Origin: Oscillospiraceae bacterium
Lineage (GTDB): Bacteria; Bacillota; Clostridia; Oscillospirales; Oscillospiraceae
Assembly (NCBI GenBank): GCA_017416325.1
Contig: JAFQCV010000008.1
Span: 1 to 32,217 of the forward strand
Length of the DNA: 32,217 nt
Reading direction: 5' to 3'
In this document: positions 1 through 32,217 of the stretch, one piece after another
Layout: each line of letters starts with the position of its first letter
How positions within the stretch are numbered: the stretch's first letter is position 1
Program-made: the position numbers and the translations under genes
Notes under the pieces: generated by a model
Databases searched by the model: none
What the model saw: the letters and a program-made list of their open reading frames with translations, nothing else
Told to the model about the DNA's origin: nothing

Positions 1-114
1 TTTTTGATTAGGTTTAAGAGGGGGGCAAAACCGAAAAGTGCTAGAGTCGCAACAGTTTTTTGGATACCAAGCACTCAGCAAAGTAGTTGTTTTTGTGTTT
101 GAACCAAATGTATA
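1..114 (+). repeat. Dispersed ~112-bp repeat, copy 1
   Basis: This stretch aligns end to end with 5289-5400. Shared landmarks are TTTTTGATTAG at the start, GGCAAAAC, GCTAGAGTCGCAA at 40-52 (CTTAGAGCCACAA in the other copy), TTTTTTGGA, CAGCA and the closing GTTTGAACCAAATGTATA at 97-114. A third partial copy of the GCTAGAG core lies at 12340-12352. It does not look coding. It may extend upstream of the window. It sits at the edge of an accessory gene module, as copy 2 does. Confidence 0.6.
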
Positions 115-118
115 AAGC

Positions 119-373
119 TTAGTATACAATCTTTCGGATGGAATCCACGGACAAGTTATATTCGTCCGCTAATTCTTCTATACTACACCCATTGCGGAAT
201 TCTCCTCGAATTTGCTCGTTTCGTTTTTTATAGTAGTTTCGGGCACCGGAAGCTTCACCCCATTGCTTTTTTTCTTGTGCATTGGGAACATAGATGGTCT
301 CACCTGAAACATACTGCTGCAATTCTTTCAAAAGTCGGTCAGGTAAAATCTCCTGAGCATTCTTATACTTCAT
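119..373 (-). CDS. CD3324-type small DNA-binding protein (Mor-like HTH)
   Basis: An 84-residue protein beginning MKYKNAQEILPDRLLKELQQ. It has the pattern of the CD3324 family of Firmicutes, small proteins related to the Mor transcription activator: an N-terminal helix, a YVSGETIYVP strand segment, a basic central part, and a C-terminal helix-turn-helix SIEELADEYNLSVDSIRKIV. The start at 373 is chosen because GAGGAA lies 8 bases upstream and because the family begins MKYKNAQ; a longer reading would add 41 unrelated residues. It overlaps the end of the upstream gene by 11 bases, so the two are probably translated together. The likely role is DNA binding. Target and partner are unknown. Confidence 0.75.
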   Translation of the reverse strand: MKYKNAQEILPDRLLKELQQYVSGETIYVPNAQEKKQWGEASGARNYYKKRNEQIRGEFRNGCSIEELADEYNLSVDSIRKIVY

Positions 374-1376
374 GGAGAAATTCCTCGGGAGTACGGTATT
401 CGCGGATGTTACCACCGTGGCTTGTGATAATGCTGCGCATCTGATCTTCCAAGGTATTTGCTCGTGCAACAAACCGGGACAGATCAGCATACTCAAATTC
501 GCTCATAAGTTCCATCTTATCTAATCCAAAATCGCTGCATACTTCATTCAGCTCGTTTTGAAGCATAATACCCCACATATGAACTTTTACAGTATCATTC
601 TGCTGACCGTAGTGACGAATGCGCAGCCAGGTGTAAGAAAGCTCTGCGTACCAGTCCGCCAAGTCCTGAAAATTATGTTCGCAATTCTCACTGTTTTCTT
701 GGATCAGAAAATGCCCTACCATAGAAATCAATTCGTGGCAAAGCTGTTTTCTGTGAAGATCATCCGAAGTACGGATAACTGCAACGTATTTCTCGGCAAA
801 GCTGCAGGGAACATGCTCCATGGTTTCCAACTCATCCAGTTGTTCGATCTGAGATTTGCAGAAGTAGCTGTGATTGGCAAAGGCAATTGCACGAGCAAGA
901 TAGTCCAGCACATAGCCCGCACAGAGACGGATACCACTGCCTTCTGCAAATAACAGCTCCGTGTAGAGATTCTTAGCTGTAGCATAGGATTCCAATGCGT
1001 GTTTTCTTGCCTGAATGGGATCACGGAGATTATCCAGTTGCGCATTCTTAAGCATCTCAAACCGCGTGGCATCTTCGGGAGTGCGGGCATACAGTATCTT
1101 GCTGTCGGCCAATACAGTAATATTATATTCATCCAAAGCGGCAAAGCGCTCCAACCGCTCCCATTCGATACCCCAAATATCGTATCCTCGGCCCTCTAAA
1201 ATGAAGGTCTGGGCAAACTGCCTGCCCTTGTCGGTAACGGGGACAAAATAACTCACAGTATCAGCGTACGAATCAATATTGAGTGTGGGGTGCGAAATAA
1301 CCAAAGCAATGTCTTCTGCATACTTTTCCTTTACGGTATTCAGCACCCAGTTAGTAATGAACAAATCATTTTTCAT
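363..1376 (-). CDS. Conserved hypothetical protein (337 aa)
   Basis: A soluble 337-residue protein without signal peptide or membrane segment. I do not recognise a named domain. The N-terminal 110 residues look alpha/beta and contain SYFVPVTDKGRQFAQTF and GYDIWGIEWERL, which loosely recalls the nucleotidyltransferase-like proteins of Firmicutes, but I see no clear GSxxxxD signature. The rest is helical, rich in aromatic and acidic residues (YVLDYLARAIAFANHSYF). GAGGAG stands about 8 bases before the ATG at 1376. It is first in a two-gene unit with the CD3324-type gene, which suggests a shared job. No function is assigned. Confidence 0.65.
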   Translation of the reverse strand: MKNDLFITNWVLNTVKEKYAEDIALVISHPTLNIDSYADTVSYFVPVTDKGRQFAQTFILEGRGYDIWGIEWERLERFAALDEYNITVLADSKILYARTPEDATRFEMLKNAQLDNLRDPIQARKHALESYATAKNLYTELLFAEGSGIRLCAGYVLDYLARAIAFANHSYFCKSQIEQLDELETMEHVPCSFAEKYVAVIRTSDDLHRKQLCHELISMVGHFLIQENSENCEHNFQDLADWYAELSYTWLRIRHYGQQNDTVKVHMWGIMLQNELNEVCSDFGLDKMELMSEFEYADLSRFVARANTLEDQMRSIITSHGGNIREYRTPEEFLHEV

Positions 1377-1490
1377 ATAAATGTCTCCTCAATTTAGTTT
1401 CCAGTCGACTGTAATTACAGTATATCACATATTTTGAGAAGGGAAAGGGAGTAAATGATTCCATATTGTTCTTTCCAAAAGGATTCCTCG

Positions 1491-1642
1491 GTCGTTCGAA
1501 TCTATCATGTAGGTGTTTTGCATCCATGAAAATCGAGCGATTATTTTGGGTATAAAAACAGGAAAACCGCTAGAGACTCTAGCGGTTTTCGGGTTGTAGT
1601 CATTTAGACCACATGTGTTGGTTGTTACGAACCATTTAGATG
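1491..1642 (+). repeat. Module junction a: TTCGAATC head, hairpin, TTACGAACC tail
   Basis: The head at 1495-1525 (TTCGAATC, TGTAGGT, GCATCCATGAAA) matches 5141-5175 in the same order. It is followed by a perfect hairpin and by a tail with TAGACCACA (1605-1613, also at 5251) and TGTTACGAACCATT (about 1623-1636, also at 3176-3189). The same head-hairpin-tail order recurs at 2971-3195 and 5131-5290. The head resembles the T-loop of a tRNA but its stem is not paired here. Confidence 0.55.
1562..1590 (-). terminator. Rho-independent terminator of the MFS gene
   Basis: GAAAACCGCTAGAG and its exact complement CTCTAGCGGTTTTC form a 14-bp stem. On the minus strand it is followed within a few bases by a run of T, as expected for termination about 60 bases after the MFS stop. 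The symmetry means it could also act on plus-strand transcription. Confidence 0.7.
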
Positions 1643-1647
1643 CCAAC

Positions 1648-2859
1648 TTAAAGGTTGGCTTTTCCATCCAAAATTTGATGTTTTTTCACGCTTTTTAAAA
1701 CAATTAATCCAACAACTAATATTATGGGAAACAATGTAGCAACAAATAAACCTGTTTTTAGATTGCCGCCTGCCATTTCGGAAATACTTCCCACCATAGT
1801 AGGGCTTGCCGAAGCCCCCAAGTCACCAGCCAATGCCAGGAATGCAAACATCGCCGTTCCGCCTCTTGGACATTTCTGTGCGGATATGCTGATTGTTCCA
1901 GGCCACATAATACCAACCGCCAAACCGCAAAGTGCGCAGCCTGCAAGTCCAAGGATTGGTGATGCCGACACAGATGCTAACAGATAGCAACCGGCGCACA
2001 TCACGCTGCAAACAAGCATCACCTTGGGCAAATTCAGTTTTTCGCTGAATTTGCCGTACAGCATGCGGGCTATACCCATAAACATGGCAAACAAACACGG
2101 TCCTGCTAAATCGCCTACGGTTTTAGAAACACCAAGTGCCGATTCGGTAAACGCTGATGCCCATTGCGTCATAGTTGCTTCAGAGGCACCCGAACATACC
2201 ATAAGAAGTATCATCAACCAGAAAATCGGTGTTTTCAGCAGTTTGCCAATGCCCATGCTCTTGCCGTCTTCCACCAACCGTTCTATGGGGCAGGTAATAA
2301 AGTTGAAGGTGTTATACAGTGGCACCAATGCCCAAATAAAAGCAAGTATCTTCCAATTTTCCACACCAAATATGGAGAAAAACAGCGTAGAGCCCAAGAT
2401 AACCCCCACTGCGCCCCAGCAGAAGAAGGAATGTAACAGGCTCATCACACCGTCTTTATTTTCAAAAGGACAAGCCTCAACGATAGGGCTTAACAAAACC
2501 TCAACCAGTCCGCTTCCCATCGCATAAAGTACTACCGAAATCAGAATACCTATAAAGGGGAGGGGAAGTACTTCCGGCAAAATCGCCAGCGAGACAAGAC
2601 CTACAGCCGACACCAATTGAGATGCCACAATACAGGCGCGGTATCCGATTTTGTCAGCAAATTTGGTTGCTGCAAGATCAATCAGCAATTGTGTTAAGTA
2701 GAACACCAAGGGAATGATTGCAATCTTTTCCAGTGTAATTTCGTAGATGCTTTTGAATGTTAAAAACAGTAGCGGTGTAAAATTGGCGGTTATCGCTTGG
2801 GTGATATAGCCAAGATAGCAAGCTGTAAGTGTCTTTTTGTAATTCTTCTGTTTTGTCAT
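1648..2859 (-). CDS. MFS family transporter
   Basis: A 403-residue integral membrane protein with about 12 hydrophobic segments. The charged loop between segments 2 and 3 (ADKIGYR) fits the MFS motif A position, and the central loop around residues 190-205 separates two six-helix halves, so I call it a major facilitator superfamily permease. The substrate cannot be read from the sequence. The start at 2859 is preferred over an upstream TTG because GAAGGGAA lies just before this ATG. A TetR-type gene lies upstream in the same direction but is separated by a repeat and a terminator, so co-transcription is unlikely. The gene ends at a GCCAAC/GTTGGC hairpin that includes its stop codon. Confidence 0.85.
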   Translation of the reverse strand: MTKQKNYKKTLTACYLGYITQAITANFTPLLFLTFKSIYEITLEKIAIIPLVFYLTQLLIDLAATKFADKIGYRACIVASQLVSAVGLVSLAILPEVLPLPFIGILISVVLYAMGSGLVEVLLSPIVEACPFENKDGVMSLLHSFFCWGAVGVILGSTLFFSIFGVENWKILAFIWALVPLYNTFNFITCPIERLVEDGKSMGIGKLLKTPIFWLMILLMVCSGASEATMTQWASAFTESALGVSKTVGDLAGPCLFAMFMGIARMLYGKFSEKLNLPKVMLVCSVMCAGCYLLASVSASPILGLAGCALCGLAVGIMWPGTISISAQKCPRGGTAMFAFLALAGDLGASASPTMVGSISEMAGGNLKTGLFVATLFPIILVVGLIVLKSVKKHQILDGKANL

Positions 2860-2970
2860 GATAATTCCCTTCAAGATTGAAACAATAATTTCTTGAATTA
2901 TATTATAATTTCAAAAAGGAAATAAGCAAGACTCAAATCAAAAAAATCACTAAATGTTTCCTTTTTGGGC

Positions 2971-3195
2971 TTGGTCAGTCGAATCCATATTGACGGAGAT
3001 TATGGTGAAGTGCAAGGCTTTGTTTTGCGTGAAGTTAAGTGTGCCACCCACGCCCGTAGGTACTTCACTTGCCGAAGGCATGCTTCACGCACCAAAGATG
3101 CACTTATCGTGCCCAAAGGCACACTTGGTTCCACCAAACAAAAAAGACTTGCCATAGCAAGTCTTTTTGTTTGGCTGTTACGAACCATTATGATG
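2971..3195 (+). repeat. Module junction a-prime with tandem small hairpins
   Basis: This starts with a degenerate head (TCGAATCC at 2979-2986) and ends with TGTTACGAACCATT (3176-3189), the motif also found in junction a. Between them, 3001-3133 is a run of small palindromes. Read on the minus strand they are GTGCC-TTTG-GGCAC, TGCC-TTCG-GCA, CC-TACG-GG and repeated GTGAAG/CTTCAC arms. Small open frames across it look like by-products of the repeat. Confidence 0.55.
3134..3174 (-). terminator. Terminator of the TetR-type gene
   Basis: A long hairpin, CCAAAC plus AAAAAGACTTGC against GCAAGTCTTTTTGTTTGG, with a CATA loop and one unpaired A. T-rich flanks on both strands make it a bidirectional terminator. 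It lies about 40 bases past the stop of the TetR-type gene. Confidence 0.7.
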
Positions 3196-3214
3196 TCACT
3201 TTGTTTTAAGAAAT

Positions 3215-3733
3215 TTATCTTCCTCTATATTCCTGTTTTAAAACCTCTGCCATTTCCTCGGGAGATTCCTGACAACCACCCGCAAGCCATAACTTAATAA
3301 TGGCATTTAGACCATTTCTAAAAAATTCAATATGATACTTGATGTTGCTATCAATATGTTCTTTTTCGGCTCGTCTTGTATCATATATAGAAATAAGGTG
3401 TTTGTCATCATAGCACAGTTTGAAATATGTTTTATAAAAAATTTGATTTTCCTTGATATGTGTAAACATCTTAAGTGCACCACTGCGCTCATTAAAATAA
3501 TCGTAATCAGCAAACAGATTGCTAAAATCATTTTCGAGTTTTTCTCGTGTCTTATCGGCAAGGTCAAATATATCAATGTAGTTTGCATAGAAGGTACTGC
3601 GGTTCAATTCTGTCACTTTAATGAGGTCTGAAACAGTAATATCCTTAATTTCACGGGTTTGAAGTAACTCTATAAACGTCTTTTCGATTTTCTCTTGCGA
3701 CTCCCTGCGTCGTTTGTTGTTCTTTACATTCAT
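3215..3733 (-). CDS. TetR/AcrR family transcriptional regulator
   Basis: A 172-residue protein whose first 60 residues form a TetR DNA-binding domain: an initial helix (SQEKIEKTFIELLQTR), then ITVSDLIKVTELNRSTFYANYIDIFDLADK, the classic TetR helix-turn-helix with the STFYxNY signature. The C-terminal ligand domain is short and helical, with GLNAIIKLWLAGGCQESPEEMAEVL, the style of small Firmicutes TetR proteins of the TetR_C_8 type. The ligand is unknown. It is divergent from the two membrane-protein genes at 3897-5080, and a 22-bp palindrome at 3759-3780 just upstream of its start is a likely operator. GGAG precedes the ATG by 8-9 bases. Confidence 0.88.
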   Translation of the reverse strand: MNVKNNKRRRESQEKIEKTFIELLQTREIKDITVSDLIKVTELNRSTFYANYIDIFDLADKTREKLENDFSNLFADYDYFNERSGALKMFTHIKENQIFYKTYFKLCYDDKHLISIYDTRRAEKEHIDSNIKYHIEFFRNGLNAIIKLWLAGGCQESPEEMAEVLKQEYRGR

Positions 3734-3758
3734 GGCTGGGCTCCATTATTCCGATACT

Positions 3759-3780
3759 TGTGACCAAACTGATGGTCGCA
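3759..3780. promoter_or_regulatory. Probable TetR operator
   Basis: TGTGACCA-N6-TGGTCGCA is a 22-bp palindrome with one mismatch, 26 bases upstream of the TetR start and inside the divergent intergenic region. Size and symmetry fit a TetR operator. That it is bound by the adjacent regulator is inference. Confidence 0.5.
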
Positions 3781-3792
3781 CTTTCTTTTATT

Positions 3793-3874
3793 CCAACACT
3801 TGTCGTTTAATTGTTGATTGTTTTGCTTTGGCAAAAATATTATACTATAAATGCATTAAAAATACAAGTGTTGG
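3793..3874 (+). promoter_or_regulatory. Promoter flanked by inverted repeats, for the membrane-protein operon
   Basis: A -35 TTGTTT (3818-3823) and a -10 TATACT (3841-3846) are separated by 17 bases and point at the gene starting at 3897. The promoter is framed by an exact 11-bp inverted pair, CCAACACTTGT (3793-3803) and ACAAGTGTTGG (3864-3874). The second arm falls around +12. The pair could be a second operator for a looping or two-site repressor. Confidence 0.55.
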
Positions 3875-3896
3875 TTTAATGAAGGGAGATTTCAAA

Positions 3897-4265
3897 ATGA
3901 AAAAGAGTAGTTTTGTTGCATTGATATTAGGAACAGTAAGTGGGGTGTTTTTCGCACTCGGTATGTGTATGGCACTTCTGCCGGAATGGAACGCCTTTAA
4001 TGAAGGCATAGTTTTCGGTGCTATCGGCATCGTGCTTGGCATTGTCACGGCACTTATCTGGTGCAAAATGGAAAACAAGAAACTGCCGAAAATGAGTGGT
4101 AAAAATCTGTTCCGTATTATTTACGCCGTCATTGCCGCTTTGGTACTTGGCGTGGGTATGTGTATGTGCCTTGTATGGCAGCAAATCATTTGGGGCACAC
4201 TCGTCGGTTTGCTTGGTATCATCATGCTGATTGCGCTTATTCCGATGATTAAAGGTATCAAATGA
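3897..4265 (+). CDS. Small four-helix membrane protein
   Basis: A 122-residue protein with four predicted membrane helices. It appears to be an internal duplication: the pair beginning near FFALGMCMALLPEW and the pair beginning near LGVGMCMCLVWQQ share the GMCM motif and spacing. The central loop is basic (CKMENKKLPKMSGKN). The start is set by GAAGGGAG 8 bases before the ATG, not by the longer in-frame opening at 3714. Its last bases overlap the next start as ATGA, so the two are translationally coupled. I recognise the type as a conserved small membrane protein of Firmicutes without known function. Repression by the divergent TetR-type protein is likely. Confidence 0.75.
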   Translation: MKKSSFVALILGTVSGVFFALGMCMALLPEWNAFNEGIVFGAIGIVLGIVTALIWCKMENKKLPKMSGKNLFRIIYAVIAALVLGVGMCMCLVWQQIIWGTLVGLLGIIMLIALIPMIKGIK

Positions 4266-5080
4266 AGGTATTAAATCTTGTAAGAAGTCCTTATACAAGT
4301 CTTGCGTTTAATGTTGCTTATGCACTCGGCAACTGTATTATAGGTTTTCTTGCACATTCGTGGTGGTTTATTACAGTAGGTGCGTATTATACCGTGCTTG
4401 CAATTACAAGGTTTTCTGTGTTGCAGGTCAGACGAAAAGCAAGTGGCAATTATGATACCGAGCTTTTTGCACGACGCATTACGGGAATTTTATTGGTTGT
4501 GCTTTCTTTCTGCATAGTAGGTGTGAACATAATGTCTGCTGTTAAAGATAGAGGCACCGCTTTTCACGAAATTGTAATGATCACCATTGCCACATACACA
4601 TTTACTAAAATCACCATTTCAATTATCGGTATGGTAAAAGCAAAACGTTCCGCTTCTCCGGTATTAAAGATACTCCGTAATATATCGCTCGCTGATGCGT
4701 GTGTTTCCATTTACACAATGCAAAGATCAATGCTCGTGTCTTTTCCGGGTATGGAAGCTGCGGAAATCTTATTACTAAACATATTTACAGGAACAGCAGT
4801 TTGGATTGTTGTACTGCTTCTCGGAATCAATCTGATTGGAGGAAAATATACAGATATGGCTAAATCAAAAATTGTAAAGGCAAATGAAAAAATCGCCGAA
4901 GCAGTAACCGGCGGTTACAAAAAAATTGAAAAAGGTGTAGTTGAAGGCTATAAAAAAATCGAGCAAGGTGTTGTTGATGGTTACACCAAAATCGAAGATA
5001 AGTTTGTAGATGCTTATCTCACCAAGGACGGTGAAACTGTTGAAGAAGCAAAAACAAGATTGAAAGATAAAAACAAATAG
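4262..5080 (+). CDS. Membrane protein with C-terminal 11-residue amphipathic repeats
   Basis: A 272-residue protein with about five or six membrane helices in the first 195 residues, then a highly charged tail. The tail holds four consecutive 11-residue units: GYKKIEKGVVE (218-228), GYKKIEQGVVD (229-239), GYTKIEDKFVD (240-250) and the looser AYLTKDGETVE (251-261). Periodicity of 11 with alternating Lys and Glu is typical of lipid-binding amphipathic helices, as in the synuclein and LEA families, so the tail may lie on the membrane surface. That is inference from pattern only. It is the second gene of a coupled pair under a TetR-type regulator and ends at a strong terminator. The function of the family is not known to me. 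Confidence 0.75.
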   Translation: MKVLNLVRSPYTSLAFNVAYALGNCIIGFLAHSWWFITVGAYYTVLAITRFSVLQVRRKASGNYDTELFARRITGILLVVLSFCIVGVNIMSAVKDRGTAFHEIVMITIATYTFTKITISIIGMVKAKRSASPVLKILRNISLADACVSIYTMQRSMLVSFPGMEAAEILLLNIFTGTAVWIVVLLLGINLIGGKYTDMAKSKIVKANEKIAEAVTGGYKKIEKGVVEGYKKIEQGVVDGYTKIEDKFVDAYLTKDGETVEEAKTRLKDKNK

Positions 5081-5082
5081 AA

Positions 5083-5130
5083 AAAGGGCTGATTTAGCAA
5101 AACAATTGCTAAATCAGCCCTTTATATTTT
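5083..5130 (+). terminator. Strong terminator of the membrane-protein operon
   Basis: AAAGGGCTGATTTAGCAA pairs perfectly with its downstream complement (18 bp, AACAA loop) and is followed by TTTATATTTT. It starts directly after the stop codon at 5080. Confidence 0.9.
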
Positions 5131-5290
5131 GTTTAGGTGGTTCGAATCCACCTTGTAGGTCGTTGGCATCTATGAAATTGCAACTTAAAAAATAGGGGTA
5201 AAATTAAGAAAAGCCTTGATTTCTCAAGGCTTTTCTGTGTGGCATCTAAATAGACCACAACACTTGGCAGGTTTGAACTAAATGTATATT
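5131..5290 (+). repeat. Module junction b with a perfect tRNA-like T-arm
   Basis: GGTGG-TTCGAAT-CCACC at about 5136-5152 is a perfect T-stem and loop, identical to the T-arm of the tRNA-Tyr gene at 12559-12643 but in opposite orientation and not followed by its acceptor strand. Next come TTGTAGGT and GCATCTATGAAA (matching junction a), a hairpin terminator at 5207-5236, TAGACCACA, and GTTTGAACTAAATGTATATT (5271-5290). Confidence 0.6.
5207..5236 (-). terminator. Terminator facing the HNH operon
   Basis: AGAAAAGCCTTGA-TTTC-TCAAGGCTTTTCT is a perfect 13-bp stem with A/T flanks on both strands. It lies between the convergent membrane-protein operon and the HNH operon, about 190 bases past the HNH stop codon. 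Confidence 0.65.
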
Positions 5291-5402
5291 TTTGATTAGA
5301 ACTTGGATGCGGCAAAACGCAAAATCCTTAGAGCCACAACGCTTTTTGGAAGTTCAGCACTGAAAAATATGGTCTATTGTGTGTTTGAACTAAATGTATA
5401 TT
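5271..5402 (+). repeat. Dispersed ~112-bp repeat, copy 2, bounded by 20-bp direct repeats
   Basis: GTTTGAACTAAATGTATATT occurs exactly at 5271-5290 and again at 5383-5402, a period of 112 bases. The segment between them aligns with copy 1 at the left end of the window (GGCAAAAC, TTAGAGCCACAAC, TTTTTGG, TTCAGCA). No reading frame is supported. Confidence 0.65.
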
Positions 5403-5425
5403 CCCTATTTTGTTGATTGACGCAC

Positions 5426-6271
5426 TTATGGTTTCATACTCTTGGGGTCATTTTTACCAAAATACAACGGACTAGCATTATCATGCTCCTTAAGCCATGC
5501 CTGATACCCTTCAATACAAGGACCACCTAAATTAATAGCAAACTCCATACCCCATAGGGCAACAATGAAGTATAGTTCGGCTTGGACCGGGTTTTGTCCA
5601 TCATACTTGGTGATGCCAGGCATAAGAAAATCAGATTCGTGGATGATTTGATATGTTTCACCATCACTGTCAATCCACGATTTACGATGTGAGTAAATCC
5701 GTCTTATGTGACAAGGCCAAGCTCTAGGTGAGCCTCTACGTACATGATTTCTTATTGGATCAAATTGCTTATCATCAATTAACTGATCTAAACTATCATC
5801 CAAGGAACTAAGCTTATGAGCTAATGCTTCTAATGCAATTTTTCCAATGAAGCGTGAAGTAATCGAACCCTGTGGTGGAAGAAGAACATCGGTATATGCT
5901 GGTACAGTCATTTGGTAATGTTCTTGGGGATGTAATAAAATTTTAACCAACAATTCTGGTGGCATGCCTATACTGGGGATAACTTCTCCGTTGTGTATTT
6001 CTTTTTTTACTTCTACTGGAATTCCATCCCAATTGCCTTCCAACAGGGGGAATTTATTTTTCTTGCTAGGGATATCTTCTTGGAACCGCAGCAAACGCAT
6101 ATCTTCTCTTTCGAGAAAAGGCTTTTCTACTTCACGTGCCAAATAGTTATTGCATTTGTCGCAAACATATCCACGGGGAAGAGTAAGAGTCTTATTTCCA
6201 AGAGATTCAGGAATAATGTGTTCAATGCTTTTGGCTGAAGAAGAGTCTTCTTTGCAGAATAGGCATCTCAT
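5426..6271 (-). CDS. HNH endonuclease (HNH_5 type)
   Basis: A 281-residue protein starting with a treble-clef HNH module: C3 and C6, then SIEHIIPESLGN with E17 and H18, then CDKCNNY with C37, C40 and N41. This is the HNH_5 pattern found in nucleases of mobile elements and defence loci. The remaining 230 residues carry no domain I recognise; they are rich in Pro, Ile and Trp and may choose the target. It is the last gene of a three-gene unit after the GNAT-PIN fusion and the ASCH protein, 24 bases beyond the ASCH stop. The ribosome site is weak (GGTGAT). A nuclease acting on DNA or RNA is expected from the family; the substrate is unknown. Confidence 0.8.
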   Translation of the reverse strand: MRCLFCKEDSSSAKSIEHIIPESLGNKTLTLPRGYVCDKCNNYLAREVEKPFLEREDMRLLRFQEDIPSKKNKFPLLEGNWDGIPVEVKKEIHNGEVIPSIGMPPELLVKILLHPQEHYQMTVPAYTDVLLPPQGSITSRFIGKIALEALAHKLSSLDDSLDQLIDDKQFDPIRNHVRRGSPRAWPCHIRRIYSHRKSWIDSDGETYQIIHESDFLMPGITKYDGQNPVQAELYFIVALWGMEFAINLGGPCIEGYQAWLKEHDNASPLYFGKNDPKSMKP

Positions 6272-6295
6272 AATATATCACCAGACTAGGTTAGA

Positions 6296-6718
6296 TTAGT
6301 GATTCGCTCCGACCAAACGTAGAAATTGCTCTTCAGAAATATATCGATAACTTTGAGGGGCGAAAAAATCTTCTGAAATTACAGACAGGGGCTGTGGGGA
6401 TGAAAGAGTTTTTATGTCTTTTAGACATATTCCAACGCCTTCTTTTTTTCCAGCAAAATAGCTTTCAAATGCACTCCAGGCAATGCCTGCCTTCTCCTTG
6501 ACGACTTCCCAGAGCTTAGCCGGTGGCATTGATATAATAGAATCAATTTCACAATAAGCAGTAACTCTTTGGATGGGAGAGCTTTCGTAAATAACTAGGA
6601 CATCACCTGAAGATACTTTTGGAGAAGAGCAGCGAAGTTCAATCGATTTTTCCTTCGCCTTGATTTTTTGTGCATACACTGGCTTTATTGACATAAGTAA
6701 GTATCTTTTTTCAGCCAT
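6296..6718 (-). CDS. ASCH (PUA-like) domain protein
   Basis: A 140-residue protein that is essentially one ASCH domain. It shows LLMSIKPVYAQKIKAKEKSIELR near the N terminus, with K24, E27 and R29 as the family's K-x2-E-x-R signature, followed by the beta strand GDVLVIYESSP and VTAYCEI. ASCH domains are PUA-like beta barrels thought to bind RNA or modified nucleosides. The start at 6718 is chosen because GGAGG lies 7 bases upstream. It overlaps the upstream stop by 8 bases, which indicates translational coupling with the GNAT-PIN fusion. It could be the partner or antidote of the fusion protein, but nothing in the sequence proves that. Confidence 0.8.
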   Translation of the reverse strand: MAEKRYLLMSIKPVYAQKIKAKEKSIELRCSSPKVSSGDVLVIYESSPIQRVTAYCEIDSIISMPPAKLWEVVKEKAGIAWSAFESYFAGKKEGVGICLKDIKTLSSPQPLSVISEDFFAPQSYRYISEEQFLRLVGANH

Positions 6719-8798
6719 GACTACCTCCATAAACACCCGCCGTGTATATCTGTGTAAAGGCAGGCTCGTCTATTTTTGTATAAGATTGGAACGTTTCTGT
6801 GGGATTATTTATGAAATTGCGTACTTGCGCTAAAGGAATAGGATGGTCAAAAAGCTCAGTATAGCTAAAACCATACGCACTGATGAGATCGGATTTTCCG
6901 CCAACGGCTAACAGCTCAGACCAATCCAGCACACCTAGACGATGATATTTTTTGAACAGAGTTTTCTTTGTATCCGTTTCAACGTTATCTAAATAGGAAC
7001 ATGCACGAATGGCGCCAGTCTGCATATATTCAGATTGACTAACATACCACAGAATTCGTGCAGGGCCGCACGGGACACTGTGACGCTTGGATTTGAAATA
7101 CACATTTTCAATGCTAAGTGCGGGTTCAGTTTTTGTGTTGGAAAACAAAGATACATGATCGTTTGCAAGGTTCTCATCGAATAATTGAACGGCATACTCT
7201 GCTCGGATAGGCACGATATAGCAAGGAATACCAGAAGAAGTAATTTTAAGGGGCCACAGAGCTTTTTCCAAACTGAAGACAAGATCTTTGCATTCCTTCC
7301 CAGCACTGCGATCTTTTTGGTATCTGGAAATTGCAATCTGCAACGGATTGTCAGCGTGAAGAAGCGGAATTGGGCGGACCTGTTCAGGAGAAATCACACG
7401 GCTGTCAATAATACGGAGAAGTGTGGTGCCATTATTAGTAAAACCACATGCCATCAAACTCTTAACAGTATCGTCTGGTATTTTCTCTGTTGCAATCTCG
7501 ATTTGCGCAATGCCATCTTTTCTTGCACTATCCAGGATTTTAAATGCGACCCGCTTTACAAATGTGTCCAAAAGAGATGGGCGAACGGCACCGGTGGCCA
7601 CCAGAAGTGTGTTAACATATAGTCTATTCTCGGATCTAGTAGTGACAACAAAACAAAGCGGCGTGGTGTCGCTCTTAACAAGGAGAATGCTGTGCTTTTC
7701 GGGTGATGCCATCCAAGTTCTCAAAGCTAGATCAAACTCGTTTTTCTTTTCGCCATACTTATCAAAGAACGTGTTGAGTACAGTGGGGTAATCACTATGC
7801 TGCATTTTGGAAAAATCCAGGTTTAACCCGGCTAACTTTATAGGTGCATAATCAGAGGGGGATGCCAGCTCATCAACAGAGTTGACGAACTCTCCAGGAC
7901 TCATAATATCCAGATTGTATTTTGCAAAAATGTATTCTGAAATATTAGTGTTGAGCCACGCGGAATCTCTAGTAATAAATACGACAGCGCCAGCGGCAAT
8001 GGCATCAGCAATATGGCAAATATCAAACCATGTGTTGCTAAATTCAACGGATGGTTTTTGTAAGAGAAGATCTGCCTGGATTGTCTTGAATAGGTCACTG
8101 TCAGTTGACTCAGTTAATGCAAATTGTGCCTTAGCGTAGTCTCTATGGGCTTTTCTTACGGTAGGATTATCATTGCGATTGATTTCATCCAGAGCATACT
8201 TGGAGATTCGGAATTCTGCGTAGCCGGCTAAGAAGCTTTGCGTTAATGTTTTGGTTTCGTTGTTACTACCATCGTATAGGTCAATTACGATGTTAGTATC
8301 GACTACTACCTGAGTTCTTTGCTTGTCAACTTCGGATAACAGCGCAAAAATATCCTGACATTCAGTATTTCTCCGAATCCATGTAGTTAAAACCGTATCA
8401 CGCGTAGTTGCGCGTCCCTTTCGTTCATCTATGGGAGTAAACCCCAAAGACATCCAAAAGTTTTCAAGATTGTAGTCTCTCCGGCAAGAAAGCTGCATAT
8501 GAGAAATACAGTCTTTTTCTCGTTCAAACAATTCATTTACAAGAAGCTTTGCGAACCCCTTTCCTTTATGCAGCGGAGAAACACATAATTGAACGATCAC
8601 AATGGTATTCTTTCTGTACCGATACATAATGTAAGCAAGAAGTTCATCATCTTCAGTCAACGCAAGAATATGCCCCTTTTTGGCGTAGTCCACAAATGCT
8701 TCACGAGGCAGAAAGCCAACTGTGCTACTGGCACTATCTCCCAAGTTTTGCACTTTCTTTAGTAGTTTAGATCTTGCAGAAACAACGGTATAGTCCAT
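6711..8798 (-). CDS. GNAT-PIN-(GNAT-like)-ASCH-like fusion protein
   Basis: A 695-residue multidomain protein. Residues 1-140 are a GNAT acetyltransferase: VQLCVSPLHKGKGFAKLLV holds the acetyl-CoA loop and NLENFWMSLGF the usual C-terminal strand. Residues 162-310 are a PIN nuclease with VVVDTNIVIDL (D167), E205, D259/D265 and FITRDSAWL (D278), so the acidic site looks complete. Residues 335-465 look like a second, degenerate GNAT fold (VNTLLVATGAVRPSLLDTF, SLMACGF). Residues 555-670 (RILWYVSQSEYMQTGAIRACSYL) look like an ASCH/PUA-type barrel. A PIN ribonuclease joined to acetyltransferase and RNA-binding modules suggests action on RNA, perhaps tRNA. The following ASCH and HNH genes form an operon with it. 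A consensus promoter and GGGAGG site precede the start. Confidence 0.8.
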   Translation of the reverse strand: MDYTVVSARSKLLKKVQNLGDSASSTVGFLPREAFVDYAKKGHILALTEDDELLAYIMYRYRKNTIVIVQLCVSPLHKGKGFAKLLVNELFEREKDCISHMQLSCRRDYNLENFWMSLGFTPIDERKGRATTRDTVLTTWIRRNTECQDIFALLSEVDKQRTQVVVDTNIVIDLYDGSNNETKTLTQSFLAGYAEFRISKYALDEINRNDNPTVRKAHRDYAKAQFALTESTDSDLFKTIQADLLLQKPSVEFSNTWFDICHIADAIAAGAVVFITRDSAWLNTNISEYIFAKYNLDIMSPGEFVNSVDELASPSDYAPIKLAGLNLDFSKMQHSDYPTVLNTFFDKYGEKKNEFDLALRTWMASPEKHSILLVKSDTTPLCFVVTTRSENRLYVNTLLVATGAVRPSLLDTFVKRVAFKILDSARKDGIAQIEIATEKIPDDTVKSLMACGFTNNGTTLLRIIDSRVISPEQVRPIPLLHADNPLQIAISRYQKDRSAGKECKDLVFSLEKALWPLKITSSGIPCYIVPIRAEYAVQLFDENLANDHVSLFSNTKTEPALSIENVYFKSKRHSVPCGPARILWYVSQSEYMQTGAIRACSYLDNVETDTKKTLFKKYHRLGVLDWSELLAVGGKSDLISAYGFSYTELFDHPIPLAQVRNFINNPTETFQSYTKIDEPAFTQIYTAGVYGGSHG

Positions 8799-8833
8799 AC
8801 AGTGACCTCCCTTGCACCATAATTATCAGAGTA

Positions 8834-8862
8834 ATTATAGCAAAGTATTTCCATTCTTTCAA
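8834..8862 (-). promoter_or_regulatory. Promoter of the GNAT-PIN/ASCH/HNH operon
   Basis: On the minus strand TTGAAA (8857-8862) and a perfect TATAAT (8834-8839) are separated by 17 bases, about 36 bases before the ATG at 8798. It is near consensus, so constitutive expression is plausible. Confidence 0.8.
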
Positions 8863-8869
8863 TGAAATC

Positions 8870-9108
8870 CTTTAAAGGTGAATTCGAATTGATTGTTTTG
8901 TTGTTAAGACCTGGCATAGACAATTATACGGTTATTTCCGTACGACTTAATCTAGAGCAATTATGCTTTTGACCTATCCCATAATGCGTTGCTTCTATCG
9001 AGCTACAGATGTAATCCTAACTCGCAGGAAGTTGGGTATGAGCTACAACATAATGTCCTAGAGAGCAAGAAATGTGCTGCTAAGAAACCACTATGTGCAT
9101 TGTAAAAA
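8870..9108. other. Non-coding interval, nothing recognised
   Basis: About 240 bases between the GNAT-PIN promoter and the terminator repeat. I see no convincing reading frame, tRNA or known RNA. The only structure noted is a weak 5-bp hairpin TACGG-TTATTT-CCGTA near 8930. Confidence 0.4.
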
Positions 9109-9157
9109 AACAACCATAGTTATCTAACACCTGGGTGTTCGAATTACTATGGTTGTT
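9109..9157 (-). terminator. Terminator, 49-bp copy of the tRNA-Tyr terminator
   Basis: AACAACCATAGT and ACTATGGTTGTT form a perfect 12-bp outer stem, with an inner AACACC-TG-GGTGTT hairpin and a TTCGAAT segment. On the minus strand a run of seven T follows, so it ends the three-gene operon above it. It matches 12505-12553 at 46 of 49 positions with no gap. Confidence 0.8.
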
Positions 9158-9165
9158 CCAAAAAT

Positions 9166-9732
9166 TCATTTGTGTTCTTTACTAATCGTATGAATTGGCT
9201 GAGAAGAAAAAACCGGAAGCCCACAGGATGCCGCAAGAGCTTCAATATAAAGAATCAACGATTCTTTAGTTAAATCTTGATATTTCAAACCATATACAAA
9301 GTCACTCAACATGGCTTCGGTGGGGTAGCAAAAATTAGCCGGCTTAGTCTCTCTGCGTACTTTTTCAAATACGGAGATAACCATATGGAAAGCGTACAAT
9401 TCATTTACAGATGCACACAGTTTCGAAGCTTCGTTGGTAATAGTAAACGGTTTAAGCTTTGTAATCCAAAAAACATACAATGCAGTTTCTTTGAACTCGG
9501 ATATGTGAGGAAGTTTATGAAAAACTTCAAAATAGAACTTTCGCTTGCTGACTCGTTCAACAACCTCTGCCAGAGACCGTTGATTAATGAATACATCGTC
9601 TTTATTTAGTGTAGGTTCATTCACTAGAATAAAGTCATTCCATACTTTCAATAACTTATCAACCTGCGTCTGGCGTTCCTTTGGTGTCAGCATGACATAT
9701 TCCGATGACTTTGTGTTTCCTTTTTCACTCAT
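9166..9732 (-). CDS. Hypothetical protein (188 aa), third gene of an unknown operon
   Basis: A soluble, mainly helical protein of 188 residues with no signal peptide or membrane segment and no domain I recognise. The N terminus is polar (MSEKGNTKSSEYVMLTPKERQ). A central hydrophobic part (FKETALYVFWITKLKPF) and LILYIEALAASCGLPVF near the end look like buried helices. Its ATG overlaps the stop of the preceding gene (ATGA), and GGAGAG inside that gene serves as its ribosome site, so the two are coupled. The operon ends at the tRNA-Tyr-like terminator 9 bases past the stop. Its neighbours are membrane proteins, so it may be their cytosolic partner. Confidence 0.6.
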   Translation of the reverse strand: MSEKGNTKSSEYVMLTPKERQTQVDKLLKVWNDFILVNEPTLNKDDVFINQRSLAEVVERVSKRKFYFEVFHKLPHISEFKETALYVFWITKLKPFTITNEASKLCASVNELYAFHMVISVFEKVRRETKPANFCYPTEAMLSDFVYGLKYQDLTKESLILYIEALAASCGLPVFSSQPIHTISKEHK

Positions 9733-10034
9733 GAAAACTTCTCTCCAATAGAATTCAGCACACTAATTTTTTCACTACGCACAAACTCAGAGCCTTCGAC
9801 AATGGCTTCGGAAAAGTGCGTTTTTCCAGAACCTTTTAAAACTCTAGAATTATCTTTATATTGCTGCGGCATTCTGGCAATATAGGCATTAACATTAGGA
9901 TCGGAATCAATATCAACTTCAAAAAGTGGGGCAACGACATGTGGTTTCCTGTGACTTTTTTGAATCATTGCGTTGATTGCATAAAACAGGAAGCCACCAG
10001 TCAAAAGAACAAAAAGTAAAATATAAACTTTCAA
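9729..10034 (-). CDS. Small membrane-anchored hypothetical protein (TTG start)
   Basis: A 101-residue protein with one N-terminal hydrophobic segment (ILLFVLLTGGFLFYAINAMI, residues 4-23) followed by a basic stretch and a soluble tail of about 75 residues. The basic side after the helix (QKSHRKPH) favours a cytosolic tail. The initiation codon is TTG, supported by GGAG about 9 bases upstream and by the lack of a better ATG or GTG. It lies 44 bases after the first gene of the operon and overlaps the third by four bases. No family is recognised. Confidence 0.6.
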   Translation of the reverse strand: MKVYILLFVLLTGGFLFYAINAMIQKSHRKPHVVAPLFEVDIDSDPNVNAYIARMPQQYKDNSRVLKGSGKTHFSEAIVEGSEFVRSEKISVLNSIGEKFS

Positions 10035-10078
10035 AAAGCAACTCTCCTGTCTAATGATTGATTTTTATAAAAAGATTT

Positions 10079-10510
10079 TTATTCGCTAATACTACCGTTA
10101 GGCGCACAATCCACTGCTTTGGGTGGAACATCGCTTTTGTCGTGTAAAACTTCGATAAAATTTAAAATAGCAATCCCGCAAACGGCAAACGATACCAAAA
10201 AATAAATCCACTCCCAAATAGTGAACTCTTGAGGAAGATTGTTGGCATCGTATGGGCGAGAAGTATTCATTATGCCAATAGCAAGAACTGCAAAACCAGC
10301 CAGTGTCAAAATAATTTTCGCAATATTCAGTTTTAGATTGTCTAAACTTTGCTTGAACTTAGGGATCTCACTGATAAACACACTGGCAATATTGATTACA
10401 ACAGCTCGATAAAATGATGAAATCGTCGTGTAGTCACCAGGCCAGCACAATACAGTCGTAAAGATAATCACACCAGTGCTAATCAGTGCTGCAATCTGTT
10501 TATTTGTCAC
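10079..10510 (-). CDS. Hypothetical membrane protein (143 aa, GTG start)
   Basis: A 143-residue protein with three clear hydrophobic segments: near residues 7-24 (IAALISTGVIIFTTVLCW), 64-83 (AKIILTLAGFAVLAIGIM) and 100-122 (IYFLVSFAVCGIAILNFI). A polar linker of about 40 residues follows the first (SEIPKFKQSLDNLKLN), and the C-terminal tail is Pro and Asp rich. The start is GTG at 10510 with a GGACGAGG ribosome site. It is the first gene of a three-gene operon with its own promoter and a leader of about 85 bases. No family is recognised. The mix of two small membrane proteins and one soluble protein resembles membrane-acting toxin or defence modules, but that is only an analogy. Confidence 0.6.
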   Translation of the reverse strand: MTNKQIAALISTGVIIFTTVLCWPGDYTTISSFYRAVVINIASVFISEIPKFKQSLDNLKLNIAKIILTLAGFAVLAIGIMNTSRPYDANNLPQEFTIWEWIYFLVSFAVCGIAILNFIEVLHDKSDVPPKAVDCAPNGSISE

Positions 10511-10537
10511 GATAAGCCTCGTCCTTCTATTTGTTCT

Positions 10538-10630
10538 TTATGACAGAAAAATGCATGGAATGACAGAAAACACACAATATGGACACAATATAATTTCATC
10601 CATTATACATCTTTGGTAAGAGCATTGCAA
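10538..10630 (-). promoter_or_regulatory. Promoter and repeated leader motif of the three-gene operon
   Basis: On the minus strand TTGCAA (10625-10630) and a perfect TATAAT (10602-10607) are 17 bases apart. The transcribed leader carries the 11-base motif ATGACAGAAAA twice on the plus strand, near 10539 and 10560, about two helical turns apart, followed by repeated ACACAATAT. The direct repeats could be an operator or an RNA-binding site. Confidence 0.65.
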
Positions 10631-10979
10631 GACTTTTTTGTAAATGAAAGCTATTTTTTATGAACTGGCATATTTTTTTGGATATATTGGGCACGGATGT
10701 TAAGTAGATACATGAACATAGAGGTGCTGAAATGGGCATACTCCGTGTTGGTTGTGGAAAACAGATACAGTAATATATGTACGAGATACCATTTTGGTTA
10801 TGACACTATGCTCACAAATGGTTTTAAATCATTAAAAAGTTGCATAAACTGGGTCAGAAGAAGGGAAACAGACCGTTATATTGCAGGAGAAGAATTTAAT
10901 ATCTTTGTGTTGCTGTGCCTTGCATGCGCTCGATATAATTGTTTGGGTATTGTCCCAAAGAACTATAGGAGGTCATATT
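10631..10979. other. Left flank of the insertion sequence
   Basis: About 350 bases between the operon promoter and the transposase. It should contain the left end of the IS element, but I could not find a terminal inverted repeat that pairs with the 12156-12300 side. An open frame crossing it has no ribosome site or recognisable product. Confidence 0.35.
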
Positions 10980-12155
10980 GTGCAACAAAAGAACTCAGAT
11001 ATCAAAACTAAGGATCAGCTGCTTCAGCGGAAGCTTAATGGCGAAAGCGTGGCTTCAATTGCAGCGGACACGGGCATCCCAAGGAGTACAGTATATTCCT
11101 GGATTGCGGCGGCGCGGGAAGCAAGGGAGGAAGCTGCTCGGAAGAAGGGGGAGATAATAGCATCAGACCCGCGAACCTATTTCAAGCAAAAAGAACATAT
11201 TGATAAGTTGGAGGGGATGCTTGAAGTTCTCAAGGCGGTATTTGATGTGACAGAAATGCCCCTGGACAAGAGGCTTAAGGTACTTGAGGACTTCTATCAC
11301 CAAGGCCAATATAGCGTGCGGCTTATGTGTGAAGCACTGGAGGTTCCGCGGGGAACATTTTACAACTACATAAACCGGGGGTTAAAGGGCAATACACAAG
11401 CTGCAAAACGGCGTGAGGTGATGAAAGCCAAAATTCGTGACATCTATTATGACAGCAATCAAATATATGGTGCTGCGAAAATTCACGCAATTCTGAAAGA
11501 TCAAGGCGAAGCGGTGACAGTTGCGTATGTTCGAGAGTTGATGCGAGAGATGGATTTGCAGAGCATCCGGATAGGATCTAAAAAGCGCCATTATGATGAA
11601 ACACGAAAATGCCAAAACATTGTAAAGAGAAATTTCACAGCAGAGCGACCAAATCAAATTTGGGTGAGTGATGTAACATACTATCGCTTTGATGAGATGC
11701 AGTATTTTATTTGTGTCATAATGGATCTGTATGCCAGACGGGTGATCGCTTACAAGGTGGGATACAGCAACAACACGCACCTAGTTAAAGAAACTTTCAG
11801 AATGGCATATGAATCCAGAAAACCGGAGCCGGGTCTGATTTTCCATACAGATCAGGGAGGTAATTACAGGTCGAGAGCTTTTGGCAATTATTTGAAAGCA
11901 CGAGAGGTTACGCAGTCGTTCTCCAAACCCGGCGTACCTTACGATAATTCTGTGATGGAGACTTTCTTCGCTTCCATGAAACAGGAAGAACTGTATAGAT
12001 ACAAATACCGCTCTGAACGGGAATTCAGAGCGGCGGTAGATAGATATATTGATTTCTATAATACACAGAGACCTCATAAGACGCTACATTACAAAACACC
12101 TCAGGCGAAAGAAGAATCTTATGAAAAAGCACGTAAGGCAGAAAGTAATGAGTGA
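10980..12155 (+). CDS. IS3-family transposase, single fused frame
   Basis: A 391-residue DDE transposase. The N terminus has a helix-turn-helix (SVASIAADTGIPRSTVYSWI), then a coiled region, an HTH_21-like segment (YGAAKIHAILKDQGEAVTVAYVRELM) and the integrase core. The catalytic residues are D231 (WVSDVTYY), D291 (FHTDQGGNY) and E327 (NSVMETFFASMKQEEL), with the D-35-E spacing of the family. Unlike most IS3 elements it is one continuous frame without a programmed frameshift. The GTG at 10980 is preferred because AGGAGG lies 8 bases upstream; an earlier in-frame ATG lacks this. The gene looks intact. It sits next to the three-gene operon inside the segment bounded by terminator repeats and could be active. 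Confidence 0.88.
   Translation: MQQKNSDIKTKDQLLQRKLNGESVASIAADTGIPRSTVYSWIAAAREAREEAARKKGEIIASDPRTYFKQKEHIDKLEGMLEVLKAVFDVTEMPLDKRLKVLEDFYHQGQYSVRLMCEALEVPRGTFYNYINRGLKGNTQAAKRREVMKAKIRDIYYDSNQIYGAAKIHAILKDQGEAVTVAYVRELMREMDLQSIRIGSKKRHYDETRKCQNIVKRNFTAERPNQIWVSDVTYYRFDEMQYFICVIMDLYARRVIAYKVGYSNNTHLVKETFRMAYESRKPEPGLIFHTDQGGNYRSRAFGNYLKAREVTQSFSKPGVPYDNSVMETFFASMKQEELYRYKYRSEREFRAAVDRYIDFYNTQRPHKTLHYKTPQAKEESYEKARKAESNE
10980..12155 (+). mobile_element. IS3-family insertion sequence (minimum extent)
   Basis: Only the transposase gene is certain. The true ends lie outside this span, between 10631-10979 on the left and 12156-12300 on the right. No target duplication or inverted repeats could be assigned by eye. 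Confidence 0.6.
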
Positions 12156-12299
12156 AGCATATAATGTCCAAGAAATAATGTGCAGATCTCATAGAAAAAC
12201 TGGTTTCTATCCGCAAGTCTAAGTTTGAAAAAGCTCACTTATTCACCCCAAAAGCGAAGTATGCAGAAAAGATAAAAAGTGTAAAATTTCGAACAATTT

Positions 12300-12400
12300 A
12301 GGCGAAGTCTGGACAGAGAAAATAGTCAAACAAAAATATGCTAGAGCCGCAATGACTTTATGTGATTTGCATCTTAGAAAAGGGTGTTCGAATCGCACAA
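12300..12400 (+). repeat. Module junction d, partial repeat copy 3
   Basis: GCTAGAGCCGCAA (12340-12352) matches the core of the 112-bp repeat at 40-52. TTTGCATC follows, as in junction a, and then GGGTGTTCGAATCG (12382-12395), whose first 12 bases also occur in both copies of the tRNA-Tyr terminator. The order of elements is rearranged relative to junctions a and b. Confidence 0.45.
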
Positions 12401-12463
12401 TTTTCTGACTTTCTGCACGGGTTTTCCGAAGTTTGAAAACAGGTGTCCAACTGAATAAGAAAA

Positions 12464-12487
12464 GTGCGGCTTGAAAAAGCCGCTATT
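12464..12487 (-). terminator. Secondary terminator hairpin after tRNA-Tyr
   Basis: GCGGCTT-GAAA-AAGCCGC forms a 7-bp GC-rich stem, followed on the minus strand by a short T-rich stretch. It lies just beyond the main tRNA-operon terminator and looks like a backup. Confidence 0.5.
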
Positions 12488-12504
12488 TGCAATGCAAAAA
12501 CAAA

Positions 12505-12553
12505 AACAACCATAGTCGTCCAACACCTGGGTGTTCGAATTACTATGGTTGTT
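12505..12553 (-). terminator. Terminator of the tRNA-Thr/tRNA-Tyr operon
   Basis: The same 49-bp two-tier hairpin as at 9109-9157 (46 of 49 identical), here 6 bases after the CCA end of tRNA-Tyr. On the minus strand it is followed by TTTTTGTTTTTG. This location makes it the probable original of the pair. Confidence 0.85.
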
Positions 12554-12558
12554 TCAGT

Positions 12559-12643
12559 TGGTGGGGGATGGTGGATTCGAACCACCGAAGGCATAGCCAG
12601 CAGATTTACAGTCTGTCCCCTTTGGCCACTCGGGAAATCCCCC
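12559..12643 (-). tRNA. tRNA-Tyr (GTA)
   Basis: Acceptor GGGGGAT pairs with ATCCCCC, the discriminator is A and CCA is encoded. The anticodon loop CTGTAAA gives anticodon GTA for tyrosine. A long variable arm makes it class II, as expected for bacterial tRNA-Tyr, and the T-arm is GGTGG-TTCGAAT-CCACC. It is the second gene of the operon, 38 bases after tRNA-Thr. Confidence 0.96.
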
Positions 12644-12681
12644 ATATTCAATTGGCTCGATCAAAGCCTGTCAGTGCGGTT

Positions 12682-12757
12682 TGGAGCCGGTAGACGGACT
12701 CGAACCCCCGACCTACTGATTACAAATCAGTTGCTCTACCAACTGAGCTATACCGGC
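12682..12757 (-). tRNA. tRNA-Thr (TGT)
   Basis: A standard 76-base tRNA: acceptor GCCGGTA/TACCGGC, D-loop AGCTCAGTTGGTAGAGC, anticodon arm CTGATTTGTAATCAG with anticodon TGT for threonine, T-loop TTCGAGT and encoded CCA. It is first in the operon, directly behind a consensus promoter. Confidence 0.96.
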
Positions 12758-12777
12758 GTCTCGAACCGAACACGCTT

Positions 12778-12806
12778 ATTATAGCGATGTGACTGCTGTT
12801 TGTCAA
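12778..12806 (-). promoter_or_regulatory. Promoter of the tRNA-Thr/tRNA-Tyr operon
   Basis: Perfect consensus on the minus strand: TTGACA (12801-12806), 17-base spacer, TATAAT (12778-12783), ending about 20 bases before tRNA-Thr. This strength is typical of stable RNA genes. Confidence 0.95.
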
Positions 12807-12866
12807 GCATTATTTTTGCTTTTTCCGGAAAAAGAAAGGGGATATCCATGAATTTGGAATATGCCG

Positions 12867-12895
12867 TTGTTTGCCCCCTTGGGATGTGGTATACT
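12867..12895 (+). promoter_or_regulatory. Promoter of the DNA glycosylase gene
   Basis: TTGTTT (12867-12872), 17-base spacer, TATACT (12890-12895). Initiation near 12902 would give a leader of only about 16 bases that begins at the GGGGGG ribosome site. Confidence 0.7.
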
Positions 12896-12917
12896 AACAA
12901 AAAAGGGGGGATTTTCC

Positions 12918-13427
12918 GTGGCAACGAAGCTGGAACGTGAATTTTATGACAGGCCTTGTTTGGCGGTTGCTGAGGCACTGGTGGGGAAAGTCCTTGTGCG
13001 GCGATTGCCCTCGGGGGAGCTTTTAAAGCTTCGTATTTCCGAAACGGAAGCCTACTGCGGAGAAGCCGATACAGCCTGCCATGCCCATAAGGGCAGAACC
13101 AAGCGGACAGAGGTAATGTATCAGGCCGGCGGCACTATCTATGTCTACCTTTGCTACGGCATGCATTGGCTGCTGAACATTGTGACCGGAGAGACAGACC
13201 AGCCGGAAGCTGTTCTGATCCGCGCCTGTGTGGACGCGTCCGGCCCGGGAAAGCTGACCAAAGCTCTCTTGGTTACCGGGGAACTAAACCGGGGCTGCAT
13301 TTGCGGTGAAGAGCTTTGGATCGAAGATGACGGCTATTCCTGCTCTGTGGTGGCCGACAAACGGGTCGGCATCGGCTATGCCACCCAGGAAGATCAGGAC
13401 AGGCTCTGGCGTTTTAAAATGCAATAA
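12918..13427 (+). CDS. mpg: DNA-3-methyladenine glycosylase (AAG/MPG family)
   Basis: A 169-residue protein of the alkyladenine DNA glycosylase fold, which removes alkylated purines such as 3-methyladenine in base excision repair. Family marks are FYDRP near the N terminus, LRISETEAYCGEADTACHAHKGRTKRTEVMY with the catalytic glutamate region, and GGTIYVYLCYGMHWLLNIVTG, which lines the base-flipping pocket. SGPGKLTKAL matches the conserved GPGKLxxAL. The length is slightly short of the usual 180-200. The start is GTG at 12918 behind GGGGGG; a longer ATG reading would begin upstream of the promoter's start point. It is a single-gene unit convergent with ileS and separated from it by a large palindrome that may end transcription of both. 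Confidence 0.93.
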   Translation: MATKLEREFYDRPCLAVAEALVGKVLVRRLPSGELLKLRISETEAYCGEADTACHAHKGRTKRTEVMYQAGGTIYVYLCYGMHWLLNIVTGETDQPEAVLIRACVDASGPGKLTKALLVTGELNRGCICGEELWIEDDGYSCSVVADKRVGIGYATQEDQDRLWRFKMQ

Positions 13428-13595
13428 AAGGACCGCCCTTGGGCAATGTCATTAAGTTAAGAAATCTCTGTCATTCCGAGCCAGTGCGCACACTGGCGTG
13501 GGAATCCCCTGAATTGAAGGAGATTGCCACAACCAGTCTGCGGACTGGTTTCGCAATGACACTAACTTAATGACATTGCCCAAGGGCGGTCCTTT
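13427..13595. repeat. 169-bp nested palindrome (MITE-like) between mpg and ileS
   Basis: The outer arms are a perfect 33-bp inverted repeat, 13427-13459 and 13563-13595, beginning AAAGGACCGCCCTTGGGCAA. Inside is a second inverted pair, GTCATTcc against gcAATGAC, and two small hairpins, CCAGTG-CGCA-CACTGG and AACCAGTC-TGCG-GACTGGTT. It starts on the last base of the mpg stop codon and ends 4 bases before the ileS stop. It is non-coding and resembles a miniature transposable element. It probably also terminates both convergent genes. Confidence 0.85.
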
Positions 13596-13599
13596 CGTA

Positions 13600-16389
13600 T
13601 TAAAGCTCGATGTCCAGTTTCGCCATAACAGCAGCGCAACGGGGGCAAAGGCCCTCGGTATTCGCCTGTAAAGAGTGCATCCAGCAACGGGGGCACTTTT
13701 CGCCCTTGGCTTCGGATACACCAATGGTCAGTTCGGGATAGTTAATGCCAACACCAACCTCGGCGCCTTCTTCCGGCTGTGCCCAATCGCAGGCGGAAAC
13801 GATGCAGATCTCCGCAAGATTCAGGCCTTCGCACGCAGCCTTCAGCTCATCGCTGCCCTGTAAGGTCACATGAGCCTCCAAAGCCTTACCGATCCGCTTT
13901 TCAGCCCGGGCCTTTTCCAGAACACCGTTGACATCCTGGCGCAGCTTCATAACGATTTCCCACTTTTCCATAGTTACGCTGTCCAGACAGTAGGCTGCAA
14001 AGCCCTCAGGCATCTGGTTCAGCAGCACATTCCGGGCATCATCGGCTTCTAAGTGGGGCATGGCCTGCCAAATTTCATCACAGGTAAAGGCAAGAATGGG
14101 GGAGAACAGCTTCGCCATGGCATCCAGGATCAGGAACAGGGCCGTCTGTGCAGAGCGGCGGCGCAGGCCGGTGGCTTCCTCACAGTACAGCCGGTCCTTC
14201 AGAATATCCAGATAGAAGGAGCTCAGCTCAACCACGCAGAAATCGTTCATAGCGTGGGTGATCACATGGAACTCATAGCCGTTGTAGGCCTTACGAACTA
14301 AAGAAACCAGTTCGTTCAGCTTGGTCAGCGCCCACTTGTCCAGCTCCTCCATGTTTTCTGCCGCCACCATATCCCGGTTGGGATCAAAGTCAGCCAGGTT
14401 GCCCAGGCAGTAACGGGCGGTGTTGCGGAACTTCAGATAGTTCTGGGCGATCTGCTTGAAGATCTCCTTGGAGCAGCGAACATCTGCGTGATAGTCAGAG
14501 GAAGCCGCCCACAGACGGATGATATCCGCGCCGAAGTCCTTAATGAGGTCGGCAGGGTCTACACCGTTGCCAAGGCTCTTGTGCATGGCGCGGCCCTGTC
14601 CATCCACCACCCAGCCGTGGGTCAGGACCTGCTTGAAGGGAGCGCCCTGATCCAGCGCGCCCACAGAGGTCAGCAGGCTGGACTGGAACCAGCCACGATA
14701 CTGGTCAGCGCCCTCCAAATATACATCCGCAGGCCAAAGCTCAGGGGTGCGGTGCATCAAGGAAGCATAGTGGGTAGAGCCGGAGTCAAACCAGCAGTCC
14801 AGCGTGTCGGTTTCCTTGGTAAAAGCCTTGCCACCGCAGTGGGGGCAGGTGAAGCCGTCGGGGATCAGCTCCATAGCTTCCTTTTCGAACCAGACATTGG
14901 AGCCGTGCGCATCAAAGAGCTTGGAGATCTTCTCAATGGATTCGGGGGTGGAAACGGGCTTGCCGCAGTCGGAGCAGTAGAACACAGGGATGGGCAGACC
15001 CCAGCGGCGCTGACGGCTGATACACCAGTCGGCCCGCTCCCGGATCATGCTGACCATCCGGTCTTCGCCCCAGGCGGGATACCACTGGACGTTTTCAATG
15101 GCCTTTACCGCGGCGTCCTTGAAGGATTCCACAGAGCAGAACCACTGGGGAGTTGCCCGGAAAATAACAGGCTTCTTGCAGCGGTCGTGGTGGGGATAGG
15201 AGTGGATGATCTCTTCAGAAGCGAACAGCATGCCGCTTTCTGCCATATCGGCCTTAATGACGGGATTGGATTCCTCGGTCTTCATACCGGCATACTTGCC
15301 TGCGTAATCCGTGTGGCGGCCGTAGTCGTCCACAGGCACCACCAGCTCCATGCCGTAGCGCATACAGGTTTGATAGTCATCCGCGCCGAAGCCGGGAGCG
15401 GTGTGGACACAGCCGGTACCGGAGTCCATGGTGACATACTCGGCGTTGACCAGACGGGAGGTCTTGGGGAGGAACGGATGCTGCGCCAGCATATTCTCAA
15501 AGAACTGACCGGGGAAGGTTGCCAAAACCTCGTAATTTTCAAAACCGCCCATCTTCATGGTCTTTTCCATCAGAGCCTCGGCCATGATGTAGGTTTCGCC
15601 GTTTTCGGCTTTGACCAAAACATAGCTGTCCCGGGGATGCAGGCAGATAGCCATGTTGCCGGGGAGGGTCCAGATGGTGGTGGTCCAGATCACGAAGAAC
15701 ATCTTGCTCGTGTCAAAACCTTCCAGCTTGCCAAGATCGTCCTTCATAGGGAACTTAACGTAAACAGAGGTGCAGGGATCGTCCTTGTACTCGATATCCG
15801 CTTCAGCAACCGCGGTGGCGCAGAAAGGACACCAGGTAACGGGCTTTAAGCCCTTGTAGATAAAGCCCTTATCAAACATCCGGCCAAAGACCTTGACCTC
15901 CTGGGCTTCAAAATGCTTGTCCATGGTGCGGTAGGGATGCTCCCAGTCGCCCACGACACCCAGCCGCTGGAAGCCGCCCATCTGCTTCTGGATAAAGTCC
16001 TCCGCGAAGTCTTCGCAGGCTTTCCGGAACTCGGGGACGGACATATCCTTGTTCAGCTTCTTTTTGGAGTTCTCAATGGCCCGCTCAATGGGCAGACCGT
16101 GGTTGTCCCAACCGGGGACATAGGGGGTGTAGTGGCCCATCATAGCCTGGCTGCGGATGATAAAGTCCTTCAAAGTCTTGTTCAGAGCATGACCCATGTG
16201 GATATAGCCATTGGAGAAGGGAGGGCCGTCGTGCAGCACAAAGGGGGGCAGGTCCTTGTTCTTCTCAAGAAGAGCGTTGTAAAGATCCTGTTCCTGCCAG
16301 CGTTGCAGCATACCCGGCTCCCGGGCGGGAAGACCGGCCTTCATGGGGAAGTCGGTCTTTGGGGTGATAATAGTGTTTTTGTATTCCAT
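13600..16389 (-). CDS. ileS: Isoleucyl-tRNA synthetase
   Basis: A 929-residue class I synthetase that charges tRNA-Ile with isoleucine in the cytosol. The HIGH motif is HMGH (residues 64-67, within GYIHMGHALNKT). The DNHGLPIE segment lies about 30 residues later and the editing domain in the middle (TTTIWTLPGNMAICLHP, DSGTGCVHTAPGFG). The KMSKS-type loop near residue 600 reads AMHKSLGN. The C terminus carries a zinc-binding CPRC...CPRC, so this is the bacterial zinc-containing form. GGAGG precedes the ATG by about 9 bases. Expression is controlled by an isoleucine T-box at 16533-16775, and a palindromic element lies between the T-box terminator and this start. The gene order divIVA-ileS is common in Firmicutes. 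Confidence 0.97.
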   Translation of the reverse strand: MEYKNTIITPKTDFPMKAGLPAREPGMLQRWQEQDLYNALLEKNKDLPPFVLHDGPPFSNGYIHMGHALNKTLKDFIIRSQAMMGHYTPYVPGWDNHGLPIERAIENSKKKLNKDMSVPEFRKACEDFAEDFIQKQMGGFQRLGVVGDWEHPYRTMDKHFEAQEVKVFGRMFDKGFIYKGLKPVTWCPFCATAVAEADIEYKDDPCTSVYVKFPMKDDLGKLEGFDTSKMFFVIWTTTIWTLPGNMAICLHPRDSYVLVKAENGETYIMAEALMEKTMKMGGFENYEVLATFPGQFFENMLAQHPFLPKTSRLVNAEYVTMDSGTGCVHTAPGFGADDYQTCMRYGMELVVPVDDYGRHTDYAGKYAGMKTEESNPVIKADMAESGMLFASEEIIHSYPHHDRCKKPVIFRATPQWFCSVESFKDAAVKAIENVQWYPAWGEDRMVSMIRERADWCISRQRRWGLPIPVFYCSDCGKPVSTPESIEKISKLFDAHGSNVWFEKEAMELIPDGFTCPHCGGKAFTKETDTLDCWFDSGSTHYASLMHRTPELWPADVYLEGADQYRGWFQSSLLTSVGALDQGAPFKQVLTHGWVVDGQGRAMHKSLGNGVDPADLIKDFGADIIRLWAASSDYHADVRCSKEIFKQIAQNYLKFRNTARYCLGNLADFDPNRDMVAAENMEELDKWALTKLNELVSLVRKAYNGYEFHVITHAMNDFCVVELSSFYLDILKDRLYCEEATGLRRRSAQTALFLILDAMAKLFSPILAFTCDEIWQAMPHLEADDARNVLLNQMPEGFAAYCLDSVTMEKWEIVMKLRQDVNGVLEKARAEKRIGKALEAHVTLQGSDELKAACEGLNLAEICIVSACDWAQPEEGAEVGVGINYPELTIGVSEAKGEKCPRCWMHSLQANTEGLCPRCAAVMAKLDIEL

Positions 16390-16438
16390 TGGAATGTTAC
16401 CTCCGTTTAATGTTCAAATTGAAAGAATGTCTACATAG

Positions 16439-16532
16439 CCTTCCCCTTTGGGGAAGGTGGCAGCCCGTAAGGGCTGACGGAAGAGGTGATCCTCTCCCGC
16501 CCCTACGGGGCACCCTCCCCAAAGGGGAGGGC
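16439..16532. repeat. Palindromic element in the ileS leader
   Basis: Two inverted copies of one unit meet near 16485. The left copy is CCTTCCCC-TTT-GGGGAAGG, then GTGGC, then CAGCCC-GTAA-GGGCTG, then GACGGAAGAGGTGA. The right copy, read in reverse, is CCCTCCCC-TTT-GGGGAGGG, then GTG, then a GCCCC-GTA-GGGGC hairpin, then GAGAGGAT. Related single units lie at 20922 (inside mutL) and 28206. It sits downstream of the T-box terminator, so read-through ileS mRNA must carry it. Confidence 0.8.
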
Positions 16533-16775
16533 AAAAAACGCCTTTGTCTCTTTCGCAAGAGACAAAGGCGTAAATATACCTCTGCGGTACCACTCTCGTT
16601 CTGCCTGATGGCAGCACTCAAATGCGCGGTATCGGGCGCAGACCGGCGCAGCCTACTTTGGTTCGGTGCGCTGCTCGGAGGGGATATCAACGAATACCTG
16701 CTTTACTGCCTTGCACCAACCGGCAGCTCTCTGGAAGCGGTTTATCCGCTGGCGTGTCCTCGTCATAGCATAAGG
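16533..16775 (-). promoter_or_regulatory. T-box leader (isoleucine) controlling ileS
   Basis: On the minus strand the leader starts just after divIVA. Stem I has GACGAGGACA and AGAGAGCTGCCGGTTGGTGC, characteristic of T-box apical loops. The specifier region TTGATATCCC offers ATC (16683-16685), an isoleucine codon. The antiterminator T-box sequence AGAGTGGTACCGC lies at 16584-16596, followed by a perfect terminator stem CGCCTTTGTCTCTT-TCGC-AAGAGACAAAGGCG (16539-16570) with six T. Uncharged tRNA-Ile should favour read-through into ileS. No separate promoter is obvious, so transcription may come from within or before divIVA. Confidence 0.93.
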
Positions 16776-16780
16776 GAGAT

Positions 16781-17488
16781 TTACTTGTGGGTGGGATCGT
16801 AGTTGCGGCCAAACTGCAGGTTGCCGAACTTGCTGGTGGTGGTGTCATTGGCAGGGTGCTTCGGCTCTGCCTTGGGGGCAGATTCTTCCGTAGTACCAAC
16901 CAATGCTTCCAGGTTGGAAGAGATCTCATCAGCGACAGCGTCGGTAGGGTCTGCAGCCTCGGCGTTGTCCGGGTCGCTGTCATAATCAAAGATAGCGCTG
17001 TTTCCGGCGGCAGGAGCGGCCTTGTGGGAAACGGGGCGGTTTGCCTCACGGATCCGAATCAGAGCCTGGATGCAGGCCTGCAGCTGGTCTTCGATCTCCT
17101 GGATCTTAACAGAAGCAGCCTGACGGGCTTCTTCCACCCGGGCGTTCTCCTGGTCGATCAGGAAACTGGCGTTCTTAGCGTTTTCAGCAGCGGCGGCGTT
17201 GGCATCGGTAAGCAACTGGGTACACTTGGCTTCCGCTTCCTTGACCATCATGTCGCAGGTCTTCTGTGCGTTGACCATGGCGTCTTTCATGCTGGCTTCA
17301 TTTTTGCGGTACTCCTCAAGCTTACTGACCAAAACCCGCATTTTGCTTTTCAGCAGGGCGTTTTCCTTATACAGAGTTACATAGTCTTCTGTCAGCGGCT
17401 CCAGAAACTCGTCTACAGACTGCATATCATATCCGCCGAAGGTCTGACGACCGAAAGAAATCTGTTCAATTTGCTGCGGTGTAAACAT
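16781..17488 (-). CDS. divIVA: DivIVA domain protein
   Basis: A 235-residue cytosolic protein that senses curved membrane at poles and septa and recruits division or cell-wall proteins. The first 60 residues match DivIVA: FTPQQIEQISFGRQTFGGYDMQSVDEFLEPL, with the conserved F-x-x-x-x-x-GY-x2-x-VDEFL pattern. Residues 60-150 form a long coiled coil rich in Ala, Glu and Lys (KTCDMMVKEAEAKCTQLL). The last 75 residues are acidic and low in complexity, with a short end motif FGNLQFGRNYDP. It follows sepF by 21 bases on the same strand, the usual yggS-sepF-divIVA order, and its stop is 6 bases before the ileS T-box. Confidence 0.92.
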   Translation of the reverse strand: MFTPQQIEQISFGRQTFGGYDMQSVDEFLEPLTEDYVTLYKENALLKSKMRVLVSKLEEYRKNEASMKDAMVNAQKTCDMMVKEAEAKCTQLLTDANAAAAENAKNASFLIDQENARVEEARQAASVKIQEIEDQLQACIQALIRIREANRPVSHKAAPAAGNSAIFDYDSDPDNAEAADPTDAVADEISSNLEALVGTTEESAPKAEPKHPANDTTTSKFGNLQFGRNYDPTHK

Positions 17489-17509
17489 AGCTTATCCTTT
17501 CTGCGAAGC

Positions 17510-18043
17510 TTAGATGTAGCTTTCTACTTCGCTCTGAAGAGTTTCCAGGTCGCCGACAACATCCATGTTATAGGGGCAGAACAGGTAGGTGGACTGTGCC
17601 ACCTTTCTTACCTTGCCGTCCAGAGCATAGGAGCAGCCGGACAGGAAATCCACCACACGGCGAGCCATGGCCTTGTCCACATTCTCCAGATTCAGGATGA
17701 CAGCCTTCTTGCTGCGCAGGTCATCAGCAGCCTTGGAGGTGTCGTTGAAGTTGGAGGGGTGGAACAGAACCACTTCCTGCTTGTTGCTGTTAGAAAGCAC
17801 CTTGCCGCTGAAGCCAATGGGAGCGCTGGGGGCGGAGGTGGGGGTGGTGTCGATTTCAAAGGAATCGTCTTCCTCTTCTTCGACATTTAACTTAAAGGGG
17901 TTGGGGCGGCGGCCGCCGCGGCTGGAGCGGACAGGCGCGTCCTCTTCCTCGAACATATCCAGCTCGTCTTCGTCCTCATATTCATCATAATCGTCATCTG
18001 CGTAGGGTTGGGTAAACTTCTTAATGTTATCCCAAAAACTCAT
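17510..18043 (-). CDS. sepF: Cell division protein SepF
   Basis: A 177-residue protein that links FtsZ to the membrane at the septum. The N-terminal MSFWDNIKKFT is the amphipathic membrane anchor. Residues 15-80 are an acidic, low-complexity linker (DDDYDEYEDEDELDMFEEED and a GGRR patch). The SepF domain occupies about 86-172, with EVVLFHPSNFND, ADDLRSKKAVILNLENVD, ARRVVDFLSGCSYALDG and FLCPYNMDV as the family pattern. It lies between yggS and divIVA on the same strand. The gap to yggS is 39 bases and contains AGGAGG for sepF. The linker is longer and more acidic than in Bacillus. Confidence 0.95.
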   Translation of the reverse strand: MSFWDNIKKFTQPYADDDYDEYEDEDELDMFEEEDAPVRSSRGGRRPNPFKLNVEEEEDDSFEIDTTPTSAPSAPIGFSGKVLSNSNKQEVVLFHPSNFNDTSKAADDLRSKKAVILNLENVDKAMARRVVDFLSGCSYALDGKVRKVAQSTYLFCPYNMDVVGDLETLQSEVESYI

Positions 18044-18082
18044 AGTAGTGATTCCTCCTGTATGTTCACATCATTGGAAATG

Positions 18083-18781
18083 TTACTTATCATAATTTCT
18101 CCGGCCAAAGATCGCAGTACCCACACGGATCATGGTACTGCCGCAGGCAATGGCATCGGCGAAATCGTCAGACATTCCCATAGACAAAATGCCCATGCAT
18201 ACATTATCGCTTTTTTTTCTCGTTATGTCAACAGAAAGGTTGCACATTTCTTGAAAAAATTTACGATTTCCTGTCGGATTTTCGGAGATTGGGGGAATAG
18301 CCATAAGTCCTCGGACACAGATGTTGGAAAAAACAGGTATTTTATCCAAAACCGACCAGATCTCATCCGGATCAAAACCGCCCTTTGTTTTCTCCCGGCC
18401 AATGTTGATCTCCAGCAAAATATCCTGGACGGTCTCCTGTTTGGCAGCCTCAGCCTGGATTGCTTCCAGCAGCTTCATCCGGTCCACGCTTTGGATCAGC
18501 GCCACATTGCCTACCACTTGCCGTACCTTGTTGGTTTGCAGTCGGCCGATAAAATGTAAAGGACGACCCTCATAAGCGTTCTGCGCCAGCTTCTGGGTCA
18601 TTTCCTGAACCCGGTTCTCGCCACAGCAGTCGATGCCGGCGGCAATGGCCTGACGGACGGCGGAGGCGTCATTCATTTTGGTAGCGGCGCACAGGGAGAT
18701 CTCCCCGGGGTCCCGGCCGGCAGCCAGAGCGGCAGCGCGCATTTGGTCGCGGATCGCGGCAATATTTTCGGCAATGGACAT
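18083..18781 (-). CDS. yggS: YggS family pyridoxal phosphate homeostasis protein
   Basis: A 232-residue PLP-binding protein with an alanine-racemase-like TIM barrel but no known enzymatic activity; the family balances intracellular PLP and affects amino acid metabolism. Marks are SLCAATKMN with the PLP lysine K35, CGENRVQE, LHFIGRLQTNKVR, GLMAIPP and LSMGMSDDFADAIACGSTMIRVGTAIFG, all at the expected places. Residues around 165-195 (NPTGNRKFFQEMCNLSVDITRKK) are encoded by a markedly AT-richer stretch than the rest but the frame is intact. It stands first in the yggS-sepF-divIVA group, separated from hfq by a terminator. Confidence 0.94.
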   Translation of the reverse strand: MSIAENIAAIRDQMRAAALAAGRDPGEISLCAATKMNDASAVRQAIAAGIDCCGENRVQEMTQKLAQNAYEGRPLHFIGRLQTNKVRQVVGNVALIQSVDRMKLLEAIQAEAAKQETVQDILLEINIGREKTKGGFDPDEIWSVLDKIPVFSNICVRGLMAIPPISENPTGNRKFFQEMCNLSVDITRKKSDNVCMGILSMGMSDDFADAIACGSTMIRVGTAIFGRRNYDK

Positions 18782-18819
18782 AATATAACCTCTGTATCGT
18801 TAAAAAATTTCACACAGCA

Positions 18820-18848
18820 AAAGGCGACGGTGTTTGTCCGTCGCCTTT
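18820..18848 (-). terminator. Terminator of the miaB-mutS-mutL-miaA-hfq block
   Basis: AAAGGCGACGG and CCGTCGCCTTT form an 11-bp stem with a TGTTTGT loop, 8 bases after the hfq stop. The T-tract is short (TTTTG on the minus strand), so termination may be partial and allow some read-through into yggS. Confidence 0.75.
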
Positions 18849-18855
18849 GCGTGCA

Positions 18856-19086
18856 TTATGCGGTGGGGGTGGCGGCCTTCAGCGGCTTCATGGGCGCCAG
18901 GGTAGAGATGGCATGCTTGTAGATCATTTGCTGCTTGCCGTCGCTAACCAGCACCACCACAAAGCTATCGTAGCCTGTGATAGTTCCCCGAAGCTGAAAG
19001 CCGTTCATAAGGAACAAGGTGACCGGTATTTTGTCCCGGCGAACCTCACGCAAAATGGCTTCCTGTAAATTGATAGTTTCTGACAT
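18856..19086 (-). CDS. hfq: RNA chaperone Hfq
   Basis: A 76-residue Sm-like protein that forms a hexameric ring and helps small RNAs meet their targets. Sm1 is [40 protein letters not shown], with Q8 and D40 of the RNA-binding pocket. Sm2 has IYKHAIST with the hallmark Y56-K57-H58. The start at 19086 is chosen because GAAGG lies 8 bases upstream and because the family begins near this residue; a reading from 19116 adds ten non-family residues. It lies 43 bases after miaA, the conserved miaA-hfq order, and is followed by a terminator. The tail is short, as in Gram-positive Hfq. Confidence 0.96.
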
Positions 19087-19129
19087 ATGTATACCTTCTT
19101 TCTTTGAGATATCCATATGTTAGCATTTT

Positions 19130-20059
19130 TCAGTTGTCGAATTCACGCAGAATTTGTTCGGTTCTCGTAAGAATTTCTTTTGTATTATCCTCCGGCTGAC
19201 GAATCAGCCAATGGACCTTGCTGTTGCGTCGAAACCAGGTTAGCTGTCGCTTGGCGTAGTGGCGAGAGGCCTTTTTCACTTCCTCAGCAGCCATGTCAAT
19301 GCTGCACTTTCCCTGAATGGCAGCAACAAATTCCTTGTAGCCAATGGCCTGCATGGCGGTGCATTTTTCCGGGATTCCGCTGTCCAGAAGGCCGCGGATC
19401 TCCTCGGTAAGTCCCTGCTGCAGCATCAGATCCACCCGAAGATTGATCCGGTCATAAAGCGCCTGGCGGTCAGAAAAATCCAAACCAAGCCAGAGAGGCG
19501 TATATCTTGGGGGGATCTGCTGGGTTTTGCGGTTGTGTTCTGTGATCGTCTCGCCGGTTTCATAATAGACTTCCAGCGCCCGGATCAGCCGCTTCCGGTC
19601 GTGGATTCGATCAGCCGCTTCCGGGTCAATGCTTTGAAGCAAGGCGCGCATGGCGTCCAGGCCCTCTAAATCGGCTTGGGCTTCCAACCGTTCCCGGACA
19701 CCGGTGGAAGGGAAGGGGGCAAAGTCGTTGCCTTTAATCAGACTGTCCATGTAAAGCCCTGTGCCGCCGGCAATGATGGCTGTCTTTCCCCGGGAAAGGA
19801 TGTCCTCTACAATGGGCGCAGCCATGGCGCAGTACCGGCTGACAGAGAAATCTTCTTCCGGCTCTGCCACATCCAGCATGTGGTGGGGAACACCTTGCAT
19901 TTCTTCTTTTGTAGGCTTGGCAGTGCCGATGTCCATGCGGCGGTAGACCTGCATGGAATCGCAGGAGACCACCTCACCGCCCACCAGCTTGGCAAGCTCC
20001 ACCGCCAATGCGGTCTTGCCGGAGGCGGTAGGCCCGGCGATACATATGATGTTGTTCAT
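19130..20059 (-). CDS. miaA: tRNA dimethylallyltransferase
   Basis: A 309-residue enzyme that transfers dimethylallyl from DMAPP to A37 of tRNAs reading UNN codons; MiaB, encoded upstream in the same block, then methylthiolates the product. The P-loop is GPTASGKT (residues 9-16), followed by SCDSMQVYRRMDIGTAKPT with the catalytic aspartate, VPHHMLDV, and the GGTGLYMDSLI motif. The insertion domain and the C-terminal QLTWFRRN match the family. The gene begins 21 bases after mutL. The encoded pathway acts on tRNA-Tyr among others, whose gene lies in this window. Confidence 0.96.
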   Translation of the reverse strand: MNNIICIAGPTASGKTALAVELAKLVGGEVVSCDSMQVYRRMDIGTAKPTKEEMQGVPHHMLDVAEPEEDFSVSRYCAMAAPIVEDILSRGKTAIIAGGTGLYMDSLIKGNDFAPFPSTGVRERLEAQADLEGLDAMRALLQSIDPEAADRIHDRKRLIRALEVYYETGETITEHNRKTQQIPPRYTPLWLGLDFSDRQALYDRINLRVDLMLQQGLTEEIRGLLDSGIPEKCTAMQAIGYKEFVAAIQGKCSIDMAAEEVKKASRHYAKRQLTWFRRNSKVHWLIRQPEDNTKEILTRTEQILREFDN

Positions 20060-20080
20060 GGGCCTTGACCTCCTTTGGAT

Positions 20081-22021
20081 TTATCGCTTAAACTGCTTCT
20101 CCAACTGCTTTTTGCTTAAACTTACGCAGATAGGTCTGCCGTGGGGGCAGTATTTCAAATCTTCTCTGGTCATCACCTGTTTGACCAGCGCCAAAAGCTC
20201 CGGCTCACTGGTGGTCCAGCCGGCCTTGATGGCAGCCTTGCAGGCAACAGTGTGGAGCATTTCGTCACGAACCTTCGTTTTTTCCTCCCGGCGGCCAGCC
20301 AATAGGTCGGCTGCCAAAGATTCCAAAGCATCGGCGGCATCCTCGGGACTTAGATCCATGGGGATCTGCCGGGCAAGAATGGTATGATCGCCAAATTCGT
20401 CAATTTCAAAACCCAGTTCCTCCAATAGACCCTTGTTGGCAAGCAGCTCCCCAACAGCGTCGGCGTTCAAGGTGACGGGGACGGGGGTTAAAAGGATCTG
20501 GGAGGAGATGGCTTCCTGGTTTGCTTTCAGTTTTTCAAAGAGGATACGCTCATGAGCGGCATGCTTGTCGATCAGAAAAGCGTCTTCCCCTTGTTCCACA
20601 ATAATATAGGAGTTGTAAAGCTCACCCACCATCCGCCAAGGAATTTCGTCAGCCATGGGCAACGTTTGCTGCTCAGCTTCCGGTTCGGGCATAGGCGGCT
20701 CCGGTGCAGGCGGGGGCGTAACCGGCTTGGGCGGGGTATACATAGGGGGAAGCTTGGTCATACCCGGCAGAAGAACGGATTCTTTTAAAGCATCCTTTCT
20801 CTGACTGTCCACTTTTACGGCGGTGGCAGCAGCGGCTTGTGGCTTCGGCTGCGGCGCGCTCTTAACAGCTGTGGAGAAATTCTTGTATTCTTCCGCAGTC
20901 ATAGTGCGGAAAAAGTCGGTAGGCTCCCCTTTGAGGGGAGCTGTCGCTGCAGGCGACTGAGGGGTGAACGCCTTTTCACGCAAACCGTCCTCTTTACCTG
21001 ATGGGAAAGCTTTAAATTGCACCTGAGGCCGGTCAGTCTGCTTGTTCAGCGCGCCCAGCACACCGTAGTGGACGCAGTCAAAAGCGGATTTCTCCGAGAG
21101 AAATTTTACTTCCGTCTTTGCCGGGTGGATGTTCACATCCACAGCATTTGCCGGCAGGTTCAGATGCAGCACGCAGGCAGGAAATTTGCCTACCATGATC
21201 TGATTGCGGTAGGCTTCCTCCAAAGCTTTGATCAGCAGCTTGGAAACCACGGGCCGTCCATTGACGAAAAAGGTCTGCAGATTTCGGCTGGGCCGGGCAT
21301 CGGTGGGCTTGCTGACAAAGCCTGTCAGAGTGTAGTTATCCCACCGGCTTTCTACCGGGAGCATTTTTCCGCCGTCCCGTCCGTAAACACAGTATACTGC
21401 GTCCTTCAGCTGTCCGGTGCCGGGAGTGGACAGGATTTGCTTCCCGTCCCGTAAAAAGGTGAAAGCGACTTCCGGGTGCGCTAAGGCCTGCAGCTGCACC
21501 GCCGCGGCAACCCGGCCACCTTCTACCGTGTCGGATTTCATGAATTTCATCCGGGCAGGAGTGTTAAAGAACAGATCCCGGATCAAAATGGTGGTGCCCA
21601 CAGGACAACCGGCTTCTGTTTCCTCGGTAATATTTCCGGCTTCCAGATGCAGGCTCACACCGCTGATGGCGTCCTTCGTCCGGGTCAGCAGGTCAATGCG
21701 GCTGACAGAAGCAATGGCGGCCAAAGCTTCGCCCCGGAATCCCATAGTTTCGATGGCGGCAAGATCCTCGGCTGTGCGCAGCTTGGAGGTGGCGTGACGC
21801 AAAAATGCGGTTTTGGCATCCTCCGGGGACATGCCGCAGCCGTTGTCGGTGACCCGGAGAAATGTCATACCACCATCTTTAATTTCCACAGTGATCTTGG
21901 TAGCGCCGGCATCTACGGCGTTTTCCAGAAGCTCTTTTACTGCGGAGGCAGGGCGTTCTACCACTTCACCGGCAGCAATTAAGTTGGCAACATGCTGGGG
22001 AAGCTGAATGACTTTAGGCAT
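20081..22021 (-). CDS. mutL: DNA mismatch repair protein MutL
   Basis: A 646-residue MutL with a GHKL ATPase N-terminal domain: KELLENAVDAGATKI, VTDNGCGM and GFRGEALAAIASVSR. The linker (about 335-465) is Pro, Ala and Lys rich. The C-terminal dimerisation domain carries an endonuclease motif, DKHAAHERILFEKL near residue 483, plus CKAAIKAG and CPHGRPICVSL near the end, so this is the nicking MutL type found in bacteria without MutH. Residues about 352-366 (FTPQSPAATAPLKGEP) are encoded by a palindromic repeat element inserted in frame. mutL is separated from mutS by a CPBP protease gene, and its start is 4 bases after that gene's stop. Confidence 0.96.
   Translation of the reverse strand: MPKVIQLPQHVANLIAAGEVVERPASAVKELLENAVDAGATKITVEIKDGGMTFLRVTDNGCGMSPEDAKTAFLRHATSKLRTAEDLAAIETMGFRGEALAAIASVSRIDLLTRTKDAISGVSLHLEAGNITEETEAGCPVGTTILIRDLFFNTPARMKFMKSDTVEGGRVAAAVQLQALAHPEVAFTFLRDGKQILSTPGTGQLKDAVYCVYGRDGGKMLPVESRWDNYTLTGFVSKPTDARPSRNLQTFFVNGRPVVSKLLIKALEEAYRNQIMVGKFPACVLHLNLPANAVDVNIHPAKTEVKFLSEKSAFDCVHYGVLGALNKQTDRPQVQFKAFPSGKEDGLREKAFTPQSPAATAPLKGEPTDFFRTMTAEEYKNFSTAVKSAPQPKPQAAAATAVKVDSQRKDALKESVLLPGMTKLPPMYTPPKPVTPPPAPEPPMPEPEAEQQTLPMADEIPWRMVGELYNSYIIVEQGEDAFLIDKHAAHERILFEKLKANQEAISSQILLTPVPVTLNADAVGELLANKGLLEELGFEIDEFGDHTILARQIPMDLSPEDAADALESLAADLLAGRREEKTKVRDEMLHTVACKAAIKAGWTTSEPELLALVKQVMTREDLKYCPHGRPICVSLSKKQLEKQFKR
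20922..20966. repeat. Palindromic element inside the mutL coding sequence
   Basis: GGCTCCCC-TTTGA-GGGGAGC, then a GTCGC-TGCAG-GCGAC hairpin, then TGAGGGGTGA. The order hairpin, short spacer, hairpin, TGA(C)GG-rich tail is the same as in the elements at 16439 and 28206. The reading frame is kept, and the element encodes part of the disordered linker of MutL. Confidence 0.75.
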
Positions 22022-22025
22022 ACAA

Positions 22026-22721
22026 TCACCTCATACTTAACACACCCACAGTATTAACTGCGGCGTGGATCAGGATCGGACATAGCAAAGAGCCGGAAAG
22101 CCGGTAAGCCGCTGCCAGGCAAATGCCTGCAGGGACATATTGCAGAAAGCATAAAAGCAGGGGAAGCGGGGGGATCACCCCAACATAGTTCATTACATGA
22201 ACAAAACTGAACAACGCTGCAGAAACCACCCAGGCAGCCCAGGGAGCGCGGTCATAAATTCCCCGAAAAAGCACTCCGCGGAAGAGACATTCCTCCGTTA
22301 TGGGGACAAAAATAACCGTACACAGAGCCATTACCGGGAAATTCTCCCGAAGCAAGGCGGCGATAGACTGGTCGTTGATGTTGGAAAAATCCGTAACCAC
22401 AGAGGAAAACAGCTTGCCCAAAATCCGGGAGCAGCCTTGATTTAAGATAAAAAAGAGAACCCCAACTACCAAAATGCGGAGCAGCTGCCTACCGGAAATC
22501 GGGAAAAATCCCTTTAGAAACCGGTGAAAGATCCATAGGACCGCGCCTAAATTGATGCTGAAAAACAGCGCGTTCAGCCATACTGCGGATAGGGGAATTG
22601 GCAATAAGCCATTGGCGACTGAGAGCAGGCCCGGCAGGAAAATGGCTTGAAACAGCAGGTAACGCATGCCATGGGACAGTTCTTTTCTCGTCAGGTAATT
22701 TTGGGTAAAGGTGTTGTTCAT
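22026..22721 (-). CDS. CPBP family intramembrane metalloprotease
   Basis: A 231-residue membrane protein with about six to eight hydrophobic segments. The CPBP (Abi, Rce1-like) motifs are present: ITEECLFRGVLFRG around residue 143 with the paired glutamates and arginine, SFVHVMNYVG around 172 with the first histidine, and CPILIHAAVNTVGV near the end with the second. These residues form the glutamate-based metal site of the family. Bacterial members act in peptide maturation, protection from bacteriocins, or unknown roles; the substrate cannot be told here. It is set tightly between mutS (21 bases) and mutL (4 bases), so it is co-transcribed with mismatch repair genes without an obvious functional link. 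Confidence 0.9.
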   Translation of the reverse strand: MNNTFTQNYLTRKELSHGMRYLLFQAIFLPGLLSVANGLLPIPLSAVWLNALFFSINLGAVLWIFHRFLKGFFPISGRQLLRILVVGVLFFILNQGCSRILGKLFSSVVTDFSNINDQSIAALLRENFPVMALCTVIFVPITEECLFRGVLFRGIYDRAPWAAWVVSAALFSFVHVMNYVGVIPPLPLLLCFLQYVPAGICLAAAYRLSGSLLCPILIHAAVNTVGVLSMR

Positions 22722-22742
22722 CGTCTTGTTCCTAAGTGGGTC

Positions 22743-25358
22743 TTATAGGGAATCTCCCAGCATCATTTTCAGCTTATACAGCTCATTCATGGCTTCAATG
22801 GGCGTCAGAGTTTCCACATGGATAGCCGCCAAAGCCTGGCAGACCTGCTGGGAGCTGAGATCCAGCATGCTGATCTGGTCGGATGGCTGGGCAGCTGCCA
22901 CGGCAGGACGGGCAGTAGCGCCCTCAGCTTCCAGTTCAGCCAGGATCTCCCGGGCGCGGCTTACCACAGTGCCCGGAAGACCTGCCAGCTTGGCCACTTC
23001 AATGCCGTAGCTGTCATCGGTAGCGCCGGGAACGATCTTTCGCAGGAAGATCATTTGATCCGCGCGCTTTTTCACAGCAATGTTGTAGTTTTTGACATTG
23101 GGAAGCTTGTCCTCCATGGTGGAAAGCTCATGATAGTGGGTGGCAAACAAGGTCTTAGCGCCCAGCTTTTTGGGGTTCGCGGCATACTCTAAGACAGCCC
23201 GGGCAATGGCCATGCCGTCGTAGGTAGAAGTGCCCCGGCCGATCTCGTCCAAAATCAGCAGGCTTTTTGCGGTGGCGTGCTTCAAAATGGTGGAGACCTC
23301 CGACATTTCCACCATAAAGGTGGACTGACCCGAGGCCAAATCGTCGCTGGCGCCGATGCGGGTAAAGACCCGGTCCACGATGCCCAGCCGGGCGCTGCGG
23401 GCAGGTACAAAAGAGCCGATCTGCGCCATCAGCACGATCAGCGCTACCTGCCGCATATAGGTGGATTTGCCCGCCATATTCGGGCCGGTGATAATGGCGA
23501 CCTGATTGCTGCCGTTATCCAGCCGGGTGTCGTTGGGGACAAACAGGGTGTCTTTCAGAACCACTTCCACCACAGGATGGCGTCCGTCGGTAATGGAGAT
23601 CTCATTGTCCAAAGTGATTTCCGGACGGCAGTAATCCCGCTGTACGGCAACGGCCGCCAAAGAGCACAGGGTATCCACAGCGGCCACGGCGGCAGCGGTG
23701 AGCTGTACCCGTGCGGCCTGGTTTGCCAGGAACTCCCGCAGCTGGGTAAAGATCTGATATTCCAAAGCTGTCAGCCGATCCCGGGCGCCCAGGACCTGGT
23801 CTTCCAGCTCTTTTAGCTCGGGGGTGATGTAACGCTCGCAGTTGGCAAGAGTCTGCTTGCGGATGTAGTGCATGGGAACCTGATCCGTAAAGGACTTGGA
23901 AACTTCAATGTAATAGCCAAAGACCCGGTTGTAGCTGACCTTCAGAGTGCGGATGCCGGTTTTTTCCTTTTCAGCAGTCTCGATGGCAGCCAGCGTTCCT
24001 TTGCCGCCGTTCATAATATCCCGCAGCCGGTCGGCTTCGGCATTGGCACCAACGCGGATGATGCCGCCCTCTCGAACCGTCAGGGGAGGATCGTCCACAA
24101 TGGTGCTTTCGATCCTGTCCGCGCAGTCTGTCAGGGGGTCAATGGTTTCCTGAAGCTTTTGAAGCAATGGCGCGTCGATTTCCCCCAGCAGCCCCTTGAT
24201 CTCCGGTAAAGCCCGGATACCCCGGGCAAAGCCTAACAGATCCCGGCAGTTAACGCTGCCGGTGACGATCCGGGTCTGTACCCGCTCCAGATCGGTAATA
24301 TCCTTAAGGGCTTCGATCAGCTCGCTGCGGCGGATGGTGTCATTCACCAGCTTTTCCACAGCGGTCTGCCTGTGGGTGATCTCCAGAGGGTCTAATAGCG
24401 GTTTTTCCAGCCAGGACCGGAGCATACGGCCACCCATGGCGGTGCAGGTCTTGTCCAGTACCCACAGGAGTGAACCTTTTTTGTCCTTGCTGCGCATGGT
24501 TTCCACCAGCTCCAGATTCCTCCGGGCATCCAGATCCAGCTCCATAAATTTTCCGCTGGTATAGTATTCCAGAGTCCGGATATGGGCAAGATCGTTCTTT
24601 TGTAATGTTAAAAGGGTTTGCAGCAAAGTACCGCTGGCAACGGTAGCAGCGGGAAGATTTCCCATGCCCATTTCTGCCAAAGGCATACTAAAGTGGCTTT
24701 CCAGCAGGTTTTGCGCCTGCTCTTCGGTAAGCTGTACCTGCCGGCCATCACTGATGCAGCATTTCAGCCGCAGAGTCAAGGTGTCGTCCAATTCCTGACA
24801 GTGTACGCCCTCACCGAAACGGATCACCTCCGTGGGGGCAAAGCGACCCAGCTCGGAGGCGGTAGCGGAAGCGTCCGGGCAGGTGGTGGCATAAAAAGCG
24901 CCGGTGGAAACATCACAGAAGGCAAGACCGTACTGCCCCTCCTGCCCATAAATACAGGCAAAATAATTGTTTTTCCGTTCTTCCAGCATGCAGCTTTCCG
25001 TGACAGTGCCGGGGGTGACGATCCGGGTGATATCCCGTTCTACCAAGCCTTTGGTGGTGGCAGGGTCCTGCATCTGCTCGCAGATAGCCACCCGGTAGCC
25101 TTTTTGCACCAGCCGGGCAATGTAGGCGTCAACACTGTGATAGGGGACACCGCACATGGGGGTCTGTTCTTCCTTTGGCTTACCCCGGTCCCGGGTGGTC
25201 AGGGTCAGATCCAGCTCCCGGGAAGCGATCCGGGCATCCTCGTCGAACATTTCGTAGAAATCGCCCAAGCGGAAAAACAGGATACAGTCCTGATTGCGTT
25301 CTTTAATTTCATGATACTGCCGCTGCATGGGGGTCAGTTCGTTGGCGGATTTTGCCAT
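22743..25358 (-). CDS. mutS: DNA mismatch repair protein MutS
   Basis: An 871-residue MutS1 that recognises mismatches and recruits MutL. The N terminus has LTPMQRQYHEIKERNQDCILFFRLGDFYEMF, with the F-Y-E mismatch-binding wedge. The connector, lever and clamp domains follow. The ATPase near residue 625 has GPNMAGKSTYMRQVALIVLMAQIGSFVPA (Walker A), then DLASGQSTFMVEMSEVSTIL, LLILDEIGRGTSTYDGMAIA (Walker B and signature) and ATHYHEL. The C-terminal tail ends in a short helical segment, SMLDLSSQQV...IEAMNELYKLKMML, the tetramer and clamp-interaction region. It follows miaB by 37 bases. Confidence 0.97.
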   Translation of the reverse strand: MAKSANELTPMQRQYHEIKERNQDCILFFRLGDFYEMFDEDARIASRELDLTLTTRDRGKPKEEQTPMCGVPYHSVDAYIARLVQKGYRVAICEQMQDPATTKGLVERDITRIVTPGTVTESCMLEERKNNYFACIYGQEGQYGLAFCDVSTGAFYATTCPDASATASELGRFAPTEVIRFGEGVHCQELDDTLTLRLKCCISDGRQVQLTEEQAQNLLESHFSMPLAEMGMGNLPAATVASGTLLQTLLTLQKNDLAHIRTLEYYTSGKFMELDLDARRNLELVETMRSKDKKGSLLWVLDKTCTAMGGRMLRSWLEKPLLDPLEITHRQTAVEKLVNDTIRRSELIEALKDITDLERVQTRIVTGSVNCRDLLGFARGIRALPEIKGLLGEIDAPLLQKLQETIDPLTDCADRIESTIVDDPPLTVREGGIIRVGANAEADRLRDIMNGGKGTLAAIETAEKEKTGIRTLKVSYNRVFGYYIEVSKSFTDQVPMHYIRKQTLANCERYITPELKELEDQVLGARDRLTALEYQIFTQLREFLANQAARVQLTAAAVAAVDTLCSLAAVAVQRDYCRPEITLDNEISITDGRHPVVEVVLKDTLFVPNDTRLDNGSNQVAIITGPNMAGKSTYMRQVALIVLMAQIGSFVPARSARLGIVDRVFTRIGASDDLASGQSTFMVEMSEVSTILKHATAKSLLILDEIGRGTSTYDGMAIARAVLEYAANPKKLGAKTLFATHYHELSTMEDKLPNVKNYNIAVKKRADQMIFLRKIVPGATDDSYGIEVAKLAGLPGTVVSRAREILAELEAEGATARPAVAAAQPSDQISMLDLSSQQVCQALAAIHVETLTPIEAMNELYKLKMMLGDSL

Positions 25359-25395
25359 GGCAGATACCTCTTTCTATTTGAAATAAGAGAATTGC

Positions 25396-26802
25396 TCAGT
25401 TTTCCAATGTGCCTGTGAGGCTCCAGGTGGTTGCGCCGGTGATGCGGATGTTTTGGAAAGAGCCGATGAGCCCGGGATCTCCTTCAAAACGCACCAGCCG
25501 TCCACCCTCTGTCCGGGCGGTGAGCAAGTCTTTGTCTGTGCCGTCTACCAGACAGCGGAAGACTTTGCCGATATAGCCTTCGTGGATTCTCTCCGAGATT
25601 TGGTTCTGAACAGCGCAAAGCCGGTCAAAGCGGCGGTTCTTTTCTTCCTTGGGGGTAGGGTCTTCCATCCTGGCGGCAGGTGTGCCCACCCGGGGAGAGA
25701 AAATAAAGGTAAACAGGGCATCGTAATGCACCGCTTCGATCAGGGAGATGGTTTCCTCAAATTCCTCCTCTGTTTCTCCGGGAAAGCCGACGATGACATC
25801 CGAGGTCAGCACCAGATCCGGCATAACCGATTTGGCATAGCGTACCTTCTCCAAATAAGTTTCTCTGTCATAATGGCGGTTCATGGCTTTTAAGACCCGG
25901 GAAGAGCCGGACTGGAAGGGAAGATGCAGCTGCTTGGCGATCTTCGGGTGCTTTGCCATGGTATCAAAAAGCTTTTTCGATGCATCCCGGGGATGACTGG
26001 TCATAAAACGAATGAGAAAATCCCCTTCTATGGACGCGATTTGCGCCAAAAGATCAGAAAAGTCCACATTTTCGTCCAGATCCTTGCCGTAGGAGTTCAC
26101 ATTTTGTCCTAACAGAGTGATTTCCTTACAGCCGTTTTCGACAAGTGAGCGGCACTCTGCCAAAATATCCGCCATTTTGCGGCTGCGCTCCCGGCCACGG
26201 ACGTAGGGGACGATACAGTAGGTGCAGAAATTGTTGCAGCCATACATAATGGATACCCAGGCTTTTAACCGGGAGTCCCGCACCTGGGGGATACCCTCGG
26301 CAATGGAGCCGGGTTCGTCTTCAATGTAAAATTGGCGCTTCTTCCGGGTCAGTACATTCCACAGGATCTCCGGGAACTGCCAAAGATGATGGGTGGAGAA
26401 AACGCCGTCCACATAGGGAAAGCTTTTGTAAACCCGATCGGAGACCTTGGTTTCGCCGGCCATACAGCCGCACAGGAAGATCTTTTGCCGGCTGTGGCGG
26501 CGCTTGGTGTGGGTCAGCGCGCCTAAGTTGCCGAAAACCCGCTGCTCCGCATGCTCTCGAATGGCGCAGGTGTTGAGGATCACCACATCCGCGCCCTCAG
26601 CCTCCCGGACGATGGCGTAGCCTGCCTGGGTCAGATAGCCCCGAAGCTTTTCAGAATCCGCTTCGTTTTGCTGACAGCCGTAGGTCTCTACATAGGCGGT
26701 GGGGGTAATATTTTGTTCGTACCAGAAACCGCGGATCTGATCGCAGAAAGCAAACTGCGCCGCCAGCTGGTCCGGGGTAATAACCGTTGTTTTGCTACTC
26801 AT
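25396..26802 (-). CDS. miaB: tRNA-2-methylthio-N6-dimethylallyladenosine synthase MiaB
   Basis: A 468-residue radical SAM methylthiotransferase that converts i6A37 to ms2i6A37. The N-terminal UPF0004 domain has three cysteines for the auxiliary cluster (VETYGCQQNEADSE, ILNTCAIREHAEQRV, LCGCMAG). The radical SAM motif is CNNFCTYCIVPYVRGRERSR. A TRAM domain closes the protein (GYIGKVFRCLVDG...GRLVRFEG). The start at 26802 has GGAGG a few bases upstream; a longer reading of 38 extra residues has no support. It heads the minus-strand repair and tRNA-modification block and uses the product of miaA. Confidence 0.96.
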   Translation of the reverse strand: MSSKTTVITPDQLAAQFAFCDQIRGFWYEQNITPTAYVETYGCQQNEADSEKLRGYLTQAGYAIVREAEGADVVILNTCAIREHAEQRVFGNLGALTHTKRRHSRQKIFLCGCMAGETKVSDRVYKSFPYVDGVFSTHHLWQFPEILWNVLTRKKRQFYIEDEPGSIAEGIPQVRDSRLKAWVSIMYGCNNFCTYCIVPYVRGRERSRKMADILAECRSLVENGCKEITLLGQNVNSYGKDLDENVDFSDLLAQIASIEGDFLIRFMTSHPRDASKKLFDTMAKHPKIAKQLHLPFQSGSSRVLKAMNRHYDRETYLEKVRYAKSVMPDLVLTSDVIVGFPGETEEEFEETISLIEAVHYDALFTFIFSPRVGTPAARMEDPTPKEEKNRRFDRLCAVQNQISERIHEGYIGKVFRCLVDGTDKDLLTARTEGGRLVRFEGDPGLIGSFQNIRITGATTWSLTGTLEN

Positions 26803-26902
26803 GGGAGTGTCCTCCGGGAAATACTTTCTCAATATGAGATCATAGCATTTTTTTTGCCTTTTTGCAAGTGGGAGATGGATGCACCTTGCAAAATGGCGAA
26901 AA

Positions 26903-26944
26903 TGTGACTTTATCACAGATGTGTTTTACCATTTCGGTTATACT
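26903..26944 (+). promoter_or_regulatory. Promoter with a Crp/Fnr-type palindrome upstream of the SDR gene
   Basis: TGTGA-CTTTA-TCACA (26903-26917) is a perfect 15-bp palindrome with the half-site of Crp/Fnr proteins. A -10 TATACT lies at 26939-26944 and no good -35 is present. A start near 26951 puts the palindrome centre at about -41, the class II activator position. The spacer is five bases rather than the six of E. coli CRP. Confidence 0.5.
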
Positions 26945-26975
26945 AAAGCCACAAAGAAACAAGGAGGTAAACAAT

Positions 26976-27722
26976 ATGAGATTACACAATAAAGTTGCGG
27001 TCATTACCGGCGGTAGCCGTGGCATCGGACTTGCCACAGCAAGAGCATTTTTAAGAGAGGGCGCTACCGTTGTGATCGCGGCCAGTACCCAGGAATCTGC
27101 CGAAAAGGCAGTTGCAAAACTGAAAGCCGAATTTCCCCAGTCTTCCGTTGGCGGGATCAGCCCCAACCTTGCCTCTTTGGAAGAGGTAAGAGAAGCATTC
27201 CGGTATGTCCGGGAGAATTTCGGCTGTGTAGATATCTTGGTAAATAACGCCGGGGTTTCGGAAAGCACACCCTTTACGGAATACACTGAGGAAGCTTTCG
27301 ATAAAGTAATGGATCTGAATGTAAAAGGTGTGTTCAATGCCACCAAGGCGGCTGTGGAGTGTATGATCCGCAAGGGCAGCGGCGTCATCCTCAGTACGTC
27401 TTCTATGGTCAGTATCTACGGACAACCCAGCGGATTGGCTTATCCGGCTTCCAAATTTGCGGTGAACGGACTGACCTTATCCCTGGCAAGAGAGCTTGGT
27501 CCCAAGGGAATTCGGGTCAATGCGGTAGCCCCGGGAATCACGGAAACGGATATGATGCGGGCAGTTCCCAAGGAGGTTATCGAGCCTATGGTTAAGCAGA
27601 TCCCTTTGCGCCGGCTGGGACAGCCGGAGGACATTGCCAATGCCTTCGTGTTCCTGGCATCTGACGAAGCATCCTATATCACCGGCGTAGTGTTGAGTGT
27701 AGACGGCATGGCAAGAAGTTAA
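26976..27722 (+). CDS. SDR family oxidoreductase (FabG-like)
   Basis: A 248-residue short-chain dehydrogenase. The Rossmann nucleotide motif is TGGSRGIG (residues 11-18), the NNAG motif lies at 90-93, and the catalytic set is S142/S143, Y156 and K160 (YPASK). The C terminus ends in SYITGVVLSVDGMARS, as in FabG-like enzymes. R15 next to the glycine motif suggests NADP(H). It is not inside a fatty acid gene cluster, so I do not call it FabG; 3-oxoacyl reductase or another keto reductase are equally possible. The ATG at 26976 is behind AAGGAGG; the longer opening at 26862 is not supported. thioredoxin follows 73 bases later. Confidence 0.88.
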   Translation: MRLHNKVAVITGGSRGIGLATARAFLREGATVVIAASTQESAEKAVAKLKAEFPQSSVGGISPNLASLEEVREAFRYVRENFGCVDILVNNAGVSESTPFTEYTEEAFDKVMDLNVKGVFNATKAAVECMIRKGSGVILSTSSMVSIYGQPSGLAYPASKFAVNGLTLSLARELGPKGIRVNAVAPGITETDMMRAVPKEVIEPMVKQIPLRRLGQPEDIANAFVFLASDEASYITGVVLSVDGMARS

Positions 27723-27771
27723 GTAACAAAGTTACAGAAATAATCCAAAATACATGGTATCCTATGGATAC
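27723..27771 (+). promoter_or_regulatory. Two palindromes in front of trxA
   Basis: GTAAC-AAA-GTTAC (27723-27735) starts within the SDR stop codon region, and GTATCC-TAT-GGATAC (27757-27771) lies 24 bases before the trxA start. TTACAG and TATCCT could be promoter hexamers but the spacing is 20 bases, so the promoter is uncertain. These may be regulator sites for a separate trxA transcript. Confidence 0.35.
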
Positions 27772-27795
27772 AAAACAAACAAGGAGGAACAGAAA

Positions 27796-28104
27796 ATGTC
27801 TGCTATTAAAATTAACGAATCCAACTTCCGTGAAGAAGTGTTGCAATCGGAAAAGCCTGTTTTACTGGACTTTTGGGCATCCTGGTGCGGCCCTTGCCGT
27901 ATGGTGCTTCCCATTGTGGAAGAGATCGCCGAAGAAAACCCGGACATCAAGGTGGGCAAAGTCAATGTAGACGAGGAGCAGGAACTGGCCGCCCAGTTTC
28001 AGGTTTACAGTATCCCCAGCCTGTTCGTCATGAAAAACGGGAGAATCGTGAACCAAAGCGTCGGCGCAAAATCCAAAGAAGAGATTCTTGGGATGCTCAA
28101 GTAA
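27796..28104 (+). CDS. trxA: Thioredoxin
   Basis: A 102-residue single-domain thioredoxin that reduces protein disulfides in the cytosol. The active site is WASWCGPCRM with C31 and C34, and the cis-proline is P74 in YSIPSLFVMKNG. The fold pattern (VLLDFWA, KVGKVNVDE, the final helix SKEEILGML) is complete and of standard length. The start is fixed by AAGGAGG before the ATG at 27796. It follows the SDR gene in the same direction and may share its transcript. A GC-rich hairpin lies just after the stop. Confidence 0.96.
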   Translation: MSAIKINESNFREEVLQSEKPVLLDFWASWCGPCRMVLPIVEEIAEENPDIKVGKVNVDEEQELAAQFQVYSIPSLFVMKNGRIVNQSVGAKSKEEILGMLK

Positions 28105-28113
28105 GCAAGACAA

Positions 28114-28135
28114 CCCCTCCGGCTTGCCGGAGGGG
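28114..28135 (+). terminator. Hairpin after trxA
   Basis: CCCCTCCGGC-TT-GCCGGAGGGG is a perfect 10-bp GC stem ten bases past the stop. It has no following T-run, so it may stabilise the 3' end rather than terminate on its own. Confidence 0.55.
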
Positions 28136-28167
28136 GCGTCTCAGAGTGTCAAAGATAGCCGCCAGCC

Positions 28168-28290
28168 GTCAAAATGCAAACAATGAAATCGGCACCGCAT
28201 CTAAGCCTTCCCCCTGGGGGGAAGGTGGCAAAAATCTTTGATTTTTGACGGATGAGGGGTAAAATAGCTTGCTGCGCAAGGCATTTTGAC
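28168..28290. repeat. Palindromic element, third copy, framed by inverted 10-mers
   Basis: CTTCCCCC/GGGGGAAG hairpin, GGTGGC, then AAAAATC-TTT-GATTTTT, then TGACGGATGAGGGGT, the same order as at 16439 and 20922. The unit is framed by GTCAAAATGC (28168-28177) and its complement GCATTTTGAC (28281-28290), which could be the outer arms of a larger element. No gene is present in this interval between trxA and the Crp/Fnr gene. Confidence 0.65.
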
Positions 28291-28297
28291 TTACTGC

Positions 28298-28345
28298 ACA
28301 ACTTGAACCTTACCGTATCCGCATACGCCTACAGGTTCAAGTTGT
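28298..28345 (-). terminator. Double hairpin between trxA and the Crp/Fnr gene
   Basis: ACAACTTGAACC and GGTTCAAGTTGT form a 12-bp outer stem, and CGTAT-CCGC-ATACG sits inside. It lies about 40 bases past the stop of the Crp/Fnr gene. A clean T-run is lacking on the minus strand and short on the plus strand, so its use as a terminator is likely but not certain. Confidence 0.5.
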
Positions 28346-28382
28346 TTGTCTTGGCGTCTTTCCGTAGAGGAGTATCCATATA

Positions 28383-29048
28383 TCAGGTGCGCAGCAGGTG
28401 GAACTGAGAGCCCTTGAAATCCAAAAGACCTGCTTTTTTCAGCTTGCTCAGCTCTGCGGACATGGCGCTGCGCTCCACGCCTAAATAGTCAGCCAAAGCC
28501 TGACGGTCAAAGGGGATGGTAAATTCCGGACTGCCGGTTGCTTTGGCCTGCTCTAAAAGGTATGCCATCAGCTTTTCTTTGGTGGTCTTCTGGGACATAA
28601 ACCGGATCTTGTCGTTGAGATTCAGATTTTTCTGCGCCACCACCCTCAGCATGTTTTTCACCAGCTGATTGTGAAACAGACAAGCGGAGGAACAGACGGT
28701 GAGCATCTTTTGGCAGGATAGGATCAAAAGCTTACAATCCCGGACAGCATAGCCGCTGACAGGCATGGTGTCGATTTCTGCGCAGGCAAAGGCTTCGGCA
28801 AACAGCTCCCCTTTGACCGCGTGGGCCAGGATGCTGCGGTTGCCGTAGAAATCCTCTTGCACCACCTGCACACTGCCCTCCAGCACAACGCCGATAAATC
28901 CGGCAGCATCCCCCTCCAAAAACACCGGGTCTCCCTTGGAAATACGGACAGTAGTTGCCCCCAGACAATGGAGCATAGGTGCCAGATCTTCCGGGGTGAT
29001 CCCGGCAAACAGGGGAGTAGCCAGTAATAAGTCAAAATATTCTCTCAT
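28383..29048 (-). CDS. Crp/Fnr family transcriptional regulator
   Basis: A 221-residue regulator. Residues 12-118 form the cyclic-nucleotide-binding-like sensor domain (LFAGITPEDLAPML, GDAAGFIGVVLEGSVQVVQED). Then come the dimer helix and a winged helix at 155-220, with DRQALADYLGVERSAMSAELSKLKKAGLLDF as recognition region. There is no N-terminal four-cysteine cluster as in FNR; five scattered cysteines (C89, C105, C112, C119, C123) could still sense redox or NO. The start at 29048 is set by AAAGGAG. It is divergent from a cysteine-rich protein and a 4Fe-4S protein, an arrangement reminiscent of HcpR-type nitrosative stress regulators, though no hcp gene is in view. A palindrome in the shared promoter region suggests self-control. 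Confidence 0.88.
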   Translation of the reverse strand: MREYFDLLLATPLFAGITPEDLAPMLHCLGATTVRISKGDPVFLEGDAAGFIGVVLEGSVQVVQEDFYGNRSILAHAVKGELFAEAFACAEIDTMPVSGYAVRDCKLLILSCQKMLTVCSSACLFHNQLVKNMLRVVAQKNLNLNDKIRFMSQKTTKEKLMAYLLEQAKATGSPEFTIPFDRQALADYLGVERSAMSAELSKLKKAGLLDFKGSQFHLLRT

Positions 29049-29060
29049 AAAGGCTCCTTT

Positions 29061-29119
29061 GTTGGAAATCCAACATACTTTTTTTCTGTCAGTATAGTAA
29101 AATACACTTAGAAAGTCAA
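29061..29119. promoter_or_regulatory. Divergent promoter region with GTTGGAAATCCAAC palindrome
   Basis: For the regulator (minus strand): TTGACT (29114-29119), 17-base spacer, TATACT (29091-29096). For the iron-sulfur genes (plus strand): a -10 TATAGT at 29093-29098 without a good -35. The perfect 14-bp palindrome GTTGGAAATCCAAC (29061-29074) would sit about +16 for the regulator, a repressing place, and about -38 for the divergent genes, near an activating place. Confidence 0.55.
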
Positions 29120-29133
29120 GAGGAGGGATGTAT

Positions 29134-29391
29134 ATGATTATGGAAGGCTGCCAGGCGAGACCGAAAACGCCTACGATCATTGAAAAGGTATGTCCCCAAT
29201 GCGGACATGAGATCGAACTGTTTTCCATCGACACCCAAATGCCCTGTGAGCATTGCGGCTTTGTGGCCTATAACGATACCTTAAGCTGTGTCCAGTGGTG
29301 TCAATATGCCCGTAAATGTGTGGGCGATGAGATGTACGAGCAAATGATGGCTGTGCTGGCAAAGCAGAAGGAAAGGGAGGAGACCGCATGA
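29134..29391 (+). CDS. Small cysteine-rich zinc-ribbon-like protein
   Basis: An 85-residue cytosolic protein with two CxxC pairs (C20-PQ-C23 and C38-EH-C41), the layout of a zinc ribbon or rubredoxin-like knuckle, and then C52, C56 and C62 in SCVQWCQYARKCVGDEMYEQMM. It is a conserved companion of the following 4Fe-4S gene in Clostridia as far as I recall, but its activity is unknown to me. The start at 29134 is chosen over 29128 because the AGGAGG at 29121-29126 would otherwise be only one base from the ATG. It overlaps the next gene by four bases (ATGA) and is divergent from the Crp/Fnr regulator. Confidence 0.7.
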   Translation: MIMEGCQARPKTPTIIEKVCPQCGHEIELFSIDTQMPCEHCGFVAYNDTLSCVQWCQYARKCVGDEMYEQMMAVLAKQKEREETA

Positions 29392-30086
29392 TCCGGCGAA
29401 TTATCGAGATCGACGAAGAAAAGTGCAACGGCTGCGGTGCTTGCGCCGCGGCTTGCCATGAAGGCGCTATCGGCATGGTAGAGGGAAAGGCGAAGCTTCT
29501 CCGGGACGATTACTGTGACGGTTTGGGCGACTGCCTGCCCAAGTGTCCTACCGGGGCGATTTCTTTTGTGCAGCGGGAGGCGGCTGCCTATGACGAGGCG
29601 GCGGTTTTGGCTGCGAAAGGGAAGCACAGCTGCCCCTCCGGCGGCTGTCCCGGTTCGATGGCAAAAACGCTGGAACGGAAACGGGAGAATCAGCCCTCTG
29701 TTCGGCAGGAATCCCAGCTGCGTCAATGGCCGGTGCAGATCAAGCTGGTGCCTATGCAGGCACCGTGGTTTAATGGTGCCGATTTGCTGATTGCAGCAGA
29801 CTGCACAGCTTACGCCTATGCCAACTTCCACCAGGATTTCATCAAAGACCATGTTACCCTTGTGGGTTGCCCTAAGCTGGATGCCATAGATTATTCCATG
29901 AAGTTGTTCCGGATTTTGGAGAATAATGATATTCGCTCCGTAACCGTGGCGCGGATGGAAGTGCCCTGCTGCGGCGGCATTGAGTATGCGGTTAAAAAGG
30001 CTGTAGAGGACAGTGGTAAGCAGATCCCCTGGAATGTGGTGGTCATTTCCACCGACGGACAGGTGATATCTGACAGCCGGTATTGA
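29388..30086 (+). CDS. 4Fe-4S ferredoxin-type protein
   Basis: A 232-residue protein. The first cluster motif is complete (C13-x2-C16-x2-C19-x3-C23), while the second is a variant (C43-x5-C49-x3-C53-P) with one cysteine fewer than a standard ferredoxin, so one cluster is certain and the second is doubtful. Residues 80-90 add HSCPSGGCPGS. The C-terminal part (about 120-225) has LLIAADCTAYAYANFHQDF, VGCPKLDAID and MEVPCCGGIEYAV, a conserved cysteine-bearing domain of unknown reaction. An electron-transfer or Fe-S sensing role is likely. It is coupled to the small cysteine-rich gene, and the Crp/Fnr regulator is divergent. The -35 of the next RNA overlaps its stop codon. Confidence 0.82.
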   Translation: MIRRIIEIDEEKCNGCGACAAACHEGAIGMVEGKAKLLRDDYCDGLGDCLPKCPTGAISFVQREAAAYDEAAVLAAKGKHSCPSGGCPGSMAKTLERKRENQPSVRQESQLRQWPVQIKLVPMQAPWFNGADLLIAADCTAYAYANFHQDFIKDHVTLVGCPKLDAIDYSMKLFRILENNDIRSVTVARMEVPCCGGIEYAVKKAVEDSGKQIPWNVVVISTDGQVISDSRY

Positions 30087-30111
30087 CTTTATTTCCTTAA
30101 TATGGTAATAT
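30083..30111 (+). promoter_or_regulatory. Promoter of the candidate structured RNA
   Basis: TTGACT (30083-30088), 17-base spacer, TAATAT (30106-30111). The -35 hexamer spans the stop codon of the 4Fe-4S gene. Initiation is expected near 30118. Confidence 0.75.
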
Positions 30112-30117
30112 TTGTAT

Positions 30118-30260
30118 ATAAAGTATATCCGTAAATTTGAACCGACAGACCGTTGTGCGCAAGCGACCTTCCGCGGACAAAGCCTGTTTGATGATTGTGG
30201 CGGTAAATAGGAATCGTGCGCATAAAGCCAAGGTGTCTTTTGGTTTTATGCGCTTTTTTG
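30118..30260 (+). ncRNA. Candidate structured RNA with pseudoknot and terminator
   Basis: About 140 bases between a good promoter and a strong terminator, without a supported reading frame. CCGC..ACAA (30171-30180) pairs with TTGT..GCGG (30195-30203), and the enclosed CCTGTT (30183-30188) can pair with AATAGG just downstream (30206-30211), giving an H-type pseudoknot. The terminator is GCGCATAAAGCCAA (30218-30231) against TTGGTTTTATGCGC (30240-30253) followed by six T. An earlier TGCGCA (near 30157) could compete with the terminator's 5' arm. It may be a riboswitch-like leader of the protease gene or an independent small RNA. I do not recognise a known class. Confidence 0.5.
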
Positions 30261-30397
30261 TCAGTAATTTTGAAGGAGGGAGAAGAATCGTAAACAGTAT
30301 TATTCTACGTTTTTCAACTGTTGGCCGCTTGTTTTTTTGTTTGTAAGCTCACACCTAGGTTAGTACATTTTTACATCTGTTTATGAAAGGAGAGTTC

Positions 30398-31978
30398 ATG
30401 ATGTTTAGGAGAGTTGTAGGTTGCCTATTGGTAATTGCATTGGCACTGACTGTGGGAAATGTGCAGTTGGTTTCAGGTGTCAACGCGGTAGATGTCGGAA
30501 AAACGGAGGGTAAAGTTTTTGACACAGCAACTGCAAGGGATGATTTTGTGGATAACCATGTTATGGTCGTCTTAAACAATGCAGCAAGCTTAAAATTCCG
30601 AAACTATACCACATCGGATTTTCCGGAGATTGCTTGTAGATCTGTCCGGAATTTATCTACCGCAGCAGCGGCAAAGGTGCAGGCAAAACTGCGGGGAGAA
30701 AAACTTGCGGAAACTGACATCGGGGCCGCCTTTATGAATAAGAATGTAAAAACGGAAACATTTAAAACGATTCTTTGCCTTGAATTGGAAACGCCGGGGA
30801 AAGAGAATGTACTTCACGCGATAGAAGCCTTGGAGCAGCGGGGAGATATTTATTATGTTGGTCCGGACTATATCATGTCTCTGGATATGTCCCGTGGACC
30901 TGTTGAGCCAGATGCATCCACTGACATTGGCTGGCACAGAAATGCGATTGAACTAAACTATGCCTGGCAGATAGAAACAGGAAGCAATACGGTTAAGGTG
31001 GGAGTGCTGGATATGGGAATTGATGCATCCCATCCTGATCTGCAAGGGAAAGTGAACACAAGCCTTTCCCGCAATTTTGCACCTGACTCTGTCAGCGCAA
31101 CAACCGACTCTAGTGGGCACGGAACGCATGTGGCAGGGATTATTGGCGGGAGTGGGAACAACTACTCTGGCATACAGGGCATATGTCAGGATATTACTTT
31201 GGTTTCGTTACGGGTTCTTTCTGAAGATCCCTTTGATCCAAGCTCGCAGAAGACGACAGCAGGAATTTTGGCGGAGGCTATTAACTATGCGGAACAAATC
31301 AACATACCCGTTCTCAATATAAGTATGCATACTAATCCTGTAGGACACTTATTTTTAGCTGAAGCATTGGCAAACTATTCAGGTCTTGTTGTTTGTTCTG
31401 CCGGAAATCATGGCGTTGATTTGGATTTCGCTGGAAGCCATATGCCTGCTACTATGGATAGCGAAAATATTATTTGTGTAGGCGCCTCAACAACACAGTA
31501 TGCTATAGCATCGTTTTCTAATTACGGAAGCACGAAGATTGATTTGTTTGCACCTGGGAGCACGATAGCCAGCTGCTTTTCCACAACGGTATGCAGAGCT
31601 TCGGGCTGTACGGTTCAGGGACACTTAAGTCATGGGTATCATATTTTTGATGGAACATCTATGGCGACGCCGATGGTGGCAGGTGTTGCTGCCCTAATAC
31701 TTTCTGCGGATAGCAGCCTGACCTGCAGTGAAATAAAAGACCTGATTCTTAATAATGTTAAAGAATATGCGGCTTTTACAGGGAAGTGTGTTTCTGGGGG
31801 CTTGCTGAACGCAAAGAATATTTTTTCCTTACACACTATGCATGGGGATGATTACTACTATGTACCGGTTGGTACGAATAGACACCGGCGATGCTGCGAA
31901 CATTGCGATGTTGCGGTTTTAGAACCACATGCATGGGACGGAGCAGGCGGGTGTATGCTGTGTGGCTACTCCAGTTAG
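30398..31978 (+). CDS. Secreted S8 (subtilisin-family) serine protease
   Basis: A 526-residue protein with a signal peptide (basic start, then GCLLVIALALTVGNVQL), a propeptide-like region to about residue 170, and a subtilase domain. The catalytic set is D205 (VGVLDMGIDASHPDL), H241 (SSGHGTHVAGIIGG) and S421 (GTSMATPMVAGVAAL), with N337 (CSAGNHG) as oxyanion residue, so it should be active. The last 45 residues hold a CxxC...CxxC ribbon (CCEHC, CMLCGYSS) with EPHAWDG, an ending seen in secreted proteins of gut Clostridia. A start at 30398 fits AAAGGAG upstream; 30401 is possible. A structured RNA with terminator lies in front. About 137 bases between that terminator and the start hold no promoter I can name with confidence. 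Confidence 0.9.
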   Translation: MMFRRVVGCLLVIALALTVGNVQLVSGVNAVDVGKTEGKVFDTATARDDFVDNHVMVVLNNAASLKFRNYTTSDFPEIACRSVRNLSTAAAAKVQAKLRGEKLAETDIGAAFMNKNVKTETFKTILCLELETPGKENVLHAIEALEQRGDIYYVGPDYIMSLDMSRGPVEPDASTDIGWHRNAIELNYAWQIETGSNTVKVGVLDMGIDASHPDLQGKVNTSLSRNFAPDSVSATTDSSGHGTHVAGIIGGSGNNYSGIQGICQDITLVSLRVLSEDPFDPSSQKTTAGILAEAINYAEQINIPVLNISMHTNPVGHLFLAEALANYSGLVVCSAGNHGVDLDFAGSHMPATMDSENIICVGASTTQYAIASFSNYGSTKIDLFAPGSTIASCFSTTVCRASGCTVQGHLSHGYHIFDGTSMATPMVAGVAALILSADSSLTCSEIKDLILNNVKEYAAFTGKCVSGGLLNAKNIFSLHTMHGDDYYYVPVGTNRHRRCCEHCDVAVLEPHAWDGAGGCMLCGYSS

Positions 31979-32015
31979 CACGGGAAGAGGAATTTACTTG
32001 AAGGAGGTCGTTGTT

Positions 32016-32217
32016 ATGTTAAAAAAATGGAGTACCGTTTTGATTTCAGCGGTTTTGATCGTTGTACTGGTCTGTGGCTCGCTGTTGTTTCATTGGATAT
32101 CCGCCAAAGGCGATTTCTCACCGCTTACCGAAGAAGAAAAAGAGGCGATAGAGGAAGCGTTTCAAACAGAATTCCCTGGCTTGTGGTATGAGTGGTTTGA
32201 AGAAAACGGCGGCAAGC
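32016..32217 (+). CDS. Membrane-anchored protein, 5' part only
   Basis: An open frame of 67 codons running off the end of the window, with AAGGAGG 8 bases before the ATG. One hydrophobic segment (residues 7-26, TVLISAVLIVVLVCGSLLF) acts as signal or anchor and is followed by an acidic region, LTEEEKEAIEEAFQ, and EFPGLWYEWFEENGG. It begins 37 bases after the protease stop in the same direction, so the two probably form one unit. It could be an inhibitor, substrate or companion of the protease. No family is recognised from this fragment. Confidence 0.65.
   Translation, partial: MLKKWSTVLISAVLIVVLVCGSLLFHWISAKGDFSPLTEEEKEAIEEAFQTEFPGLWYEWFEENGGK

What the first reader, a model, noticed from the sequence alone, without database searches (positions are those of the whole stretch)
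5426..8798. GNAT-PIN-(GNAT-like)-ASCH-like fusion with ASCH and HNH partners: candidate RNA-targeting toxin or defence system
A single 695-residue protein combines an acetyltransferase, a PIN nuclease with a complete acidic site, a degenerate second GNAT fold and an ASCH-like barrel. It is translationally coupled to a free ASCH protein and followed by an HNH_5 nuclease. The operon has a near-consensus promoter and lies in an accessory array. PIN and GNAT toxins both act on translation RNAs, and ASCH domains are thought to bind RNA. I know no named system with this layout.
Basis: partly seen in the sequence, partly recalled or inferred. Interest (0 to 1): 0.75.

Follow-up and report, generated by a model that had tools for sequence, protein, structure and literature searches.

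The report
Double-acetyltransferase PIN-EVE toxin-antitoxin-like module
The window holds an enlarged form of a known but untested family of predicted bacterial toxin-antitoxin or anti-phage genes, in which a protein with two acetyltransferase folds, a predicted RNA-cutting domain and a predicted modified-base-reading domain is paired with a small ASCH partner and a predicted DNA-cutting enzyme.

Summary
In detail: three same-strand genes, a 695-aa fusion (8798-6711), an overlapping 140-aa ASCH gene and an HNH_5 gene 24 nt further on. But the layout is not nameless. The fusion is a long form of the predicted (PIN)-GNAT-EVE proteins of Bell et al. 2020 (PADLOC PDC-M11A). The ASCH gene is PDC-M11B, whose phage relative is deposited as GevA "antitoxin" beside GevT "toxin". 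What differs: an extra N-terminal GNAT stands before PIN-GNAT-EVE, and the inner GNAT has lost its acetyl-CoA loop. This form occurs in at least seven bacterial groups, with the ASCH gene next to 17 of 18 full-length copies examined. The four PIN acids are present in 12 of 12 non-cyanobacterial copies; 8 of 9 cyanobacterial copies have lost three of them, and all 9 loci carry McrB and/or McrC. The HNH gene lies by this family in 4 of 12 other HNH contexts examined, and in only 2 of 21 long-form loci. I read it as an acetylating, modified-base-reading, toxin-antitoxin-like module with exchangeable nuclease arms. The target (RNA or DNA) is not shown, and no fold could be predicted. New variant of a known kind.

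The parts
6711..8798 (-). 695-aa fusion gene GNAT1-PIN-pseudoGNAT-EVE (long-form PDC-M11A)
8364..8798 (-). GNAT1 (residues 1-145), added acetyltransferase with K78-x-x-G81-x-A83 and the CRRDY..W..GF signature
   Evidence: (Acetyltransf_1 in 13 of 13)
7863..8321 (-). PIN domain (residues 160-312); D167, E205, D259, D278 present
7389..7811 (-). degenerate GNAT (residues 330-470), positional counterpart of the only GNAT of GevT and PIN-GNAT-EVE proteins, acetyl-CoA loop lost
6729..7265 (-). EVE domain of the PUA/ASCH superfamily (residues 512-690)
6296..6718 (-). ASCH partner protein, PDC-M11B / GevA family (140 aa), 8-nt overlap with the fusion gene
5426..6271 (-). HNH_5 endonuclease gene (281 aa), intact CxxC..EH..CxxCN motif
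8834..8862 (-). promoter-like site TTGAAA-17-TATAAT, 11 of 12 with TG extension, upstream of the fusion gene (number of such sites in the region is no more than chance)
5207..5236 (-). terminator-like hairpin downstream of the HNH gene (9 such sites in the region against 3.3, sd 1.7, in shuffles)

Best explanation
This is a long-form member of the predicted (PIN)-GNAT-EVE + ASCH module (PADLOC PDC-M11, phage GevT/GevA): a toxin-antitoxin-like unit against phages or other mobile DNA, carried in an accessory region. Shown by sequence: an added, intact-looking GNAT1 stands before a collinear PIN-GNAT-EVE whose own GNAT has lost its cofactor loop; the ASCH gene is coupled to it; an HNH_5 nuclease follows. 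Inferred: the EVE domain docks on a nucleic acid carrying a modified base, most likely RNA such as tRNA; GNAT1 acetylates it or its aminoacyl group; PIN cleaves it; the ASCH protein binds the same kind of nucleic acid or the toxin and holds it in check until infection disturbs the balance; HNH adds a DNA-cutting arm. The best-conserved parts are GNAT1 and EVE, so acetylation guided by base reading is probably the core activity, with PIN, HNH or McrBC as exchangeable nuclease arms.
For: Membership: PADLOC PDC-M11B E 3e-37 and PDC-M11A E 8e-9. Profile matches of PIN, middle domain and EVE to the same domains, in the same order, of PIN-GNAT-EVE/GNAT-EVE proteins (96.7%, 89%, 97.6%). ASCH next to 16 of 17 full-length long-form genes with downstream DNA, plus the window, i.e. 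17 of 18. In 398 genomes of the phylum 21 hold PDC-M11B at E 1e-10, and 17 of the 21 have a GNAT-EVE or long-form match beside it. Toxin/antitoxin reading: record PV340567.1 names the GNAT-EVE protein 'GevT toxin' and its ASCH neighbour 'GevA antitoxin'. RNA: the closest solved relative of the ASCH partner, ZmASCH (E 6e-29), binds nucleic acid and cleaves single-stranded RNA (PMC5615036: abstract, passages, section 16). Core versus arms: identity to the window, averaged over 16 complete relatives, is 0.35 for GNAT1 and 0.35 for EVE against 0.24 for PIN and 0.19 for the middle domain; the four PIN acids are present in 12 of 12 non-cyanobacterial copies, three of four lost in 8 of 9 cyanobacterial ones; all 9 of those loci carry McrB and/or McrC close by. 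HNH: both HNH-bearing genomes among 398 have it by the module; 3 of 8 HNH-bearing plasmid records have the ASCH within 3 kb.
Against: No activity of any part is shown here; Bell et al. state that none of these modules had been characterised. GevT/GevA is a depositor's label; no paper on it was found. Bell et al. suggest that the ASCH partners bind modified DNA, not RNA. No fold model could be made. EVE is weak by direct search (Pfam EVE in 3 of 23 members, best E 0.02) and the PIN alignment finds no solved relative. GNAT1 matches the short-form GNAT almost as well as the middle domain does (84.6%, E 7e-6), so calling the middle domain its counterpart rests also on its place between PIN and EVE. 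The window's ASCH has Gln50 where ZmASCH has Lys53, one of three residues tested there. HNH relatives stand without this module in 8 of the 13 contexts counted, the window included (flanks of some viral loci are short), and HNH is at only 2 of 21 long-form loci. The McrBC correlation rests on related cyanobacteria and may be one event. Short forms are common on phages and prophages (24 phage records with an ASCH relative), which fits a selfish as well as a defence role. GNAT1 has Trp115 near where many GNATs have a catalytic Tyr (recalled, not tested), and 4 of 21 long forms lack Gly81.
Confidence: 0.5

Rival explanations
1. A DNA-marking system: GNAT1 acetylates a base in host DNA, EVE and ASCH read modified bases, and HNH (or McrBC, or a neighbouring restriction system) cuts DNA with the wrong mark. 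PIN is accessory. Bell et al. credit the base-acetylation idea to Iyer et al. 2013, which was not readable here.
For: Restriction-type neighbours: McrB and/or McrC in 9 of 9 cyanobacterial loci counted; Eco57I-type methylase in Prevotella and in an Acidimicrobiaceae locus next to an SNF2-PLD helicase; DUF1156 methylase plus DUF499 before the fusion in G399; Eco29kI and a cytosine methyltransferase before it in Calothrix. Bell et al. infer from HTH-ASCH and HsdS-ASCH fusions that the ASCH partners bind modified DNA. HNH is a DNA-nuclease family. PIN is decayed in cyanobacteria while GNAT1 and EVE persist.
Against: Defence genes cluster whatever their target. 5 of 8 non-cyanobacterial loci with scanned neighbours (window, L014, L015, L018, L020) show no recognised modification or restriction system besides the window's HNH, though outside the window only one to three neighbours per locus were scanned. 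PIN domains and the ZmASCH biochemistry point to RNA. No methylase was recognised near the window's HNH.
Confidence: 0.25
2. The fusion-ASCH pair is one module and the HNH gene is an independent defence gene that lies next to it only because both collect in the same islands. (Not exclusive of the other readings.)
For: HNH relatives occur without the pair in 8 of 13 contexts counted: L024-L026 and viral contigs L053-L057. In Rhizobium and Azospirillum the HNH gene converges on the pair rather than sharing its strand. Only 2 of 21 long-form loci searched have it.
Against: Three loci (window, Prevotella, G463) have HNH on the same strand next to the module: 24 nt, 7 nt, and in G463 378 nt from the module's AAA_17 gene. 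Co-occurrence is above chance: 2 of 2 HNH genomes among the 21 ASCH genomes of 398, hypergeometric P 0.003; 3 of 8 HNH plasmid records among 42 of 72,556, P 1e-8 (genomes and records are not independent, and island clustering alone would also give this).
Confidence: 0.45
3. The proposal of Bell et al.: GNAT-EVE is a phage-side toxin acting on aminoacyl-tRNA, and proteins with PIN are host counter-measures that degrade the acetylated tRNA.
For: Short GNAT-EVE/ASCH pairs sit in phages and prophages; no match to the long form was found in phage records or viral contigs.
Against: The long form carries its own intact-looking GNAT and keeps it where PIN has decayed, the reverse of what a PIN-based counter-measure would keep.
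Confidence: 0.08
4. The ASCH protein is an enzyme antitoxin that removes the acetyl group placed by GNAT1, as E. coli YqfB hydrolyses N4-acetylcytidine.
For: Same superfamily; the Lys and Arg essential in YqfB (Lys21, Arg26; PMC6972931, passages) correspond by motif to K24 and R29, invariant in 19 of 19 ASCH partners.
Against: The YqfB nucleophile Thr24 corresponds to Glu27 in 19 of 19; Thr24Ala was inactive in YqfB. The correspondence was read from the motif spacing, not from a computed alignment.
Confidence: 0.07
5. A ribosome or tRNA modification factor of ordinary metabolism, not a defence or conflict gene.
For: The best named GNAT match is RimI-like (E 2e-5, far below its cut-off).
Against: Not found in 60 of 60 other genomes of the genus, found in 6 of 398 of the phylum including its own and including partial matches, low-G+C region, plasmid copies, restriction-type neighbours in several other hosts.
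Confidence: 0.06

Closest known systems
(PIN)-GNAT-EVE proteins with ASCH partner (Bell, Wolf, Koonin 2020, PMC7641849; after Iyer et al. 2013)
   Same: PIN, GNAT-type domain and EVE in the same order; ASCH gene next to it; restriction-type neighbours in several relatives
   Different: An extra N-terminal GNAT carries the cofactor loop, the inner GNAT is degenerate; no AAA_17 gene recognised in the window; an HNH_5 gene instead. 'N-terminal GNAT' does not occur in that paper's main text; figures and supplements were not seen
PADLOC PDC-M11A / PDC-M11B candidate defence pair
   Same: ASCH partner matches PDC-M11B E 3e-37; EVE end matches PDC-M11A E 8e-9
   Different: The six PDC-M11A models met have 357-501 positions; their best stretches in the four long-form relatives scanned begin after GNAT1, and in the window cover only the EVE end
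GevT/GevA of Escherichia phage PhiR47_2 (PV340567.1)
   Same: GNAT-EVE plus ASCH pair, overlapping genes; deposited as toxin and antitoxin
   Different: 357 aa, one GNAT, no PIN, no HNH beside it, lambda-like phage
ZmASCH of Zymomonas mobilis (PDB 5gus, 5guq, 5y6b, 5y6c)
   Same: Same ASCH family (E 6e-29); Tyr47, Gln127 and Ser128 correspond to Y44, Q122, S123
   Different: Lys53 corresponds to Gln50 in the window; RNase activity not tested for the window protein
Septu PtuB HNH nucleases
   Same: CxxC-type HNH end, weak match E 0.003
   Different: No PtuA ATPase recognised next to it; match covers about 80 residues

Membership tests
(PIN)-GNAT-EVE + ASCH module (PDC-M11) | C-terminal EVE/PUA-like domain of this family | tested here: met
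   PADLOC E 8e-9; profile 97.6% to EVE of the shorter members; 97.9% to the ASCH family. Direct Pfam EVE match in 3 of 23 members, the window not among them
(PIN)-GNAT-EVE + ASCH module (PDC-M11) | GNAT-type domain directly before EVE | tested here: met
   Profile of residues 313-500 matches the short-form GNAT, 89%, E 2e-6, but degenerate: no glycine loop at that place in the 21 rows printed; regex [QRK]xxGx[GA] anywhere in the domain 3 of 21 (window included, away from the loop) against 16 of 21 in GNAT1
(PIN)-GNAT-EVE + ASCH module (PDC-M11) | PIN domain before the GNAT (PIN subclass) | tested here: met
   Pfam PIN E 4e-4 just under cut-off; profile 96.7%; four acids present
(PIN)-GNAT-EVE + ASCH module (PDC-M11) | ASCH gene in the operon | tested here: met
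   PDC-M11B E 3e-37, 8-nt overlap
(PIN)-GNAT-EVE + ASCH module (PDC-M11) | AAA_17 ATPase often present | tested here: not met
   None of the adjacent window ORFs matches AAA_17; the feature is stated as frequent, not defining. It is present in G463
Toxin-antitoxin system | Toxicity of the fusion neutralised by the ASCH protein | not testable with these tools
   Only a depositor's naming of relatives
GNAT toxins acting on aminoacyl-tRNA | Intact acetyl-CoA loop and transfer to aminoacyl-tRNA | tested here: inconclusive
   Loop present in GNAT1 of the window (K78xxG81xA83); substrate not testable
YqfB-type ASCH amidohydrolase | Thr nucleophile in K-x-x-T-x-R | tested here: not met
   Glu in 19 of 19 partners (YqfB residues)
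ZmASCH-type ssRNase | Tyr47, Lys53, Ser128 | tested here: inconclusive
   Tyr and Ser kept, Lys is Gln in the window
Septu (PtuAB) | PtuA-like ATPase next to the HNH gene | tested here: not met
   No ATPase recognised among the ORFs next to the HNH gene that were given to Pfam

The most novel reading that the evidence does not exclude
A so far undescribed branch of this family moved its working acetyltransferase to the N-terminus. In it, acetylation guided by modified-base reading (GNAT1 + EVE, with ASCH as brake) is the fixed core, and the nuclease is an exchangeable arm: PIN in most lineages, HNH_5 added in some, McrBC in cyanobacteria where the PIN site has decayed. If so, the acetyl mark itself, not PIN cleavage, is the primary effector or the tag that directs the nuclease.
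Probability: 0.3. Interest if true: 0.65.

Novelty: new variant of a known kind. Interest (0 to 1): 0.45.

Why it matters
The family is widespread, predicted and, as of Bell et al. 2020, untested: whether it acts on RNA or DNA has been open since 2013 on their account. The long form separates the working GNAT from the EVE-linked one. The natural copies with a decayed PIN site and linked McrBC, and the HNH-linked copies, are ready-made comparisons for finding which activity does the work and what is acetylated.

Tried and rejected
Phage records: no match to the whole fusion at E 1e-5 or to GNAT1 at E 1e-3. Viral contigs: no relative of the fusion. First genome-contig scan with the single protein: none; the alignment found 15. 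The long-form profile found only GNAT chains among solved structures, best E 0.002; the PIN alignment found no solved PIN structure; the HNH alignment nothing convincing. Papers naming PDC-M11: none. GevT/GevA: one search was swamped by the surname Geva and only 20 of 10,526 papers were listed; one search found one paper that uses a related PhiR47 phage and has no toxin in it (passages). That the ASCH is a deacetylase was considered and judged unlikely on the missing nucleophile. That the separate GNAT gene beside GNAT-EVE in Pseudomonas and Nitrosophilus is the free form of GNAT1 was tested: no match of either to a GNAT1 region at E 1, so not supported. That GNAT1 relatives belong to the GNAT-TGT systems of PMC12839542 (passages) was a guess: the ORF that I took for TGT-like has no Pfam match, so it stays unproved. 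An integrative-element origin of the operon with clean att sites was looked for; the longest direct repeat brackets the neighbouring 3.4 kb, not the operon. My ORF tiling missed ASCH in G425 and L014; corrected. On checking this report I mended the number of long-form loci searched for HNH (21, not 19), the PIN loss in the ninth cyanobacterial copy (one residue, not several as in my notebook), and the wording on GNAT1 against the middle domain; one rival (Bell et al.'s own) was added with 0.08 and two minor rivals lowered by 0.01 each.


Full report
WHAT IS THERE. Three genes run on the minus strand: a 695-aa fusion (8798-6711), a 140-aa ASCH protein (6718-6296, 8-nt overlap) and a 281-aa HNH_5 protein (6271-5426, 24 nt further). 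Pfam finds GNAT at 40-127, PIN at 164-281 (just under cut-off), ASCH and HNH_5. A promoter-like site of 11 of 12 matches lies about 35 nt before the fusion ATG; the number of promoter-like sites in the region (13) is what shuffles give (11.3, sd 3.3). The region has G+C 0.36-0.45 against 0.51-0.57 between 13 and 29 kb. None of the 60 other genomes of the same genus has a match to the fusion at E 0.001; many of them are incomplete.

WHAT FAMILY. PADLOC identifies the ASCH protein as PDC-M11B (E 3e-37) and the fusion's end as PDC-M11A (E 8e-9). Bell et al. 2020 (PMC7641849; passages and section 9, not the whole text) describe EVE fused to the C-terminus of a GNAT-like domain, often with a PIN domain at the N-terminus, in operons that almost all encode an ASCH protein and often an AAA_17 ATPase. 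They note type I restriction systems near the PIN forms and prophages for the GNAT-EVE forms, predict toxin-antitoxin roles, suggest that PIN points to RNA and that the ASCH partners bind modified DNA, and report that Iyer et al. 2013 proposed base acetylation (that paper is not held). In phage PhiR47_2 the pair is deposited as GevT toxin and GevA antitoxin.

WHAT IS DIFFERENT. Full-length relatives of about 685-750 aa were found on plasmids of Nostoc, Prevotella and Calothrix and among 15 genome loci, some truncated or broken, of cyanobacteria, Acidimicrobiaceae, Polyangia, Verrucomicrobia, Deltaproteobacteria and Anaerolineae, plus a diverged one in Caulobacter. In 398 genomes of the window's own phylum 6 matched, the window's own included; two others are full-length (G399, G425), one is split at contig ends (G209), one is a piece (G420) and one is only a GNAT (G126). 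Profile comparison places the PIN (96.7%), the middle domain (89%, E 2e-6) and EVE (97.6%) on the same domains of PIN-GNAT-EVE/GNAT-EVE proteins, in the same order. GNAT1 matches that GNAT nearly as well (84.6%, E 7e-6) and does not match the middle domain (about 2% or less), so the assignment also rests on position; single-sequence matches run collinearly through the three domains in some pairs (Rhodococcus 3-458 on Verrucomicrobia 168-654, E 2e-4; L006 356-697 and L020 170-405 on PDC-M11A models). So the long form is best read as an added GNAT plus a whole PIN-GNAT-EVE. In 21 long forms a [QRK]xxGx[GA] motif is found in GNAT1 of 16 and in the middle domain of 3; the window is one of the 3, its middle domain's only visible fit (RKDGIA) lying away from the loop position. 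GNAT1 and EVE are the best conserved parts: identity to the window 0.35 and 0.35, PIN 0.24, middle 0.19, over 16 complete relatives; mean pairwise 0.50, 0.47, 0.36, 0.33 over these 17 sequences, many of them cyanobacterial (four rows, two truncated, one split and the diverged Caulobacter, were left out of these averages).

PARTNERS. ASCH follows 16 of 17 full-length long forms with downstream DNA, the exception being L018; counting the window, 17 of 18. Three truncated or broken copies (L013, L016, L017) have none, two of them at contig ends. In the phylum 21 of 398 genomes hold PDC-M11B at E 1e-10 and 17 of the 21 have a GNAT-EVE or long-form match beside it, one of them only a short stretch and one on the other strand. 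HNH: P0003 relatives are in 2 of 398 phylum genomes, its own included; the other one, G463, has HNH, AAA_17, PIN-GNAT-EVE and ASCH in a row on one strand. On plasmids 8 of 72,556 records hold an HNH match at E 0.001; 3 of these have the ASCH within 3 kb (Prevotella same strand, Rhizobium and Azospirillum convergent). Three other plasmid contexts (L024-L026) and five viral contigs (L053-L057) do not, within flanks that are short for L055 and L056; two partial plasmid hits (H56, H57) and one partial viral hit (L058) were not counted. So 5 of 13 contexts, the window included, or 4 of 12 without it. From the other side, HNH is at 2 of 21 long-form loci searched. Neighbouring restriction-type genes: McrB and/or McrC in 9 of 9 cyanobacterial loci counted (the broken L017, at a contig end, not counted); Eco57I-type methylases in Prevotella and Acidimicrobiaceae; DUF1156 methylase and DUF499 in G399; none recognised in L014, L015, L018, L020, where one to three neighbours each were scanned, or, HNH apart, near the operon in the window.

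PIN DECAY. The four positions D167/E205/D259/D278 are all acidic in 12 of 12 non-cyanobacterial long forms (one of these has Asp for E205, one Glu for D278). Eight of 9 cyanobacterial ones have lost three of the four and the ninth (truncated) has lost one. These are the loci with McrB and/or McrC. They are closely related, so this may be one event.

MECHANISM. Shown: architecture, co-occurrence, residue states. From literature: ZmASCH, same family as the partner (E 6e-29), binds nucleic acid and cleaves ssRNA, with Tyr47, Lys53 and Ser128 contributing; the window keeps Tyr and Ser but has Gln for Lys. Inferred: EVE-guided acetylation by GNAT1 with PIN cleavage, restrained by ASCH, with HNH as an added DNA arm. 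The rival with DNA as the acetylated target is kept at 0.25. A deacetylase role for ASCH is unlikely on the missing nucleophile.

LIMITS. No fold prediction could be made. Direct matches for EVE are weak, and PIN finds no solved relative. I saw no description of the double-GNAT form or of the HNH association in the passages read; the paper searches behind that were made, and they cover open-licence papers only. Figures and supplements of Bell et al. and the whole of Iyer et al. were not seen.

Noticed in passing
window 9106-9160 and 12502-12556: A 55-nt direct repeat (93% identical); the right copy contains a hairpin directly at the 3' end of tRNA-Tyr (12559-12643, minus). The two copies bracket 3.4 kb with an IS3-family transposase and three ORFs without family matches or with only sub-threshold ones: looks like an insertion beside a tRNA pair, next to but not including the operon.
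   Followed up: partly
window 5133-5159: A lone tRNA T-arm (stem-loop GGTGG-TTCGAAT-CCACC) where ARAGORN finds no tRNA, near the left side of the operon; possibly a remnant of a tRNA-integrated element.
   Followed up: partly
L027 5413-6009; L028 6967-7482: In Pseudomonas and Nitrosophilus plasmids a separate GNAT gene sits by the GNAT-EVE module; the two resemble each other (46%) and weakly the family's inner GNAT, not GNAT1.
   Followed up: partly
L052 5986-12142; L044 107-964: GNAT1-like acetyltransferases outside the family: in Oscillatoria before a 277-aa ORF and a 1301-aa protein with a weak, below-cut-off BrxC/D match, in G126 before a 130-aa ORF of unknown family; possibly other defence systems using the same GNAT type.
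   Followed up: partly
L024, L025, L026, L053-L057: The HNH_5 subfamily also occurs without this module in the DNA held, near ABC-three-component or AAA genes on rhizobial plasmids and on viral contigs; it may be a defence gene of its own.
   Followed up: partly
window 4262-5080 and 363-1376: Two ORFs (272 and 337 aa) of the low-G+C region without a Pfam or NCBIfam match in the searches made.
   Followed up: no
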